Below are positions 1-64,000 of a stretch of DNA of 64,000 nt, piece by piece. Below the pieces are notes generated by a model. It was not told the origin of the DNA. It did not search any database and saw only the letters and a list, made by a program, of their open reading frames with translations. Within the stretch, counting starts at the first letter, position 1. Every line of letters starts with the position of its first letter. A program made the translations under genes and the position numbers. Origin of the DNA: Sulfitobacter sp. 20_GPM-1509m (lineage in GTDB: Bacteria; Pseudomonadota; Alphaproteobacteria; Rhodobacterales; Rhodobacteraceae); NCBI RefSeq assembly GCF_000620505.1, contig NZ_JIBC01000004.1, positions 1 through 64,000 of the forward strand. Direction: 5' to 3'.

Positions 1-1
1 C

Positions 2-118
2 CCCGTTATGAACGTCGGCTGGCGGGATTGCCCGAACGACGCATGGGACGACGCGGCGCGGGACTATGACCTGCGCAACGGAGAACTGCACTTGGCCCAC
101 GAAGAGACCAAAACATGA
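2..118 (+). CDS. Short hypothetical protein of the integrative element (5' end may lie outside)
   Basis: An open frame enters from the left edge and stops with TGA at 116-118. The first ATG inside the window is at 8 and would give 36 residues, rich in Asp, Trp and Glu (NVGWRDCPNDAWDD at the start). Its stop overlaps the next ATG (115) as ATGA, which argues for translational coupling and a real gene. No family is recognised. Neighbouring small ORFs and the recombinase suggest a phage-type accessory protein, but no function can be assigned. Confidence 0.45.
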   Translation, partial: PVMNVGWRDCPNDAWDDAARDYDLRNGELHLAHEETKT

Positions 119-282
119 GCGAACGATACGGTAAGGCCAAAATCGTCACATTGCGAGCCGACGTAGACGCCCTGCGCAAGGCCATCCGCTCAGAGGGGTC
201 GGAAAACGTGCAGCAATGCTGGGAAAAGGTCGAGCGATGGGTCGATCGGGTGTTCACGACAGGTCAGGAGGATAGGGTATGA
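115..282 (+). CDS. Small hypothetical protein, 55 aa
   Basis: This 55-residue frame starts at ATG 115, overlapping the stop of the preceding ORF, and ends at TGA 280-282, overlapping the next ATG (279). The protein is charged and probably helical (ADVDALRKAIRSEGSENVQQ, then CWEKVERWVDRV). No domain is recognised. Its place in a chain of ATGA-overlapped genes ahead of the recombinase supports it being translated. A small DNA-binding or recombination-directionality role is possible in this position, but nothing in the sequence proves it. Confidence 0.5.
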   Translation: MSERYGKAKIVTLRADVDALRKAIRSEGSENVQQCWEKVERWVDRVFTTGQEDRV

Positions 283-455
283 CGAAGCCAACACAAACAA
301 CCGCCAGAAATGCCTTGGAAGCGATCCGCCTCTTCGAAAGCGCCGGCCGTACGGTTTCAGGCGTGACCATAAAGGGGCGTGAGTACACTATCGCCCTCGT
401 TACGCCGACCGAGAGGGACATTCCAGATGCCGACCTGGTGGACATGAGCAAATGA
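279..455 (+). CDS. Small hypothetical protein, 58 aa
   Basis: This 58-residue frame starts at ATG 279 and its TGA (453-455) overlaps the ATG of the recombinase (452) as ATGA. The sequence has an N-terminal helix-like stretch (ARNALEAIRLFESAGRTVSG) followed by a probable beta hairpin (VTIKGREYTIAL). No family is recognised. Coupling to the recombinase makes co-expression likely. A regulator of integration or excision is one possibility, stated only as inference from position. Confidence 0.55.
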   Translation: MTKPTQTTARNALEAIRLFESAGRTVSGVTIKGREYTIALVTPTERDIPDADLVDMSK

Positions 456-1447
456 AGAAAGACACGCCGCGATATGTTGTTCGCCTTCGTGGCGTCCTTT
501 ACTTCAAAAGACGAGGCTGGCCGACACTACGGTTTCAGCATCAGGATATGGGCGCCCAGTTTCACGCAGAATATGCTCGAATTTTGAACGGCACCGCACC
601 TCAGCCAAAGGCGTTTATCGTCAAAGGACTGATCGGGTCGTATTACAAGTCTCAAAAATTCGAGGGGCTGAAACCTCGGACGCAAGCCGACTACCGAAAA
701 TTCCTGATCCGCCTAGAAAACAACGCAGGTGGAATCGCCGTGAGAGAGATACGCCGCAAGCACGTCATTGCTTGGCGCGACCAATTGGCGAAATCTGATG
801 GGCCACACTATGCCAACTATTTTGTTCGCGTTCTGCGCATCCTGTTTTCCTATGCCATCGACATTGACGAACTGCCGCCATCTGAGAACCCAGCCAAGGG
901 CGTCAGTGAGGTAAAGTATCAGAAACAGAAGCCGAAGCCGTGGCCGAAAAACCTGATCGAGGCTGCCCGCGTGGCACGGGAATACGACGACAGGACGCGC
1001 CTGCTTTTTGAATTGTTGTATTGCACAGGCCAGCGTATCGGAGACGTTCTGGCGATGCAGTGGACTGACATTCGCGGCAACGCTCTGTACGTTTCTCAGA
1101 ACAAGACTGGTGCTCAGCTGGTTATCCCCATGACCGATGACCTACAGGAATGCCTAAGACGCGCAGAGCGGTCCGGTGAAACGATCTTGACAGCACAGGG
1201 CAAGGTTACACCCTGGGCCTACCGTGGCGCAGCTGACGCAATGATGAAGCTGCGTAAGGAAATCGGCGCAGAGGCGCACAATATTCACGCGATCCGGCAC
1301 ACGGTGGCCAGCGAGATTGGTGAGGCTGGGGATGATGCCGACGTTATGTCGATCACCGGCCACACAACATCAGCAATGGTTCGGCACTACGCGGGTCAAG
1401 CCAGACAGAAAGCACGAGCTGAGAAGGTCCAAAAGGGGCGTAAGTGA
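452..1447 (+). CDS. Tyrosine recombinase / phage-type integrase
   Basis: The protein of 331 residues carries the catalytic set of tyrosine site-specific recombinases: Arg195 (CTGQRIGDVL), a probable Lys218 (NKTG), His279 and Arg282 (HAIRH), His304 (ITGHTT) and the nucleophile Tyr313 (RHYAG). Residues 1-50 may form the arm-type DNA-binding part and about 60-160 the SAM-like core-binding domain. It should catalyse integration and excision of the element at the tRNA-Cys site about 70 bp downstream of its stop. The gene overlaps the preceding ORF by ATGA, so its expression is probably coupled to the small upstream genes. All key residues are present, so it is likely functional. Confidence 0.93.
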   Translation: MKKDTPRYVVRLRGVLYFKRRGWPTLRFQHQDMGAQFHAEYARILNGTAPQPKAFIVKGLIGSYYKSQKFEGLKPRTQADYRKFLIRLENNAGGIAVREIRRKHVIAWRDQLAKSDGPHYANYFVRVLRILFSYAIDIDELPPSENPAKGVSEVKYQKQKPKPWPKNLIEAARVAREYDDRTRLLFELLYCTGQRIGDVLAMQWTDIRGNALYVSQNKTGAQLVIPMTDDLQECLRRAERSGETILTAQGKVTPWAYRGAADAMMKLRKEIGAEAHNIHAIRHTVASEIGEAGDDADVMSITGHTTSAMVRHYAGQARQKARAEKVQKGRK

Positions 1448-1457
1448 ATGCTACCCT

Positions 1458-1479
1458 TTCACGATATGTTCACGGTATG
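1458..1479 (+). repeat. Tandem 11-bp direct repeats beside the attachment site
   Basis: TTCACGATATG (1458-1468) is followed directly by TTCACGGTATG (1469-1479), 10 of 11 bases identical. The pair lies between the integrase stop and the tRNA-Cys fragment. Short direct repeats in this position often are arm-type binding sites for tyrosine integrases or sites for an excisionase. The role here is inferred from position only. Confidence 0.45.
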
Positions 1480-1516
1480 TCCCGCAACTTTCTACTCATT
1501 AAGTAATTGATAACAT

Positions 1517-1576
1517 TGGTTAAGGTATCGGATTGCAAATCCGTGTACAGGAGTTCGATTCTCCTACTCGCCTCCA
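1517..1576 (+). other. Attachment site: 3' fragment of a tRNA-Cys(GCA) gene
   Basis: The segment contains an anticodon stem-loop with GCA at 1535-1537, a T arm (AGGAG TTCGATT CTCCT, 1549-1565) and the 3' acceptor strand ACTCGCC followed by TCCA, ending at 1576. The discriminator base U fits tRNA-Cys. The bases before it do not contain the GGCGAGT needed to close the acceptor stem, so the gene is incomplete. This is what a duplicated att core left by integration looks like. The left limit is uncertain and set where tRNA-like D-loop sequence begins. Confidence 0.8.
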
Positions 1577-1648
1577 AAATCCCCCTAATAATATCCCTGA
1601 CAAAGCATGTGCACGCCACCGGACTGTCTGGCAGAGGCTTGCCAGACC

Positions 1649-2245
1649 CTATCTGCCCTTCTGCGCAACAAGGCGGTACAGGTACAGCACCAACAAGCCG
1701 CCCAGCAGCACGTTGGTCACCGGGTTGACCCAGTTCGACACCCGTTCGTATTGGCTGCCCAGCGCGTATCCTGCCCCGGTCAACAGACTGACCCACAGCA
1801 AACTGCCCACCAGCGACAGGGCCAGAAACCGCGCAATTGGCATATCCGTCAGCCCCGCAGGCACCGAAATCAGCGTCCGCACGCCGGGAATCATTCGTCC
1901 GATCAGCACAGCCCAGTTGCCATGCCGGTTGAACCAGTCGCGAGCGCGGTCGAAATCGGCTTCGGAAAGGGTCAGCCAGCGCCCGTGGCGGATGATCAAC
2001 CGGCGCAGACGCGCCTCGCCCAGGGCTAGGGCCGCCCAGTACCACAGGGTCGTTCCCAGCAATGATCCGAGGCTGCCCGCCACGATCACGCCGATCATTG
2101 ACAGATTGCCCTGCTGGACCAGAAAGCCGCCCAGGGGCATGATCACTTCGGACGGGATAGGTGGAAACACGTTCTCACCGAGCATCAGCAAGAATACGCC
2201 CCAAAGCCCGCTGCTTTCGATCACACCGGTGATCCAGTCGAACAT
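1649..2245 (-). CDS. DedA family membrane protein
   Basis: A 198-residue polytopic inner-membrane protein of the DedA (SNARE-associated) family. Typical features are the N-terminal FPPIPSEVIMPLGG stretch (about 27-40), the glycine-rich GSLGSLLGTTLWYWAAL segment and the loop GRMIPGVRTLISVPAGL (about 136-152) with the conserved Arg and Gly residues. DedA proteins are linked to lipid scrambling or flipping (undecaprenyl phosphate or phospholipids) and to membrane stress resistance. It is the last gene of a minus-strand set with a phosphoesterase (3-bp gap) and a lipid kinase, which suits a membrane-lipid role. The exact substrate is unknown. Confidence 0.9.
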   Translation of the reverse strand: MFDWITGVIESSGLWGVFLLMLGENVFPPIPSEVIMPLGGFLVQQGNLSMIGVIVAGSLGSLLGTTLWYWAALALGEARLRRLIIRHGRWLTLSEADFDRARDWFNRHGNWAVLIGRMIPGVRTLISVPAGLTDMPIARFLALSLVGSLLWVSLLTGAGYALGSQYERVSNWVNPVTNVLLGGLLVLYLYRLVAQKGR

Positions 2246-2248
2246 CGT

Positions 2249-3070
2249 CTACTCCTGTCGTATTGTGTCGCTGCATTGGGTCCAGCCATCAGCATCGCGT
2301 CGAAAGCTGGACTTCTGGTGGTGGTCGAAACTGCGCGTGCTGTCCACGGCGGCAAAGCGTTCGACGTGAACGCGGTCCCCGTCCAGGTGCAGCAGGTTGA
2401 AATCGTTCGGCTCTCCGCGCACGCGGTTCGACAGGCCGGTGCCGGCATGAACCTGTATGACGCCGCGGTGATCTTCGATGCGGGCAAAGGTTTCGGCGCG
2501 CCAACTGTGCAGATGCCCAGACAGGACGATATCGGTGCCCGCGTCGCCCAGCGCCTTGATCGCCGTGTGCGCGCCGCGCATCAGCTTCTTTTGCTCGCCC
2601 GGCAAGTGCTCAAGCGGATGATGCACAACGACGATGCGCAAGGCGCCCTCGGCGGCATCGCGGAACCCGCGCCGCACGCGGCGGATGTCGTGGGGACTGA
2701 ACCAACCGCGCTGAATGCCCAGCGGATTGACCGAGTTGATCCCCACCACCGAGGCTTCCGGGCTGTGCATAACCGGTTGCAGGTCGCGGCAGATCCAGCG
2801 GCGATAACGGCGGAACGGCCAGAAGAGGCGTTCAAAAAAATTGTAAAGCGGCGTGTCGTGATTGCCCGGCACCACCAGCGTCGGCGCGTCGATGGCGTCG
2901 ATGAAGGTGCGGGCCTGCTGAAACTGCTGATCGCGCGCGCGCTGGGTCAAATCACCCGAGATCGCCACCAGATCGGCATCCAGTCCGTTGATCCGTTCCA
3001 GCAATGGCGCCATCAGTTCGGGGCGGTCTCGTCCAAAATGCAAGTCTGACAGGTGGATAATCCGTTTCAA
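2249..3070 (-). CDS. Metallophosphoesterase (calcineurin-like, CpdA-type)
   Basis: The 273-residue protein shows the metallophosphoesterase metal-site motifs in order: DLHFGR near residue 9, GDLTQ near 40, GNHD near 69, a central HH pair (VVVHHPLEH) and GHLHSW near 180. Such enzymes use two metal ions to hydrolyse phosphodiesters. The closest well-known relatives are class III cyclic nucleotide phosphodiesterases (CpdA), but substrate choice within the family is broad. It overlaps the upstream lipid kinase by 4 bp and lies 3 bp before dedA, so the three are one transcription unit. A lipid-related substrate is possible from context. Confidence 0.85.
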   Translation of the reverse strand: MKRIIHLSDLHFGRDRPELMAPLLERINGLDADLVAISGDLTQRARDQQFQQARTFIDAIDAPTLVVPGNHDTPLYNFFERLFWPFRRYRRWICRDLQPVMHSPEASVVGINSVNPLGIQRGWFSPHDIRRVRRGFRDAAEGALRIVVVHHPLEHLPGEQKKLMRGAHTAIKALGDAGTDIVLSGHLHSWRAETFARIEDHRGVIQVHAGTGLSNRVRGEPNDFNLLHLDGDRVHVERFAAVDSTRSFDHHQKSSFRRDADGWTQCSDTIRQE

Positions 3071-4020
3071 CGCACCACCCCGTCCTCGCCACCCGGCGTC
3101 AGAACCTTCAGCGCCCCCTGGCGCAGTTCCAGATTGAACGGCCCCCTGATCCGCGTCCGCTCTCCGTCACGCGCGATCAGCAAAGATTTGCGGTTACAGG
3201 TGATATGCAGGCTTTGGGCGCACAGCAGGTCAAAGTCCTGATCGCGCTGTGCCAGCCCCAGCATCAGTGCGATGCCATTTTTCAACAGTCCCAAACGTCC
3301 CCTGTTGGGTGCAATCAGCACGGCCAGCTGTCCCGCCTCGATACACTCGGCCCCCTCAAGTCCCATCTGCTCAAGCTGAAAGGCATTCGAGACCGCGAAC
3401 AACAGCGATGTCTTGATCTCGCGGGTTTCGCCATCGACCGTGACCTGCAGCTTGAGCCTGCGTGGCAGGCGTACCATCGTTTTCAGGACCGACCAATATG
3501 CGGCCACGCGGCTGCGCCCCCAGCGGGCATAGACGGTTTCACGGGTCCGCAGGATTTGCGGATAGATCCCCAAGCTTGCGTTGTTCAGAAACACACGGTC
3601 GTTGATGATCCCCACCGGCAATTCCTTGGGCCGGTTCCGTGCGATCACCTCGATGGCCTCGGGAGCGGTTTCGGGGATGTCCAGCGAGCGTCCGAAATAG
3701 TTGAACGTGCCAAGCGGGATGACCCCCATCACCGTTTGCGTGCCCACAAGGCCCGAGGCCACACCGCAAATTGTGCCATCGCCCCCGGCAGCCACCACCA
3801 GCTCCGCCCCATCGCGGGCCAGCTGCGCGGCACGGGCCGGGATGTCATCGCCGGGAGAGAGCCGGATGATATGCGCGTCAATCCCATGCTCCCTGAAGGC
3901 GCGTTCCAGATCCTGCACGTCAGGCTGCCCTGACCCGCGCCCGGATTTGAGGTTCACCAGCACATGCGCCTTCAATGGCGCTGCATCGGTTTGAAGATCG
4001 GGAGCTGTGTTCGCTTGCAT
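3067..4020 (-). CDS. Diacylglycerol/lipid kinase family protein
   Basis: The protein has the catalytic-domain fold of the DAGK/YegS/sphingosine kinase family: an N-terminal nucleotide motif (VNLKSGRGSG) and the signature GGDGTICGVASGL, followed by GVIPLGTFNYFGRSL. It should phosphorylate diacylglycerol or a related lipid with ATP. I set the start at ATG 4020 because AGGCGGA lies just upstream; a TTG at 4053 would add 11 residues without a comparable ribosome site. The length of 317 residues is normal. It heads the operon with the phosphoesterase and DedA protein. Confidence 0.87.
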   Translation of the reverse strand: MQANTAPDLQTDAAPLKAHVLVNLKSGRGSGQPDVQDLERAFREHGIDAHIIRLSPGDDIPARAAQLARDGAELVVAAGGDGTICGVASGLVGTQTVMGVIPLGTFNYFGRSLDIPETAPEAIEVIARNRPKELPVGIINDRVFLNNASLGIYPQILRTRETVYARWGRSRVAAYWSVLKTMVRLPRRLKLQVTVDGETREIKTSLLFAVSNAFQLEQMGLEGAECIEAGQLAVLIAPNRGRLGLLKNGIALMLGLAQRDQDFDLLCAQSLHITCNRKSLLIARDGERTRIRGPFNLELRQGALKVLTPGGEDGVVR

Positions 4021-4165
4021 CTGTCCGCCTATGACATCGGTTTTCCCGCGCAAGGCGCAGGCCGGTTTGCACCAAAGCAGAGCGCTTTGGCAGACAGACC
4101 ATGATACTGCAACGCAGCACTCAGGTGCGAAGTTCCCTTTTTGACGCGCTATGATCGCGGTGGAC

Positions 4166-5011
4166 CTACAGGATCACGCGATGCTCTGCCTGCCCTGTCA
4201 CATCCATTGGCATGGTAAAGGTCATGCCTGCCTGCGGTTCGGCCGCGCCGTCGCGGTTCACGGCGGCAGAGGTCACGTAAAGCGTCCGCAGATCATCGCC
4301 GCCGAAACTGGGGCATGACGCCTGAACCGCCGGCACGTCGAACGCCCGCACAAAATCTCCGTCGGGCGTGTAACAGGCAACGCGGCTGGCCCCCCATTGC
4401 GCACTCCACAAGTGACCCGTGGCGTCCACCACCGCCCCATCGGGAAACACCCCGTCGGCGCGCAGATCGACAAAAACCTCAGCTTCGCCCGATGGCCAGC
4501 CATCGCCGTCCAGAGCCGTGCGCATGATCAGCTGTGTCACCGTGTCGGCGTAATAGGCGTGGCGCCCGTCAGGGCTGAAACAGATGGCGTTGCTGACGGT
4601 CACCTGATCGACCAGCTTGCGCACCTCGCCGCGGTAGTAGCGATAGATCGCCCCCGCCTTGCGTTCTTTTTCCTTGCCCATTGTGCCGATCCAGAAGCCA
4701 CCCTGCGGGTCGGCACGCCCGTCATTGGACCGTGTGACGGCATTGTCAGCCTCCAGCGCGACAACATGGTCCTGCGCGCCCGTGTCCACGTCGAAGGTAA
4801 AGAGCGCCCGCTCCGAGGCAATCAAAAGCCGCGTCCTGTCGATCCAGCCCGCAGCCGAGACGTGATCGTCGAATGACCAGACCTGTTCGCCTGCCGCAGT
4901 CCGGCTCAACAGCTTTTTTCCTACAATATCAAACCAGAACAGTTGCTTGCGCTCAGGGTGCCACAACGGGCCTTCGCCAAGCGTGCAGACGGTGTCGCTG
5001 AAAATATCCAT
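4166..5011 (-). CDS. SMP-30/gluconolactonase family lactonase (probably galactonolactonase)
   Basis: A 281-residue six-bladed beta-propeller lactonase of the SMP-30/regucalcin family. Likely metal ligands are the Glu in TLGEGPLWHP near residue 14, the Asn in VSNAICFSPDG and the Asp in FPDGAVVDATG. Such enzymes open sugar lactones such as galactono-, glucono- or arabinonolactone. It lies directly after the KDPGal aldolase gene (start and stop adjoin) and downstream of dgoK and an SDR dehydrogenase, so opening of galactonolactone formed by that dehydrogenase is the best guess. The substrate is inferred from context. Confidence 0.85.
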   Translation of the reverse strand: MDIFSDTVCTLGEGPLWHPERKQLFWFDIVGKKLLSRTAAGEQVWSFDDHVSAAGWIDRTRLLIASERALFTFDVDTGAQDHVVALEADNAVTRSNDGRADPQGGFWIGTMGKEKERKAGAIYRYYRGEVRKLVDQVTVSNAICFSPDGRHAYYADTVTQLIMRTALDGDGWPSGEAEVFVDLRADGVFPDGAVVDATGHLWSAQWGASRVACYTPDGDFVRAFDVPAVQASCPSFGGDDLRTLYVTSAAVNRDGAAEPQAGMTFTMPMDVTGQAEHRVIL

Positions 5012-5623
5012 TTATAGGCCCTCTTTTGCCAAATCATATGCCGCAACGATACCCGCGGCGCGGGCCCGCACGTCCCCTGCAGACATGCCGGGTGCATAGA
5101 GCGCCGTGCCGATGCCAAAGCCGTTCGCCCCCACTGCCAGCCAATCGCCAAAATGTTCTGCTCCGACACCGCCCACAGCAAAGACCTGCGCCGTTTCGGG
5201 CAGCACCGCACGCAGAGCTTGCAGGCCCTTCGTGCCCAGCAGGAAGGACGGGAAAATCTTGATCCCGTCAGCCCCCGTGGCCAACGCGGCAAAACATTCG
5301 GTGGGCGTCAAACATCCCGGATAGGACAACATGCCCGCCCCCTTGGTGGCCGCAATCACCGCGATGTTGCAATCCGGCGACACGACCATCTGCGCGTCAA
5401 TATCGGCCAGCCGCTCGACATCGGCAACGTTCAGCACAGTGCCTGCGCCAATCACGGCCGCATGCCCGAATTCGGCCTGCATCTGCCGGATGCTGTCAAA
5501 TGGATCGGGCGAATTCAGCGGCACCTCGATCTTGGTCACCCCCGCCGCGATCAGCGCCTCGCAGACGGGCAAGGCCTCGGGTGGGGTGATGCCACGCAGG
5601 ATGGCGATGATGTTGCGGCTCAT
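5012..5623 (-). CDS. dgoA: 2-dehydro-3-deoxy-6-phosphogalactonate aldolase
   Basis: A 203-residue class I aldolase of the KDPG/KDPGal family. It shows IAILRGITPPEALPV at the N terminus with the usual Arg and Glu, and the Schiff-base lysine in ADGIKIFPS near residue 126. The product cleaves KDPGal (or KDPG) to pyruvate and glyceraldehyde 3-phosphate. The ILRGI form and the dgoK neighbour point to the galactonate branch (De Ley-Doudoroff pathway). I use ATG 5623, which overlaps the dgoK stop by 4 bp; the longer open frame upstream is just the dgoK gene read in another frame. Confidence 0.88.
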   Translation of the reverse strand: MSRNIIAILRGITPPEALPVCEALIAAGVTKIEVPLNSPDPFDSIRQMQAEFGHAAVIGAGTVLNVADVERLADIDAQMVVSPDCNIAVIAATKGAGMLSYPGCLTPTECFAALATGADGIKIFPSFLLGTKGLQALRAVLPETAQVFAVGGVGAEHFGDWLAVGANGFGIGTALYAPGMSAGDVRARAAGIVAAYDLAKEGL

Positions 5624-6519
5624 GTGCGCTCCAGTTCTGCATGGGCGGCGCGCAGGCCTGCCAATGTCATCTCGGTGGGGTCCAGACGCAGGACAGGCAC
5701 GCCCTGCGCTGTCAGGGCGGTCTGATAGGCGTCGGCGGAGGCGGCGGCACCGATCACCGCGACCTGCTGGCCCAGCCAATAGGGTTTCGCGGCGGCCAGT
5801 TCGATCCCGATCAAAAGGCCCGACAGGCGTGCGCGCGCGGTTGCACCGTCCAACCCGTCCAGCAACGCCTCGGCGCGCAGACCAAACAGCTTGGCGGCAA
5901 TGGCCTGCGGGCGACTGATCGCCGCGTCGACTGCATCGGCGAAAGCGGTGTCATCCCAGCCGTCAGCGGCCACGGAATGTCGCAACACCGATTGCCCGGA
6001 CAGCAGTGCAAACAGCTCGCCCGTCATGAAGGTCTGAAAGCTGACGATCTCGCCCGCGCTCAGGTGCGCCCATTTGGTGTGGGTGCCGGGCAGACAGGCG
6101 ATGCCGTCGAAACCGTCCTGTGTGGCGATCACCCCCTTGATCTGGGTCTCTTCGCCGCGCATCACATCTGCGGGGCTGCGCTGGCTGACGCCGGGCAGGA
6201 TGTGGACCTGTAACCGCTGGTCCTGTGTCGGGACCTGTAACGCTGACTGTGCATCGGGCGGGGTGCAAGGGACGCTCGTATAGGGTGCCTCGGCCCAACC
6301 CTGCCGCGCACCGGCCATGCCGCAAACAATCACTGGAACCGGTCCCTGCCCCAGCGCATCTTCGCACAGCGCCAGAAGCGCCGGTTCATAGTCTGACGGG
6401 GTCAGCGTGCCCATGCCGCGATCGCTGTGCCGGGCGTCCAGCACAGAGCCGTCCGCCGCCATCAACCACAGGCGCAGGTGGGTCGTCCCCCAATCGACCG
6501 CGATCCAGTCGACGTTCAT
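5620..6519 (-). CDS. dgoK: 2-dehydro-3-deoxygalactonokinase
   Basis: The 299-residue protein begins with the nucleotide-binding motif WIAVDWGTTHLRLWLM and contains VIVCGMAGARQGW and CLPGTHTKWAHL, all characteristic of DgoK. It phosphorylates 2-dehydro-3-deoxygalactonate with ATP, giving the substrate of the adjacent aldolase. Its ends overlap both neighbours by 4 bp (SDR upstream, dgoA downstream), so the four genes are translationally coupled. The length is normal and no defects are seen. Confidence 0.92.
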   Translation of the reverse strand: MNVDWIAVDWGTTHLRLWLMAADGSVLDARHSDRGMGTLTPSDYEPALLALCEDALGQGPVPVIVCGMAGARQGWAEAPYTSVPCTPPDAQSALQVPTQDQRLQVHILPGVSQRSPADVMRGEETQIKGVIATQDGFDGIACLPGTHTKWAHLSAGEIVSFQTFMTGELFALLSGQSVLRHSVAADGWDDTAFADAVDAAISRPQAIAAKLFGLRAEALLDGLDGATARARLSGLLIGIELAAAKPYWLGQQVAVIGAAASADAYQTALTAQGVPVLRLDPTEMTLAGLRAAHAELERT

Positions 6520-7286
6520 CCCGACACCGCCACGCCGCCGTCTACAACCATCGCCTGCCCCGTCATCATGCGGCTGGCCTGCGAGGACAGGAACAACACC
6601 GCATCGACAATGTCACGCGGGGCCAGATGCTCGGGCAGACATTGCCGCGCCAGATGCGCGGCCAGATCCTCGAGCGTGGCCCACAGGTCCATCTGCCGCT
6701 GTGTCAGAACCCAGCCGGGCATCACTGCATTCACGCGAATCTGGTCCGGCCCAAGCTCGCGCGCCAGAGCACGGGTCAGACCGGTCACCGCCGCCTTGGC
6801 CGTCACATAGCCCGCCATGCCCGCCATCCCCATCATGTAGGAAATCGATGAGAAATTCACGATAGAGCCATAGCCCGCAGCTTTCATCATCGGGGCGGCG
6901 GTCTGCGCGGTGAAGAAATGCGGGCGCAGGTTGACGTTCTGGCTCGCGTCCCAGTCCTGAACGGTGGTGTCCGCGATGTTCTGGCGGGTGTCGTTGGCGG
7001 CGTTGTTCACCAGCCGCGTGATCGGTCCGTGCGCCCGGGCTGCGGTGTGCATCGCATCCGTCAACGCACCTATGTCCGTGATGTCGCAAGGCAGGAACAG
7101 CGGATCATGTACATATTTACCAGAGATCTGTGCAACAAAATCACTGGCATCCGACCGCTGTACAAAGGCAACCTTGGCCCCTTGCGCGAGAAAGCCCTCG
7201 GTCAAAGCGGCCCCGATGCCCGAGCCACCGCCGGTGATGAACACAGAGGCATCCGCAAGGTCATGGAAGGTGGCGAAGGAAGTCAT
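6516..7286 (-). CDS. SDR family dehydrogenase (probable galactose dehydrogenase of the dgo operon)
   Basis: A 256-residue classical short-chain dehydrogenase. It has the cofactor motif TGGGSGIG near residue 18, NNAAND (NAG-type) near 91, the serine in NFSSISY and the YVTAK active site near 155-159. The C terminus (TGQAMVVDGGVAVSG) is typical. As first gene of the operon with dgoK, dgoA and a lactonase it probably oxidises D-galactose or a similar sugar to the lactone. This substrate is inferred; the fold alone does not fix it. The gene for the dehydratase step (dgoD type) is not in this operon. Confidence 0.85.
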   Translation of the reverse strand: MTSFATFHDLADASVFITGGGSGIGAALTEGFLAQGAKVAFVQRSDASDFVAQISGKYVHDPLFLPCDITDIGALTDAMHTAARAHGPITRLVNNAANDTRQNIADTTVQDWDASQNVNLRPHFFTAQTAAPMMKAAGYGSIVNFSSISYMMGMAGMAGYVTAKAAVTGLTRALARELGPDQIRVNAVMPGWVLTQRQMDLWATLEDLAAHLARQCLPEHLAPRDIVDAVLFLSSQASRMMTGQAMVVDGGVAVSG

Positions 7287-7346
7287 CTGTAACCCTTTTC
7301 ATCGCGCCACCCACCGAGCAGCGCCGCATCTTTCGTGTCAACGTAA

Positions 7347-7356
7347 TGTCATGACA
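7347..7356. promoter_or_regulatory. Palindrome upstream of the galactose/galactonate operon, possible operator
   Basis: TGTCATGACA is a perfect 10-bp palindrome 61 bp upstream of the first gene of the operon. Its position suits an operator for a local repressor, and GntR/FadR-type regulators bind sites of similar size. No regulator gene is next to the operon in this window, so the binding protein is unknown. Confidence 0.35.
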
Positions 7357-7640
7357 CGGGGAATGACAACAGAGATGGAGCGACATTTGAAACTGGCCAC
7401 AATCATTTGAAATTGCTTTGCTATTCCGTTGGCCCGAAATCCTTCGCTCTGTATCAGCATGGGATTGTTTTATTGTGGCTGCACAGGATATCGGACTTGG
7501 AATCCACAGGTTTAGCCGCAGAACCTCAGAGAATGCAGGCCTCTGGAACGCGCGTGACCGTCAAAGTTCGCGGATAGATCAGGATGCAGCATCCATCCAA
7601 AAAGCGGCGGGTTTCTGCCTTGGCGACTGCGGGCTCAGCT

Positions 7641-7649
7641 TGTGGATAA
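7641..7649 (-). promoter_or_regulatory. DnaA box (perfect consensus)
   Basis: TGTGGATAA, the complement of TTATCCACA. On the minus strand the context GAGTTATCCACAAGC shares GAGTTATCCACA with the box at 7871. Confidence 0.7.
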
Positions 7650-7714
7650 CTCTGCAAACGTGGTGAGCCATGCTTCACAAGCCCATGTAATTAAACAATA
7701 AGGACGCCGTTCAC

Positions 7715-7723
7715 TTATCCACA
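7715..7723 (+). promoter_or_regulatory. DnaA box (perfect consensus)
   Basis: TTATCCACA on the plus strand, opposite in orientation to the boxes at 7641 and 7871. Its flank CACTTATCCACA matches the isolated box at 46276. Confidence 0.7.
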
Positions 7724-7870
7724 GCCACGCCAGAAAGTTTGGCCGCAGTCGGTTTAAACCATGTCATTCCTGGCGGACGCAAGAAAGCCGCGTCGAACTG
7801 GTGATAATGAGCGGATTTCAAACGGTTTAAGCACACTTTTTCCCACCTAAAATGAGGCGCACCGCAAAGC

Positions 7871-7879
7871 TGTGGATAA
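7871..7879 (-). promoter_or_regulatory. DnaA box (perfect consensus)
   Basis: TGTGGATAA, the complement of TTATCCACA, directly before the A+T-rich stretch that reaches the end of ptsP. Confidence 0.7.
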
Positions 7880-7981
7880 CTCACAAAAAGCAACTAAAGG
7901 ACAAGAAATGAGGATTTCACAGGAAAAAACTGCGTATTTATGTTCTCAATATGAAAGTATTAAACCAGCAAAATCACCCGA

Positions 7982-10219
7982 TCACTGGTCGCGCAACCAC
8001 TCCATCACGGCGGGTCGGACGGACATCGCGCCGCGATGGCGCGTATCCGCAATCACCTTGCGCAATTCCTCGAGATTCGACCGCCGCAGCAGCGACTTTA
8101 CCGGCCCGATCGACGCAGGTCGCATCGACAGACGCCGCAGGCCGATGGCCGCCAGACACAGCGCCTCGACAGGGCGGCCGGCGTCCTCGCCACAGAAGGA
8201 AACCGGCGTGTTGCTTGCCGCACACCGCTCCACGATCTGCTCCAGAAAGCTCAGAAAGCTGACGTTCAGGGTATCATATCGCCGCCGCACCCGCTCGTTC
8301 TCGCGGTCGGCGGCAAAGAAGAACTGTTTGAGGTCGTTGCCCCCGATGGAGATGAAATCAACCTCTTCAAAGAACTTGCGCGGCGCAAAGCCCAATGACG
8401 GCGTTTCCAGCATCGCACCAACTTCGATCTTTGACGGCAACGGATGGCCCAGACGCCGCTCGCGTTCCAGCGCCTTGTTCACCTCGTCGCGGGCCTGTGT
8501 GTACTCTTCGTACTGCGCCACAAAGGGGAACATCACGTACAAAGGCCGCCCGTTCGCAGCGCGCATCAGCGCCTGCAACTGCATCCGCAATATGCCGGGC
8601 TTGTCCAGGCCGACGCGGATGGCACGCCACCCCATAGCGGGGTTGGGCTCGTCGTTGGGTTTCATGTAGGTCAGAACCTTGTCCGACCCGATATCCAGCG
8701 TGCGGAACACCACCGGCTTGCCCTGTGCCGCGTCCATGACACGGGCATACAGCGCGCTCAACTCAGAGCGTTTCGGCATCTGGTTGCGCACGAGAAACTG
8801 CAATTCGGTGCGGAACAGCCCCACCCCTTCGGCCCCCGAAGACGGCAGGGACGGCAGATCGGCCATCAGGCCTGCGTTCATCATCAGATCAATCTTGGCA
8901 CCGCACAGGGTTTCCGCAGGCTTGTCGCGGATCGACGCATAGCGTTGCAGCGCCTCGGCCTGCATTGCGATCTTGTCGCGAAAGGCGGAAACCACGTTGT
9001 CGTCTGGTCGCAGATGCACGATGCCCTGATCGCCATCAACCATCACCGGATCACCGTTCAACGCCTCGGTGGTGATGCCTTTGGCATGCACCACCAGCGG
9101 AATTGCCAGCGCCCGCGCGACAATCGCCGCATGGCTGCCGACCGAACCGGCCTCGAGCACGATCCCTTTCAGGCTGCGGCCATAGTCCAGCAATTCGCCC
9201 GGGCCGATGTTACGCGCAACAAGGATCGGATCGGGCGGCATTTCCGCGCCCGTATCCTGTCCCTGACCGGTCAGAATGCGCAGCAGACGGTTCGACAGGT
9301 CGTCCAGATCGCTCAGCCGTTCGCGCAGATAGCCGTCAGAGGCTTGACCCACACGCGCACGCGCCAGCGATTGTTCCTTTTCCACCGCCGCCTCGGCGCT
9401 CAGCCCGCGGCCAATATCCTCTTCCATGCGCCGCATCCAGCTCTTGGAGTTGGCGAACATTCGGTAGGCTTCCAGAACCTGCCGCTGCTCCTGGTCGGGT
9501 CCGGCAAGGCTCAGCATCTTGTCCACGCCGATGCGCAATTCATCCACGGCCGCGTTCAGCCGCTCCATTTCGCGTTGCGGATCGTCGGCAATCGGGTTCA
9601 CGACCACCACACGCGGCTCGTGCAGCCAGATGTGGCCCTCGGCCACGCCCTCCTGGCCTGTCGTGCCCTTGATCATCACCGGATGACTGTGGCGCGCGGA
9701 CATCGCGGCGCCCTCGCCCACAAAGGCGCCCAGCTCGGTCATCTCGGCCAGCACCATCGCGACGACTTCCAGCGCATAAACCTCGTCAGCGGAAAATTCG
9801 CGCGCATCCTTGGATTGCACGACCAGCACGCCCAGCGCCTCGCCCAGACGCTGCACGGGAATGCCCAAAAAGCTGGAATAAACCTCTTCGCCGGTTTCGG
9901 GCATGAAACGGAAACCGCTGGCCTTGGGTGCGTTGGCGGTGTTCACCACCTGCCGACGTTGGGCCACACGGCCCACCAGCCCCTCGCCCAGGCGCATCCG
10001 CGTCTGGTGGACCGCCTCGGGCTTCAGCCCTTCGGTGGCGCACAGTTCCAGCGTCTCCTGATCGCGGAACAGATAGATCGAGCACACCTCGCAGCCCATG
10101 GACGACGCGATCAGCGCGGTGATCTTGTCCAACCGTGTCTGTCCGGGAGCATCCTGCGCCAGTTCGTCGCGCAGCCGGCCCAGCAATTTGCGGCTCTCGG
10201 TGTCTGTGCGCTCTGTCAT
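7982..10219 (-). CDS. ptsP: Phosphoenolpyruvate-protein phosphotransferase, PTS-Ntr enzyme I (GAF domain)
   Basis: A 745-residue enzyme I of the nitrogen-type phosphotransferase system. Residues about 25-165 form a GAF sensor domain. The phosphohistidine motif GSVGSHAAIVARAL lies near 360, and the C-terminal PEP-binding barrel ends in the active Cys motif SFCGEDAGRP near 676. It passes phosphate from PEP to NPr and on to EIIA-Ntr, a regulatory relay for nitrogen and potassium status, not sugar uptake. The start at 10219 has a strong ribosome site (AAGGGGGG). It is separated from lysC by about 160 bp, so co-transcription is possible. Confidence 0.95.
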   Translation of the reverse strand: MTERTDTESRKLLGRLRDELAQDAPGQTRLDKITALIASSMGCEVCSIYLFRDQETLELCATEGLKPEAVHQTRMRLGEGLVGRVAQRRQVVNTANAPKASGFRFMPETGEEVYSSFLGIPVQRLGEALGVLVVQSKDAREFSADEVYALEVVAMVLAEMTELGAFVGEGAAMSARHSHPVMIKGTTGQEGVAEGHIWLHEPRVVVVNPIADDPQREMERLNAAVDELRIGVDKMLSLAGPDQEQRQVLEAYRMFANSKSWMRRMEEDIGRGLSAEAAVEKEQSLARARVGQASDGYLRERLSDLDDLSNRLLRILTGQGQDTGAEMPPDPILVARNIGPGELLDYGRSLKGIVLEAGSVGSHAAIVARALAIPLVVHAKGITTEALNGDPVMVDGDQGIVHLRPDDNVVSAFRDKIAMQAEALQRYASIRDKPAETLCGAKIDLMMNAGLMADLPSLPSSGAEGVGLFRTELQFLVRNQMPKRSELSALYARVMDAAQGKPVVFRTLDIGSDKVLTYMKPNDEPNPAMGWRAIRVGLDKPGILRMQLQALMRAANGRPLYVMFPFVAQYEEYTQARDEVNKALERERRLGHPLPSKIEVGAMLETPSLGFAPRKFFEEVDFISIGGNDLKQFFFAADRENERVRRRYDTLNVSFLSFLEQIVERCAASNTPVSFCGEDAGRPVEALCLAAIGLRRLSMRPASIGPVKSLLRRSNLEELRKVIADTRHRGAMSVRPAVMEWLRDQ

Positions 10220-10376
10220 TCTGGCGCCCCCCTTGGTGTCCGGTAACAGCTTAGATCACACCGGACGCCAATAAGAAACGGGTTTTGCGCCCGAGCCGCG
10301 GATTTGCCACATGCCTTTGCGGAATGTCGCAATGACTGCCCTAAGTGCAGGCGGCCCGGCGCGTAGTGCCCTGAGA

Positions 10377-11615
10377 TTAAGCGGCTTTTTCCAGCTCGAA
10401 TGCGTCGTGCAAGGCCTGAACCGCCAGCTCCATGTACTTGCGGTCGATCAGCACGCTGATCTTGATCTCGGAGGTGGTGATGACCTTGATGTTGATGCCT
10501 TCGTTCGACAGCACCTGGAACATCTTGGCGGCCACGCCGGTGTGGCTGCGCATGCCGATGCCGACGATGCTGACCTTGGCCACGTCCATATCGGCAATCA
10601 TCTCGTCAAAGTTGATCACGCCGGATTGCTTGGCCTGTTCCATCGCCTTCTCGGCGCGTTTGACCTGATCGTTGGGGCACGACCAAGTCATGTCGGTGCG
10701 GCCCTCTTCGGCGATGTTCTGCACGATCATGTCCACGTTCACGCCCGCTTCGCTGAGCGCGGTAAAGATGGTCGCGGCGATTCCGGGGCGGTCGGCCACC
10801 GACACAAGGGTCATTTTCGCTTCGTCGCGGTTGAATGCGACACCGGCTACAACATTGCTTTCCATGATTTCCTCCTCGTCACAGACCAGCGTCCCGGCCG
10901 TGTCCGATTGTTCCTCAAAACTGCTCAGCACGCGCAGCTTGACCTTGTAGCGCATCGCCAGCTCGACCGAGCGGGTCTGCAACACTTTCGCACCCAGGGA
11001 TGCCAGTTCCAGCATCTCTTCAAAGGCAATCTTGTCCAGTTTACGCGCCTTGGCGCTGACCCGCGGGTCGGTGGTGTAAACCCCGTCCACGTCGGTATAG
11101 ATATCACAACGTTCCGCGTTGAACGCCGCCGCAAAGGCCACGGCGGTGGTGTCGCTGCCGCCACGGCCCAGCGTGGTGATGCGTCCTTCGGGGCTGACGC
11201 CCTGAAAGCCTGCGACCACGGCCACGCGCATGCCCTGCTTGAACTTGGCCATGATGTTGTCGCTGGGGATCTCTTCGATCCGGGCCGACGAATGGGCGCT
11301 GGTGGTTTTCACCGGCACCTGCCAGCCCTGCCAGGAGCGCGCGGGCACGTCCATTTCCTGCAAGGTCAGCGCCATCAGGCCCGCTGTCACGTTCTCGCCC
11401 GAAGACACAACCGCATCATATTCACGCGCGTCATACATCGGCGAGGTTTCGTTGACCCAGCCGACCAGCTCGTTGGTCTTGCCTGACATTGCCGAGACAA
11501 TCACGATCACATCATAGCCTTTGGCCACTTCGACGCCCACGCGTTTTGCGGCACGGCGGATGCGGTCAAGGGTGGCCACGGATGTGCCGCCAAATTTCAT
11601 CACCAGAACGGGCAT
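10377..11615 (-). CDS. lysC: Aspartate kinase
   Basis: A 412-residue monofunctional aspartokinase. The N terminus has the kinase motif VMKFGGTSVA, followed by VVAGFQG and TLGRGGSDTTAVAF. The C-terminal third holds two ACT domains (KMTLVSVADRPGI and KVSIVGIGMRSH) that bind feedback effectors. It catalyses ATP-dependent phosphorylation of L-aspartate, the first step to lysine, threonine and methionine. Length and domain order match the alpha-type enzyme of alphaproteobacteria. The gene lies upstream of ptsP on the same strand. Confidence 0.96.
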   Translation of the reverse strand: MPVLVMKFGGTSVATLDRIRRAAKRVGVEVAKGYDVIVIVSAMSGKTNELVGWVNETSPMYDAREYDAVVSSGENVTAGLMALTLQEMDVPARSWQGWQVPVKTTSAHSSARIEEIPSDNIMAKFKQGMRVAVVAGFQGVSPEGRITTLGRGGSDTTAVAFAAAFNAERCDIYTDVDGVYTTDPRVSAKARKLDKIAFEEMLELASLGAKVLQTRSVELAMRYKVKLRVLSSFEEQSDTAGTLVCDEEEIMESNVVAGVAFNRDEAKMTLVSVADRPGIAATIFTALSEAGVNVDMIVQNIAEEGRTDMTWSCPNDQVKRAEKAMEQAKQSGVINFDEMIADMDVAKVSIVGIGMRSHTGVAAKMFQVLSNEGINIKVITTSEIKISVLIDRKYMELAVQALHDAFELEKAA

Positions 11616-11784
11616 GATGTCCTCACCTCAAAATCCGCCGCTTCCCTACGCGTCACGGACACCAATGACAAGCGTCAAGGCATCAAATGCGCTGTTCACT
11701 GCGGTGGTGCAACAAGTCCTTTGGGGACATCGTGCCAACGCCGGGGTTCAGGAGCCCCCAAACCACGGTTGCGGCAACACGTTG

Positions 11785-12426
11785 TCAGAACGGGTGGACC
11801 TGCCCGTCATAGGTCAGGAACGATCCAGTCGATCCGATATCCAGCTCGGCAAACCGCGCGCTCAGGCCGGCGACGCTTTCGTCGACGGTGATCGCAGCCC
11901 CGCTGCCGCCCATATCGGTCTGGACCCAGCCCGGATGATAGATGCCCACGGCGATCCCCTCGGCCTTGAGGTCCGTTGCCAGATTGCGCCCCAGGTTCAG
12001 GGCCGCCGCTTTCGAGGCGCGGTAGATGTAGCTGCCGCCGGGTGCGCGGGTGTCCGATCCCATCTGGCTGGAGATAATCGCGATCTTGCCCTTGGCGGCC
12101 CGCAGGTTGGGCAGCAGCGTCTGCACCGTCTGGAACACGCCCGTCACATTGGCCGCGAAGCCGTTGGCCCACATATCCGCAGGATAGCCGCTGTCCATAT
12201 CCTGACCCTTGTCCATATAGACGCCTGCATTGCACACCAGCAGGTCAACGGGTTCCGCTCCCAGGGCCGCTGCCAGCTTTGCAAAGTCCGCAGGTTGGGT
12301 CACATCCAGGGTCACGTCGGCGTCAGACGACCGCCCGGTGCCTGTCACTTGGTGGCCCTCGGCCCGATACCGCGCGGCAAGGCCCGCGCCGATGCCGCGC
12401 GTGGCGCCGGTAATCACAATTCTCAT
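11785..12426 (-). CDS. Short-chain dehydrogenase/reductase (C-factor-like)
   Basis: A 213-residue SDR with the cofactor motif TGATRGIG at residues 6-13, VCNAGVYMD (NAG motif), the serine in IAIISSQMG and the YRASKAA active site near 139. It is shorter than classical SDRs (about 250 residues), as in the CsgA/C-factor subgroup. Acidic DADVTLDV after the Rossmann start resembles an Asp-type cofactor pocket, but NAD versus NADP use is not certain. It lies 3 bp after the DUF1178 gene. The substrate is unknown. Confidence 0.85.
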   Translation of the reverse strand: MRIVITGATRGIGAGLAARYRAEGHQVTGTGRSSDADVTLDVTQPADFAKLAAALGAEPVDLLVCNAGVYMDKGQDMDSGYPADMWANGFAANVTGVFQTVQTLLPNLRAAKGKIAIISSQMGSDTRAPGGSYIYRASKAAALNLGRNLATDLKAEGIAVGIYHPGWVQTDMGGSGAAITVDESVAGLSARFAELDIGSTGSFLTYDGQVHPF

Positions 12427-12429
12427 GGG

Positions 12430-12867
12430 TCAGTTCACCTTTGATTTTGGCATGAATGGCAGGGGCATCACCGGCACCCCGTCTTCGATCAGGGCTTTGG
12501 CTTCGGCAGGTTTTGCCTCGCCGTGAATCGCACGTTCGGGTGCATCACCCAGGTGCATCGCGCGCGCTTCCTTGGCGAAATTGCCCCCGACATAGGTGGA
12601 ATTTGCCTCAACATGCTTGCGCATCTGCGCCAGCGCAGCCTTGACCTCTGCGGCTCTGGCGTCACGGGCAGCGTCAGCCTTGGCCGTTTCGGCGGCATCG
12701 CGGGCCTGTGACACACGCGGCGCCATCACCGCCTTGTCCACCTCTGCGCTGCCGCATTCCGTGCAATTCAGATGCCCCGCCTTGCGCAAGACATCAAAGG
12801 CTTCCGCAGATTTGAACCAGCTTTCAAAGGCATGGCCCCGATCACATTTCAAAGCATAGCGGATCAT
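12430..12867 (-). CDS. DUF1178 family protein (zinc-ribbon-like)
   Basis: A 145-residue protein beginning MIRYALKCDRGHAFESWF, the hallmark of the DUF1178 family. Cys8, and CTEC near residue 37, could form a small metal site. The middle is Ala- and charge-rich and likely helical; the C terminus (MPLPFMPKSKVN) is also typical. The function is unknown. I chose ATG 12867, preceded by GGAG, and not the upstream start that adds 17 residues. It sits between the NUDIX and SDR genes on the same strand. Confidence 0.87.
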   Translation of the reverse strand: MIRYALKCDRGHAFESWFKSAEAFDVLRKAGHLNCTECGSAEVDKAVMAPRVSQARDAAETAKADAARDARAAEVKAALAQMRKHVEANSTYVGGNFAKEARAMHLGDAPERAIHGEAKPAEAKALIEDGVPVMPLPFMPKSKVN

Positions 12868-12941
12868 GACTGCTCCAACAGGGGATGATACTTCCGAGAT
12901 ATACACGATCACGGCCACGTCAAGCGGTTGGGGCCGTCACC

Positions 12942-13415
12942 CTAGCTCAGAATCTTGGGGTCGAAATCGCGGATGATCTGGGCCAGTTCCGGCTCATCCA
13001 CCAGCCGCGCAGCTTTCTTGCGGCCCACCCAGCGGCGCTTGCGTTCCAGCGCTTCGGGGAAATTCTTGGCCAGCGACTTCACACGCACGGGATAAACCAT
13101 TGCCACAAAAGGCAGATCGTTTTCATCATCCACCGATTTGCTGTAGGAATACAAGCCCACGGGGCGCCAGTCGACCTTGCCCTGAACGCCCGCTTCTTCC
13201 CATGCCTCGGTCAGCGCCGCCTCGCCCGGGGTCTGGCCATCCATCGGCCAGCCCTTGGGCACGATCCAGCGCCCCGACCCGCGCGAGGTGATCAGCAGAA
13301 TCTGCACCTTGCCGTCCATCACACGCCAGCACAGCGCAGCAAACTGCGTGCGCACATCCGTCTTGCGCGCACTGTTCACCGAAATGGGCAGCTGTTTGAT
13401 CAACGGGGCGGTCAT
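12942..13415 (-). CDS. NUDIX hydrolase with a non-canonical Nudix box
   Basis: A 157-residue protein with the Nudix fold. The box reads GWPMDGQTPGEAALTEAWEE followed by AGV. Against the consensus GX5EX7REUXEEXGU it has Gln for the first Glu and Thr for the Arg, while the metal-binding EAWEEAG glutamates remain. Similar changes are seen in diphosphoinositol/diadenosine polyphosphate hydrolase-like members, so activity is likely retained. It probably cleaves a nucleoside diphosphate-linked compound; the substrate is unknown. It is the first gene of the set with DUF1178 and the SDR, and is divergent from modA. Confidence 0.85.
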   Translation of the reverse strand: MTAPLIKQLPISVNSARKTDVRTQFAALCWRVMDGKVQILLITSRGSGRWIVPKGWPMDGQTPGEAALTEAWEEAGVQGKVDWRPVGLYSYSKSVDDENDLPFVAMVYPVRVKSLAKNFPEALERKRRWVGRKKAARLVDEPELAQIIRDFDPKILS

Positions 13416-13477
13416 CGTGGGCCTCGGGGGTTGGCGTTTCTTTCACAATGCACTGATTTAGGATCGATACCAGATGG

Positions 13478-13505
13478 TTGCCAAATTTTTACGAAATTTT
13501 GGCAA
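13478..13505. promoter_or_regulatory. Inverted repeat in the modA/NUDIX divergent region, possible operator
   Basis: TTGCCAAA (13478-13485) is repeated inverted as TTTGGCAA (13498-13505) around an A+T-rich 12-bp centre. It lies about 90 bp before modA and 63 bp before the NUDIX gene. It does not match the known ModE/Mop box (ATCGNTATATA type), so the binding protein is unknown. Confidence 0.4.
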
Positions 13506-13595
13506 AGATATTCAACTTTGATCACAGCTTTTGCGGCGCGCGCCGGGACAGAATTGGCTTGTGGTGGTGCAGCGGCACGTAAATACTGCCCGTTG

Positions 13596-14333
13596 ATGGG
13601 AAAAGCCGTTCTTAAAATTCTTCTTCTGGGCGCAGCCTTGCTGTGCACCGCTGTCCTGCCCGCAGCGGCGCGCGACCTGACGGTTTTTGCCGCTGCCAGC
13701 CTGCGCGGCGCGCTGGACGAGGTTGCGGCCCTCAGTGACACGTCGGTGGCGATTTCCTATGGCGGATCGGGGGCAATGGCGCGTCAGGTGGCGCAGGGTG
13801 CGCCTGCGGATGTGGTGGTGCTGGCAAATCCGCAATGGATGAGCTGGCTGCAAGATCAGGGCGTCGTCGCTGCCGATGTGCCGGTGACGCTGTTGACCAA
13901 CACGCTGGTGTTGATCGGCCACGACAGCCCCGCCCTGCCCGACCCGGATGCCACAGCCCTGTTGGCGCGGCTGGACGGCCAGCGGCTGGCCATGGGACAG
14001 CGCCAATCGGTGCCTGCGGGCATCTACGCCCGTGCATGGTTGGAGCAGATCGGCGCGTGGGAGGCGCTGGAGCCGCATCTGGCCGAAGTTGAAAACGTCC
14101 GTGCTGCGCTGGCACTGGTGGCGCGCGGCGACGCGCCCTTGGGCGTGGTCTATGGCTCGGACGCGCTGGCCGAACCCGGAGTTCACGTCCTGTGGGAGAT
14201 CCCCGGGGATCAGCATCCGCCAATCACCTATCCGGCAGCAGCCCTCACCCCCGAAGGCGCGCGATTCATGGCCATTCTAAGCAGCCCGCAGGCCGCTGAA
14301 ATCTTTGCCAACTACGGCTTTGGCCTGCCCTGA
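13596..14333 (+). CDS. modA: Molybdate ABC transporter, periplasmic binding protein
   Basis: A 245-residue protein with an N-terminal signal peptide (basic MGKAVLK, then a hydrophobic core ending LPAAARD) and the ModA start VFAAASLRGALDEVA. YGGSGAMARQVAQGAPADVV and the later VPAGIYARAWLEQIG are family motifs for the oxyanion site. It captures molybdate or tungstate in the periplasm for ModBC. The start at ATG 13596 places the signal peptide correctly; a much longer open frame upstream overlaps the divergent NUDIX gene and is not real. Its TGA overlaps the modB ATG. Confidence 0.94.
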   Translation: MGKAVLKILLLGAALLCTAVLPAAARDLTVFAAASLRGALDEVAALSDTSVAISYGGSGAMARQVAQGAPADVVVLANPQWMSWLQDQGVVAADVPVTLLTNTLVLIGHDSPALPDPDATALLARLDGQRLAMGQRQSVPAGIYARAWLEQIGAWEALEPHLAEVENVRAALALVARGDAPLGVVYGSDALAEPGVHVLWEIPGDQHPPITYPAAALTPEGARFMAILSSPQAAEIFANYGFGLP

Positions 14334-15019
14334 TGGACGCCGCCGGATACGAAGCGTTGCGCCTGTCGCTGCTGGTGTCCGGCACTGCGACCCTGTTGGG
14401 GCTTCCGCTGGCGTTGGGCTGTGCATGGCTGCTGGCGCGGCGCAGTTTTCGGGGCAAGGACCTGCTCAGCGCCGCGATCCACCTGCCGCTGGTGCTGCCC
14501 CCTGTGGTCACCGGCTATCTGCTGCTGCTCAGCTTTGGCCGCACCGCCCCCGTGGGCCGGTTTCTGGAGCAGACGCTGGGGCTGGTGCTGGCGTTTCGCT
14601 GGACTGGCGCGGTGCTGGCGGCGATGGTCATGGGCTTTCCGCTGATGGTGCGCGCCATGCGGCTGGCCATCGAGGCGGTCGACCCGCGTATCGAGGCCGC
14701 TGCCGCCACGCTGGGCGCACCGCGTTACGCGGTCTTTGCCACCATTACCCTGCCGCTGATCGCACCCGGCATTATGGCGGGCACCGTCATGGGCTTTGCC
14801 AAGGCATTGGGAGAATTCGGCGCAACCATCACCTTTGTCGCCGCCATTCCCGGCCAGACGCAAACCCTGCCCTCGGCGATCTACAGCTATCTGCAAGTGC
14901 CGGGTGGCGAGGCGCAGGCGGCGCAGCTGACGCTGATTGCCTGTGCCATCGCGGTGGCAGCGGTGATCGTCTCGGAATGGCTGTCGCGCCGCATCGCCGC
15001 GCGGATCGGTGCGACATGA
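14333..15019 (+). CDS. modB: Molybdate ABC transporter, permease
   Basis: A 228-residue inner-membrane permease with about five or six membrane segments. It carries the ABC-interacting loop around EAAAATLGAPRYAVF and the ModB-typical FAKALGEFGATITFVAAIPG. It forms the channel through which ModC drives molybdate uptake. The start overlaps the modA stop by one base and its stop overlaps the modC start as ATGA, so the three subunits are coupled. Confidence 0.94.
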   Translation: MDAAGYEALRLSLLVSGTATLLGLPLALGCAWLLARRSFRGKDLLSAAIHLPLVLPPVVTGYLLLLSFGRTAPVGRFLEQTLGLVLAFRWTGAVLAAMVMGFPLMVRAMRLAIEAVDPRIEAAAATLGAPRYAVFATITLPLIAPGIMAGTVMGFAKALGEFGATITFVAAIPGQTQTLPSAIYSYLQVPGGEAQAAQLTLIACAIAVAAVIVSEWLSRRIAARIGAT

Positions 15020-16110
15020 GCCTGAACGTCGAGATCAGCCACCGCTTTGACGGGTTTGCGCTGAACGCCGCATTCGAGGCTCCGGCAGGCGTCACGGCCC
15101 TGTTCGGACGTTCTGGCGCGGGCAAGACGACGCTGGTCAATGCCGTGGCCGGATTGCTGCCGCCCGATGCGGGGCGGATCACGTTGAAGGGGCGCGTGCT
15201 GCTGGACGGCGCTGCGGGCATCTGCCTGCCGCCGCACCAACGGCGGTTGGGCTATGTGTTTCAGGACGCACGGCTTTTCCCGCATCTGAACGTGGCGGCC
15301 AATCTGGATTACGGCACCCGATATGCGCCAGCAGGCGGCACTGCCATGTCCCGCGATGATGTGATCGACCTGCTGGGCCTTGCCCCCCTGCTGGACCGCC
15401 GCCCGCGACATCTGTCAGGCGGCGAGACCCAGCGCGTCGCCATCGGCCGCGCCCTGCTGTCACGGCCCGAGATGCTGCTGATGGACGAGCCGCTGGCCGC
15501 GCTGGATGCCGCGCGCAAGGCCGACATCCTGCCCTATCTGGAGCGGCTCAAGACCGCCTATGGCCTGCCGATCCTCTATGTCTCGCACGCGCTGGACGAG
15601 ATCGCGCGGCTGGCCGATACGCTGGTGTTGCTGTCTGACGGTGCTGTGCACAGGGTCGGCCCGATCCGTTCGCTGCTGTCCGATCCCGCGCTGGTGCCCG
15701 TGCTGGGTGTGCGCGAGGCAGGCGCGGTCATCGACGCCACGGTGACCGAACATGCCGGGGACGGGTTGACCACCTTGCGGATCGCTGCGGGCGAGATTTA
15801 CCTGCCCGGCGTACAGGCCCCCGTGGGCGACAGCATACGCGTGCGCATCCGCGCAGGCGACGTGATCGTCGCGCGTGACCGGCCTTCGGGGCTAAGTTCG
15901 GTGAACATCCTGCCGGTGACGGTGACGGCGGTTCAGATGGGCGACGGCCCCGGCGCCGCGATCGCGCTGGATGCTGCCGGTGACGCCCTGCTGGCGCGGA
16001 TCACGGCACGGTCGGCGCGGGATCTGGGGCTGCACGTCGGCATGAACTGCTTTGCCGTGCTCAAGGCGACCTCGGTGGCGCAATCTTCCATCGGCCACCA
16101 TTTGCCTTGA
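15016..16110 (+). CDS. modC: Molybdate ABC transporter, ATP-binding protein
   Basis: A 364-residue ATPase with Walker A GRSGAGKTT near residue 34, signature LSGGETQRVAIGRAL near 134, Walker B MLLMDEPLAALD and the switch His in YVSHALDEI. The C-terminal third holds a TOBE (molybdate-binding) domain, as in other ModC proteins that sense intracellular molybdate. It powers molybdate import with ModAB. The start ATG 15016 overlaps the modB stop; an earlier in-frame start lies inside modB and is rejected. The gene ends 1 bp before the convergent EcsC-like gene. Confidence 0.95.
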   Translation: MSLNVEISHRFDGFALNAAFEAPAGVTALFGRSGAGKTTLVNAVAGLLPPDAGRITLKGRVLLDGAAGICLPPHQRRLGYVFQDARLFPHLNVAANLDYGTRYAPAGGTAMSRDDVIDLLGLAPLLDRRPRHLSGGETQRVAIGRALLSRPEMLLMDEPLAALDAARKADILPYLERLKTAYGLPILYVSHALDEIARLADTLVLLSDGAVHRVGPIRSLLSDPALVPVLGVREAGAVIDATVTEHAGDGLTTLRIAAGEIYLPGVQAPVGDSIRVRIRAGDVIVARDRPSGLSSVNILPVTVTAVQMGDGPGAAIALDAAGDALLARITARSARDLGLHVGMNCFAVLKATSVAQSSIGHHLP

Positions 16111-16111
16111 A

Positions 16112-16894
16112 CTAGACCTTGATGCCCTTGCCCCGCTCAAGCCGCTCTTTCAGCTTGGCCACCAGCACTTCGCGCGGGGTATCCGCATCAATCGCCAGCT
16201 TGCGCAGCGAAAAATGGATATGCGCCATCTCGGCGTAGTAACTGGTATAGGCATAGTTCACCGCAGCCCCTGCCACAGCGCCCAGAACCGGCACCGTCTG
16301 CGCCGCCAGCTTCTGACCCAGCACCACCGCCAGCTTGGGCGCAACCCGCGCCACCAGTGCCTGCATTGCAGCACCGCTCAGCGCCACACGTGCGGACAGG
16401 AACGCAATGTCCGCGCCGTCATCCTCGGCCAGCGGCCCGGCCGCGGCAAAGACCTGAACACAGTCAAACCGCACGTTTTCCGAGGCTGTGTCGAACCCCA
16501 GCTTGTGGGCCTCGGCCTCGATCACCCGCAACAGCAATGTGGTGGTCACCGGCAATTCCGCCAGCGCCGTTGGCAGACCGCCGAAACCGCCCGCAGCGCC
16601 CATCGCGGCGCTGACCGTGCGGTTCACCCAGTTCGATTGGTCGCGAACCATCTTGCGCGACCCGCTGGCGGCTTTCATGGCCTGGGTCAGCGCCATGACG
16701 GTCGCCCCTTCCAGCCGTTGCCGCACATCGCCGGGCAAGCGGCCAAGCAAGCCGTCGGCGCGGGCACCGATGGCATTCAGAAGGTCAATGCCCAGCCCCC
16801 CTGCCTTGCGATAGCGCACGGCCAGCCGGTCCAGTTCGGCATCCAGATCCAGCAAGGCCAGCCCGGTGTGTTCAGGAAAGGTCACTTCGTTCAT
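16112..16894 (-). CDS. EcsC family protein
   Basis: A 260-residue protein of the EcsC family, recognised from GVAMGAAGGFGG-like glycine-rich sequence (SAAMGAAGGFGGLPTALAEL) followed by PVTTTLLLRVIEAEAHKLG, and a second Gly/Ala-rich hydrophobic region (VVLGQKLAAQTVPVLGAVAG). The family is named after a Bacillus ABC-transporter-associated protein, but its biochemical role is unknown. The glycine-rich hydrophobic stretches could associate with membranes. The start has an exceptionally good ribosome site (GCAGGAGGAC) placed in the loop of a small hairpin. It converges with modC without a gap. Confidence 0.82.
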   Translation of the reverse strand: MNEVTFPEHTGLALLDLDAELDRLAVRYRKAGGLGIDLLNAIGARADGLLGRLPGDVRQRLEGATVMALTQAMKAASGSRKMVRDQSNWVNRTVSAAMGAAGGFGGLPTALAELPVTTTLLLRVIEAEAHKLGFDTASENVRFDCVQVFAAAGPLAEDDGADIAFLSARVALSGAAMQALVARVAPKLAVVLGQKLAAQTVPVLGAVAGAAVNYAYTSYYAEMAHIHFSLRKLAIDADTPREVLVAKLKERLERGKGIKV

Positions 16895-16911
16895 GTGCAG
16901 TCCTCCTGCAC
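16895..16911 (-). promoter_or_regulatory. Ribosome-binding site in a hairpin loop ahead of the EcsC-like gene
   Basis: In the minus-strand mRNA GTGCAG, GAGGA and CTGCAC form a 6-bp stem with the Shine-Dalgarno sequence in the 5-base loop, ending directly before the ATG. This could expose or limit the ribosome site. It may also be chance, as the stem is short. Confidence 0.35.
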
Positions 16912-16952
16912 TGATAGATCGGGACGCCCTGCGAAAAAATCAATGCTGGCGC

Positions 16953-17447
16953 TCAGCCAACGGCATCCCAGCGCAGAACATCGCCCTGTACACCGTCCCA
17001 CGCCCCCGCGACCAGCGCGCGCCCCAGCACCCGGTCGGGGTTTGTCGGCGGTGGCATCACCACGTGATCCAGACGGGTGAAGCCGAATCGCTGGTAATAG
17101 GGCGCGTCGCCCACCAGCATCACCCGCGCCCAGCCCATTTCCGCAGCCACTTGCAGCGAGACATGCATCAGCAAGCCGCCCAGCCCCTCGCCCTGTCGTG
17201 TCGGGTGCACCGCAACAGGGCCCAGCAACAACGCCTCGGCCCCGCCCACACGCACGGGCCAATAGCGGATCGCACCGCCCAGAATGCCGTCACGGTCCCG
17301 CGCCACATGGCTCAGCCCGCTGACCGGGGGAATGTCATCACGCAACCGATAGGACGACAATGCCTCACGGCCTGGCGCGAAACACAGGTCGTACAAAGCT
17401 TCGACTTCCCACCAATCATCGCGGGTCTCGGGCGTCAGGGCGTACAT
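16953..17447 (-). CDS. GNAT family N-acetyltransferase
   Basis: A 164-residue acetyltransferase of the GNAT fold. The acetyl-CoA binding motif A is LGPVAVHPTRQGEGLGGLLM (about 72-91) and the motif B region reads VMLVGDAPYYQRFGFTRLD. This pattern is that of YhbS-like members. The acceptor substrate is unknown. It lies upstream of the EcsC-like gene on the same strand with 58 bp between them. No clear Shine-Dalgarno sequence precedes ATG 17447, so the start is less certain than the function. Confidence 0.85.
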   Translation of the reverse strand: MYALTPETRDDWWEVEALYDLCFAPGREALSSYRLRDDIPPVSGLSHVARDRDGILGGAIRYWPVRVGGAEALLLGPVAVHPTRQGEGLGGLLMHVSLQVAAEMGWARVMLVGDAPYYQRFGFTRLDHVVMPPPTNPDRVLGRALVAGAWDGVQGDVLRWDAVG

Positions 17448-17537
17448 CGGCGGCGGGTCTTACTTGTCTGGTTCCGGCTGGCCTTTGCCCTATCATGCAG
17501 CTAACCCTTTGCCAAACCGAACCGAAAGGCCACGCCC

Positions 17538-18143
17538 ATGTTTTACCGCCCCGCCGACGGACACCCGCTGCCGCACAACCCGTTCAACGCCATCGTGACC
17601 CCCCGTCCCATCGGCTGGATCTCGACGCAAGATGCGGACGGCACGCCCAATCTGGCCCCTTATTCTTTTTTCAACGGCGTGGCCTATGTGCCGCCACAGG
17701 TCATGTTTGCCTCGACCGGCACCAAGGACGATCAGGACAACACCAAGGACAGCGTGGCCAACATTCGCGAAACCGGCGTGTTCTGCGTCAACATCGTCGA
17801 AGCCGCCGCGCGCGACGCGATGAATGCCTCGTCCGCGACATTCCCCAAGGGCACCGATGAGTTCGCCAAAGCGGGGATCACCGCCGAACGTTGTGAAACC
17901 ATCGACTGCCCCCGCGTCGGTGGCGCACCCGCGGCGCTGGAATGCAAGGTCACCCAAATGGTGCAGATCGAAGGTGCGTCCAACTACGTGGTCTTCGGCG
18001 AGGTAACAGGCGTGCACATGCGCGATGACACCATCGTCGATGGCCGGTTCGACATCACCACCTATCAACCGCTGTCCCGCCTGGGCTACCGCGATTACAC
18101 CGTGATCAAGGATCTTTTCGAACTGACGCGCCCTGACGACTGA
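17538..18143 (+). CDS. Flavin reductase family protein
   Basis: A 201-residue FMN-binding split-barrel protein of the flavin reductase (DIM6/NTAB) type. It starts with PHNPFNAIVTPRPIGWIST, typical of the family, and has NLAPYSFFNGVAYVPPQVMF for the flavin pocket, then GVFCVNIV. It likely reduces flavin with NAD(P)H or serves as a flavoprotein oxidoreductase. AAAGG lies upstream of ATG 17538. It is divergent from the acetyltransferase gene and stands alone. The partner enzyme is not evident. Confidence 0.88.
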   Translation: MFYRPADGHPLPHNPFNAIVTPRPIGWISTQDADGTPNLAPYSFFNGVAYVPPQVMFASTGTKDDQDNTKDSVANIRETGVFCVNIVEAAARDAMNASSATFPKGTDEFAKAGITAERCETIDCPRVGGAPAALECKVTQMVQIEGASNYVVFGEVTGVHMRDDTIVDGRFDITTYQPLSRLGYRDYTVIKDLFELTRPDD

Positions 18144-18404
18144 ATCAGTTCGGACTCCGCTAAAATCACAGCCTTGAGTTGAAACTGGCGTTCTCGGGGC
18201 GCTTCCAAGGCACTGTTGCTTGACCGCGCGACCTTTGGTCTTGCAGGGTTCTCGCGAACGGTCACGCATGTGAATTTCATCACCGTGGCCTCCGCGCGGC
18301 TGGTCGCATTCCCGGCCATCCTTTTTAAACACTGCCCGGCCAGGGATTTGCGCCGGTGCTTCGGGGCTTTGGCCCAGGTGCATTAATCCAAAGGAGTTCT
18401 TTGC

Positions 18405-19361
18405 ATGACCCAACTTGTGATTTCAGACGGCATCACCAGCCTTGTAAGCGTGTTCTATGGTGCGCTTGACGATGCCTTTCTCGACGGCACCGTCACCAGC
18501 TTCAGCACAACCCAGGTGACAATCAACACGGCTGGCGCAGTCATCACGCTGAACGGCACGGGATTTGGCGCGAATGGGTCGGGGTATTTCGGCAACCTGG
18601 ACTCGATGAGTTTTGCCTTTACCAACGGGGAATCGATCGAATGGACCGACATCGGCCTGCTGGTACAGGACATCGTTGCCGCCTATGACGCGGAAGAGGA
18701 CGCCGTGTCGCCGCAGATCGACGCGGTCGAAAACCTGTTGCTGCCACTGGGCTGGAACATGACGTTCAACGACAATGACGACACCCTGAATTCAAAAACC
18801 ACCAGCGCCGACGGGATCAAGCTTCATCTGACCGGCGACGACTATTTTGACCTGCGTGGCGGGTCCGATGACCTGTTCGCGTCCGACGGCAAGGACACGG
18901 TCTTTGGCGGTGCAGGCAGCGATACCATCGACGGGGGCAATGACAATGACCGCCTGTACGGGGACAAGGGTGACGATGTTCTTAAAGGGTCCAAGGGCCG
19001 TGACCTGCTGCGCGGCGGCACTGGCGACGACGACCTAAATGGCGGCAAAGGACGCGACAACCTGAACGGCGGCGCTGGCAATGACACGCTGGACGGCGGA
19101 TCGGGCGACGACAAGCTGCGCGGGGCAGACGGCGCCGATACATTTGTCTTCAGCAGTGCAGTCTCGTCAGGCGATGCCGACATCATCTACGACTACGAAC
19201 TGGGCGTCGACTTCCTCAGCGTCGATGCCGACGTGCTCGTTGGCTCCACGATCGTCGACACCGCAGAGGGCGCGTTGCTGACATATGACGACAACACATT
19301 GCTGGTTGTCGGCGTCACCGCGGCGGAACTGGGCGACGATGTGAATTTCACCTTCTTCTGA
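18405..19361 (+). CDS. RTX-type calcium-binding protein, probably exported by type I secretion
   Basis: A 318-residue acidic protein. Residues about 160-240 carry tandem RTX nonapeptides (GGAGSDTIDGGNDNDRLYG, then GGTGDDDLNGGKGRDNLNGG and similar) that bind calcium in a parallel beta roll. The C terminus (ADTFVFSSAVSSGDADIIYD and a final FTFF) resembles type I secretion signals of hemolysin-type proteins. The first 150 residues match no domain I recognise, and no enzyme motif is visible. AAAGGAG precedes ATG 18405. No hlyB/hlyD-like or TolC gene is adjacent, so export would rely on components elsewhere. Confidence 0.88.
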   Translation: MTQLVISDGITSLVSVFYGALDDAFLDGTVTSFSTTQVTINTAGAVITLNGTGFGANGSGYFGNLDSMSFAFTNGESIEWTDIGLLVQDIVAAYDAEEDAVSPQIDAVENLLLPLGWNMTFNDNDDTLNSKTTSADGIKLHLTGDDYFDLRGGSDDLFASDGKDTVFGGAGSDTIDGGNDNDRLYGDKGDDVLKGSKGRDLLRGGTGDDDLNGGKGRDNLNGGAGNDTLDGGSGDDKLRGADGADTFVFSSAVSSGDADIIYDYELGVDFLSVDADVLVGSTIVDTAEGALLTYDDNTLLVVGVTAAELGDDVNFTFF

Positions 19362-19383
19362 TCAATCACCTTCTTCTGATCGA
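19348..19383 (+). repeat. 18-bp tandem duplication across the RTX gene stop codon
   Basis: TCACCTTCTTCTGATCAA (19348-19365) is repeated directly as TCACCTTCTTCTGATCGA (19366-19383), 17 of 18 bases identical. The first copy encodes the final residues and TGA of the RTX protein; the second is untranslated. This looks like a recent slippage duplication. Confidence 0.8.
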
Positions 19384-19392
19384 CAAGCAAAA

Positions 19393-19417
19393 GGCGGCCA
19401 CCGGGGCCGCCTTTTTT
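19393..19417 (+). terminator. Rho-independent terminator of the RTX gene
   Basis: GGCGGCC (19393-19399), a 5-base loop, GGCCGCC (19405-19411) and six T residues. It lies 31 bp after the stop codon. Confidence 0.9.
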
Positions 19418-19424
19418 GTCGCCT

Positions 19425-19487
19425 TCTTTTGGCGGAAAATATCCTCGGGGGACGGCGCGTCAGCGCCGGGGGGCAGACAGCCCCCTG
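19425..19487 (+). repeat. Dispersed double-hairpin intergenic repeat, copy 1
   Basis: TTTTGGCGGAAAATATCC is followed by CGGGGGA, a GGCG(CGTC)AGCGCC hairpin and a GGGGGGCAGACAGCCCCC-type hairpin. The order matches copies at 26440, 56771 and 59279. It lies directly after the RTX terminator, before the convergent SulP gene. Confidence 0.75.
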
Positions 19488-19501
19488 TTTGCTCTCAACC
19501 G

Positions 19502-21124
19502 TCAGTGACCGCCCAGAATACCCGTGCGCACGCCATAGTTGGCCGCCACCGCGTAATCGGGGTCATCATCACTGTCGATCACCAGATGCCCTGCCTTGGA
19601 CAGCAACGCATGGCAGTCGCGCGACAGGTGGCGCAGCTGGATACGCTTGCCCAGTTCCTCGTATTTGCCTGCCAGCGTCTCGATGGCCTGCAAGGCCGAC
19701 TGGTCCACCACGCGGCTGCCGGCAAAGTCCACGGTCACGCTCAGCGGATCGGTTTCCACGTCGAACATCTCCATGAACCCATCGGTCGAGCCAAAGAACA
19801 GCGGCCCCTGCACCTTGTAGATCTTGGAGCCGTCAGGTGCGTTTTCGATCTGTGCATGGATGCGGCGCGCGTTGTTCCACGCATAGGCCAGCGCGCTGAC
19901 GATCACGCCCACGACCACCGCAACGGCAAGGTCTTCCATCACGGTCACGACCGTCACCAGCACGATCACAAAGGCGTCCATCAGAGGCACCTTGCGCAGG
20001 ATCATCAACGAGTTCCAGGCAAAGGTCCCGATCACCACCATGAACATCACGCCCACAAGTGCGGCCAGCGGGATCTGTTCGATCAGGCTCGACCCGACAA
20101 GGATAAAGGCCAGTAGGAACAACGCCGCCGTGATCCCCGCGACCCGTGTGCGTCCGCCGGATTTCACGTTGATCATCGACTGGCCGATCATCGCACAGCC
20201 GCCCATACCGCCGAAAAAGCCGGTCACGGTGTTGGCGACGCCTTGGGCGATACACTCCTGGCTTGCACCGCCGCGCTGGCCGGTCATGTCGCCCACCAGG
20301 TTCAGTGTCAGCAGGCTTTCGATCAGCCCGATGGCTGCAAGGATAACCGCATAGGGCAGGATGATCTCAAGCGTGTCCCAGTTCAGAGGCACCATCGGAA
20401 TGTGGAATTCGGGAAATCCGCCCTTGATGCTGGCCAGATCGCCCACGCGCGGCACGTCCAGACCAAAGGCAATGACCACTGCGGCCACGATGCCGATGCC
20501 CGCGAGCGGTGCCGGAATGGCGCGTGTCAGGCGCGGCGTCACCCAGATGATCGCCATTGTCGCCGCAACCAGCGCCAGCATGATCATCAACGGCTGACCC
20601 GACAGCCAGACACCGCTGCTGACACCGTGGCCAGTGTCGACGCGGGTGCCGGGCACCTTGAACTGGCTCATCTGCGCGAGAAAGATCACGATCGCCAACC
20701 CGTTCACGAAACCCAGCATGACCGGGTGCGGCACCAGCCGCATGAACTTGCCCCATTGCATCGCGCCCGCAAAAATCTGCAACAGGCCCATCAGCACCAC
20801 GGTGGCAAACAGATACTCGACCCCGTGCTGCGCGACCAGGGCCACCATCACCACGGCCAGCGCACCGGTCGCCCCCGAGATCATGCCCGGACGCCCGCCC
20901 ATGATCGCTGTGATCAGACCAACCATGAAGGCCGCGTAAAGCCCCACCAACGGGTTCACTCCGGCGACGAATGCAAACGCCACCGCTTCGGGCACCAGCG
21001 CCAATGCGACGGTCAGACCCGAGAGAATTTCGGTCTTCCATTGCCGCCCGTCCAGCTGGGTGTCACCAGGTGCCACGCGAAAATCGCCGAAACGGGTGTG
21101 GATGAGGTTCGAGATCAAAGCCAT
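19502..21124 (-). CDS. SulP family inorganic anion transporter
   Basis: A 540-residue SulP/SLC26-type transporter. The N-terminal two thirds hold 10 or more hydrophobic segments, beginning with the family start LSGLTVALALVPEAVAFAFV and containing VTGFFGGMGGCAMIGQSMIN. The C-terminal STAS domain starts near residue 415 (YKVQGPLFFGSTDGFMEMF) and contains VDFAGSRVVDQSALQAIE. Such proteins carry sulfate, bicarbonate or other anions; the substrate cannot be read from sequence. AGGACACTC precedes ATG 21124. No carbonic anhydrase or other clue lies next to it. Confidence 0.92.
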   Translation of the reverse strand: MALISNLIHTRFGDFRVAPGDTQLDGRQWKTEILSGLTVALALVPEAVAFAFVAGVNPLVGLYAAFMVGLITAIMGGRPGMISGATGALAVVMVALVAQHGVEYLFATVVLMGLLQIFAGAMQWGKFMRLVPHPVMLGFVNGLAIVIFLAQMSQFKVPGTRVDTGHGVSSGVWLSGQPLMIMLALVAATMAIIWVTPRLTRAIPAPLAGIGIVAAVVIAFGLDVPRVGDLASIKGGFPEFHIPMVPLNWDTLEIILPYAVILAAIGLIESLLTLNLVGDMTGQRGGASQECIAQGVANTVTGFFGGMGGCAMIGQSMINVKSGGRTRVAGITAALFLLAFILVGSSLIEQIPLAALVGVMFMVVIGTFAWNSLMILRKVPLMDAFVIVLVTVVTVMEDLAVAVVVGVIVSALAYAWNNARRIHAQIENAPDGSKIYKVQGPLFFGSTDGFMEMFDVETDPLSVTVDFAGSRVVDQSALQAIETLAGKYEELGKRIQLRHLSRDCHALLSKAGHLVIDSDDDPDYAVAANYGVRTGILGGH

Positions 21125-21488
21125 GAGTGTCCTGTACGTCGCGAATGTGTCGCCAATGTTAAAGGGTTCCTCTACCGGACCGAGCCCACAGGGGCCAGAG
21201 GCAATGGCGTTTTATGGTAATACCGCCTCATTCTGCCAGAAACTCAGCCTTGGTTCGTGCAACCGCCGGGCACATCGCAGATGCGCGATTGGTTGCCACA
21301 ACCTGAACATCCCGCTTGTCCGCGCGCCCGCGCGCGATCATTTGCATTGCTGACGCGCGACCAAAGATCGAGCCATCGACCGTTGTACAGCAACAACACC
21401 CGTCGCTTGATTCCTTGCGCGCGTGCATCATATTAGGGTTCGGCGCGGCTGTGGTCGCACCAATTTCTTGACCTATTGGACCTTGTTA
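21125..21488. other. Intergenic region between SulP and LOV kinase genes
   Basis: These 364 bp separate two divergent genes and must hold both promoters. I see no ORF worth calling, no RNA gene and no strong hairpin, only alternating GCGCGC tracts near 21325. A TTGACC at 21468 lies close to the LOV kinase start, too near for a normal leader. Confidence 0.5.
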
Positions 21489-22517
21489 ATGTCAGCCGAC
21501 GACTTCGAAATTCTCCCCTCGACCCTGCTCTCCCCCGAAAACATGCGCAGCAATGCCGTTTTTGAGCATGCGATCCGCCACAGCAGGCTGGCCCTTTGCA
21601 TCACCGATCCATCCCAGCCGGATGAGCCGATCGTCTTCGCCAACCCTGCGTTCTGCGATCTGACCGGATATGACGAGGAAGACTTTATCGGCAAGAACTG
21701 CCGCTTTCTTCAGGGCCCCGAGACAACAGAAGAAAGCCTGGAGCAGATACGCGAGGCCCTGAGTTCGGATGGTGTCGCAATGGTCGAGATCGTGAACTAT
21801 CGCAAATCGGGCGAGAAATTCATCAATGCGCTGCAGATCGGGCCTGTCTTTGACGAAGACGGCAATCTGATTTTCCATTTCGGTTCGCAGATGGATATCT
21901 CGACCGCCCGTGAAAAAGAACGCCAGATGAGCGCGTTGAAGACGAACGAATTGCTTCATCGCCTGAAGAACATCGTCAACGTGATGACGGTCGTGATCGA
22001 AATGACCGGGCGGTCGGCAACCGATACCGCCGCCTACAGCAAACGGATTGCCGAACGGCTGCGTGCGCTGGGGCAGGCCCACTTTGCCACGATCTCCGAC
22101 GATGAACCCAAGGTTCTGCATCTGGACGAGCTGGCCAAGATGCTTTTGCTGGCCTACGCGCCACTGGGCGAAGAACAGGTCCGCCTGAACGGCGACACCT
22201 TCGCCGTGCCCGGACAATACATGACAGTGATCACGCTTTTGCTGCACGAACTTGCGACAAACGCGGTCAAACACGGCAGCCTCAGCGTCGAAGAAGGGAT
22301 TGTCGATCTGACGTGGAACATAGACGACCCTTCGGTGCTGGCGCTGCGCTGGAGCGAGCATAACGGACCTGCCGTGACACCGCCCAGCCGCGAAAGCGGG
22401 TCCAAGATCATCAGCTCTCTGGTCAGGGCGTCGGGTGGCACGCTGACATTTGACTGGCAGCCCGAAGGACTGGTTGCGGATCTGACGCTTCCGATTGTCA
22501 CCAAGAAAGCCGACTGA
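21489..22517 (+). CDS. LOV-domain blue-light sensor histidine kinase (HWE/HisKA_2 type)
   Basis: A 342-residue soluble protein. Residues about 25-140 form a LOV (PAS) domain with the photoreactive Cys71 in GKNCRFLQG and the FMN-contacting Asn103 and Asn113 (VNYRKSGEKFINAL) and Gln134 (FGSQMD). A short linker leads to a kinase of the HWE/HisKA_2 group: His157 in ELLHRLKN, the N box LHELATNAVKHG (Asn258) and LRWSEHNGP. Blue light should form a flavin-Cys adduct and change autophosphorylation. I take ATG 21489; an ATG at 21423 would add 22 residues that match nothing. No response regulator lies nearby, so it is an orphan kinase here. Confidence 0.9.
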   Translation: MSADDFEILPSTLLSPENMRSNAVFEHAIRHSRLALCITDPSQPDEPIVFANPAFCDLTGYDEEDFIGKNCRFLQGPETTEESLEQIREALSSDGVAMVEIVNYRKSGEKFINALQIGPVFDEDGNLIFHFGSQMDISTAREKERQMSALKTNELLHRLKNIVNVMTVVIEMTGRSATDTAAYSKRIAERLRALGQAHFATISDDEPKVLHLDELAKMLLLAYAPLGEEQVRLNGDTFAVPGQYMTVITLLLHELATNAVKHGSLSVEEGIVDLTWNIDDPSVLALRWSEHNGPAVTPPSRESGSKIISSLVRASGGTLTFDWQPEGLVADLTLPIVTKKAD

Positions 22518-22553
22518 ACGTCAGCGGCTTAAAGCATCGGCGCTGGAAATCAG

Positions 22554-23090
22554 CTATTTCCAGTTGTCCGGCGTGACATAGACGATTTCGTCATCGACGC
22601 TGACCATCACATCGCCGTCCTGGATATTGACCTGCACCCGCATCGCGCGGCTGGCCAGCTTGGCCAGCGCGCCGGTCTCGGCTTCGGCAAGGTTGACCAC
22701 GCGCAGGTTGTCAAACCGGGCGGTGCTGTTCCTGATCTTGTCCCACCAGATTTCGGCGGACCGACCACCGTAGGCATAGACAATCACCTTGTCCGCCTTG
22801 CCACAGGACTGACGCACGACCTTTTCACTGGGCTGGCCCAGGGCAATCCACAGCTCAAGCTCGCCACTCAGGCTTTTTTGCCAGACGTCCGGTTCGTCAT
22901 CGGTGGAAAGCCCCTTGGTCATTTCCAGATGCTCATGCGCGTTCAGCGCAAAGGCCAGGACACGCACCATCAGCCGTTCATCCGTCTCGGACGGGTGTTT
23001 GGCCACGGTCAGCTTGTGGGTCTCGTAATAGTGCCGGTCCATATCGGAGACGGACAGTTCGACTTTGTAGACAGTGGATTTTTGCGCCAT
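22554..23090 (-). CDS. YaeQ family protein
   Basis: A 178-residue protein matching the YaeQ family along its length: AQKSTVYKVELSVSDMDRHY at the start, HPSETDERLMVRVLAFALNA, GELELWIALGQPSEKVVRQS and the C-terminal RVQVNIQDGDVMVSVDDEIV. The fold is related to the PD-(D/E)XK nuclease superfamily, but the cellular role is unknown. ATG 23090 is chosen because the family starts MAQKST; a longer frame would add 24 unrelated residues. It stands alone, convergent with the LOV kinase gene. Confidence 0.92.
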   Translation of the reverse strand: MAQKSTVYKVELSVSDMDRHYYETHKLTVAKHPSETDERLMVRVLAFALNAHEHLEMTKGLSTDDEPDVWQKSLSGELELWIALGQPSEKVVRQSCGKADKVIVYAYGGRSAEIWWDKIRNSTARFDNLRVVNLAEAETGALAKLASRAMRVQVNIQDGDVMVSVDDEIVYVTPDNWK

Positions 23091-23268
23091 GACATGCCCC
23101 GGAGCTGCGAAGTTAGTGACCCCTAGAGCGTCTGGCGCCATTGTGAAAGCACATAGGAACATCTGCCTCGAAGCTGGGCAGACCCGCGATTGCCCAACGC
23201 CCCCTTGCAGCCCTTTCCCGACACGTTAGTCTCTGGTCCATAATCCACCCCACACAAAGGCCACTCCC

Positions 23269-24144
23269 ATGACCCCAACCCGCATCGCCGTGATCGGCGG
23301 CTCTGGCATTTATGACATCGACGGGCTGAAGGATGCCAAGTGGGTGCAGGTCGCGACCCCCTGGGGCAAGCCGTCCGACCAGATCCTGACCGGCACGCTC
23401 GACGGGGTCGAAATGGCGTTCCTGCCGCGGCACGGGCGTGGGCATGTGCACACGCCCACATCGGTCCCCTACCGCGCCAACATCGACGCGCTGAAACGGA
23501 TCGGCTGCACCGATGTGATCAGCGTGTCGGCCTGCGGGTCGTTCCGCGAGGAAATGGCACCGGGGGATTTCGTCATCGTCGACCAGTTCATCGACCGTAC
23601 CGTGAACCGTGACAAGACGTTCTTTGGCACCGGCTGCGTGGCCCATGTCAGTGTGGCGCATCCCACCTGTCCGCGCCTGTCCGACGCCTGCGAGACAGCC
23701 GCGCGCGATGCGGGGATCAACGTGCACCGGGGCGGCACCTATCTGGCGATGGAAGGGCCGCAGTTCTCGACCCTGGCCGAAAGCCGGATGTACCGCGAAA
23801 GCTGGGGCGCGGATGTGATCGGGATGACCAACATGCCCGAGGCGAAACTCGCCCGCGAGGCCGAGCTGTGCTATGCCTCGGTGGCGATGATCACCGACTA
23901 TGACAGCTGGCACCCCGACCACGGCGAAGTGGACGTGACGCAGATCATCGCCACCCTGACCGGCAACGCCGACAAGGGGCGCAATCTGGTGTCGCGCCTG
24001 CCTGCGCTTCTGGGGGCCGAACGTGCGCCCTGCCCGCATGGCTGTGACCGGGCACTGGAATACGCAATCATGACCGCCCCCGAAGCCCGCGACCCCGAGC
24101 TGGTGGCCAAGCTGGACGCGGTTGCGGGACGGGTTCTGGCATAA
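23269..24144 (+). CDS. mtnP: S-methyl-5'-thioadenosine phosphorylase
   Basis: A 291-residue purine nucleoside phosphorylase-type enzyme. It starts RIAVIGGSGIYDIDGL with the phosphate-binding GGSG, has LPRHGRGHVHTPTSVPYRAN, the purine-site TYLAMEGPQFSTLAES and DVIGMTNMPEAKLARE. It splits methylthioadenosine to adenine and 5-methylthioribose 1-phosphate, feeding methionine salvage. The apt gene two genes downstream (25903) would recycle the adenine product, which makes functional sense. Length is normal for the bacterial enzyme. Confidence 0.94.
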   Translation: MTPTRIAVIGGSGIYDIDGLKDAKWVQVATPWGKPSDQILTGTLDGVEMAFLPRHGRGHVHTPTSVPYRANIDALKRIGCTDVISVSACGSFREEMAPGDFVIVDQFIDRTVNRDKTFFGTGCVAHVSVAHPTCPRLSDACETAARDAGINVHRGGTYLAMEGPQFSTLAESRMYRESWGADVIGMTNMPEAKLAREAELCYASVAMITDYDSWHPDHGEVDVTQIIATLTGNADKGRNLVSRLPALLGAERAPCPHGCDRALEYAIMTAPEARDPELVAKLDAVAGRVLA

Positions 24145-24158
24145 AAAGGGGCGCGTCC

Positions 24159-25415
24159 ATGCGCCGACACGTGCTGATCCTCGGCGCCGATGGCTTTATC
24201 GGCCGCCACATCGCCTTTGCCGCCCGCCGCGCGGGATGGCAGGTGACGGCGCATGCGCGCAATCCGGCAGCCTTGCGGCACATGGGGTTCGACACCCTGC
24301 GCGCGGATCTGAGTGATCCGGTGACCCATGATCCAGCCTTCTGGCGCCCGGTGCTGGCGGAGGGCGCCCATGTCATCAACGCCGCCGGTTTGCTGACCGG
24401 GAGCGCCGCTGCAATGCACGCGGTCCATGTCGCGGCCCCTGCGGCGGTCTATGCCGCACTGCCCCCCGGCGCGCGCGGCGTGTTGATCTCTGCCATCGGG
24501 GTCGAGGCCGACACCCCCTTTGCCCGCCACCGCCGCGACGGCGAGGCCGCAGCGCCCGAGGCCGTCACCGTCCTGCGCCCCGGTCTGGTGCTGGGGCACA
24601 CCTCTTACGGCGGCTCGTCCTTGGCGCGGGCGCTGGCGGCACTGCCCGTGGTGACGCCCGTGGTCGGCAAGGGCGACCAGCCGTTCAACCCGATCCACGC
24701 CGACGATCTGGCTGCGATTGCCTTGCACTGCCTTGAGCATCCGCCCATGGCTGGCCCGCATGTGGTGGGCGGCCCCGAGACCGTCACGCAAAAGCAGATG
24801 CTGCAAGCCCTGCGCGGATGGATGGGCCTGCGTCCTGCCATCCCCCTGCGTCTGCCCGGCCCGTTGGCCCGGATGCTGGGGACCATCGGTGATGCCATGC
24901 GGCTTGGTCCGATCTCGCGCACCGCGGTCGACCAGTTGTCACAGGGCGTGCACGCCCCCCACGCGCTGCCAGAGGGTCCGCAACCCCGCGCCTTCAGCGC
25001 CATCCTGCAAGCCCAGCCCTGCGGCACCCAGGATCTGTGGCACGCGCGGCTCTACCTGATGCGGCCTGTGCTGCGGCTGGTGCTGGCGGTCCTGTGGCTG
25101 GCCTCGGGCATTATCGGCCTGACCCTGCCTGCCGCCGACTTCCTGCCTCTGGTCCCGGACACCCTGCCCGACACCGCGCTGATCGTCATGGCGCGCGCCG
25201 GAGGGCTGGCGGACCTTGCCATTGCTGCCGCGCTGCTGCGCGGTTGGCGGCCTCGCCTGATGGCGGCTGTGCAATTTGGGATGATTGTCGCCTATACCGC
25301 CGCCTTCACCCTGTTGAACCCAGCGTTGTGGTTGCTCCCCTTGGGCGGGCTGCTTAAGAACGTCCCGCTGCTGGTCCTGATTGCCATGGCCGCCATTGTG
25401 GAAAGAGAACGCTGA
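24159..25415 (+). CDS. NAD(P)-binding epimerase-like protein fused to a membrane (DoxX-like) domain
   Basis: A 418-residue fusion. Residues 1-290 are an atypical short-chain dehydrogenase fold with [19 protein letters not shown] at the start and [20 protein letters not shown]; the classic YxxxK is not evident. Residues about 300-418 hold four hydrophobic segments ([20 protein letters not shown] onward) and look DoxX-like. It begins 14 bp after mtnP and its stop overlaps the start of the DUF2269 gene, so the three are likely co-transcribed. The substrate is unknown; a membrane-tethered reductase is plausible. Confidence 0.8.
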
Positions 25416-25879
25416 TGGACGCCTATCTGACTGCCAAATGGCTGCACATCCTGTCGTCCACCGTGCTGTTCGGCACCGGCATCGGCACCGCGTTCCAGAT
25501 GGTCTGGGCCATGCGCAGCGACAATCCGGTGGTGATCCACCGCACGGCCTCGGGCGTGGTGGTGGCCGACTGGCTGTTCACCACACCGGCAGGGCTGCTC
25601 CAGCCCGCCACCGGCCTGTGGCTGATCCACCTGCAAGGCTATCCGATGACCGAACCGTGGTTGCTGCTGACCTATGTGCTGTACGCTGTGGCCTTTGTCG
25701 CATGGGTGCCCGTGGTCGGCCTGCAAATCCGCATCCGCAACCTGACCGCCACCGCCACGACGGTGCCCGCCGCCGCATACCGCGCCTTTCGCATCTGGTT
25801 CGCCCTTGGCTGGCCTGCCTTCCTTGCGCTGATCGCCATCTTCTGGCTTATGGTCCACAGACCGCCACTCTGGGGCTGA
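25415..25879 (+). CDS. DUF2269 family integral membrane protein
   Basis: A 154-residue protein with four hydrophobic segments. The start [20 protein letters not shown] and the central [20 protein letters not shown] followed by QPATGLWL match DUF2269. His11, the later RTA and the Trp/Gly-rich helices are family-typical; a haem ligand role for the histidines has been suggested by the spacing but is not shown. ATG 25415 overlaps the TGA of the upstream fusion gene. The function is unknown. Confidence 0.83.
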
Positions 25880-25902
25880 TGCCCCTGAACACCGGAAACC
25901 CT

Positions 25903-26433
25903 ATGAAAACCGTCCAAGACTACATCCGCACCATCCCCGATTTCCCGCACGAGGGGATCATGTTCCGCGATGTCACGACGCTGTTTGCCGACCCGCGCGG
26001 CTTTCGCATGGCGATCGACCAGATGCTGAACCCCTATGCGGGGCTGCAAATCGACAAGGTCGTGGGGCTTGAGGCGCGCGGCTTTATCCTGGGCGGCGCC
26101 ATCGCGCACCAGCTGTCCAAAGGCTTTGTTCCGATCCGCAAAAAGGGCAAGCTGCCCGGCGCCACCATCGAACAGGCCTATACGCTGGAATACGGCGAGG
26201 CTGTGGTCGAAATCCACGACGATGCCATTCAGGCCGGCGAGACCGTGCTGATCGTGGACGACCTGCTGGCCACCGGCGGCACCGCCGAGGCCGGGATCAA
26301 ACTGATCGAACGGCTGGGTGGCAAGATCATCTCGTGCAGCTTCATCATCGACCTGCCCGATCTGGGCGGCCGCGCCAAGCTGGAAGCCATGGGCATGGAC
26401 GTGCAGGCGCTGTGCGCCTATGCGGGCGACTGA
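25903..26433 (+). CDS. apt: Adenine phosphoribosyltransferase
   Basis: A 176-residue phosphoribosyltransferase. It begins [20 protein letters not shown], contains [16 protein letters not shown] and has the PRPP-binding loop [18 protein letters not shown] near residues 119-136. It converts adenine and PRPP to AMP. With mtnP upstream it completes adenine recovery from methylthioadenosine. An ATG at 25879 would add eight residues and overlap the previous stop; I prefer 25903, which fits the family start. Followed by a double-hairpin repeat. Confidence 0.94.
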
Positions 26434-26439
26434 CCCATC

Positions 26440-26500
26440 TTCATCTTGCCCCATAAACTCCGGGGTGAGGCGCGCAGCGCCGAGGGGCAGCGCCCCTAAG
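26440..26500 (+). repeat. Dispersed double-hairpin intergenic repeat, copy 2
   Basis: CATCTTGCCCCATAAACTCC leads into GGGGTGA, the hairpin GGCGCGCAGCGCC and the hairpin GGGGCAGCGCCCC. It lies just after apt and overlaps the last codons region of the convergent oxidase gene by a few bases. It may end transcription from both sides. Confidence 0.75.
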
Positions 26501-27917
26501 CCCGCCCGCGCAGCACGGCGCCGGGGTTCATGATCCCCGCCGGGTCCAATGCCGCCTTGATCGCGCGCATCGCCGCCAGCTTGACCGGATCACCGTAGCG
26601 TTCCAGATCGTCCACCTTGAACCGCCCGATGCCATGTTCGGCGCTGACCGAACCACCCAGTTCGTGCACCAGATCGTGCACCGCTTGCTTGATCTGGTCG
26701 CGCTCGGCCAGATGGTCGGCCTTGGTTTTGCCTGGCACGGGAAAGACGTTGTAGTGCAGGTTGCCATCGCCCACGTGACCGAAACAGTTGACGCGGAAAT
26801 CACCCAAGGCAGCGATCCGCGCGTTGGCCTTGGTGATAAATTCGGCCAATGCACCCAGCGGCACCGAAATGTCGTGACTGCTAATCGATCCGATCAGGCG
26901 GTTCGCTTCGGGGATGTGTTCGCGCACGGTCCAGAAGCCGTCTGACTGTGCTTGCGATTGCGCGATGATGCCGTCGCTGACCAGCCCGTCCTCGGCCCCT
27001 GCCACGAACAGCCGCTCCAGCGCGTCGGTGGGGTCTTGTCCCGCCGTTACGCCGACCTCGACCAGCAAGCACCACTCGGGCGGCACATCCCAGGGGCGGC
27101 GGATGTCGGGCAGTTTCTCGGCCAGGAAATCCATGCCTTGCCGGTGTATCAGTTCAAAGGCGCTGATGCTCTCGCCCAGCAGGTCGCGGCCCAGTGTCAG
27201 CAGTTTCAGCGCAGCGGCAGGACTGTCCACCACCAGCATCGCCGTGCCGCTGTGCGCGGGGCGCGGCGACAGTTTCAGGGCAGCGGCGGTAATCACACCC
27301 AACGTGCCCTCGGCTCCGATCAGCAAATGGCGCAAGTCAAAGCCGGTGTTGTCCTTGCGCAACCGGCTGAGGCCATTCCAGATGCTGCCATCGGGCAGCA
27401 CGGCCTCAAGCCCCAGACACAGATCGCGCGCATTGCCATAGCGCAGCACGCCGGTGCCGCCGGCATTGGTGCTGAGATTGCCACCGATCCGCGCGGTGCC
27501 TTCGGCGGCCAGCGACAGCGGGAACAACCGACCCACTTGCACTGCGGCCGCCTGCACATCGGCCAGGATCACGCCCGCCTCGACAATGGCCACGTTTTCA
27601 TCCGCATAGACCGCGCGCACGGCGTTCATCCGTTCCAGCGACAGGATCAGCGGCACGGGGCCATCCTCGACGACCTGCCCGCCGACCAACCCCGTGCCGC
27701 CGCCATAGGGAATGATTCCGATGCGGTGCTGCGCGCACAGGCGCACGATCGTCGCCACCTCCTCGACACTGCGCGGCAAGGCGACAAGAGTGTCCCGCCC
27801 CTTGTACCGCCCGCGCGGCTCTTCCAGATAGCGGGCCTCGGCGCGGTGAAAACGGTCGGCGGGCAAGGCTGCGGTCAGCAGCGGTTCAGTCTCGGGTGTA
27901 AGAGAGGTCAATGTCAT
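26496..27917 (-). CDS. FAD-binding 2-hydroxyacid oxidoreductase (D-lactate/glycolate dehydrogenase type)
   Basis: A 473-residue flavoprotein of the FAD_binding_4 / GlcD family. The FAD site shows IIPYGGGTGLVGGQVVEDG near residue 75 and GGNLSTNAGGTGVLRYGNAR near 145. The C-terminal FAD-oxidase domain contains NCFGHVGDGNLHYNVF (metal- and substrate-binding His) and GGSVSAEHGIGRFKVDDL. It oxidises a D-2-hydroxyacid such as D-lactate, glycolate or 2-hydroxyglutarate; which one is not determined. It stands alone. AGGATG lies before ATG 27917. Confidence 0.9.
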   Translation of the reverse strand: MTLTSLTPETEPLLTAALPADRFHRAEARYLEEPRGRYKGRDTLVALPRSVEEVATIVRLCAQHRIGIIPYGGGTGLVGGQVVEDGPVPLILSLERMNAVRAVYADENVAIVEAGVILADVQAAAVQVGRLFPLSLAAEGTARIGGNLSTNAGGTGVLRYGNARDLCLGLEAVLPDGSIWNGLSRLRKDNTGFDLRHLLIGAEGTLGVITAAALKLSPRPAHSGTAMLVVDSPAAALKLLTLGRDLLGESISAFELIHRQGMDFLAEKLPDIRRPWDVPPEWCLLVEVGVTAGQDPTDALERLFVAGAEDGLVSDGIIAQSQAQSDGFWTVREHIPEANRLIGSISSHDISVPLGALAEFITKANARIAALGDFRVNCFGHVGDGNLHYNVFPVPGKTKADHLAERDQIKQAVHDLVHELGGSVSAEHGIGRFKVDDLERYGDPVKLAAMRAIKAALDPAGIMNPGAVLRGRA

Positions 27918-27956
27918 GGCCGCAACATCCTGTCCCGGCGCGATAAAGGCAAGAGC

Positions 27957-28775
27957 CTAGCGTTGCAACCATTCGGGACGCAGCACCATGATCGTCGGGC
28001 GCGCCGGCAAGCGGTCGCGTGACACCTGCAGGGCGGGGCCGCCCACCTCGACCACGGCGAATTCATCCGCCATGCCGATCAGGAATTCATCCAGCGTATA
28101 ATCGGAAAACCAGTGCATCGGCAGCACCACCGACGATTTCAACCGTTTCAGCACACGTGTCATGGTGGGCAGGTCCAGCGTCATGCCGCCGTCGATCGGT
28201 GCCATCACGACGTCCAGCCGTCCGATGGCCGCATATTGCGCGGCGTCCGGTTCGTGGTGCAAATGCCCAAGATGGCCAATGCACAGCCCCGCCATTTCAA
28301 AGACAAAGATCGAGTTCCCCTTGGCCTCGCTGCCACCATACTGGCTGCGGATGTCGGTCGAGACATTGCGCACCAGCACTTCGCCCAGATCAACATGATG
28401 CTCGATCCCCTGCCCGAACGGCCCCCAGCCGTTCAGGGCGTGGGAAATGGCCGGGTCGGGAAAGGCGGTCCAGTGGGTGTCATGGGCGTGGTTCATCGTC
28501 ACCACATCGGGGATCATCGGCACGTTGCCGATGTAGCCGGTGAAGTCCGTCACGATGTTCAACCCGCCATGGCTGCGGATCAGAAAACTGGCGTGGTCGA
28601 TGTAGTGGATCAGAACCGTTTCGCTGGGAACATCAACGTCATAGCTGGCCTTATGCACAAACGCCGCGCCGTCGATGTCGCCCGCCAGCGCGATGCAATG
28701 GCTGGGCGTGCGCGTGGCCTGGGCCTGCGCCGCCCCTGTCATCAGTGTCAAAGCTGTCAGCAGTCGGATCAACAT
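27957..28775 (-). CDS. Exported MBL-fold metallohydrolase (UlaG-like)
   Basis: A 272-residue protein with a signal peptide (MLIRLLTALTLMTGAAQA) and a metallo-beta-lactamase fold. The metal motif is NHAHDTH near residue 97, preceded by IHYIDHASFLI; later histidines in IGHLGHLHHE and LPMHWFSD may complete the site. It should work in the periplasm as a hydrolase of unknown substrate. ATG 28775 is chosen because the signal peptide begins there; a longer frame runs back through the acetyltransferase gene. It lies 46 bp after that gene on the same strand. Confidence 0.83.
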   Translation of the reverse strand: MLIRLLTALTLMTGAAQAQATRTPSHCIALAGDIDGAAFVHKASYDVDVPSETVLIHYIDHASFLIRSHGGLNIVTDFTGYIGNVPMIPDVVTMNHAHDTHWTAFPDPAISHALNGWGPFGQGIEHHVDLGEVLVRNVSTDIRSQYGGSEAKGNSIFVFEMAGLCIGHLGHLHHEPDAAQYAAIGRLDVVMAPIDGGMTLDLPTMTRVLKRLKSSVVLPMHWFSDYTLDEFLIGMADEFAVVEVGGPALQVSRDRLPARPTIMVLRPEWLQR

Positions 28776-28821
28776 GATGGCCACCCTCGTGGCCCTCAGT
28801 CTAGCGCATCCCGCGCCAAAG

Positions 28822-29406
28822 TCATCTGGCGTCTGTACGCCCGCGGCGGTCATGGCGCAGGGATGCGTAAAGAACGTGCGTCCGCCAGCGTCCGTCGATC
28901 TGCAAATAGGATTGCGCGACGCCCTCGTATTTAAAACCCGACTTTTCCAGCAACCCGCGCGAGGCGGCGTTTTCCGGCAGGCAGGCGGCTTCGATCCGGC
29001 TGAGGTCCTGACGGGTGAAGGCATAGTGCACCACCGCCTCGATGGCCTCGCGCATATAGCCTTTGCGCGCGAACATCTGGCCGGTCCAATAGCCCAGCGT
29101 GCCCGCCTGTGCAGGTCCGCGCCGGATATTGTCCAATGTGATCGCCCCGACCAGAACCTCGTCCGCGCGACGGATCAGGAACAGCGGCATGGCCGAACCG
29201 TTGGCGATGGAGCGTTGGGCCCAGTAGACGCGGTTGGTAAAGGCCTTGCGCGACAGATGATCCTCGGCCCAGCCGGGTTCCCACGGGGTCAGGTAGTCCT
29301 TGGAATGTGCGCGCAGCGCCGACCAGGGGCGGAAATCTGCATGAACCGGAGGCCGCAGCGTCAGCCGCTCGGTCTCGATCCGCAGTTTCCGCTTGGACAG
29401 CAACAT
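28822..29406 (-). CDS. GNAT N-acetyltransferase (RimJ/RimL type)
   Basis: A 194-residue acetyltransferase. The RimJ-like start LRIETERLTLRPPVHADFRP, the acetyl-CoA region YWTGQMFARKGYMREAIEAV and RIEAACLPENAASRGLLEKS followed by GFKYEG are all present. Members acetylate N-terminal alpha-amino groups of ribosomal proteins or other substrates. Its start overlaps the stop of the M16 peptidase gene by one base (TGATG type), making it the tail of the cta-surf1-thrC operon. A specific substrate cannot be given. Confidence 0.88.
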   Translation of the reverse strand: MLLSKRKLRIETERLTLRPPVHADFRPWSALRAHSKDYLTPWEPGWAEDHLSRKAFTNRVYWAQRSIANGSAMPLFLIRRADEVLVGAITLDNIRRGPAQAGTLGYWTGQMFARKGYMREAIEAVVHYAFTRQDLSRIEAACLPENAASRGLLEKSGFKYEGVAQSYLQIDGRWRTHVLYASLRHDRRGRTDAR

Positions 29407-30668
29407 CAGGCGACCCGGCGCTCCTGCAAGGCATCCAGCGTCGGGGCTGCATCGACCGGCCCATACAGCGCCAGCGCCGCCGGAGCGGTGGCCGCGATAT
29501 GTTCGGCAAACTCGCGCACGTCGCCGGTGGTCACCGCATCTATGCGCGCAATGGTTTCCTCCAGCGGCGGCACGCGGTCCCAGATCTGCACCAGTCGCGC
29601 CAGACGTTCGGCGCGGCTGGACGGGCTTTCCAGCCCCATCAGCAATCCGGCTTTCATCTGCGCACGGGCGCGGGCCACTTCGGCGGGGTTCATGTCCGAG
29701 GCTGCCCGCTTCATCTCGTCGATGGTGATCCGCGACAGTTCGGCCACCTGATCGCCGCTGGTGCCCGCATAGACGGTCATCATGCCAGTGTCGTCATAGG
29801 CCCCTGCCTGCGCAAAGATCGAATAGCACAGGCCGCGATTCTCGCGCACTTCCTGGAACAGCCGCGAGGACATGCCGCCGCCCAGGGCGCTGGCATAGAT
29901 CTGCGCGACATAGATTTCCTCGTCACGGTAGCCGGGGCTTTCGAAGGCCAGTGCAAAGTGGGCCTGCTCCAGATCCTTGACCTGACGCACCTCCCCACCG
30001 CGAAACGACGCGGGTGCCAGTTTGAACGCGGGTGTCGGGACCATGCCGCCGAACATCTCTTCGGCCAGTTTCACGATGCTGTCGTGATCGACCGCACCCG
30101 CCGCCGACAGGATCATCTCTTCGGGGCCGTAATGCTGGGCCACGAACTTGGCCAGATCCTTGCGGGTGAACGCCTCGATCCGCTCGGTCGGGCCGAGAAT
30201 GGTGCGCCCGATGGGCTGTTCGGGATAGGCCTGCGCCTGCAGCCAGTCAAAGATCACATCATCGGGCGTGTCCAGCGCCTGACCGATCTCTTGCAGGATC
30301 ACGCCACGCTCGATCTCGATCTCATTCTTGTCGAAGGTCGGGTTCAGCAGGATGTCCCCGATCACATCCATCGCCAGCGGCACGTCCGCCTCCAGCACAC
30401 GTGCGTAATAGGCCGTGACCTCGCGGCTGGTGTAAGCGTTAATATAGCCGCCCACGTCCTCTATCGCCTCGGCGATTTGCAGGGCACTGCGCTTGGCCGT
30501 GCCCTTGAACGCCATATGCTCCAGAAAATGTGCGATGCCGTTCTGTTTGGGCGCTTCGTGCCGGCCACCGGCATTGACCCAGATCCCGATAGACGCCGAA
30601 GCCAGCCCCGGCATGTGTTCGGTCACGATGCGAAAGCCGTTGGCAAGGCGGTGCTGTTGCAAGCTCAC
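29406..30668 (-). CDS. M16 family zinc peptidase (processing-peptidase-like)
   Basis: A 420-residue peptidase with the inverted zinc motif HFLEHMAFKGT near residues 47-57 (HxxEH) and the third ligand in the downstream EIERGVILQEIGQ segment. A C-terminal inactive half of the M16 fold follows. Relatives are the mitochondrial processing peptidase beta subunit and bacterial PqqL/YmxG-type peptidases. The protein target is unknown. It overlaps thrC by 4 bp upstream and the acetyltransferase by one base downstream, a gene order conserved in Rhodobacterales as far as I recall. Confidence 0.92.
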   Translation of the reverse strand: MSLQQHRLANGFRIVTEHMPGLASASIGIWVNAGGRHEAPKQNGIAHFLEHMAFKGTAKRSALQIAEAIEDVGGYINAYTSREVTAYYARVLEADVPLAMDVIGDILLNPTFDKNEIEIERGVILQEIGQALDTPDDVIFDWLQAQAYPEQPIGRTILGPTERIEAFTRKDLAKFVAQHYGPEEMILSAAGAVDHDSIVKLAEEMFGGMVPTPAFKLAPASFRGGEVRQVKDLEQAHFALAFESPGYRDEEIYVAQIYASALGGGMSSRLFQEVRENRGLCYSIFAQAGAYDDTGMMTVYAGTSGDQVAELSRITIDEMKRAASDMNPAEVARARAQMKAGLLMGLESPSSRAERLARLVQIWDRVPPLEETIARIDAVTTGDVREFAEHIAATAPAALALYGPVDAAPTLDALQERRVA

Positions 30669-32053
30669 TGTGCGATATGTCCCTTGATATGGTCCTTGAG
30701 CGCGCCAAGGTCATTGGCGACCCGTGTCACCCGTTCCGCGCGTTCATAGAGGTCTTCCATGCGCGGGGGAAGAGGCGGATGGATGCCGCTGGCTTTCTCG
30801 ACTGCGTCCGGGAACTTTGCCGGATGGGCGGTGGCCAGCGTGATCATCGGCGTGCCCTGAACGCGGTGTTCGTTGGCCACCTTTACCCCCACGGCCGAAT
30901 GCGGGCACAGCAGTTCGGTCGAGGTTTTCAGCGTGGCTGCAATGGTGGCGTTGGTTTCGTCTTCGGACGCGCGGCCACTGTCGTAATGCTCTTGCAGGGC
31001 TTCCATCGCCCCCTGGCTCACGTCGAAACCGCCCTCTTTCAGCTCGTCCATCAGCTGCGCCACGGCCTTGCCGTCTCGCCCGTAAGCGTCGAACAGCGCG
31101 CGTTCAAAGTTCGACGAGACCTGGATGTCCATCGACGGGCTGATTGACGGGACGGTTTCGCCCTTGTGATAGCCCTGCCCTTTCAGGCAGCGGTCCAGAA
31201 TGTCGTTCTGGTTGGTCGCCACCACCAGCCGGTCGATGGGCAGGCCCATGCGTTTGGCGATGTAACCTGCAAAGATGTCACCAAAGTTGCCGGTGGGCAC
31301 GGTAAAGCTGACCTTGCGGTGCGGTGCGCCGACGGATACGGCGGAGGAGAAGTAATAGACCACCTGCGCCAGCACGCGGCCCCAGTTGATGCTGTTCACG
31401 CCCGCCAGTTTCACCGCATCGCGGAATTCAAAGTCGTTGAACATATCCTTCAACCGCGCCTGACAGTCGTCAAAATCACCGTCGACGGCCAATGCATGCA
31501 CATTGCTTTCGGATGGCGTGGTCATCTGACGGCGCTGTACTTCGGAGATGCGGCCATGGGGATAGAGGATGAACACATCCACATTGTCCAGCCCGCGAAA
31601 CGCCTCGATGGCGGCAGAGCCTGTGTCGCCGCTGGTGGCACCCACGATGGTCACACGCTCGCCGCGCCGTGTCAGGGCGGTCTGGAACAGCTGGCCGATC
31701 AGCTGCATGGCAAAATCCTTGAACGCCAGCGTCGGGCCGTGGAACAGTTCCAGCAGGAAATGCCCCTGATCCAACTGTACCAAAGGCGCGCGGGCGGCGT
31801 GGCCAAAACCGGCATAGGCGCGGTCGATGCAGCCACGGAATTCTTCGTCGCTGAAGGTCTCGCCCACGAAAGGACGCATCACGCGAAAGGCGATTTCTTC
31901 GTAGCTTTGCCCTTCCATCGCGGCGATGTCAGCATGCGACAATGTCGGAATTTCTGAGGGCACATACAGCCCCCCGTCACGGGCCAGCCCGGTCAGCATG
32001 GTGTCTTCGAATGTCAGCTCGGGCGCTTTGCCTCGGGTCGAGATATATTTCAC
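30665..32053 (-). CDS. thrC: Threonine synthase
   Basis: A 462-residue PLP enzyme of the long fold-type II threonine synthase group. It starts KYISTRGKAPELTFEDTMLT, has ARDGGLYVPSEIP, the PLP lysine in TLAFKDFAMQLIGQ near 113 and VGATSGDTGSAAIEAFRG for phosphate binding. It converts O-phosphohomoserine to threonine. I place the start at GTG 32053 with AGGCCC before it; it overlaps the SURF1 stop by 4 bp. An upstream in-frame ATG lies inside the SURF1 gene and gives unrelated residues. Coupling to SURF1 ties amino-acid and oxidase genes in one transcript. Confidence 0.93.
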   Translation of the reverse strand: MKYISTRGKAPELTFEDTMLTGLARDGGLYVPSEIPTLSHADIAAMEGQSYEEIAFRVMRPFVGETFSDEEFRGCIDRAYAGFGHAARAPLVQLDQGHFLLELFHGPTLAFKDFAMQLIGQLFQTALTRRGERVTIVGATSGDTGSAAIEAFRGLDNVDVFILYPHGRISEVQRRQMTTPSESNVHALAVDGDFDDCQARLKDMFNDFEFRDAVKLAGVNSINWGRVLAQVVYYFSSAVSVGAPHRKVSFTVPTGNFGDIFAGYIAKRMGLPIDRLVVATNQNDILDRCLKGQGYHKGETVPSISPSMDIQVSSNFERALFDAYGRDGKAVAQLMDELKEGGFDVSQGAMEALQEHYDSGRASEDETNATIAATLKTSTELLCPHSAVGVKVANEHRVQGTPMITLATAHPAKFPDAVEKASGIHPPLPPRMEDLYERAERVTRVANDLGALKDHIKGHIAQ

Positions 32054-32742
32054 GAGTTGGGCCTTTCTGGTCGGCGGCGGGTGCCGCGCAGGGCAAAAAC
32101 AGCGGTCATCGCAACCCAGATCAGGGCCAGCGAGAACCATGTGATGGCGTATTGCAAGTGATCGTTGGGAATGCCCGCAGTGTCCACAGGCAATGGCATG
32201 ACGGGACCCTCCGGCAGCGAAGTGGTTCGGGCCACGATCAGCAGCGGTTCTGAGTTTAATGTTTCGGCCATTGCAGGCAGGTCGCGGGCAAACCAGATGT
32301 TTGCCTCCAGGTCAGGCTCGGGCGTAAAGCTGTCGATCTCCTGGGGCCAGTGCAGGTTGCCGGTTACCGTCACCTCGCCCGTGGGCGTCGTGACAGCGTC
32401 ACGTTCCTCAAGCCGCACAAACCCGCGATCTACCAGCACGCGGCGGCCTGTGTCCGTCTGCATGGGCAGGATCACACGATATCCCGCGCCGATCTGCTTT
32501 TGGCTGACCAGTACATAGATCACCTGGTCGTCAAAGGTGCCGGTCACGGCAACAGGCAGGTATTTGTCCGCGACGGGATCGGGATCGCTTGGCAGCGCCA
32601 CGGGGTCCGCCGCAATGCGCGCAGTGATGTCAGCCAGCACCGACTCTTTCCAGGCCAGCCGCTGCACCTGCCAGAGGCCGAGCGAAATCAGGACAGCCGC
32701 GCCGCCCAACCCGATGCCGATCAGAAACAGAATACGTCCCAT
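32050..32742 (-). CDS. SURF1 family cytochrome oxidase assembly protein
   Basis: A 230-residue protein with two terminal membrane helices (FLIGIGLGGAAVLISLGLWQ near 5-24 and a C-terminal helix ITWFSLALIWVAMTAVFAL) flanking a periplasmic domain, the SURF1 layout. The motif LGLWQVQRLAWKESVL and PVDTAGIPNDHLQYAITWF are typical. SURF1 helps insert haem a into oxidase subunit I. It follows ctaE after a hairpin (32771-32802) and overlaps thrC downstream. Its upstream ribosome site is weak. Confidence 0.9.
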   Translation of the reverse strand: MGRILFLIGIGLGGAAVLISLGLWQVQRLAWKESVLADITARIAADPVALPSDPDPVADKYLPVAVTGTFDDQVIYVLVSQKQIGAGYRVILPMQTDTGRRVLVDRGFVRLEERDAVTTPTGEVTVTGNLHWPQEIDSFTPEPDLEANIWFARDLPAMAETLNSEPLLIVARTTSLPEGPVMPLPVDTAGIPNDHLQYAITWFSLALIWVAMTAVFALRGTRRRPERPNS

Positions 32743-32770
32743 GGCTGTCTTTCACTGCCGTGTTTCATGA

Positions 32771-32802
32771 CAAAAGGCGCGAGGAACACCACGCGCCTTT
32801 TG
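32771..32802 (-). terminator. Hairpin between ctaE and the SURF1 gene
   Basis: CAAAAGGCGCG (32771-32781) pairs perfectly with CGCGCCTTTTG (32792-32802). On either strand it ends in four T residues. It probably attenuates transcription so that SURF1, thrC and the downstream genes get less read-through than the oxidase genes. Confidence 0.75.
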
Positions 32803-32845
32803 GGTTTTAGGGATTCGTCGGCGATGTGCAACCAGACCCGGCTGA

Positions 32846-33652
32846 TTAGCTGGGCACGCCCCAAACATAGACGGCGAAGAACAGGAACAGCCAGACAACG
32901 TCCACGAAGTGCCAGTACCAGGCAGCCGCTTCGAACCCGACGTGGCGTTCGGGGGTAAAGTGCCCCTTCATCGCGCGGATCAGGCAGACGGTCAGGAAGA
33001 TGGTCCCGATGATTACGTGAAACCCGTGAAAACCAGTGGCCATGAAGAAGTTGGAATAGAACTCGTCAGCGCCGAATTCCCAGCCTTCGTGCAGCAGGTG
33101 CCCGTATTCATAGGCTTGCAGCCCGGTGAACGCGATACCAAGGATGATCGACAGCGCCAGACCTGTGACCAGATCCTTGCGGTTGTTTTCATGCACCAGC
33201 GCGTGGTGCGCCCATGTCACGGCACAGCCCGACAGCAGCAGGACCAGCGTGTTGATCAGCGGCAGGTGCAGTGCGTCAACCGGAACGATGAAAGGGGGCG
33301 TATAACCCGAACCGATATACTCCTCCATCGGATAGAGGGCATGTTTGAAGAACGACCAGAACCATGCCGAAAAGAACATGACTTCGGACATGATGAACAG
33401 GATAAAGCCATAGCGCAGGCCGATCTGAACCACACGGGTGTGATCGCCAACATGGCTTTCATCAATCACCTTGGACCACCAGGCGAACATCACGTAAAGC
33501 ACGCCCGCAAACCCGGCGAGGAACACATAAGGTGTGATGCCGTGCATCCAAAGCACGCCGCCAAACAGCATGATGAAGGCCGCTACAGCGCCCAGAAGCG
33601 GCTCGATCGACGGAGCCAGAATGTGATAGTCATGGTTCTTGGCATGGGCCAT
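32846..33652 (-). CDS. ctaE: Cytochrome c oxidase subunit III
   Basis: A 268-residue membrane protein with about seven helices. Family sequence includes [40 protein letters not shown], the conserved Glu/His pair and [20 protein letters not shown]; it ends [20 protein letters not shown]. It is the non-redox subunit of the aa3-type oxidase in the inner membrane. GAGGGA precedes ATG 33652. The gene follows ctaG with a 10-bp gap. Confidence 0.96.
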
Positions 33653-33662
33653 GTTCAGTCCC

Positions 33663-34244
33663 TCAGTTCAGGTTGGTATCGTTGCTCTCTGCGTCGAGGG
33701 CGGCATAGCCTTCGGGCAGATCAATTTCGTAGAATGTATAGCTCAGCGTGATCGTATGCACGTATTTTGCATCGCGGTCATCGACAATCTCGGGGTCGAC
33801 GAAGAAAGTCACAGGCATCTGCACCCGCTCGCCGGGTTGCAGCACCTGCTGCTCGAAGCAAAAGCACTGAATCTTGTTGAAAAAGCCGCCCGCCGAATAG
33901 GGTGTGACGTTATAGCTGGCTGATCCGGCAATGGGGTGATCGGTGGGATTGTAGGCCTCGAAGAACGCAAGCGCGGTTTCCCCGATGCGCAGTTTCATCT
34001 TGGTCTCGACCGGCTTGAATTCCCACGGCATGGCGCTGTCGACAGAGGCATCGAACCGGACGGTGATTTCCTGGTCCAGGATATGATCCACACCTTCGGC
34101 AACCTGACCCGGCGTGCCGCCAAAGCCGGTCACACGGCAGAACCAGTTGTAAAACGGCACCGATGCCCAGGACAGGCCGCCCATGACCAGCACGACACAC
34201 ACCAGTTGAACAACGGTGCGCTGAGGACCCTGTAGACGCTTCAT
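33663..34244 (-). CDS. ctaG: Cytochrome c oxidase assembly protein CtaG (Cox11 type)
   Basis: A 193-residue protein with one N-terminal membrane helix ([20 protein letters not shown]) and a periplasmic domain. The copper motif CFCFEQQVL (near residue 130) and the conserved [16 protein letters not shown] are diagnostic of Cox11/CtaG. It delivers copper to the CuB site of subunit I. Its ATG overlaps the stop of the 53-residue upstream ORF by 4 bp. Start, length and motifs are all normal. Confidence 0.95.
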
Positions 34245-34402
34245 TTCAATGTCTCCGCCCGCGGCAATTCGAAATCGCCACTTGTCACCTTGGCAACGGT
34301 CAACGCGAGCACCAGCACCACGAAGGCCGCCAGCAAAAGGCCAACGCCTGTGTTGCGGCTGCGGCGGCGGCTGTGCATTTCATGTTCCGCTTTCAACGCC
34401 AT
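34241..34402 (-). CDS. Small single-helix membrane protein in the cta operon, 53 aa
   Basis: The frame encodes MALKAEHEMHSRRRSRNTG, a hydrophobic stretch (about 20-38) and a short polar tail ending AETLK. One membrane helix with a basic N-terminal side suggests an inside-to-outside topology. Its ATG overlaps the ctaB stop (TGATG) and its stop overlaps the ctaG start (ATGA), so translation is coupled to both. Small proteins in this position are seen in Rhodobacterales oxidase operons (from memory); a role in oxidase assembly is inferred from location. Confidence 0.8.
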   Translation of the reverse strand: MALKAEHEMHSRRRSRNTGVGLLLAAFVVLVLALTVAKVTSGDFELPRAETLK

Positions 34403-35340
34403 CACCAGCCTCCGTAACCCGAGCTGCGCAGCAGCGCCTCGGCCATGATCGCACCGAAGTGCAGGAACAGATACAGCAGCGACAGCTTGAAGAACGATTT
34501 CTCGACCGCATAGCCATCGGCTTCTGCCTGCGTTTCGTCGCGACGCCAGATATCAAAGGCACCTTTCAGGAACAGCGCGTTCAGGATCACGGCGGTCGTC
34601 AGATAGATCAGCCCGCCAATCGACGTAAACGCGGTGCCAACAGCCAGAATCACCAGAAGCACGGTGTAGGCCAGAATATGTTTGCGGGTGGATTTGCGCC
34701 CGTGCGTCACCGTCAGCATCGGCACTTTTGCGTCGTCGTAATCCGATTTCATGAACAGTGCCAGCGCCCAGAAATGGGGTGGCGTCCACATGAAGATCAG
34801 CGCGAACATCAACCATGCCTCGACCGACATGGACCCGGTGGCCACGACCCAGCCGATCACCGGCGGAAAGGCCCCTGCCGCGCCACCGATCACGATGTTC
34901 TGCGGGGTCGAGCGTTTCAGCCACATCGAATAGATGACGGCATAAAAGAAGATGGTAAAGGCCAGCAGCCCCGCCGCCAACAGGTTGGCCGACAGCGCCA
35001 GCATCATCACCGACAGGCCCGACAGCGCGACGCCAATGCTCAGCGCCTCGCCCGGCTGGACCTTGCCCGACGGAATCGGACGGTTGGCCGTGCGTTTCAT
35101 GATGTGGTCGATGTCCGCATCCCACCACATGTTCAGCGCACCCGAGGCCCCGGCCCCGATGGCGATGAACAGGATGGATGCAAAGCCCACAACCGGGTTC
35201 ACACCATTCGGTGCCGCCAGCATGCCCACAAGCGCTGTGAACACCACAAGCTGCATCACGCGCGGCTTCATCAGCGCGAAATAATCGCCAAAGGACGCTT
35301 CGCCCTCGAAGGCCTGTGGCTGACTGCTGATGTCGGTCAT
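34402..35340 (-). CDS. ctaB: Protohaem IX farnesyltransferase (haem O synthase)
   Basis: A 312-residue UbiA-type prenyltransferase with about eight to nine membrane helices. The polyprenyl diphosphate site is NMWWDADIDHIMKRTANRPI near residue 75, with the second Asp-rich loop KSDYDDAKVPML. It adds a farnesyl group to haem B to make haem O for the oxidase. I choose ATG 35340 because GTGAGAG precedes it; an ATG at 35358 would add six residues without a clear ribosome site. Confidence 0.94.
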   Translation of the reverse strand: MTDISSQPQAFEGEASFGDYFALMKPRVMQLVVFTALVGMLAAPNGVNPVVGFASILFIAIGAGASGALNMWWDADIDHIMKRTANRPIPSGKVQPGEALSIGVALSGLSVMMLALSANLLAAGLLAFTIFFYAVIYSMWLKRSTPQNIVIGGAAGAFPPVIGWVVATGSMSVEAWLMFALIFMWTPPHFWALALFMKSDYDDAKVPMLTVTHGRKSTRKHILAYTVLLVILAVGTAFTSIGGLIYLTTAVILNALFLKGAFDIWRRDETQAEADGYAVEKSFFKLSLLYLFLHFGAIMAEALLRSSGYGGW

Positions 35341-35401
35341 GCGGCTCTCACGTATCATCTGGATTCAGGAAAAGCGGGGGTACAGCCCCCGCCCCGTTGG
35401 C

Positions 35402-36295
35402 TTACTTGGAAGCGATCTGGAAGCTTTGCGGCAGGCTTGCAAACTCTTCGCGGGCTTTTTCCAACCATGCGGCATAGGCCTCTTCCGAGACAACTTTGAC
35501 GGTGATCGGCATATAGGCGTGGTTGATACCGCACAGTTCCGAACACTGGCCGAAATAAATGCCTTCACGCTCGGCCTTGAACCACAGTTCGGCCAGACGT
35601 CCGGGCACACCGTCCTGTTTGACGCCGAATGCCGGAATCGCCCACGAATGGATCACGTCAGCGCCGGTCACCTGCATCACGACGATCTTGCCGACGGGGA
35701 CGACAACCGCGTTGTCGGTGGCCAGCAGGAATTCATCCTTGGAATAACCCGCGTCAATCAGCTGTTGCTCGACTTCGGGGGTCATCATGTTCTGACCGCC
35801 GGTCGCCGGAGCGCCGATCATGTAGCTGGAGAATTCGATGCCCTCGTCCACATAGGAATAGTCCCAGTACCACTGGTAGCCGGTCACCTTGATGGTCAGG
35901 TCGGCGTCGGGAATTTCCTGCTGTTTGAACAGGATCGGCAGCGAGAACGCACCGATGAACACCAGAATCACGATGGGAATCACGGTCCATGCGATTTCGA
36001 TCGGTGTGTTGTGGGTAAAGCTGGCCGGTTTCGGGTTGCGGCGCGCATTGTAGCGGATGCCGACCCAGACCAGCAGGCCGATCACGAACAGCGAAATCGC
36101 CGTGATAATGATCAGCAGCATATGGTCCAGCCACTGCAAATCACGTGCCAGCTCTGTCGCGGCGGGCTGAAAGCCCATGAGGCCGTCGCGCGGAGCGCCC
36201 ACGATTTCAAGGTTATCCTGCGCCATCGCTGGCAATGCGGCGGTGGCGGCAAAAAGGCCGGAAACAAGGCCTTTGATCGAGAAATGCTTGGTCAT
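35402..36295 (-). CDS. ctaC: Cytochrome c oxidase subunit II
   Basis: A 297-residue precursor. Residues 1-25 are a signal peptide ending AMA before QDN; two membrane helices follow ([20 protein letters not shown] and [19 protein letters not shown]). The periplasmic cupredoxin domain has [10 protein letters not shown] and the CuA ligands in VIHSWAIP and [16 protein letters not shown]. It receives electrons from cytochrome c. AGGACG precedes ATG 36295; a longer frame adds 32 unrelated residues. It is the first gene of the operon; subunit I (ctaD) is not in the window. Confidence 0.96.
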
Positions 36296-36395
36296 GTATC
36301 GTCCTGATCTTGTGATCGCTGTTGGGCGCGGGGAACAGACAAAGCAACATGCGCTTTCGCCTCCCATTGTATTACCCGCGCTTACAATCATATTC

Positions 36396-36408
36396 TATCT
36401 TCAAGATA
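36396..36408. promoter_or_regulatory. Palindrome in the ctaC/tldD divergent promoter region
   Basis: TATCTTCAAGATA is perfectly symmetric about its central C (6 bp arms). It lies 101 bp before ctaC and 60 bp before tldD in an A+T-rich stretch. It could be an operator for either gene. It does not match the FNR-type TTGAT-N4-ATCAA box. Confidence 0.35.
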
Positions 36409-36467
36409 AAGCCATTCTTACCGCGTCAAAGAGACGCTTTCACTCGAAAATTCAGGATCAGCCCCCA

Positions 36468-37889
36468 ATGACCGATGCCCCATTCGCCCCCTTCGACACC
36501 CTTCTGGACCGTGACGAAGCACTTCGGGTGCTGCGCGCGGCCACGGATGGGGCCGACGATGGCGAGCTTTTTCTCGAACGCCGCCGGTCCGAAGCGCTGG
36601 TCTACGACGATGGCCGCCTGAAGACCGCCAGCTATGATGCCTCCGAAGGGTTCGGATTGCGTGCGGTGCGCGGTGAAGTGGCCGGATATGCCCATTCTAC
36701 CGAGCTTTCGGTGGCAGCCCTGAAACGCGCCTCGGCCACGGCGCGGCTGGCGGTCGGGGACGGCGGCGGCACATGGGCTGATGCGCCCCAGGCCACGAAC
36801 ACGCGGCTCTACACAGACGAAGACCCGATTGCCGGTGCGGCCTTTCCGGTAAAACTGGACACATTGCGCGAGATCGACGCATTCGCCCGCGCGCTCGACA
36901 GCCGTGTGGTGCAGGTATCGGCCAACATCGCGGCGTCCCTGCAAGAGGTCGAAATTTTACGCCCCGAAGGCGGATCGGTCCGCGATGTGCGCCCGATGAC
37001 ACGTGTAAACGTGTCGGTGATCGTCGAACAGAACGGCCGCCGCGAATCAGGCACGGCAGGTGGTGGCGGGCGTGTGGGCCTTGATGGCCTGCTGGACCCC
37101 GCCGATTGGCAGGCCAAGGCGCGCGAGGCGCTGCGGGTGGCCGTGGTCAATCTGGACGCCGTCCCTGCCCCTGCGGGTGTGATGGACGTGGTGCTGGGCC
37201 CCGGTTGGCCCGGCATCCTGCTGCACGAGGCCATCGGCCACGGGCTTGAGGGAGATTTCAATCGCAAGGGGTCATCCGCCTTTGCCGGGTTGATGGGCCA
37301 GCGGATCGCAGCACCCGGTGTCACCGTGCTGGACGACGGCACCATCCCCGACCGGCGCGGGTCGATCACCGTGGACGACGAAGGCACGCCCAGCGCGCGC
37401 AATGTGCTGATCGAGGACGGCGTGCTGGTCGGCTATATGCAGGACCGGCAAAACGCGCGGCTGATGGGGGTGGCCCCGACCGGCAACGGGCGGCGCGAAA
37501 GCTATGCCCACACGCCGATGCCGCGCATGACCAACACCTACATGCTGGGCGGCAACGTGACACCCGGCGACATCGTGGCCGACCTGAAGGACGGTATATA
37601 CGCCGTGGGATTCGGCGGCGGTCAGGTGGACATCACCAACGGCAAATTCGTGTTTTCCTGCACCGAGGCCTACCGCGTTCAGAACGGCGTGGTCGGAGCG
37701 CCGGTCAAGGGGGCCACGCTGATCGGTGACGGGGCCACGGCGCTGCAACAGATCCGCGCCATCGGGAATGATCCCGCACTGGACCCCGGCATGGGCAACT
37801 GCGGCAAGGCGGGGCAATGGGTGCCCGTGGGCGTGGGACAACCGACGCTGATGATCGGCGGGCTGACCGTAGGCGGAAGCGGCAACTGA
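36468..37889 (+). CDS. tldD: TldD family metalloprotease
   Basis: A 473-residue protein of the TldD/PmbA family. The zinc motif HEAIGHGLEGD (HExxxH, near residue 255) is preceded by VVLGPGWPGILL, and the C-terminal CTEAYRVQNGVVGAPVKGAT segment is typical and includes the third-ligand Cys. TldD with TldE trims peptides and antitoxins and matures some peptide-derived products. No tldE (pmbA) is adjacent. ATG 36468 is chosen; a longer frame to the left runs through the ctaC signal region. It is divergent from ctaC. Confidence 0.93.
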   Translation: MTDAPFAPFDTLLDRDEALRVLRAATDGADDGELFLERRRSEALVYDDGRLKTASYDASEGFGLRAVRGEVAGYAHSTELSVAALKRASATARLAVGDGGGTWADAPQATNTRLYTDEDPIAGAAFPVKLDTLREIDAFARALDSRVVQVSANIAASLQEVEILRPEGGSVRDVRPMTRVNVSVIVEQNGRRESGTAGGGGRVGLDGLLDPADWQAKAREALRVAVVNLDAVPAPAGVMDVVLGPGWPGILLHEAIGHGLEGDFNRKGSSAFAGLMGQRIAAPGVTVLDDGTIPDRRGSITVDDEGTPSARNVLIEDGVLVGYMQDRQNARLMGVAPTGNGRRESYAHTPMPRMTNTYMLGGNVTPGDIVADLKDGIYAVGFGGGQVDITNGKFVFSCTEAYRVQNGVVGAPVKGATLIGDGATALQQIRAIGNDPALDPGMGNCGKAGQWVPVGVGQPTLMIGGLTVGGSGN

Positions 37890-37995
37890 GTGTCGCGCAA
37901 TCGTTCGATATGTTTTTGTCGAAACGTCCGTGATTCTTTCATGGGTTGTTAACCTCGTCACTGCATAACACTTGCAGCAACAGGTGGAGCGACGG

Positions 37996-39156
37996 ATGAC
38001 AGATCGAGGATTATATCCTTCTTCCATTCACCCCCCACTCCTACCCACCCCGGAAGACGATTGGTTTCTCCGTCTCCGCCTGTTGCGATCCCGCCGGGTC
38101 GGCATCTCGACGTTTAACAGATTGCTGATCGAACACGGCACCGCGCAAAATGCGTTGGATGCGTTGCCGGAACTGGCGCGCGCTGCTGGTGTGGAAAACT
38201 ACACCCCTTGCCCCGTTGCCGTCATCGAGGCCGAGCTGAAAGCCGGCCAGACGGCCGGGGCAATTCTCATCTCCCAGACCGCGCCGTGCTATCCCAGCGC
38301 CTTGCGCGATCTGACCGATGCGCCCCCCTTTCTATGGGCCATCGGCGATCTGTCCGTGCTGGAGCGGCCGATGATCTCGATCGTCGGTGCGCGCAATGCC
38401 TCCAGCCTTGGCACACGTATGGCCAAATCATTGGCGCGCGATCTGGCCACTGCGGGCTATGTGATCGTTTCCGGTCTGGCGCGGGGCATTGATGCCGCTG
38501 CACATTCGGCGGCTTTGGACACCGGAACCATCGCTGTTCAAGCGGGCGGCGTCGATATGATGTACCCGGCAGAGAACACCGAACTGGCGCTGGCGATCCC
38601 CGAACACGGGCTGCGCCTTTCAGAGCAACCCATGGGTCTGCAACCGATGGCGCGACATTTCCCACCACGCAACCGGATCGTATCGGGACTGGGACGTGCC
38701 ACGATTGTGGTCGAGGCTGCGGCAAAATCCGGCAGCCTGATCACCGCCCGCGATGCGCTGGATCAGGGACGCGAGGTGCTGGCCGTGCCCGGCAGCCCGC
38801 TGGATGCGCGCGCCTCGGGTTGCAACATGCTGATCCGCGACGGTGCCACGCTGGTCCGCAATGCCGCAGATGTGATCGAGGCGCTGACCCCGATGGCGCC
38901 CCGCGCCCCCGTCCTGCCGATGGACCTGCCGCACACACCGCCGCCGCAACTACCCCGCGACCGGCGCACCTTGCGCGAAACCGCAGCCTTGCACAGTCAG
39001 ATCCTGAACCGTCTGGGACCTGCCCCGCTGGCCGAGGACCAGTTGATCCGTGACATCGCCGCAGCCCCCTCGGATGTGGCGCCGGTTCTGCTGGAACTGG
39101 AACTGGACGGACAGATCGAACGCAGCCCCGGCGGCCTGCTGACACGCCCCAATTAA
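37996..39156 (+). CDS. dprA: DNA processing protein DprA
   Basis: A 386-residue DprA/Smf protein. A short N-terminal helical domain is followed by the Rossmann-like core: SIVGARNASSLGTRMAKSLA, VIVSGLARGIDAAAHSAALD, VQAGGVDMMYPAEN and RNRIVSGLGRATIVVEAAA. The C-terminal winged-helix region (residues about 320-386) completes it. It binds incoming single-stranded DNA and loads RecA in natural transformation. ATG 37996 has GGAG upstream; a TTG at 37972 is possible. In the window it is next to topA, a common pairing in bacteria. Confidence 0.94.
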   Translation: MTDRGLYPSSIHPPLLPTPEDDWFLRLRLLRSRRVGISTFNRLLIEHGTAQNALDALPELARAAGVENYTPCPVAVIEAELKAGQTAGAILISQTAPCYPSALRDLTDAPPFLWAIGDLSVLERPMISIVGARNASSLGTRMAKSLARDLATAGYVIVSGLARGIDAAAHSAALDTGTIAVQAGGVDMMYPAENTELALAIPEHGLRLSEQPMGLQPMARHFPPRNRIVSGLGRATIVVEAAAKSGSLITARDALDQGREVLAVPGSPLDARASGCNMLIRDGATLVRNAADVIEALTPMAPRAPVLPMDLPHTPPPQLPRDRRTLRETAALHSQILNRLGPAPLAEDQLIRDIAAAPSDVAPVLLELELDGQIERSPGGLLTRPN

Positions 39157-39188
39157 GGCCTCTCACAAGGCCCTCTTGCAATGGCGTG

Positions 39189-39218
39189 TTGACATTCAAT
39201 GCTTGCACCCCACATCTA
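39189..39218 (+). promoter_or_regulatory. Possible topA promoter
   Basis: A perfect TTGACA lies at 39189-39194, 73 bp before the topA start. The matching -10 region (about CATCTA, 39213-39218) is a weak match to TATAAT, so only the -35 element supports the call. Confidence 0.3.
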
Positions 39219-39266
39219 GCGCCGCCATAGACGCCCAAGTTTTACTGTCCCCGAGGTGCATCATTC

Positions 39267-41936
39267 ATGCCAGTCGTCGTCGTCGAATCTCCGGCCAAGG
39301 CCAAGACAATCAACAAGTATTTGGGTGACAACTACACCGTTCTGGCCTCTTACGGCCACGTGCGGGATTTGCCGCCCAAAGACGGTTCCGTCGACACCGA
39401 ACATGATTTCGAGATGCTTTGGGAGATTGGCAGCGACAGCAAGAAACACGTCAAAGCCATCGCCGACGCCCTGAAAAACGACAACGAACTGATCCTCGCA
39501 ACTGACCCCGACCGCGAGGGCGAGGCGATCAGCTGGCACCTGCAAGAGGCGCTGACCAAGCGCAAGTCGATCACCAAAAGCACGCCGGTGTCGCGGGTGG
39601 TGTTCAACGCGATCACCAAGACAGCCGTCACCGAGGCAATGAAAAACCCCCGTCAGGTCGACATGCCGCTGGTCGAGGCGTACCTCGCCCGCCGCGCGCT
39701 GGACTATCTGGTGGGTTTCAACCTGTCCCCCGTCCTGTGGCGCAAACTGCCCGGTGCGAAATCGGCCGGGCGCGTGCAATCGGTCTGTCTGCGCCTGATC
39801 ACCGAGCGCGAGATGGAGATCGAAGCCTTCCGTGCCCGCGAATACTGGTCGGTCAAGGCATTGCTGGCGACCCCGCGCGGACAGGAATTCGAGGCGCGGC
39901 TGACCACTTTGGCCGGCAAGAAGCTGGACCGTTACGATATCGAGAACGGCACGCAGGCCGAAATGGCCGTGCAGGCGATCAGCAGCCGCGATCTGAAGGT
40001 TCAGTCGGTCGAGGCGAAGCCTGCCAACCGCAACCCCTCGGCCCCGTTCATGACATCGACCCTGCAGCAGGAAGCCAGCCGCAAGTTCGGCATGGGCGCG
40101 CGCCAGACCATGAGCGCCGCGCAGCGTCTGTATGAGGCGGGCTATATCACCTATATGCGGACCGACGGCATCGACATGGCCCCCGAGGCCGTGCAGATGG
40201 CGCGCGACGCGATCAAGGACCGTTACGGCGCCGAATACGTCCCCGGCACCCCGCGCGTTTACAAAAACAAGGCGAAGAACGCGCAGGAAGCGCACGAATG
40301 TATCCGCCCGACGGAGATGACGCAGGACGTGGATGCGCTGAAAATCAGCGATGGCGACCAGCGCAAGCTGTATGACCTGATCTGGAAACGCACGTTGGCC
40401 TGTCAGATGGAAAGCGCGCGACTGGAACGCACCACTGTCGATGTGGGCAGCCAGGACGGTCAGGTGATGCTGCGCGCCACGGGTCAGGTCGTGTTGTTTG
40501 ACGGCTTCCTCAAGGTCTACGAGGAAGGTCGCGACGATGATGTGACCGATGACGACGACAAGCGCCTGCCGCAGATCAGCGAAGGCGACAAGATGGACAA
40601 GCGGGCCGTCACGCCCGAACAGCATTTCACCCAGCCCCCACCCCGCTACACCGAGGCCACGCTGGTCAAACGCATGGAAGAGCTGGGCATCGGCCGCCCG
40701 TCGACCTACGCCAGCATTGTCACCACGATTCAAGACCGCGAATACGTGCGCAAGGACAAGAACCGCCTGATCCCCGAGGACAAGGGGCGGCTGGTGATTG
40801 CCTTTCTGGAAAACTATTTCCGCAAATACGTGGGCTATGATTTTACCGCCTCGCTCGAGGAAGAGCTGGACGACGTCAGCGCCGGCGACCGCGACTACAA
40901 ATCTGTTCTGGCGACCTTCTGGCGCGATTTCTCGGCGGCCGTGGCTGAAACATCCGACTTGCGGATCACCGAGGTTCTGGAAAAGATCAACGAGGTGCTG
41001 GAGCCGCACCTGTTCCCGCCCACCGAAGACGGCACCGACCCGCGCCTGTGCCCCAACTGTGGCAATGGCCGTCTGTCGATGCGCACGGCCCGTTCCGGCG
41101 GCGCATTCATCGGCTGCTCGAACTACCCCGAATGCCGCTACACCCGCGCCTTCGGCCCTCCGGGTGCCGAGGACACGGGCGGCATCCCGCCCGAGGGCAA
41201 AATGCTGGGCGAGGATCAGGGCGACAAGATCTACGCGTTCAAGGGCCGTTTCGGCCCCTATGTGCAGCGTGGCGAGGTCACCGACGACAACAAGAAACCG
41301 CCGCGCCAGTCGATTCCCAAGGAATGGCCGCCCGCCGATGTCGACCTGGGTCAGGCGGTGCAACTGTTGTCCCTGCCCCGTCTGGTCGGCCCGCACCCCG
41401 AGGATGGGATCAGCGTCTGGGCCAACATCGGGCGCTATGGTCCCTACCTGAAACACGCCGAAAGCACTTCGGAACGCGGCGGCACCAATGCCAACCTTGA
41501 AGGCATCGACGAGGTCTGGACCGTGGGCATGAACCGCGCCGTGCAGCTTTTGGCGGAAAAGGTCGCCTCGCGCGGCGGGCGCGGTGTGGCCGCCAAGCCG
41601 ATCCGCGAGCTGGGCGAGCATCCCGATCAAGGTGGCCCTGTGAACATCATGAAGGGCAAGTATGGCCCATATGTGAAGTGGGAAAAGGTCAATGCAACCA
41701 TTCCCAAAGAGGTCGAGCCTGACGACCTGACGATGGATGCCGCCGTGCTTCTGATCGAGGAAAAGCTGGCGAAATCTCCGGCCAAACGCAAGGCGGCGCC
41801 CAAGAAGAAAGCCGCGGCGAAGACACCGACAGCCAAAAAAACGGCAGCTAAGAAACCTGCCGCGAAAAAGCCCGCAGCCAAGAAGACAGCCGCGAAGAAA
41901 CCGGCGGCCAAAAAGGCCGATCCAGACGAAGGTTGA
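39267..41936 (+). CDS. topA: DNA topoisomerase I with lysine-rich tail
   Basis: An 889-residue type IA topoisomerase. The Toprim domain opens with VVVESPAKAKTINKYLGDNY and has TDPDREGEAISWHL; the nucleophile Tyr is in GYITYMRTDG near residue 295. A C4 zinc ribbon (CPNCGNGRL and FIGCSNYPECRYTR) follows near 595, then repeats of the GPYVKW type. The last 50 residues are Lys/Ala-rich (KKTAAKKPAAKKPAAKK and similar), like a histone H1 tail. It relaxes negative supercoils. Downstream of dprA on the same strand. Confidence 0.97.
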   Translation: MPVVVVESPAKAKTINKYLGDNYTVLASYGHVRDLPPKDGSVDTEHDFEMLWEIGSDSKKHVKAIADALKNDNELILATDPDREGEAISWHLQEALTKRKSITKSTPVSRVVFNAITKTAVTEAMKNPRQVDMPLVEAYLARRALDYLVGFNLSPVLWRKLPGAKSAGRVQSVCLRLITEREMEIEAFRAREYWSVKALLATPRGQEFEARLTTLAGKKLDRYDIENGTQAEMAVQAISSRDLKVQSVEAKPANRNPSAPFMTSTLQQEASRKFGMGARQTMSAAQRLYEAGYITYMRTDGIDMAPEAVQMARDAIKDRYGAEYVPGTPRVYKNKAKNAQEAHECIRPTEMTQDVDALKISDGDQRKLYDLIWKRTLACQMESARLERTTVDVGSQDGQVMLRATGQVVLFDGFLKVYEEGRDDDVTDDDDKRLPQISEGDKMDKRAVTPEQHFTQPPPRYTEATLVKRMEELGIGRPSTYASIVTTIQDREYVRKDKNRLIPEDKGRLVIAFLENYFRKYVGYDFTASLEEELDDVSAGDRDYKSVLATFWRDFSAAVAETSDLRITEVLEKINEVLEPHLFPPTEDGTDPRLCPNCGNGRLSMRTARSGGAFIGCSNYPECRYTRAFGPPGAEDTGGIPPEGKMLGEDQGDKIYAFKGRFGPYVQRGEVTDDNKKPPRQSIPKEWPPADVDLGQAVQLLSLPRLVGPHPEDGISVWANIGRYGPYLKHAESTSERGGTNANLEGIDEVWTVGMNRAVQLLAEKVASRGGRGVAAKPIRELGEHPDQGGPVNIMKGKYGPYVKWEKVNATIPKEVEPDDLTMDAAVLLIEEKLAKSPAKRKAAPKKKAAAKTPTAKKTAAKKPAAKKPAAKKTAAKKPAAKKADPDEG

Positions 41937-41945
41937 CCCCGATAC

Positions 41946-41977
41946 CGCCACCAGTGCGCAAAAAGCGGCTGGTGGCG
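41946..41977 (+). terminator. Hairpin downstream of topA
   Basis: CGCCACCAG (41946-41954) pairs with CTGGTGGCG (41969-41977) around a 14-base loop, 9 bp after the stop. No T run follows, so it is a weak or Rho-assisted terminator. Confidence 0.5.
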
Positions 41978-42076
41978 CAATCACCCCCCGCAGTTCCCCG
42001 GTGCACCCCTGCGTCTTGTTGACAGCAAGGCGACCTAAGGTCAGAACTCTGTGGACACTGACACAAGGGGATATTC

Positions 42077-42781
42077 ATGAAAAAAGTCTATGGCTCTGCC
42101 GCCGAGGCGCTGGACGGCGTTCTTTCGGATGGCATGTTGATCGCGGCGGGCGGCTTTGGCCTGTGTGGCATCCCCGAATTGCTGTTGCAGGCGATCAAAG
42201 ACGCCGGCACCAAAAACCTGACCTTTGCGTCCAACAACGCGGGCGTCGATGATTTTGGTATCGGTATTCTGCTGCAAACCAAGCAGGTCAAGAAGATGAT
42301 CTCGTCCTACGTCGGCGAGAACAAGGAATTCATGCGCCAGTATCTGGGGGGCGAGCTTGAGCTGGAGTTCAACCCGCAGGGCACTTTGGCCGAGCGGATG
42401 CGCGCAGGCGGCTCGGGCATCCCCGGCTTTTACACCAAGACCGGCGTCGGCACCCAGATTGCCGAGGGCAAGGAAGTGAAAGTGTTCGACGGCGAGGAAT
42501 ACATCCTGGAACGCGGCATCGTGGCCGACCTGTCGATCGTCAAGGCATGGAAAGCCGACGACACCGGCAACCTTGTGTTCCGCAAGACCGCCCGCAACTT
42601 TAACCCGCCTGCGGCCATGTGCGGCAAGGTCTGCATTGTCGAGGTCGAGGAAATCGTGCCACGCGGGTCGCTGGACCCCGACAGCATTCATTTGCCCGGC
42701 ATCTATGTGCACCGCATCATTCAGGGCGAACACGAAAAGCGCATCGAACAACGCACCACCCGCCCGCAGGAGGAAAAGTAA
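42077..42781 (+). CDS. scoA: 3-oxoacid CoA-transferase subunit A
   Basis: A 234-residue CoA-transferase alpha subunit. Diagnostic sequence includes [20 protein letters not shown] near residue 24, [19 protein letters not shown] and [20 protein letters not shown]. With subunit B it moves CoA from succinyl-CoA to acetoacetate or a similar 3-oxoacid. The gene is joined to scoB by a TAATG overlap. AAGGGGA lies upstream of ATG 42077. Its exact substrate is not fixed by sequence. Confidence 0.94.
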
Positions 42782-43404
42782 TGCCTTGGGATCGCAACCA
42801 GATGGCCGCACGCGCGGCGCAAGAGCTTGAAGACGGCATGTACGTGAACCTTGGCATCGGTATTCCGACGCTGGTGGCCAACTACGTCGGCGACAAGGAC
42901 ATCACACTGCAATCGGAAAACGGGATGCTGGGCATGGGCCCCTTCCCCTTTGAAGGTGAAGAAGACGCCGATCTGATCAACGCGGGCAAACAGACCATCA
43001 CCGAACTGTCCCGCACCGCCTATTTCGACAGTTCCATGTCGTTCGGGATGATCCGTGGCGGCAAGATTGCCGCGGCGATCCTGGGTGCCATGGAAGTGGC
43101 CGAGAACGGCGACCTGGCGAACTGGATGATTCCGGGCAAGCTGGTCAAGGGCATGGGCGGCGCGATGGATCTGGTCGCAGGCGTGGGCCGCGTGATCGTG
43201 GTCATGGATCACCAGAACAAGGCCGGTGAATCCAAGGTCCTGAAAGATTGCACCCTGCCGCTGACCGGCAAGGGCGTGGTGGATCGCATCATCACCAACC
43301 TTGGCGTTCTGGACGTGGTCGAGGGCGGTCTGAAGATCGTCGAATGCGCCGACGGCGTGAGCGAGGACGAACTGCGCGCAGCGACCGAGGCCACAATCGT
43401 CTGA
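42781..43404 (+). CDS. scoB: 3-oxoacid CoA-transferase subunit B
   Basis: A 207-residue beta subunit. It starts [20 protein letters not shown], has [14 protein letters not shown] and the catalytic glutamate in [18 protein letters not shown] near residue 45. GGMIRGGKI- and [20 protein letters not shown]-type motifs follow. ATG 42781 overlaps the scoA stop (TAATG) and has AGGAGG upstream. A bidirectional terminator follows. Confidence 0.95.
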
Positions 43405-43425
43405 GACTGCGCTGTATAATATAGT

Positions 43426-43452
43426 AAAGGGGGCCCTTTGCGGCCCCCTTTT
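43426..43452. terminator. Bidirectional terminator between scoB and the transglycosylase gene
   Basis: AAAGGGGGCC (43426-43435) pairs with GGCCCCCTTT (43442-43451) around a 6-base loop, flanked by A and T runs on the two sides. It serves two convergent genes. Confidence 0.9.
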
Positions 43453-43462
43453 GCATTTGCGA

Positions 43463-44257
43463 TCAGTTCATCGCCGCAAAGACACATCCGTCGCTGATCA
43501 GTTGCGGCGGTGTCAGACACAGGCCCCGCGCCACCTGAAAAGCGGCCAGCACCTTGGGCACATAATCGCGGGTCTCGGCAAAAGGCGGCACCCCTGCGTG
43601 GGTCTGCACCGATCCCTCGCCGGCGTTGTATCCCGCCAGCACCAGAATCGGATCGTGGTCGAACTTGCCCATCAGCCAGTCCAGATATTGAACACCGCCG
43701 CGAATGTTGTCGGCCGCAACCAGACTGTCGGCAACGCCAAAGCGTGCGGCGGTGTCAGGCATCAATTGCATCAACCCCTGCGCTCCTGCACGGCTGACCG
43801 CATCCGGTTTGCCCGCACTTTCCACGGTCATCACGGCCAGCACCAGCGCGGGCGACACCCGCGTGCCGATGGTGGATTTCAGGATCTCGACACCTTGCGC
43901 CTGCGCAATCCCCTGCATCTGCTGCAAACGCGGCGCCGCCACGCCACCGGCGCTGATGGCGGCCATGGCGTCATCCAGCCGTCCCGGCCCGGCTTGTGCC
44001 AGATCGGGCGAGATCTTCTCCCAGAACCAGTCATAAGAGCCATTGGCCGCCCGCGGCGCTTTGGGAGTGGCTGGGGGTTTGGGGGCGACAACGGCAACTT
44101 CGGTCGGGTCGATCTGGATCGTGATCCGCTTTTTCGTTCCTGCGGCGGGCGGTTTCACCCGCTTGGCCTTGAAATCGGGAAAGGGTGCAGGCGATTCTGA
44201 CCACGCAGGCGCGCAGGCCAAGGCCGCCCCCAACAGGGAAATCACAAAAAATCGCAT
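43463..44257 (-). CDS. Lytic transglycosylase (SLT domain)
   Basis: A 264-residue exported protein. The signal peptide (FFVISLLGAALACAPAWS) contains a Cys but no clear lipobox. A Pro/Lys-rich linker leads to an SLT domain from about residue 125: catalytic Glu in VMTVESAGKPDAVSRAGAQG, then LMQLMPDTAARFGV and LAGYNAGEG. It cleaves peptidoglycan without hydrolysis. It could remodel the wall for envelope machines; the divergent tad cluster next door makes pilus assembly one option, but that is inference. Confidence 0.92.
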   Translation of the reverse strand: MRFFVISLLGAALACAPAWSESPAPFPDFKAKRVKPPAAGTKKRITIQIDPTEVAVVAPKPPATPKAPRAANGSYDWFWEKISPDLAQAGPGRLDDAMAAISAGGVAAPRLQQMQGIAQAQGVEILKSTIGTRVSPALVLAVMTVESAGKPDAVSRAGAQGLMQLMPDTAARFGVADSLVAADNIRGGVQYLDWLMGKFDHDPILVLAGYNAGEGSVQTHAGVPPFAETRDYVPKVLAAFQVARGLCLTPPQLISDGCVFAAMN

Positions 44258-44624
44258 CTCGGGACCTGCTCTCGTGTCCGGCTATTGTTGATTATTTTGC
44301 GTATCCTTGCAGAAAACCGGATCGCAAACCAGAAAATCGACCCCCAAACATGGCCAAACCGCCACATTCTGTAGGATTTCGATCACACAAAACCGCTCCG
44401 GAAAATTAGTTCACGCGTAATTTCTTTATCTTACAATGAGTTAACCGATTGTTTCCACGGTACCCTTGAAAAACTTATTTAATCCAATTTCACGCCCAAT
44501 TCGCGCCCCATTCAGGCAGCTATATAACGTCATACCAAGTCGAACACGGGCCAATAGAGAGAGCGGCCCACACAGTGCAGGCAAGGTTAACACAAACAAA
44601 CTGATCCTTTGGAGGGACACTACG
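44258..44624. other. Intergenic region upstream of the tad/cpa cluster
   Basis: These 367 bp are A+T-rich for this genome and hold the promoters of the transglycosylase and the first prepilin gene. GGAGGG at 44610-44616 is the prepilin ribosome site. TATAAC near 44523 could be a -10 element but lacks a good -35. No ORF or RNA gene is convincing here. Confidence 0.5.
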
Positions 44625-44816
44625 ATGACAAAACTGACAAACTTCTTCAAGAACTTCCGCGCAAACGAAGCTGGTGCCGTGACTGTTGACTGGGTTGTGC
44701 TGACCGCCGCCGTTGTTGGCCTGGCCGTCGCCGCCTATACGTCGATCGAAACCGGCGCGTCGGACCTGACAGCAGACACCAACACATTCCTCGGCAAGCA
44801 AGACCCCAACCTGTAA
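44625..44816 (+). CDS. Flp-type prepilin 1
   Basis: A 63-residue prepilin. After a basic leader (MTKLTNFFKNFRANEAG) the predicted cut is after Gly17, leaving AVTVDWVVLTAAVVGLAVAA as the N-terminal helix of the pilin. In classical Flp pilins the residues at mature +5 and +6 are Glu-Tyr; here they are Asp-Trp. CpaA (54873) should process it and CpaF assemble it. The ribosome site GGAGGG is strong and a terminator-like hairpin follows, which suits high expression. ATG 44625 gives the correct leader length. Confidence 0.9.
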   Translation: MTKLTNFFKNFRANEAGAVTVDWVVLTAAVVGLAVAAYTSIETGASDLTADTNTFLGKQDPNL

Positions 44817-44851
44817 TAGGTTCAGTCTGACCGCTTAGGTTAGATGGCGCT

Positions 44852-44885
44852 AAGGCCGCGTCCTGCACGCAGGGCGCGGCCTTTT
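44852..44885 (+). terminator. Long hairpin between the two prepilin genes
   Basis: AAGGCCGCG (44852-44860) pairs with CGCGGCCTT (44875-44883), and CCTGC/GCAGG pairs inside; TT follows. It probably ends most transcripts after prepilin 1 and sets pilin levels above those of the assembly genes. Confidence 0.8.
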
Positions 44886-44936
44886 GCATCTGCCCATCCG
44901 GCAAAATTTCATGCAACGAATAACAAGGTTATTTCT

Positions 44937-45113
44937 ATGCGCAAAATGATCAACAGCATCCGTTCCGATGAAAACGGTGCCGTCACGGTTGACTGGGTCG
45001 TTTTGACCGCTGCCGTTGTCGGACTGGCCGTCGCCATCGTGCTGGCACTCAAAAACGGGGCGGTGGGCGTGTCCGCAGGCACCGAAGCCTTTTTGAAAAA
45101 TTGGACTTTTTAA
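44937..45113 (+). CDS. Flp-type prepilin 2
   Basis: A 58-residue prepilin. The leader MRKMINSIRSDENG is followed by AVTVDWVVLTAAVVGLAVAI, identical for 19 residues to prepilin 1, then a divergent short tail ending KNWTF. The cut is expected after Gly14 with Asp-Trp at +5/+6 as in prepilin 1. It may be a minor pilin or a second major form. AAGG lies upstream of ATG 44937. A hairpin follows before cpaB. Confidence 0.9.
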   Translation: MRKMINSIRSDENGAVTVDWVVLTAAVVGLAVAIVLALKNGAVGVSAGTEAFLKNWTF

Positions 45114-45160
45114 CGAATTGCTTCTGGCTTCAAAAAACAGACGCCCAAGCTCGTCACATC

Positions 45161-45195
45161 GAAAGCGCCGCGCCTGACACCAGACGCGGCGTTTC
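45161..45195 (+). terminator. Hairpin after prepilin 2
   Basis: CGCCGCG (45166-45172) pairs with CGCGGCG (45185-45191), extended by GAAA and TTTC outside. It lies 47 bp after the stop and likely attenuates transcription into cpaB. Confidence 0.65.
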
Positions 45196-45336
45196 GACCT
45201 TGGATCAGATCGATTCAATTGTCGCAACCAAGCCACCCACAGTCCCCGTTTTCGCCACATTGTTGCGATAACAGGGACGGCGAAACCCAAGCGCACCAGA
45301 CACCGGAGCGCACCACATCAAGCTAGAGGTACTCAA

Positions 45337-46194
45337 ATGCGTGCTGTATTTGGACTGGTCCTGATTGTTGGCTTTGCCCTTGCGGGTGGCGCCGTCTACA
45401 TGGCCAAAAACTACATCGGGGCCTATCAACATGAGTTGGCCAAAGAACGGGCGGCACGCGCCAAAGTTGTGCCCACTGTCGAAGTTTACGTTGCCAACCG
45501 CCAACTGAAATACGGCGAGCAATTCACCGCAGAAGACGTGCGCATGGTCAACTGGCCCGTCAATGCCATTCCCGAAGGCGCCTTCACCGGCGACAATGTC
45601 CTGTGGCCCGAAGGCCAGCCCAACCAGCGCGTCGTTCTGCGCGCCATGGAAAAGGACGAGGCCATTCTTTCGATCAAGGTGACTGGACCGGGCGAAGAAG
45701 CAGGTCTGACATCGCGCCTGGAGCGCGGGATGCGAGCTTTTGCCATCAAGGTGGACGTGGCCAGCGGTGTGTCCGGTTTCCTGCGCCCCGGCGACCGGGT
45801 TGACGTGTATTGGACAGGCCAGGTGGGCCGCGAGTTGTCCTCGGACAGCGGCGATGTGACCAAGCTGATCGAGGCAGGTGTCAAGCTGATCGCCATCGAC
45901 CAATCCGCCACCGGTGATCTGGATGGCGCGGTGATCGCACAGACCGTGACCGTTGCCGTCAAACCGGCACAGGTCGCAGCCCTGGCTCAGGCCCAATCCA
46001 CAGGTCGGCTGGCGCTGTCCTTGGTGGGTGCGGATGATGACACGGTTGCCGGCGCAATCGAGATCGACCAGCGCACATTGCTGGGCATCGAAACCAAGGA
46101 AGCCGTCGCGGAAGTGAAAGCAGCACAGGTCTGCACGATCAAAACCCGTCGCGGAGCCGAGGTGGTCGAGATCCCGATTCCCTGCACCAACTGA
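45337..46194 (+). CDS. cpaB: Flp pilus assembly protein CpaB (RcpC)
   Basis: A 285-residue protein with an N-terminal membrane anchor (FGLVLIVGFALAGGAVYMAK) and a SAF-like domain starting VPTVEVYVANRQLKYGEQFT near residue 47, as in CpaB/RcpC. LRPGDRVDVYWTG and the Pro-Cys tail (VVEIPIPCTN) are typical. It is thought to act in the periplasm with the secretin, possibly binding peptidoglycan. It leads the assembly genes of the cluster and is followed by a perfect hairpin before cpaC. Confidence 0.92.
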   Translation: MRAVFGLVLIVGFALAGGAVYMAKNYIGAYQHELAKERAARAKVVPTVEVYVANRQLKYGEQFTAEDVRMVNWPVNAIPEGAFTGDNVLWPEGQPNQRVVLRAMEKDEAILSIKVTGPGEEAGLTSRLERGMRAFAIKVDVASGVSGFLRPGDRVDVYWTGQVGRELSSDSGDVTKLIEAGVKLIAIDQSATGDLDGAVIAQTVTVAVKPAQVAALAQAQSTGRLALSLVGADDDTVAGAIEIDQRTLLGIETKEAVAEVKAAQVCTIKTRRGAEVVEIPIPCTN

Positions 46195-46223
46195 CCTCAA
46201 AGCGACGTGATTTCATTATCTTA

Positions 46224-46254
46224 CCCAAGGCCGCCCGCAAAAGGCGGCCTTGGG
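46224..46254 (+). terminator. Perfect 12-bp inverted repeat between cpaB and cpaC
   Basis: CCCAAGGCCGCC (46224-46235) pairs without mismatch with GGCGGCCTTGGG (46243-46254) around CGCAAAA. No T run follows, so it may be an attenuator or mRNA-processing element and not a strong terminator. Confidence 0.65.
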
Positions 46255-46275
46255 CATGTCTGGCTCTGTTGCCAC

Positions 46276-46284
46276 TTATCCACA
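46276..46284 (+). promoter_or_regulatory. Isolated DnaA box upstream of cpaC
   Basis: A perfect TTATCCACA with the same CAC prefix as the box at 7715. It lies 115 bp before cpaC. DnaA can act as a transcription factor, but a single box may be chance. Confidence 0.35.
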
Positions 46285-46398
46285 TAAACCAAAGGCGCGA
46301 AGGCGTTGATTCTTGCATAAAAAAGCAAACTGGCGCATGGTTCAGGCAATTCAGGGCACCAAGACCCTATCCAGGCGTGATCAAAAGGGCAGGTCACA

Positions 46399-47832
46399 AT
46401 GACATTGAACAGATTTCTCAAGGCGGCCCTCGTGGGCCTTACGCTGGCGGCTGCACCGCTGGCGCTGACCTATTCTGCACAGGCTGACACGTTGCGCGTG
46501 GTCAAAAAGGGCACGGCCAGCACGCTGAACGTCCCGATGAACCGCGCCGTTGTTGTTGAAAGCGACATTCCCTTTTCGGAACTCAGCATCGCCAACCCGG
46601 CCATCGCCGACATTTCGTCGCTGTCCGACCGCACCATTTACGTTCTGGGCAAATCGCCGGGGCTGACCACGCTGACGCTGCTGGACGCCTCAGGACGCCT
46701 GATCACCAACGTCGATGTGCGTGTCGCCGCCGACATTTCGGAATTCAAGGAACGCCTGCGGCAGATTCTGCCCGGCGAGAACATCGAAGTGCGCACCGCC
46801 AACGACGGCATCGTGCTTTCGGGCACCGTGTCGTCAACCGCGCGGCTGCAACGCGCACTGGATCTGGCGTCGCGCTATGCCCCCGAACGGGTGTCCAACC
46901 TAATGAGCGTCGGTGGCGTGCAGCAAGTCATGCTCAAAGTCCGCTTTGCCGAAATGCAGCGGTCGGTATCGAAATCTCTCAGCTCATCGCTGGCCTTGAA
47001 CGGCAGCACGTTGGGCGGCGATCTGGGGCTTAACGGCGGGACCGGCACAACCAATACCTCCGGCGCCGTCACGGGATCGTTGGGCGGCAACATTCCGGGC
47101 ACGAACACCAACGCGGGCGCCATCCTTTTCGGCTTTAACGCGGGTTCGACCCAGGTCGGTATCTTGTTGGAAGCTCTTGAAACAAAGGGCGTTGTTCGCA
47201 CGCTGGCCGAGCCCAACCTTGTAGCGCTTTCGGGCCAGGAGGCGAAATTCCTCGCCGGTGGCGAATATCCCGTGCCGGTCAGCCAGGACAACGGCGCCAT
47301 CACTGTCGAATACAAACCTTTCGGCATCGAGCTGAACTTTATCCCCCGTGTGGTGGACAAGGATCTGATCAACCTTGAGCTAGAAGCAGCCGTGTCGGCG
47401 ATTGACCCGACCAACGGCTTTTCCGTGAACGGTTTCGAAATCGACGCATTCTCGCGCCGCGAAACCTCGACCACAGTCGAGATGCGCGACGGCGAAAGCT
47501 TTGCGATTGCGGGACTGTTGCAGGACGACTTTACCGACAACAACTCGCAACTGCCCTGGCTTGGGGATGTGCCGGTACTGGGCGCACTCTTCCGCTCGGC
47601 CTCGTATCAACGTCAGCAAACCGAGTTGGTGATCATCATCACCGCACATCTGGTGACGCCGACACGTGGCGAAGCGCTGGCCTTGCCGACTGATCGCGTT
47701 CTTGCACCGACTGAAAAAGACCTGTTCCTGAACGGCCGCGTGGCTGCCGGAACGCGGACACCTAAGAAAGGTGCCGCTGGCGAAGTCGCCAAGCAGGATT
47801 TCAGCGGCTCCTACGGCTATGTGATGGATTAA
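46399..47832 (+). CDS. cpaC: Flp pilus secretin CpaC (RcpA)
   Basis: A 477-residue outer-membrane secretin. The signal peptide (LAAAPLALTYSAQA, cut near 30) precedes an N-terminal BON/N0-type domain (FSELSIANPAIADISSLSDR) and the secretin core beginning near residue 260 (LLEALETKGVVRTLAEPNLV, SGQEAKFLAGGEYPVPVSQD) and ending VPVLGALFRSASYQRQQTEL. It forms the pore through which the pilus leaves. The ribosome site is weak (GGGCAGG). It is followed by the OmpA-like lipoprotein gene. Confidence 0.94.
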   Translation: MTLNRFLKAALVGLTLAAAPLALTYSAQADTLRVVKKGTASTLNVPMNRAVVVESDIPFSELSIANPAIADISSLSDRTIYVLGKSPGLTTLTLLDASGRLITNVDVRVAADISEFKERLRQILPGENIEVRTANDGIVLSGTVSSTARLQRALDLASRYAPERVSNLMSVGGVQQVMLKVRFAEMQRSVSKSLSSSLALNGSTLGGDLGLNGGTGTTNTSGAVTGSLGGNIPGTNTNAGAILFGFNAGSTQVGILLEALETKGVVRTLAEPNLVALSGQEAKFLAGGEYPVPVSQDNGAITVEYKPFGIELNFIPRVVDKDLINLELEAAVSAIDPTNGFSVNGFEIDAFSRRETSTTVEMRDGESFAIAGLLQDDFTDNNSQLPWLGDVPVLGALFRSASYQRQQTELVIIITAHLVTPTRGEALALPTDRVLAPTEKDLFLNGRVAAGTRTPKKGAAGEVAKQDFSGSYGYVMD

Positions 47833-47854
47833 GGCGATGCGAGGCCAGAATATC

Positions 47855-48517
47855 ATGAAAAAACAATCAGTTTCAGCTCTGTTTTTTGTGGCCACCCTCG
47901 CCGCTTGTACCTCCACAGACCCCGTATATACGCAGTTCTACCGCGAGGCAGGATCGACAGTGGACAACGGCTCATTTGGGACCGCGACGAACAACAACAT
48001 CCAGGTCATGAACGGAGAACGCCAGTACACGGTCGATCTGGCCAATCGCTTTGCGACCGAGATCACTTCGATGGTCACCTTCGCCTTCAACAGCTCACAG
48101 CTGGACGCGAACGCGCAGGCCATCCTGCGACAACAGGCAGACTGGATCCGGCAGTTCCCCGAAATCCGTTTCCGCGTTTACGGGCACACTGATGCCGTCG
48201 GTTCGGCGGCCTATAACCGCCGTCTGGGTCTGGCACGTGCAAATTCGGTCGTGCGCTATCTGACCTCATTGGGCATTTCCCGGTCACGCCTCGAAGCGGT
48301 CGCCTCCTTTGGCGAGACCCAGCCGCTGATCGTGACCCAGGGCCGCGAACGGCGCAACCGCCGCACCGTGACCGAAGTGTCCGGTTTCGTGGCGCGTCAC
48401 CCTCAGGTGCTGGACGGCAAATACGCCGAAATCATCTACCGCGACTACATCGCATCCGCTGTGCCACCCAGCCAGTTGGAAGGCATCAAAGGGTCCGATT
48501 TGCGCACTGAACAATAA
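47855..48517 (+). CDS. OmpA-like peptidoglycan-binding lipoprotein of the tad cluster
   Basis: A 220-residue lipoprotein: signal MKKQSVSALFFVATLAAC with Cys18 as the acylated residue. Residues about 75-180 form an OmpA C-terminal domain (FAFNSSQLDANAQAILRQQA, then YGHTDAVGSAAYNRRLGLAR) that binds peptidoglycan. It lies between cpaC and cpaE, where many alphaproteobacteria have cpaD. It may anchor the secretin to the wall. I chose ATG 47855, where the lipoprotein signal starts; an ATG at 47837 adds six residues. Confidence 0.88.
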   Translation: MKKQSVSALFFVATLAACTSTDPVYTQFYREAGSTVDNGSFGTATNNNIQVMNGERQYTVDLANRFATEITSMVTFAFNSSQLDANAQAILRQQADWIRQFPEIRFRVYGHTDAVGSAAYNRRLGLARANSVVRYLTSLGISRSRLEAVASFGETQPLIVTQGRERRNRRTVTEVSGFVARHPQVLDGKYAEIIYRDYIASAVPPSQLEGIKGSDLRTEQ

Positions 48518-48721
48518 GCGCAACGCGCGCCTATAGTTCCGCGATTCCTAACAATTGGGCCGTTTTGGCCCCATTCCTGCCCAGATTAGCTGCGAATTTA
48601 CCTTCAGTGGGACAACTGTGTTCGGTGCATTGCACCCGACTCAGGCACGGTGGGATAGATACGGGCCAAAGACAACGCCCTGGTTTTACCTGCCTACCCT
48701 TTGGAACGAGGAAGATAGGTA

Positions 48722-49963
48722 ATGAGCAGCGTCATGCCACAACCAGAAACCGCCCCGATCGTCGCCTGCACCGTCAGCCGCGACGTGCAGAATTTCGACC
48801 TGCTGATCGAGGATATGGAAACCACTCTGGGCGAGGCTTGGGGTGATCTGGGTTTTGTCGAGGCGCTGGCGTTTTTCGGACAACCCGAAGCCGAGGCCTT
48901 GGAGTTTATCGCCCTGGCGATGGACCAAGAGGACGAAGAAAATCTTGTTTTGATGAGCGAGGTCATCACACAGGCCAAGGCGCGCAAGATCAAGGTGATC
49001 CTGATCGCCGAGGACGTTACGCCCGCTTCGCTGCATTCGCTGCTGCGTCAGGGTGCGGACGAGTTCATCCCCTACCCGCTGCCCGAAGGCGAGTTGAAGC
49101 TGGCCATCCAGCGCATTCAATCTCCGAGCGAGCCGGAAAAAATCGAATCCAACACCCCTGCCCTGCGCGCCGGTACCAGCAAGGATGGCGCGGTGATCGT
49201 GGTGCATGGCATTGCCGGCGGGACTGGTGCCACGACGCTGGCGACCAATCTGGCGTGGGAATTGGCGATCCTGAACAAAAAGGGTGAAACGCCGCCGACC
49301 GTCTGCCTGCTGGATCTGGACCTGCAATTCGGGTCGGTGTCGACCTACCTGGATCTGGCCCGCCGCGAGGCGGTCTATGAAATGATGTCGGACACCGAAA
49401 ACATGGACGACGAAACCTTTGGCCAGTCGTTGCTGACCTTCAACGAAAAGCTGCACGTGCTGACGGCACCTGCCGACATGCTGCCGCTGGACCTGGTCAC
49501 CCCCGAAGACATCAGCCGCGTGATCGAAATGGCGCGCAGCCATTTCGACTATGTTGTCGTCGATATGCCTTCGACACTGGTGCAATGGACTGAAACCGTG
49601 TTGCACGCGGCGCATATCTATTTCGTCACTCTTGAGCAGGACATGCGGTCCGCGCAAAACACATTGCGCTTCAAACGTGCGTTGATGTCCGAAGAACTGC
49701 CCGCAGAAAAGCTGCGCTATGTGCTGAACCGCGCGCCGAAGTTCACCGACATCAGCGGCAAGGGCCGGGTGAAACGCATGGCTGAAAGCCTTGAGGTGGC
49801 AATCGAGGTCTCGCTGCCCGATGGCGGCAAGCCGATCACCCAAGGGGCCGACCACGGCCTGCCTCTGGCCACCTCCGCACCCAAAAACCCGCTGCGCCGC
49901 GAAATCGCCAAACTGGCAGCGTCCATTCATGAAACAAAATCCGACCAAGCCAAGGCGGCCTGA
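48722..49963 (+). CDS. cpaE: Pilus assembly ATPase CpaE (TadZ)
   Basis: A 413-residue protein. Residues 1-140 resemble a degenerate receiver domain (LIEDMETTLGEAWGDLGFVE). Residues about 160-400 are a MinD/ParA-like ATPase with an atypical Walker A GIAGGTGATTLATNLA (the usual Lys at the start of KGGxG is missing), CLLDLDLQFGSVSTYLDL and VVDMPSTLVQWTETVLHAAH. CpaE/TadZ sets the polar position of the Tad machine. The gene lies upstream of cpaF by 20 bp. GAGGAAG precedes ATG 48722. Confidence 0.92.
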   Translation: MSSVMPQPETAPIVACTVSRDVQNFDLLIEDMETTLGEAWGDLGFVEALAFFGQPEAEALEFIALAMDQEDEENLVLMSEVITQAKARKIKVILIAEDVTPASLHSLLRQGADEFIPYPLPEGELKLAIQRIQSPSEPEKIESNTPALRAGTSKDGAVIVVHGIAGGTGATTLATNLAWELAILNKKGETPPTVCLLDLDLQFGSVSTYLDLARREAVYEMMSDTENMDDETFGQSLLTFNEKLHVLTAPADMLPLDLVTPEDISRVIEMARSHFDYVVVDMPSTLVQWTETVLHAAHIYFVTLEQDMRSAQNTLRFKRALMSEELPAEKLRYVLNRAPKFTDISGKGRVKRMAESLEVAIEVSLPDGGKPITQGADHGLPLATSAPKNPLRREIAKLAASIHETKSDQAKAA

Positions 49964-49983
49964 TCTGCAACCGGGGGAAGCCC

Positions 49984-51438
49984 ATGTTTTCCAAGTATAA
50001 AAAAGCCGCGCCAACAGCGCCCGCCGCGCCTGCTCCCAAGGCGGCTCCGGCTGCCAAGGTCATGCAGATCCCAAACCCTTCGGTCAAACCGGACCCAACC
50101 CGCGTCGCCCGTCGCACCAACATGGTGGCTGCGACCGCAGCCCCGGTTGAAAAGGAACGCAAACGCAAGGAACGCATGGGCGAGATCAAGCTGGAAGTGC
50201 ACCGCGCCCTTCTGGACAGCCTGAACCTGGCCGCCTTGGAAACCGCGTCCGAACAGGATCTGCGCCACGAAATCGGGGCCATTGCGACTGAATTCCTGCA
50301 AGAGCGCAGCATCGTCCTGAACCGCGACGAACGGCAAACCCTGGCGCAGGAGCTTTATGACGAGGTCAAAGGCCTTGGCCCGCTTGAAACGCTGCTGAAA
50401 GACGACACCGTCAACGATATTCTGGTCAACGGCCCGCAACAGATTTTTGTCGAACGCGACGGCAAACTGGAACTGACGGACGTCACCTTCAAGGACGAAC
50501 GCCACCTGCTGCGGATCATCGATAAGATCGTGTCCGCCGTCGGCCGCCGCGTTGATGAAAGCAACCCTTACGTTGACGCCCGCCTGAAAGACGGCTCGCG
50601 CTTCAACGCCATGGTGCCCCCCATCGCGGTGGACGGCAGCCTGGTGTCGATCCGAAAGTTCAAAAAAGACAAGCTGGGCATCGACGATCTGGTGAATTTC
50701 GGCGCCTTCACCGAGGAAATGGCTGCATATCTGCAAGCCGCCGTGGCGACGCGTCTGAACATCATTGTCTCGGGTGGTACGGGTTCGGGTAAAACCACCA
50801 CGCTGAACGCCCTGTCTTCCTTCATCGACAACTCCGAACGTATCCTGACAATCGAGGACACGGCGGAACTTCAGCTGCAGCAGACCCACGTGGGCCGGAT
50901 GGAAAGCCGCCCGCCCAACGTCGAGGGCAAGGGCGAAGTGTCCCCCCGCGACTGCCTGAAGAACGCCCTTCGGATGCGCCCCGACCGCATCATCGTCGGC
51001 GAGACACGCGGCGAAGAGGTCATCGACATGTTGCAAGCCATGAACACCGGCCACGACGGGTCCATGACCACGATCCACGCCAACAGCGCGCGCGACGGTG
51101 TGAGCCGTCTGGAGAACATGATCGCGATGGCGGGCATCGAAATGCCACTGAAAGCCGTCCGCAGCCAGATTTCATCGGCTGTGAACCTGATCGTGCAGGC
51201 CTCGCGCTTGCAGGATGGTTCGCGCCGCATGACCTCGATCACCGAGATCACCGGCATGGAAGGTGACGTGATCTCGATGCAGGAAATCTTTCGCTATCAG
51301 CGCGTCGGCCTGACACCCGAGAACAAGATCATCGGCCATTTCACCGCGACAGGCGTGCGTTCGCACTTTGCCGAACGCTTCCGGATGTGGGGCTATGACC
51401 TGCCCGCGTCCATCTACGAACCCATCGCAGCCCAATAA
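49984..51438 (+). CDS. cpaF: Flp pilus assembly ATPase CpaF (TadA)
   Basis: A 484-residue secretion ATPase of the GspE/VirB11 superfamily. Walker [15 protein letters not shown] lies near residue 263, the Asp box [20 protein letters not shown] near 330 and the His box region [15 protein letters not shown] follows. The first 60 residues are Ala/Pro-rich and poorly structured. CpaF drives both extension and retraction of Tad pili. It lies 11 bp before tadB. GGGGGAAG precedes ATG 49984. Confidence 0.96.
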
Positions 51439-51449
51439 GGAACGACGCC

Positions 51450-52412
51450 ATGAGCGCAGAACCCATTATCTACGGCCTGATCTTTATCGGCGTCCTTGTG
51501 CTGGTCGAGGGTCTTTATCTTGTCGCCTTCGGCAAGTCGATTTCGCTGAACTCGCGCGTCAACCGCCGCCTTGATATGCTGAACAAGGGCGGCCGCCGCG
51601 AAGAAGTGCTGGCCCAGCTGCGCAAGGAAATGCAGCAGCACATGAACGCCAAGTCGATCCCGCTGTATTCGCTGCTGGCGGAAAAGGCGCAGAAGGCGGC
51701 GATTGCCTTTACCCCGAAACAGTTGATCGGTGTGATGGCGGGCCTTGCTGTCGTGGCCTTCATGGGTCTGACCATCGGCACCGAAACCGAACCGCCCGTG
51801 CGCATCCTGCTGTCGATCGTCATCGGCGTCGGCGCGGTCTATTTCTGGGTATCATCCAAGGCCAACAAACGGCTTGCCATGATCGAAGAGCAACTGCCCG
51901 ACGCGGTCGAACTGATGGTCCGGTCGTTGCGCGTGGGTCACCCGTTCGTGTCGGCGATCCAGATCGTGTCAAAAGAGGTCAAGGACCCGCTCGCCTCGGA
52001 ATTCGGCGTGATCGCGGACGAAAGCGCCTATGGCCGCGACGTCGGCGAGGCGCTCAAGGACATGGCAGAACGTCTGGACATGCAGGATTTGCGCTTTCTG
52101 GCCGTGGCCGTGACCATCCAGCAACAATCGGGTGGTAACCTGGCCGAGATCCTCGCCGGTCTGGCACAGGTGATCCGCGCCCGCTTCCGTCTGTTCCGCC
52201 GGGTCAAGGCGATCACCGCAGAGGCGAAATGGTCGGGCAAATTCCTGTCCGCCTTCCCGCTGCTGGCGCTGGTCGTGATCAACCTGGGCGATCCGCATTA
52301 CTACGACGAAGTGCGCGATCACCCCTATTTCATCCCTGCCTGTTTCGTCGTGGCAATCTTTCTGGGCGTCAACCTTCTGGTCATGCGCGCCTTGACCGAC
52401 ATCAAGGTATAA
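51450..52412 (+). CDS. tadB: Tad inner-membrane platform protein TadB (T2SSF)
   Basis: A 320-residue membrane protein. An N-terminal helix (YGLIFIGVLVLVEGLYLVAF) and a pair near 90-135 precede the T2SSF domain (AIQIVSKEVKDPLASEFGVI, LDMQDLRFLAVAVTIQQQSG), with two C-terminal helices. TadB and TadC form the platform on which CpaF acts. It ends 12 bp before tadC. Confidence 0.93.
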   Translation: MSAEPIIYGLIFIGVLVLVEGLYLVAFGKSISLNSRVNRRLDMLNKGGRREEVLAQLRKEMQQHMNAKSIPLYSLLAEKAQKAAIAFTPKQLIGVMAGLAVVAFMGLTIGTETEPPVRILLSIVIGVGAVYFWVSSKANKRLAMIEEQLPDAVELMVRSLRVGHPFVSAIQIVSKEVKDPLASEFGVIADESAYGRDVGEALKDMAERLDMQDLRFLAVAVTIQQQSGGNLAEILAGLAQVIRARFRLFRRVKAITAEAKWSGKFLSAFPLLALVVINLGDPHYYDEVRDHPYFIPACFVVAIFLGVNLLVMRALTDIKV

Positions 52413-52424
52413 GGGAGCGAACCG

Positions 52425-53402
52425 TTGGACACCTTTACGCAAATCCAAACCATGATCACCGATGTTCTGGGGCCATTGGGACCGATCATCATCGCCGGCG
52501 TTCTGGGCCTGATGCTGGTCGCTGGCACCGTGGTCATGATGCTGCGCCAACCCGAAGACCCGATGGAAAAGCTCAAGCGTCAGGTTCAGGCACCGGGCGG
52601 CGACACTCCGCGCGAAAAGCTGCGCCAGGGTGGCCACAACGAACAGCTTGACCGCTTCGCCGGTTTTCTGGAACCCAAAGACGTGGCCGAGCTGAGCAAG
52701 CGCCAGTTGATGCTGACGCAGGCGGGGTATCAATCACGCGATGCGGTGCGGATTTTCCACTTTGCCCAATTTGCACTGGGCATCGCCGGGCTGATCTTTG
52801 GCGTGGTCTATGTGAATATCCTGAATGCCGACGTCGAAATGACCACCAACAAGATGGCCATGTGGACGCTGGGGCCGGGTGGCATCGGGTACTACCTGCC
52901 ACAATACTGGATCACCCGCCGCGTCGAGGCCCGCAAGGAAGAGATCACCCGTGGTTTTCCCGATGCGCTGGACATGATGCTGGTCTGTGTCGAGGCCGGG
53001 CAATCGCTGGACCAGTCCATCGTGCGCGTGGCCCGCGAATTGCGTGCCTCCTACCCTGCGCTGGCCGACGAATTCGACATCGTCGCCTACGAGATGAAGG
53101 CAGGCAAGGACAAGGAAACCGTCCTGAACGACATGGGCGAACGCTGCGGCGTACAGGATGTGTCCAGCTTTACCACCGTGCTGGTGCAATCGGCCAGCTT
53201 CGGCACCTCAATCGCCGAGGCCCTGCGGGTCTATGCCGCCGAAATGCGTGACAAACGCGTGATGCGCGCCGAAGAGGCCGCAAACAAGTTGCCAACAAAG
53301 ATGACCCTTGCCACAATGATGCTCACGGTGCCGCCGTTGCTGATCATCCTGGTTGGTCCTTCGGTGCATGGCATCACCCAATTGGGCAATATGAGCAGAT
53401 AA
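52425..53402 (+). CDS. tadC: Tad inner-membrane platform protein TadC (T2SSF)
   Basis: A 325-residue membrane protein with an N-terminal helix (GPIIIAGVLGLMLVAGTVVM), a pair near 105-150 and the T2SSF domain with LDMMLVCVEAGQSLDQSIVR and the C-terminal TLATMMLTVPPLLIILVGPS. It pairs with TadB. The start is TTG 52425 with GGGAG upstream; the next in-frame ATG would remove part of the first helix region. Confidence 0.92.
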   Translation: MDTFTQIQTMITDVLGPLGPIIIAGVLGLMLVAGTVVMMLRQPEDPMEKLKRQVQAPGGDTPREKLRQGGHNEQLDRFAGFLEPKDVAELSKRQLMLTQAGYQSRDAVRIFHFAQFALGIAGLIFGVVYVNILNADVEMTTNKMAMWTLGPGGIGYYLPQYWITRRVEARKEEITRGFPDALDMMLVCVEAGQSLDQSIVRVARELRASYPALADEFDIVAYEMKAGKDKETVLNDMGERCGVQDVSSFTTVLVQSASFGTSIAEALRVYAAEMRDKRVMRAEEAANKLPTKMTLATMMLTVPPLLIILVGPSVHGITQLGNMSR

Positions 53403-53406
53403 CTCT

Positions 53407-53976
53407 ATGACATCAGCCACCAAAGCGGCCCGGTTTGCTGCTCTCATGGCTTTCGGACTGGCCGCCTGTTCATCGGGCGGCCTTTCGTCGTCTCAGGATG
53501 GCATCTATGCCCCCGGCATCGACACCCGCAAAGAGGCGGTCAATGGCGTCGATGTGGGCCACCGTCTGATCGCAGCCGGAGAATATGAACTGGCGATCAA
53601 GGCTTTTACCCGTGCCGCTCTGGATCAGGGCATGGACGCGGAAATCCTGTCGGGACTGGGCACCGCCAATCTGGGGCTGGGCCGTCTGGGACAGGCCGAA
53701 ACCCTGCTGCGCCGGGCTGCTGCCGAACAGGATGCCTGGCCCGAGATTTACAACAATCTGGGCGTCGTGCTGATGGAACGCGGCAAAACGGTCGAGGCAG
53801 AGCAGATTTTCCGCAAGGCCTACGCGCTGGATGACGGAGAAAGCACACTCATCCGGGATAATCTGCGCTTAGCACTCGCAAAAACGGAAAATTCTGTTAC
53901 GGTGGACCCGGAAAATAACAATTACAAATTGGTGCGGCGCGGCAGCAGTGATTACCTGATCCGGCCAGCATCATGA
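53407..53976 (+). CDS. TPR lipoprotein of the tad cluster (TadD-like) 1
   Basis: A 189-residue lipoprotein with signal ending LMAFGLAAC (Cys21). Residues about 55-160 hold tetratricopeptide-like helices (GEYELAIKAFTRAALDQGMD, LGLGRLGQAETLLRRAAAEQ, MERGKTVEAEQIFRKAYALD). TadD proteins are outer-membrane pilotins or scaffolds needed for secretin assembly. The gene starts 4 bp after tadC and is followed by a second TPR lipoprotein, probably a diverged duplicate with the same role. Confidence 0.85.
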   Translation: MTSATKAARFAALMAFGLAACSSGGLSSSQDGIYAPGIDTRKEAVNGVDVGHRLIAAGEYELAIKAFTRAALDQGMDAEILSGLGTANLGLGRLGQAETLLRRAAAEQDAWPEIYNNLGVVLMERGKTVEAEQIFRKAYALDDGESTLIRDNLRLALAKTENSVTVDPENNNYKLVRRGSSDYLIRPAS

Positions 53977-54003
53977 TCGAGGCAGCAGTAAAGGACGCAA
54001 TAA

Positions 54004-54867
54004 ATGCGCCACCCCATTCTTTTTTCCGCCTGTATCGCAGGCGCTATGGTTCTGTCCGCATGTGAAAAGAAAAGCGGCGACGCGGCGGTGAAACGTGCGT
54101 TTCAGGATGTGAACGTCGTTGACGAAAGCAACCTCAACGACGTGATGCTGACCGTGGCCGACCCGAACGAAGCGGTGGCCTATTTCCAACGCGCCTCGGC
54201 AAATGACCCCAGCCGCATCGACCTGCAACGCGGGCTTGCCAGCTCATTGGTGCGCGCAAAACGCACCACCGAAGCTGCCACAGCTTACGGCAAAGTCGTC
54301 AAGATGGACGGCGCCACGGCAGACGATCAGGTCGACTACGCCGATGCACTGATCCGGTCCGGCGACTGGGCCCAGGCCGAAAAGGTGCTGGACGGCGTCC
54401 CCCCCACCCACGAGACCTTCAAACGCTACCGGCTCGAGGCGATGGTGGCCGACAGCAATCAGGAATGGAAAAAGGCCGACAGTTTCTATGAAATTGCCGT
54501 TGGCCTGACCACACAGCCCGCGGGTGTCATGAACAACTGGGGCTATTCCAAATTGACACGGGGCGACTACACTGGCGCCGAGCGGCTGTTCGGCGAAGCG
54601 ATCCGCCAGGACCAGACGCTGTTCACCGCCAAGAACAACATGATCCTGGCCCGGGGCGCACAGCGCGATTATACCCTGCCCGTCATCCCCATGGATCAGG
54701 TCGAGCGCGCGCAGCTTCTGCACACGCTGGCGCTCTCCGCGATCAAACAAGGCGACGTGGAAACAGGCAAGGGCCTGCTGCGCGACGCCATCGAAACCCA
54801 TCCGCAGCACTTTGAAGCGGCCGTGAGATCCTTGCAGGCGTTGGAAAACAACGTCTCCAACGGATAA
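54004..54867 (+). CDS. TPR lipoprotein of the tad cluster (TadD-like) 2
   Basis: A 287-residue lipoprotein with signal ending AMVLSAC (Cys20). Several TPR-like repeats follow (VAYFQRASANDPSRIDLQRG, RAKRTTEAATAYGKVVKMDG, LTRGDYTGAERLFGEAIRQD and a last pair near 245-280). It is longer than the preceding lipoprotein and probably is the main TadD. It lies 27 bp after that gene and 5 bp before cpaA. Confidence 0.88.
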   Translation: MRHPILFSACIAGAMVLSACEKKSGDAAVKRAFQDVNVVDESNLNDVMLTVADPNEAVAYFQRASANDPSRIDLQRGLASSLVRAKRTTEAATAYGKVVKMDGATADDQVDYADALIRSGDWAQAEKVLDGVPPTHETFKRYRLEAMVADSNQEWKKADSFYEIAVGLTTQPAGVMNNWGYSKLTRGDYTGAERLFGEAIRQDQTLFTAKNNMILARGAQRDYTLPVIPMDQVERAQLLHTLALSAIKQGDVETGKGLLRDAIETHPQHFEAAVRSLQALENNVSNG

Positions 54868-54872
54868 GCCCG

Positions 54873-55367
54873 ATGGCGATCTCGGCCTGGTCCGCCTGCT
54901 GGTTCCTGCCTTTCGTGCTGCCGCTGTGTCTCTATGTGGCCTTTACCGACATGCGGGAAATGCGCATCACAAATCAGGCGGTTATCGTGCTGACTGTGGT
55001 ATTCGTGGTGGTCGGACTGATGGCCTTGCCCTTTGATCAATACCTGTGGCGGCTGGCACAGCTGGTCATCGTTCTGGTCGTCACGATTGCCCTGAACGCG
55101 GCCGGCGTCATGGGGGCCGGAGATTCCAAATTCATCGCCGCAGCCGCCCCCTTCATTGCGATGGGTGATGTGCAATTTGTCATAGCCCTCTATGCCGCAA
55201 CCCTGCTGGCCGCCTACGCCACCCACCGCATGGTCAAACACAGCCGCCTGCATCAGCTGGTGCCGCATTGGACCAGCTGGAACCAGGGCAAGAAGTTTCC
55301 GATGGGCTTTGCGCTTGGCGGCACGCTGGCCTTTTACCTGATCTTCGGCGCGGTCTTTGGCAGCTAA
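54873..55367 (+). CDS. cpaA: Prepilin peptidase CpaA (TadV)
   Basis: A 164-residue membrane aspartyl protease of the short CpaA/TadV type. The two catalytic aspartates are Asp26 in FTDMREMRI and Asp84 in GAGDSK. It has about five membrane helices and lacks the N-methylase domain of PilD. It should cut the leaders of both prepilins after Gly. The gene ends 95 bp before the AAA+ ATPase gene. Confidence 0.93.
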   Translation: MAISAWSACWFLPFVLPLCLYVAFTDMREMRITNQAVIVLTVVFVVVGLMALPFDQYLWRLAQLVIVLVVTIALNAAGVMGAGDSKFIAAAAPFIAMGDVQFVIALYAATLLAAYATHRMVKHSRLHQLVPHWTSWNQGKKFPMGFALGGTLAFYLIFGAVFGS

Positions 55368-55462
55368 AGCCGCATTGTCCATCTCTTAAACAATTCGCCA
55401 CATTATCGGCCCAAATTACCGCTAAAGCACGTTTCACCCAGATAACTTACAGGCTCCGCCCC

Positions 55463-56770
55463 ATGACCATGCAACAGACATCCGTGATGGCCCCGCCCGC
55501 CCCCAAGCGGCTGGAAGAGATGAAGTTGCCCATCGTCATGATGCGCGACATCCTGATCAAGACCATGTTCCGCAAGAACCTGGACATGATCACAGATCTG
55601 GCGCCCGCCCTCTGCCTGCCCGTCCCCGTCGTTCAGGAGCTGATCGACATGGGCCGCGACCAGCGCCTGATCGAGGCGACAGGCACGCTGAACGCCAACA
55701 ACGGCAGCGAAATGGGCTACCAGCTGACCGACAACGGCAAGGCGCGTGCGCTTGATGCGCTGGCCCAGTCGGAATATTTCGGTGCGATGCCGGTGCCGCT
55801 GGATGTCTACCGCGAACAGGTCGAACGCCAGTCGATCCGCAACATCATGATCAGCCGTGAACAACTGACCAACGCCATGGGCCACCTCGTGCTGCCCGAC
55901 AGCCTGCTGGACCACCTTGGCCCCGCCGTCAGCGCGGGCCGCTCGATCCTGATGTATGGTCCTCCCGGCAACGGCAAATCCTCGATCTCGAACGGCATCC
56001 GCGACGCCCTGGGCGACCACGTCTATGTGCCGCGCGCCATCGAATATGCGGGTCAGGTCATCACCGTCTATGACCCGATCGTACACGTCATCGCCCCGGA
56101 AGAGGCCGAGGACCCCAACGCCCTGCGCCGTGTCACGCGCTACGACCGCCGCTATGTCCGCTGTGAACGCCCCACGGTCATCACCGGCGGCGAGCTGTCG
56201 CTGAACATGCTCGATCTGGTCTACAACCCCGTGGCCCGCACCTATCAGGCGCCGCTGCAGCTGAAATCCACCGGCGGCATTTTCATCGTCGACGACCTTG
56301 GTCGACAAGCCGAACCGCCTCAGGCCCTGGTGAACCGCTGGATCGTCCCGCTGGAAGAAAGCAAGGACATCCTTGCGCTGCAATCGGGCGAGAAATTCGA
56401 GGTGCCCTTTGACACGCTGGTGATCTTCTCGACCAACTTCCACCCGAACGAGATTTTCGATCAGGCCGCCCTGCGCCGCATCTTCTTCAAGATCAAGATT
56501 GACGGCCCCAATCAGGCCAACTTCCTGAAAATCTTTGCCATGGTCGCCCGCAAGAAAAAGATGGCACTGGACGAACCGTCGCTGGTCCACCTGCTCAAGG
56601 TGAAATACCCGACCATCAACAACATCTATGCCAACTATCAGCCGGTTTTCCTGATCGACCAGATGATCGCCATCTGCGACTTTGAAGGCATCCCTTACAA
56701 GATGTCGCCGCAACTGGTCGACCGCGCCTGGGCCAACATGTTCGTCAAGGACGAAGTGATCGTAAAATAA
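55463..56770 (+). CDS. AAA+ ATPase of unknown role next to the tad cluster
   Basis: A 435-residue ATPase. Residues about 15-110 look like a winged-helix region (LPIVMMRDILIKTMFRKNLD, LIEATGTLNANNGSEMGYQL). The AAA+ core starts near 165 with Walker A YGPPGNGKSS and has Walker B GGIFIVDDLGRQ near 271 (Asp-Asp in place of Asp-Glu), then DTLVIFSTNFHPNEIFDQAA (sensor 1) and ALRRIFFKIKI (arginine finger region). The lid region is C-terminal. The gene follows cpaA and is in the same direction. Its partner is unknown; a role in pilus control is inferred from position only. Confidence 0.8.
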   Translation: MTMQQTSVMAPPAPKRLEEMKLPIVMMRDILIKTMFRKNLDMITDLAPALCLPVPVVQELIDMGRDQRLIEATGTLNANNGSEMGYQLTDNGKARALDALAQSEYFGAMPVPLDVYREQVERQSIRNIMISREQLTNAMGHLVLPDSLLDHLGPAVSAGRSILMYGPPGNGKSSISNGIRDALGDHVYVPRAIEYAGQVITVYDPIVHVIAPEEAEDPNALRRVTRYDRRYVRCERPTVITGGELSLNMLDLVYNPVARTYQAPLQLKSTGGIFIVDDLGRQAEPPQALVNRWIVPLEESKDILALQSGEKFEVPFDTLVIFSTNFHPNEIFDQAALRRIFFKIKIDGPNQANFLKIFAMVARKKKMALDEPSLVHLLKVKYPTINNIYANYQPVFLIDQMIAICDFEGIPYKMSPQLVDRAWANMFVKDEVIVK

Positions 56771-56826
56771 CCTTTCATCTTGCCTGTAAAACTCCGGGGG
56801 AGGCCAAAGGCCGGGGCAGAGCCCCA
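56771..56826 (+). repeat. Dispersed double-hairpin intergenic repeat, copy 3
   Basis: CTTGCCTGTAAAACTCC leads into GGGGGA, the hairpin GGCCAAAGGCC and the hairpin GGGGCAGAGCCCC. It follows the AAA+ ATPase gene directly. It is closest to copy 2 in its opening bases. Confidence 0.75.
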
Positions 56827-56868
56827 ATTGCGCTGGCCCCTCCGCACGCCCGCGCTACACTGTGGCGC

Positions 56869-59277
56869 ATGACCACGCTGCCCCCCCAATTTGCCGACTG
56901 GTTCGCTGCCAAGGGCTGGCACATCCACCCGCACCAGCAGGCCATGCTGGACCGCGCCGATGCGCCTGCGCTGTTGCTGATCGCACCCACGGGCGGCGGC
57001 AAGACGCTTGCAGGCTTCCTGCCCACATTGGTCGATCTGGCCCGCCAGCCCCACGCGGGTCTGCACACGCTCTATGTCTCGCCGCTCAAGGCGCTGGCCG
57101 CCGACATCAAGAGAAACCTGACCACCCCCGTGACCGAAATGGACCTGCCGATCCGCATCGAGGACCGCACCGGTGACACCCCCGCCACCCGCAAACGCCG
57201 CCAGCGCGCCGACCCGCCGCACATCCTGCTGACCACACCGGAATCGCTGGCGTTGCTGACCAGCTACCCCGAAGCGCCGCATATCTTCAAAGGTCTGAAG
57301 CGGGTCATCGTCGACGAAATCCACGCGCTGGCCGAAAGCAAGCGCGGCGACCAGCTGATGCTGGCACTCGGGCGGTTGCAAACGCTTTGCCCCGACCTGA
57401 ACCGCGTCGGACTGTCCGCCACCGTCGAAGACCCCGCCGCCATCGCTCACGGTCTGGCCCGCCACCCCGACCCTTGCGAGATCCTGATGGCCGACCCCGG
57501 CCCTGCCCCCGACATCGCCATGCTGACGACAGACGCGGCCCCGCCATGGTCCGGCGGCGGTGCCAAATACGCAATTCCGGCGGTGCTGGAGCAGGTCCGC
57601 CAGCACAAGACCACTCTGATCTTTCACAACACCCGCGCGCAGGCCGAGATCTTCTTTCACAACCTGTGGCTCGCCAATGACGACGCCCTGCCCATCGGCA
57701 TCCACCACGGATCACTGGACCGCGCCCAGCGGCAAAAGGTCGAGGCGGCGATGGTCGCAGGCCAATTGCGCGCCATCGTTTGTACCGGCACGCTGGATCT
57801 GGGCATCGACTGGGGCGATGTGGACCTGATCATCCAGATCGGTGCGCCGAAAAACGTCAAACGTCTGGTCCAGCGGATCGGGCGCGCCAACCACCGCTAC
57901 AATGCGCCGTCCAAGGCCCGGCTGGTCCCCGCCAACCGCTTCGAGGTGGTCGAATGCGTCGCCGCGATCGAGGCGGCGCTGGCGGGCGAGTTGGACGGCG
58001 ACCCGCGCGGCCCCGGCCCGCGCGACGTGCTGTGCCAGCACATGCTGATCACCGCCGCCGCTGGCCCCTTCGATGCAGATGCGCTTTATGCCGAGGTCAC
58101 AACCGTCGGCGCCTACAGCACCCTCACCCGCAGCGACTTTGACGCCTGCCTCGACTTCGTGGCCACCGGCGGCTATGCCTTGCGCCGCTATGATCAATGG
58201 CAGCGGCTGAAGCAGGCCCCCGACGGCACATGGGCCTTGCGCGATCCGCGCGGCGACAGGCGCATCCGCATGAACATCGGCACCATTCAGGACACAGACA
58301 CGCTCAAGGTGCGGATGAAAAACGCCCGGGGCGGCAAGCCGCTGGGCGAGATCGAAGAAGGTTTTGCCGCCAGCCTGACCCCCGGCGATACCTTTCTGAT
58401 CGGCGGACAGATCGTACGCTATGACTCCTTGCGTGAAATGACCGTGCAGGTCACCCGCGATGCCGCCAAAAAGCCCAAGATCGCCACCTTCATGGGCACC
58501 AAATTCGCAACCTCCACCCAGCTCAGCCAGCGCATCCTGCGTCTGTTCCAGCAAGAAACCTGGCCCGAACTGCCCCGCCACACCGCCGACTGGCTGGCCC
58601 TGCAACGCCGTGTCAGCCGTCTGCCGGAGCCGGGTCGCCTGCTGATCGAATGCTTTCCCCACGACGGGCGCACCCATCACGCTGTCTACGGCTTTGCCGG
58701 GCGCAACGCGATGCAGACGCTGGGCCTGCTGCTGACCAAACGGATGGAGGAGCTGGGCCTTGATCCGCTGGGGTTTCTCGCCACCGACTATGCCACCCTG
58801 ATCTGGGGGCTGGAACCGATCACCGACCCCGCGCCCCTGTTCGACATCGACGCGCTGCGTGACGGTCTGGACCGCTGGCTGGCGGGCAACGCGGTGATGA
58901 AACGCACCTTTCGCGCCTCGGCCACCATCGCCGGGCTGATTGACCGCAACACGCCCACCGCCCGCAAATCGGGCCGCCAGGCGACGTTCTCGTCGGACAT
59001 TCTCTATGACACGCTGGCCAAATATGACCCAGATCACCTGATGCTGGACATCACCCGCGAAGAGGCCATGCGCGGCCTTGTCGATTTCGGCCGCATCGAG
59101 GACATGGCCGCCCGCATCGGGTCCCGTATCGACCTGATCACCCTCGACCGCCTGACACCACTGGCCGCCCCCCTGATGCTGGAGGTGGGCCGCGTCCCGG
59201 TCAAGGGATTGGCCGAAGAACGCCTGTTGGCGGAAGAAGCCGCCCGCCTGATGTCCACAGCCGGCCTGAAGCCCTGA
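56869..59277 (+). CDS. Ligase-associated DNA damage response DEXH helicase (Lhr-like)
   Basis: An 802-residue superfamily 2 helicase. Motif I APTGGGKTLAGFLP is near residue 40, motif II VIVDEIHAL near 148, motif III SATVED, and the second RecA domain has CTGTLDLGIDWGDVDLIIQI and QRIGRANHRY (motif VI). A long C-terminal region (Lhr core WH and beta-barrel type) follows. In many bacteria this gene sits with an ATP-dependent DNA ligase, an exonuclease and pdeM. Here only pdeM (59384) is adjacent. It probably unwinds 3'-5' during repair. Confidence 0.93.
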   Translation: MTTLPPQFADWFAAKGWHIHPHQQAMLDRADAPALLLIAPTGGGKTLAGFLPTLVDLARQPHAGLHTLYVSPLKALAADIKRNLTTPVTEMDLPIRIEDRTGDTPATRKRRQRADPPHILLTTPESLALLTSYPEAPHIFKGLKRVIVDEIHALAESKRGDQLMLALGRLQTLCPDLNRVGLSATVEDPAAIAHGLARHPDPCEILMADPGPAPDIAMLTTDAAPPWSGGGAKYAIPAVLEQVRQHKTTLIFHNTRAQAEIFFHNLWLANDDALPIGIHHGSLDRAQRQKVEAAMVAGQLRAIVCTGTLDLGIDWGDVDLIIQIGAPKNVKRLVQRIGRANHRYNAPSKARLVPANRFEVVECVAAIEAALAGELDGDPRGPGPRDVLCQHMLITAAAGPFDADALYAEVTTVGAYSTLTRSDFDACLDFVATGGYALRRYDQWQRLKQAPDGTWALRDPRGDRRIRMNIGTIQDTDTLKVRMKNARGGKPLGEIEEGFAASLTPGDTFLIGGQIVRYDSLREMTVQVTRDAAKKPKIATFMGTKFATSTQLSQRILRLFQQETWPELPRHTADWLALQRRVSRLPEPGRLLIECFPHDGRTHHAVYGFAGRNAMQTLGLLLTKRMEELGLDPLGFLATDYATLIWGLEPITDPAPLFDIDALRDGLDRWLAGNAVMKRTFRASATIAGLIDRNTPTARKSGRQATFSSDILYDTLAKYDPDHLMLDITREEAMRGLVDFGRIEDMAARIGSRIDLITLDRLTPLAAPLMLEVGRVPVKGLAEERLLAEEAARLMSTAGLKP

Positions 59278-59278
59278 T

Positions 59279-59341
59279 CCTTTCTTTTGGCTCAAAATAT
59301 CCCGGGGGAGGCGCTGCAGCGCCGGGGGCAGCGCCCCCAAA
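59279..59341 (+). repeat. Dispersed double-hairpin intergenic repeat, copy 4
   Basis: TTTCTTTTGGCTCAAAATAT is followed by CCCGGGGGA, the hairpin GGCGCTGCAGCGCC and the hairpin GGGGGCAGCGCCCCC. It is the most regular copy and closest to copy 1 in its opening bases. It lies just after the helicase gene. Confidence 0.8.
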
Positions 59342-59383
59342 TTCCGGCTTTCCCAAGACAAACACACCCGCTATGAACAAATC

Positions 59384-60049
59384 ATGAACGGATGCAACAT
59401 CACCCTCTGCGGCGCCCGCCTCACCGCTCTCGGTTCGGGCGCGCTGTGTTGGCCTGCGCACAGCCTGCTGTGCGTATCCGACCTGCACCTGTGCAAATCC
59501 GAGCGCATGGCGCGACGTGGCGGCCCCGGACTGCCCCCGTACGAGACCCGCGACACGCTGACCCGCCTGGCTGCCGATCTGGACCGCACACAGGCGCGCA
59601 CCGTCGTGTGCCTGGGGGACAGCTTTGACGACCTGCAAGCCGCCCGATCTCTGCCCGAAGAGGACCGTTTGTGGATCACACGCCTGCAAGCGGGGCGCAA
59701 ATGGGTCTGGATCGAGGGCAACCACGATCCCGGCCCGATAGATCTGGGTGGCACCCATCTGGCAGAGCTGGCCCTGCCGCCACTGACCTTCCGCCATATC
59801 GCCCTATCTGACGCAAGCGGCGAAATTTCCGGGCATTACCACCCCAAGGTCACTCTGCCCACACGCGGAAGCCGCATCACGCGGCCGGCCTTCCTGCTGG
59901 ATGACAACCGGCTGATCCTGCCTGCCTACGGCACCTACACCGGCGGTTTGCGCAGCAATGACGGTGTTCTGGCACAGCTCATGCAGCCCGATGCCACAGC
60001 GGTCCTGACCGGACCTGTGCCCGTACAGGTGCCGATGCCGCGCCTATAA
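59384..60049 (+). CDS. pdeM: Ligase-associated DNA damage response endonuclease PdeM
   Basis: A 221-residue calcineurin-like phosphoesterase with metal motifs SDLHLCKSERMARRG near 35, LGDSFDDL near 84, GNHDP near 109 and SGHYHPK near 148. PdeM-type proteins act with the ligase-associated helicase in DNA repair. It lies 106 bp after the helicase, with repeat copy 4 between. The stop overlaps the convergent LytTR gene by 6 bp. Confidence 0.9.
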   Translation: MNGCNITLCGARLTALGSGALCWPAHSLLCVSDLHLCKSERMARRGGPGLPPYETRDTLTRLAADLDRTQARTVVCLGDSFDDLQAARSLPEEDRLWITRLQAGRKWVWIEGNHDPGPIDLGGTHLAELALPPLTFRHIALSDASGEISGHYHPKVTLPTRGSRITRPAFLLDDNRLILPAYGTYTGGLRSNDGVLAQLMQPDATAVLTGPVPVQVPMPRL

Positions 60050-60850
60050 AATGCCTGCCGCCTCAAGCTCCGGCTGGTATTTGCGGCTGACCGGCACCTC
60101 GTCGCCGTTGCTCAGGACCAGCACAGGCCGTCCGTTACAGGTCTTGGTTCCGACAATGGCCCCCCGCGCCACCCAATGCGACCGATGGGTGCAGAACCCG
60201 TCGACGGCGTCCATTTCGTTCACCGCATCACCAAACCGCATCCGCAGCGCATATCGCGTCTGCGCCATCACCACATGCACGATGTGACCCTCCGCTGACA
60301 GCCGCAAGACCGCTTGATCCGCATCATCGGGCAACCGGCGCAACAGCCGCGCCTTGTCGGTGCGGTGCGTCTGTTTGGCGGGCATATGTTTGATCAGTTC
60401 AGACACAAAGAACCGCATCACGCTGACCATGATGCAGACGGTCAGAACCTTCGCCGCCAACTGCCAGAATGACACTGTCTCGAACGTACGCGCTTCGAAC
60501 AGAAACACGGTCCAAAGCTGCAAGAGCGGTGTGTAAATCGCGGTCACAGCCAGCAAGATCATCGGTTCGCGCAGCTGATACGGCAGCGCACCCAACCAGC
60601 GCGCGAAGAGGCCGCGCACAGCATGTGCCACGGCGACCCCGCATCCGATTCCCACTGTCCAATACAGCAGCCGCATCAGGAACGGCCCATGGAAATAGGT
60701 GCCAAAAGGCCCGGAAAAGGCCGCTACGATCATCAATACAACAACAATCGCAGCGTAAAGTCCCAGTTCGGAGGCCGCCAGGCGAAGCGCTGCCTTGCGC
60801 ATCAAAGGAAAATCAAAAGCCACGAGGCAACCGTCCGAAACATTCGGCAA
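60044..60850 (-). CDS. Membrane-anchored LytTR-type DNA-binding protein
   Basis: A 268-residue protein. Residues about 25-160 hold four hydrophobic segments (GLYAAIVVVLMIVAAFSGPF, LMRLLYWTVGIGCGVAVAHA, MILLAVTAIYTPLLQLWTVF and KVLTVCIMVSVMRFFVSEL). A linker leads to a LytTR domain (about 165-265): AVLRLSAEGHIVHVVMAQTR, RFGDAVNEMDAVDGFCTHRS and NGDEVPVSRKYQPELEAAGI. It should bind DNA while fixed in the membrane, sensing an unknown signal. No histidine kinase lies next to it. Confidence 0.85.
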   Translation of the reverse strand: MPNVSDGCLVAFDFPLMRKAALRLAASELGLYAAIVVVLMIVAAFSGPFGTYFHGPFLMRLLYWTVGIGCGVAVAHAVRGLFARWLGALPYQLREPMILLAVTAIYTPLLQLWTVFLFEARTFETVSFWQLAAKVLTVCIMVSVMRFFVSELIKHMPAKQTHRTDKARLLRRLPDDADQAVLRLSAEGHIVHVVMAQTRYALRMRFGDAVNEMDAVDGFCTHRSHWVARGAIVGTKTCNGRPVLVLSNGDEVPVSRKYQPELEAAGIL

Positions 60851-60953
60851 ACCAATTCAACGAATTGTCGGCTAACTGACCGCAACCACGGCGAACTTCA
60901 ACGCAAAACAACCATAGGGTGAAAAATCAAAGGCCGCCTATTCTCCAGACGGC

Positions 60954-61847
60954 TCAGGCCGTCAGCCCTTCGGGTGCAGGCAGCCCATTGGCGCGGCAGC
61001 ACGCGGTGACCGTATTGGCCAGCAGACAGGCAATGGTCATCGGCCCCACTCCGCCCGGAACCGGTGTGATCGCCCCCGCAACAGCGGCGCAGCTTTCGTA
61101 ATCCACATCGCCCACCAGACGTGTGCCACCCTCGGGTTTGTCGATCCGGTTGATGCCCACGTCGATGACGGTGGCCCCCGGTTTGATCCAGTCGCCCGGC
61201 ACCATCTGCGGACGGCCCACGGCGGCCACAACGATATCGGCGCGGCGCACGACTTCGGCCAGATCCTTGGTCCGCGAATGAGCAATCGTCACCGTGCAGC
61301 TGTCACCCAGCAGCAATTGCGCCATCGGCTTGCCCACGATGTTGCTGCGCCCGATCACAACCGCATCCATGCCCGACAGCGACCCATGGTGGTCGCGCAG
61401 CATCATCAGACAGCCCAGCGGCGTGCAGGGCACCATGCTGTCCTGCCCCGTGCCCAGCAGGCCCACGTTCGAGATATGGAACCCGTCCACATCCTTGGCC
61501 GGATCGATGCTGTTGATCACCAGATCCTCGTCCAGATGATCAGGAAGCGGCAATTGCACAAGGATTCCATGAATCTCCGCGTCATCGTTCAGCTTCTGGA
61601 TCAACGCCAGCAGATCCGCCTCGGATGTGTCCGCATCCAGCTTGTGCTCGACGCTTTTCATGCCGACTTCCACGGTCATCTTGCCCTTGGAGCGCACGTA
61701 AACCTGGCTTGCCGGGTCTTCGCCGACCAGCACCACCGCCAGCCCGGGCGTGATCCCGTGGTCCTGTTTCAGCGCCGTCACATGGGTCGCCACCTGTCCC
61801 CGCACCTTGGCTGCAAAGGCCTTGCCATCTATCACAGTCGCCGACAT
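60954..61847 (-). CDS. folD: Bifunctional methylenetetrahydrofolate dehydrogenase/cyclohydrolase
   Basis: A 297-residue FolD. It has the catalytic region [17 protein letters not shown] (with Tyr and Lys), [20 protein letters not shown] and the cofactor site [20 protein letters not shown], ending [19 protein letters not shown]. It interconverts methylene-, methenyl- and formyl-tetrahydrofolate with NADP. It lies downstream of fhs on the same strand, and the two enzymes act in sequence. GAGGACG precedes ATG 61847. A short GACGGC/GCCGTC hairpin overlaps its stop. Confidence 0.96.
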
Positions 61848-61912
61848 TTGAACGTCCTCTTCTCTGGTTCAAAAATTCCCCGCAGGAAGCCGGAGCCGCC
61901 GCAAGGCTGCGA

Positions 61913-61950
61913 CCGGACCGAGCGGGGGGTCAATGCCCCCCGAGGTCCGG
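61913..61950 (-). terminator. Large hairpin between fhs and folD
   Basis: CCGGACC (61913-61919) pairs with GGTCCGG (61944-61950), and inside GGGGGG (61924-61929) pairs with CCCCCC (61936-61941). It lies 11 bp after the fhs stop and may be an attenuator. Confidence 0.6.
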
Positions 61951-61960
61951 CCCGTTGAGT

Positions 61961-63637
61961 TTAGAACAGCCCTTCGATCTGGCCGTCCGCATTTAACATG
62001 ATCGTCTCTGCCGAGGGGTGACGCGGCAGTCCCGGCATGGTCATGATCTCACCGCAGACCGCGACCACGAACCCCGCCCCCGCACTCAGCCGCACCTCGC
62101 GCACCGGCACCCTGTGCCCTGTGGGCGCGCCGCGCTGGGTGGGATCGGTCGAAAAGGAATATTGGGTCTTTGCCATACAGACCGGCAGGTCCCCATAGCC
62201 CTGCTCTTCCCAGTCCCGCAGCTGTTTCAGAATCTTGTCATCCATCGTCGCCGCATCCGCCCGGTAGATTTTCCGGCAAATCGTCTGGATCTTTTCGGCC
62301 AGCGGCATGTCATCGGGATAGATCGGGGCAAAGTTCGCCGTGTCCGCCTCCGCTATCTCGGCGACGCGGGTGGCCAGCGTCTCGGACCCTTCGCTGCCCA
62401 ACTCCCAATGGCGTGACAGGATGGCTTCTGCACCCATGCTGGCGACAAAATCCTTGATCGCCTGCACCTCGGCATCCGTGTCGGTGACGAAATGGTTGAT
62501 TGCCACCACCACCGGCACGCCAAAGGATTTCAGGTTCTCGATATGCCGCCCCAGATTGGGACAGCCCTGTTGCACCGCCTCGACATTCTCGGTGCCCAGA
62601 TCGGCCTTGGCCACACCGCCGTTCATCTTCATCGCCCGCACCGTGGCCACACAGACCACCACCGCAGGGGCCAGGCCCGCCTTGCGGCACTTGATGTTCA
62701 TGAACTTCTCGGCCCCCAGATCGGCGCCAAAGCCTGCTTCGGTGACCACGTAATCGGCCAGTTTCAGCGCCGTCTTTGTGGCGATGACCGAATTGCAGCC
62801 GTGGGCGATGTTGGCAAAGGGGCCGCCATGCACAAAGGCCGGGTTGTTTTCCAGCGTCTGCACCAGGTTGGGCTGCATCGCATCCTTCAGCAGCACGGTC
62901 ATCGCGCCATCCGCCTTCAGATCGCGCGCGAACACCGGCGTGCGGTCGCGGCGATAGGCCACGATCATGTTGCCCAGACGCTTTTGCAGGTCGCTCAGGT
63001 CGTTCGACAGGCACAGGATCGCCATCACCTCGGACGCGACCGTGATGTCAAAGCCGTCCTCGCGCGGGAACCCGTTGGAAACGCCACCCAGGCTCACGTT
63101 GACCTGGCGCAGGGCGCGGTCGTTCATATCGACCACCCGCCGCCACACCACGCGGCGCAGGTCGATGTCCAATTCATTGCCCCAATAGATGTGATTGTCG
63201 ATCATCGCAGACAGCAGCGCGTGCGCGCTGGTGATCGCATGGAAATCACCGGTAAAGTGCAGGTTCATGTCTTCCATCGGCACGATCTGGGCACGGCCGC
63301 CGCCCGCAGCCCCGCCCTTCATGCCAAAGTTCGGGCCCAGAGACGCCTCGCGGATACAGATAGCGGCCTTCTTGCCGATACGGTTCAGCCCGTCACCCAG
63401 CCCGACGGTCGTCGTGGTCTTGCCCTCGCCCGCAGGCGTGGGGTTGATGGCCGTCACCAGGATCAACTTGCCGTTGGCCCGGCCCTGAACGCCGTTGATA
63501 AAGCTTTGGCTGACCTTCGCCTTGTCATGGCCATAAGGCAGCAGGTCATCCTCGGGAATCCCCAGCTTTGCCCCGATCTCCTGGATCTTCAGCTTGTTCG
63601 CTTCACGCGCGATCTGAATGTCGGTTTTGTAAGCCAT
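61961..63637 (-). CDS. fhs: Formate-tetrahydrofolate ligase
   Basis: A 558-residue enzyme (10-formyltetrahydrofolate synthetase). The P-loop is [18 protein letters not shown] near residue 65, and [38 protein letters not shown] and [19 protein letters not shown] are family motifs. It makes 10-formyl-THF from formate, ATP and THF and supplies folD. ATG 63637 has GAGGAGA upstream; a TTG three bases earlier is unlikely to be used. Fhs and FolD together form a formate/C1 pathway. Confidence 0.97.
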
Positions 63638-63783
63638 CAACGTCTCCTCACCGGCACGCCCGTGATGTGGGTGTGCCCTTATGAATACAGGTCGGTCCAG
63701 CCCAAAAGGCAGGGCATTTCCGACATTTTGCGCCTCTGCACCGTCCAGAAGGCTGCAATCGTTTCGTTTCGGAAACCGCAGGA

Positions 63784-64000
63784 CTAGCGGCGGGCCTCTG
63801 CCAGGTGGTTCCAGACGCGCTGATCGGGAATATGCAGCACCAGCACATCGCCAATCGAGAAGTGCCCCGCACGTTCGACCCAGGCCGTCACCCCGCGGCG
63901 CTTGTTCGCAGCCGGCTTGAAGGATTTGCCCAGCCCCGGCATCTCGGTCTCGATTTCGCGGCCCGGCAGGACACAGGGACGGTTTTCCATGTCCACCACC
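63784..64000 (-). CDS. MOSC-like domain protein, C-terminal end (gene continues past the window)
   Basis: About 71 codons of a minus-strand gene run off the right edge. The visible part contains [34 protein letters not shown] and [15 protein letters not shown], a pattern resembling the end of MOSC-domain proteins (molybdenum cofactor sulfurase C-terminal type), here with only part of the domain visible. The true start lies outside; an ATG at 63999 is probably internal. The call is tentative. Confidence 0.5.

Follow-up and report, generated by a model that had tools for sequence, protein, structure and literature searches.

Introduction

Sites outside the replication origin at which DnaA is controlled have been worked out in E. 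coli and B. subtilis, as the accounts cited here describe them (PMC4585315, PMC10380432, PMC5295017, PMC5010248). When six of the DnaA-box clusters (DBCs) of B. subtilis are removed, initiation occurs early, an effect that these accounts read as titration (PMC5295017, PMC5010248). Sequences similar to the E. coli sites DARS1 and DARS2 are described in one account as conserved in many proteobacteria (PMC10380432), and reviews mention DARS-like sequences for V. cholerae and other proteobacteria. Here we describe a group of three perfect DnaA boxes behind the ptsP gene of an alphaproteobacterium of the Roseobacter group, Sulfitobacter sp. 20_GPM-1509m (the source genome), and ask to which kind of DnaA site it might belong.

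A Box Cluster in the ptsP Gap

The window is the whole stretch of DNA analysed, 64,000 nucleotides, and the positions of the features are collected in Table 1. The initial annotation of the window had reported three perfect boxes within 240 bp, where fewer than one was expected in the window, two of them sharing a longer sequence, beside an A+T rich run in a gap with no credible gene, between ptsP and a dgo operon. These observations stand. Only 0.11 exact copies of TTATCCACA are expected in the window, and 100 shuffles produced at most two. The 12-mer GAGTTATCCACA is present twice, 230 bp apart. The run has 66% A+T, as against 38% for the window, and a part of it (7923-7976) is among the only three places where 40-mers of the window reach 75% A+T or more; the corresponding stretch before box 1 has 58-71% A+T in the source genome and in the four genomes of the genus that keep boxes. 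The neighbours are borne out by Pfam domains: on one side are the ptsP-type protein and an amino-acid-kinase/ACT protein (aspartokinase type), and on the other lie the SDR, DgoK, a KDPG-type aldolase and an SMP-30-type protein. A search of 6900-8300 against Rfam, up to E = 1, gave no match, and an RNA gene in the gap was rejected. A ptsP terminator was sought in 7200-8100 and not found. GANTC sites number from zero to three per gap and follow no pattern.

Read in the orientation of ptsP, the boxes have the order +, -, +, with spacings of 156 and 74 bp. The exact box is not enriched in the genome overall (20 copies vs. 25 of the reversed motif), so it is only the clustering that stands out. Among these 20 sites, three within 500 bp are found in the ptsP gap only, and two within 500 bp elsewhere solely at C4:255164 and 255276. 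When 20 sites were placed at random, three came within 240 bp of each other in 2 of 200,000 draws. The window contains a fourth exact copy of TTATCCACA (46276-46284), a single box far from the cluster that sits between a cpaB-like and a cpaC-like gene, both named by eye, in a pilus cluster.

Table 1. Positions of the cluster, its surroundings and other loci mentioned in the text. Numbers without a prefix are positions in the window; C numbers are contigs of the source genome and L numbers are loci of the comparison.
Feature	Position	Strand	Remark
DnaA box 1	7871..7879	(-)	TTATCCACA inside GAGTTATCCACAG; first box past ptsP stop codon
DnaA box 2	7715..7723	(+)	TTATCCACA; opposite in orientation to boxes 1 and 3
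DnaA box 3	7641..7649	(-)	TTATCCACA inside GAGTTATCCACAAG
Gap holding the cluster	7287..7981		apparently non-coding
A+T rich stretch	7880..7981		66% A+T; from box 1 to ptsP stop codon
ptsP-type gene	7982..10219	(-)	GAF + PEP-utiliser domains (Pfam); cluster behind its 3' end
Short-chain dehydrogenase (SDR) gene	6516..7286	(-)	Pfam; first gene of dgo-type operon
dnaA	C3:323060
hemE	C7:158275
Best parB match	C3:374744
mraZ-upstream cluster	L132 10164-10299; also L202, L203, L204		L132 is the source genome
xthA-upstream pairs	L166 8350-8434; L167 9791-9875; L168 8287-8371; L205 453-537

The Replication Origin

Three perfect boxes that adjoin one of the three most A+T rich places of the window invite the view that the ptsP gap is the chromosomal origin, which was the lead reading of the initial annotation. 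We give it next to no chance. With the window divided into eight parts of 8 kb, each part has negative GC skew. On contig C3, by contrast, negative skew gives way to positive around 340-375 kb. It is C3, too, that carries the best parB match and, at about 367-370 kb, maf, hemJ and rho. The likely origin of the source genome is on this contig near 367.8 kb, between maf and hemJ-rho. A box group in that gap (C3:367777-368090), consisting of one exact and two one-mismatch boxes, is the only close group with an exact box between 200 and 420 kb. Extended to C3:368181, the region comprises the exact box, the two near matches and a strongly A+T rich stretch before hemJ. Of the five other genomes of the genus that we compared (G010-G014), G012 (C1:3198564) and G013 (C1:46304) were seen to have the same gap, and in both it contains two exact boxes. 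Similar criteria have been applied to Rhodobacteraceae origins by Kopejtka et al., whose account names the GC-disparity minimum, a local GC minimum and parAB (PMC6699656). As signs that the origin lies elsewhere, the initial annotation had named a GC-skew minimum and a coverage peak away from the gap together with a stronger box cluster near dnaA or hemE. The skew switch does lie elsewhere, but no stronger cluster of perfect boxes was found near either gene.

The contigs of the source genome are unordered, and the distance from cluster to origin is taken from two relatives. In G012 a single contig, C1, bears both loci, the cluster (C1:2181111-2181347) being 1.02 Mb from the maf-hemJ gap. Seven 20-kb stretches sampled between 2.17 and 3.19 Mb have negative skew, and those sampled at 3.30 Mb and beyond have positive skew; elsewhere in this genome it is noisy (negative at 800001, positive at 2000001). 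In Roseobacter sp. MED193, where the origin region was placed by skew and parB, the cumulative skew, as sampled, has its minimum near 2.27 Mb, and the switch of sign is near 2.286 Mb, not far from parB (2292632). The box behind ptsP (3747453) is 1.46 Mb from the skew minimum. The 20 kb around the skew switch of MED193 contain no exact box. On C2 of the source genome an initially negative skew becomes positive near 165-205 kb (C2:164001-204000) but is back below zero at 404 kb, which may reflect an inversion or an island; because of this irregularity, only the local sign was used for the window.

Thus, the ptsP gap was rejected as the chromosomal origin on account of the skew and of the maf/hemJ-rho gap elsewhere. 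No skew minimum or sign switch coincides with the cluster in the source genome (C2, C3) or in the sampled stretches of G012 and MED193, and G013 does without boxes behind ptsP. A caution follows for the naming of origins: perfect DnaA boxes alone can mislead, as the ptsP gap has three and the likely true origin one.

Since boxes and A+T rich DNA look origin-like, the gap might also be a former or dormant origin, for example one captured from a plasmid, that has been kept by chance. We regard this as quite improbable. The boxes are retained within the genus (see below), no replication initiator is encoded among the six neighbours scanned, and the skew does not switch at the cluster.

Retention of the Boxes Within the Genus

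Four of the five other genomes keep two or three of the boxes with their orientation and spacing, in the order +, -, + wherever present. Counted from the ptsP stop codon, the three boxes have offsets of 103, 259 and 333 in the source genome, 105, 261 and 335 in G011, 114, 267 and 339 in G010, and 113, 266 and 341 in G012; in G014 boxes 2 and 3 have offsets of 272 and 347. Box 1 is at the same place in G010, G011 and G012 and is absent in G014. Box 2 is at the same place in G010, G011 and G014; its counterpart in G012 reads TTATACACA, which fits the R-box consensus TTWTNCACA. Box 3 is at the same place in all four. The fifth genome, G013, lacks all three boxes: its ptsP gap is shorter and has no R-box, which means that the site is dispensable. 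G013 has 33 exact boxes genome-wide, compared with 20 in the source genome; two of the 33 lie 212 bp from each other at C1:499308. It is conceivable that the extra boxes compensate for those missing behind ptsP.

The spacers have diverged, and outside the boxes the gap is hardly alignable between most species of the genus. Over the first 345-360 bp, boxes excluded, the source genome and G011 are 76% identical, whereas the other nine of the ten pairs show 61-68% identity in gapped alignment, as against 61-62% after shuffling (SD 0.02-0.03). Some of these nine are 2 to 3.5 SD above the shuffled identity, so it is not only the boxes that have been kept. For G010, G014 and G012, 20,000 gaps per genome were simulated with a first-order model. 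No simulated gap had two or more boxes to within 16 bp of where they belong; the real gaps have three, two and three, respectively. No other part of the gap is nearly as well kept as the boxes, and, to judge from the sequences, the site looks selected in close relatives.

The box geometry of the source genome is close to genus-specific. Among 394 genomes of the family, drawn evenly and including the source genome, the pattern of boxes 1 and 2 occurs in two (the source genome and G112) and that of boxes 2 and 3 in three (the source genome, G090 and G381). In G112, G090 and G381, the 1.5 kb to either side of the pattern contain no frames that look like ptsP by eye.

Recurrence Behind ptsP in Rhodobacterales

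The wider comparison used the best 80 loci from at least 584 relatives in Rhodobacterales, which are not a random sample; L062 was left out of the search of the relatives' genomes. In seven of these 80 loci the 500 bp behind ptsP contain exact boxes, nine in total, and six more are in the remaining sequence. By the wider consensus TTWTNCACA, the same 80 loci have 13 R-boxes in the 39.4 kb just after ptsP vs. 22 in 1,025 kb elsewhere, a density about 15-fold higher (p = 1.7e-10). For the reversed motif, too, the density there is higher, about 5-fold (2 in 39.4 kb vs. 10 in 1,025 kb); composition therefore explains part of the enrichment, but not all of it. In a comparison restricted to gaps, the ptsP gaps (9.0 kb) had seven exact boxes and other gaps (59.7 kb) two; genes were called roughly here, by longest frames, and because spurious frames covered those in L053 and L084, seven of the nine boxes were counted. 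It should be noted that an R-box in the 500 bp after ptsP is found in only nine of the best 80 loci, with a single box in five of the nine. The other 71 have none, including L056 and L083, which were scored as box-less with 72 and 310 bp of sequence after ptsP.

In a quick ptsP tree (LG+G4, midpoint-rooted, 86 rows), all 14 box-bearing rows (the nine loci, the source genome and four others of the genus) fall in one half comprising 53 of the 86 rows (SH-aLRT 98). Box presence requires 10 changes on this tree. The mean after shuffling is 13.2, and 4 of 500 shuffles were as low. One old origin of the ptsP-gap boxes with many losses, or several gains, would both fit.

The boxes could instead serve a DnaA-controlled promoter, of the SDR-dgo operon or of a transcript antisense to ptsP. 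DnaA is described as a transcription regulator too in Caulobacter, according to the cited account (PMC3193534), the SDR is next to the gap in all six genomes of the genus, and one weak promoter-like site lies on the + strand in the A+T rich stretch, pointing into ptsP. That site is at chance level, however, with one found against 0.7 expected (sigma-70 consensus only), and G013 keeps the SDR without the boxes. Box 3 is 355 bp away from the SDR start codon. Outside the genus, the gene that follows a box-bearing ptsP gap varies, being zwf-like, FAD-hydroxylase-like or ABC-transporter-like (by eye). The position 3' of ptsP, the distance to the next start, the lack of a clear promoter and the variety of neighbours all speak against control of a single gene, and we consider a promoter function unlikely.

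Other Groups of DnaA Boxes

A second group in the source genome precedes mraZ. At C4:255164-255299 there is TTATCCACA (-), TTATCCACA (+) 112 bp on, and TTATACACA (-) a further 15 bp on. This group is like the ptsP cluster in having three R-boxes whose spacing is kept within the genus, identically in the source genome, G010, G011 and G014, the four of the six genomes that were compared there. It differs in that it precedes a gene start, which makes transcription control plausible there, and DnaA could possibly control the division operon through these boxes. In MED193 two exact boxes 12 bp apart lie between rsmH-like and mrp-like genes, by eye in the region of the mraZ cluster. Pairs of exact boxes, 76 bp apart on the same strand, are found upstream of xthA in G003, G004, G005 and G014. 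G003 also has three exact boxes between proS-like and lolC-like genes (L169 9838-10021; named by eye). On these chromosomes, the ptsP cluster thus seems to be one DnaA locus among several.

Concluding Remarks

In sum, we favour the view that the ptsP cluster is probably a conserved non-origin DnaA-box locus that titrates or modulates DnaA, the binding being predicted. The boxes exceed chance, lie away from oriC, are kept in four of five genomes of the genus and are rare in the family; since their sequence, order and spacing have all been retained, DnaA suggests itself as the ligand. The initial annotation had offered a site for titration or reactivation of DnaA as its alternative, and this is now better supported than the origin. 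DnaA would bind the three boxes, and the complex would withhold DnaA from oriC, which amounts to titration. Alternatively, the complex might shift the ATP/ADP state of DnaA via contacts across loops. In either case, the site would duplicate only on arrival of the fork, which would couple free or active DnaA to the progress of replication. We rank plain titration above conversion of the nucleotide state. Counting against our favoured reading, three boxes are few where about 20 exact boxes exist genome-wide.

Full-text literature searches, in which most subscription papers were outside the coverage, found no paper linking ptsP with DnaA boxes, and the papers on Rhodobacterales oriC or DnaA boxes so found make no mention of ptsP. 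For datA and DARS in Alphaproteobacteria, they led to a review on secondary chromosomes. The ptsP gap thus presents a Roseobacter-group site that is kept box by box amid DNA that mostly turns over, and that is missing in one genome of the same genus. Strains with and without the boxes constitute a natural experiment on the importance of such sites in alphaproteobacteria.

In closing, the comparison with known systems allows the locus to be placed more closely. It might be an element like datA or DARS, at which DnaA-ATP is hydrolysed or DnaA-ADP reloaded; boxes that include an inversion and hold a fixed spacing would suit an ordered, looped complex better than a loose sink. We doubt this for the present. 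No IHF-like site is at a shared place in the genus gaps: WATCAANNNNTTR, with up to one mismatch, was found in the first 420 bp once each in the source genome, G010 and G013, at different places, and not in G011, G012 and G014, a scan that is a weak test since the IHF specificity of the host group is not established. Nor is there a compact head-to-head core, the nearest consensus boxes being 72-75 bp apart. With neither the datA IHF site nor the DARS core found, we file the cluster under neither. More speculatively, and with a similarly small chance of being right, the cluster could be an alphaproteobacterial counterpart of datA or DARS with an architecture of its own, in which a loop between inverted boxes would change the nucleotide state of DnaA at a mid-replichore position and so time the next initiation, and which would have been repeatedly lost or remodelled in the Roseobacter group.

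Feature by feature, E. coli datA, as the cited accounts describe it, likewise has several boxes in non-coding DNA, with the boxes kept and the changes mostly in the spacers (PMC4585315). It differs in having five boxes, where the ptsP gap has three, an essential IHF site and a location near oriC (PMC4585315, PMC10380432). DARS1 and DARS2 share with the ptsP gap three DnaA boxes that include an inversion, and DARS2 also its location away from oriC, on the same kind of evidence (PMC10380432, PMC5010248). The distinction from DARS is drawn from the E. coli description of its core and among consensus boxes: there the three-box core has boxes I and II head-to-head (PMC10380432), whereas the boxes of the ptsP gap are 74 and 156 bp apart. 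The B. subtilis DBCs, finally, are clusters of DnaA boxes in non-origin DNA, as is the ptsP cluster (PMC5295017, PMC5010248). They belong to another phylum, and those studied are described as close to oriC, whereas the ptsP site is 1.0-1.5 Mb away in two relatives.
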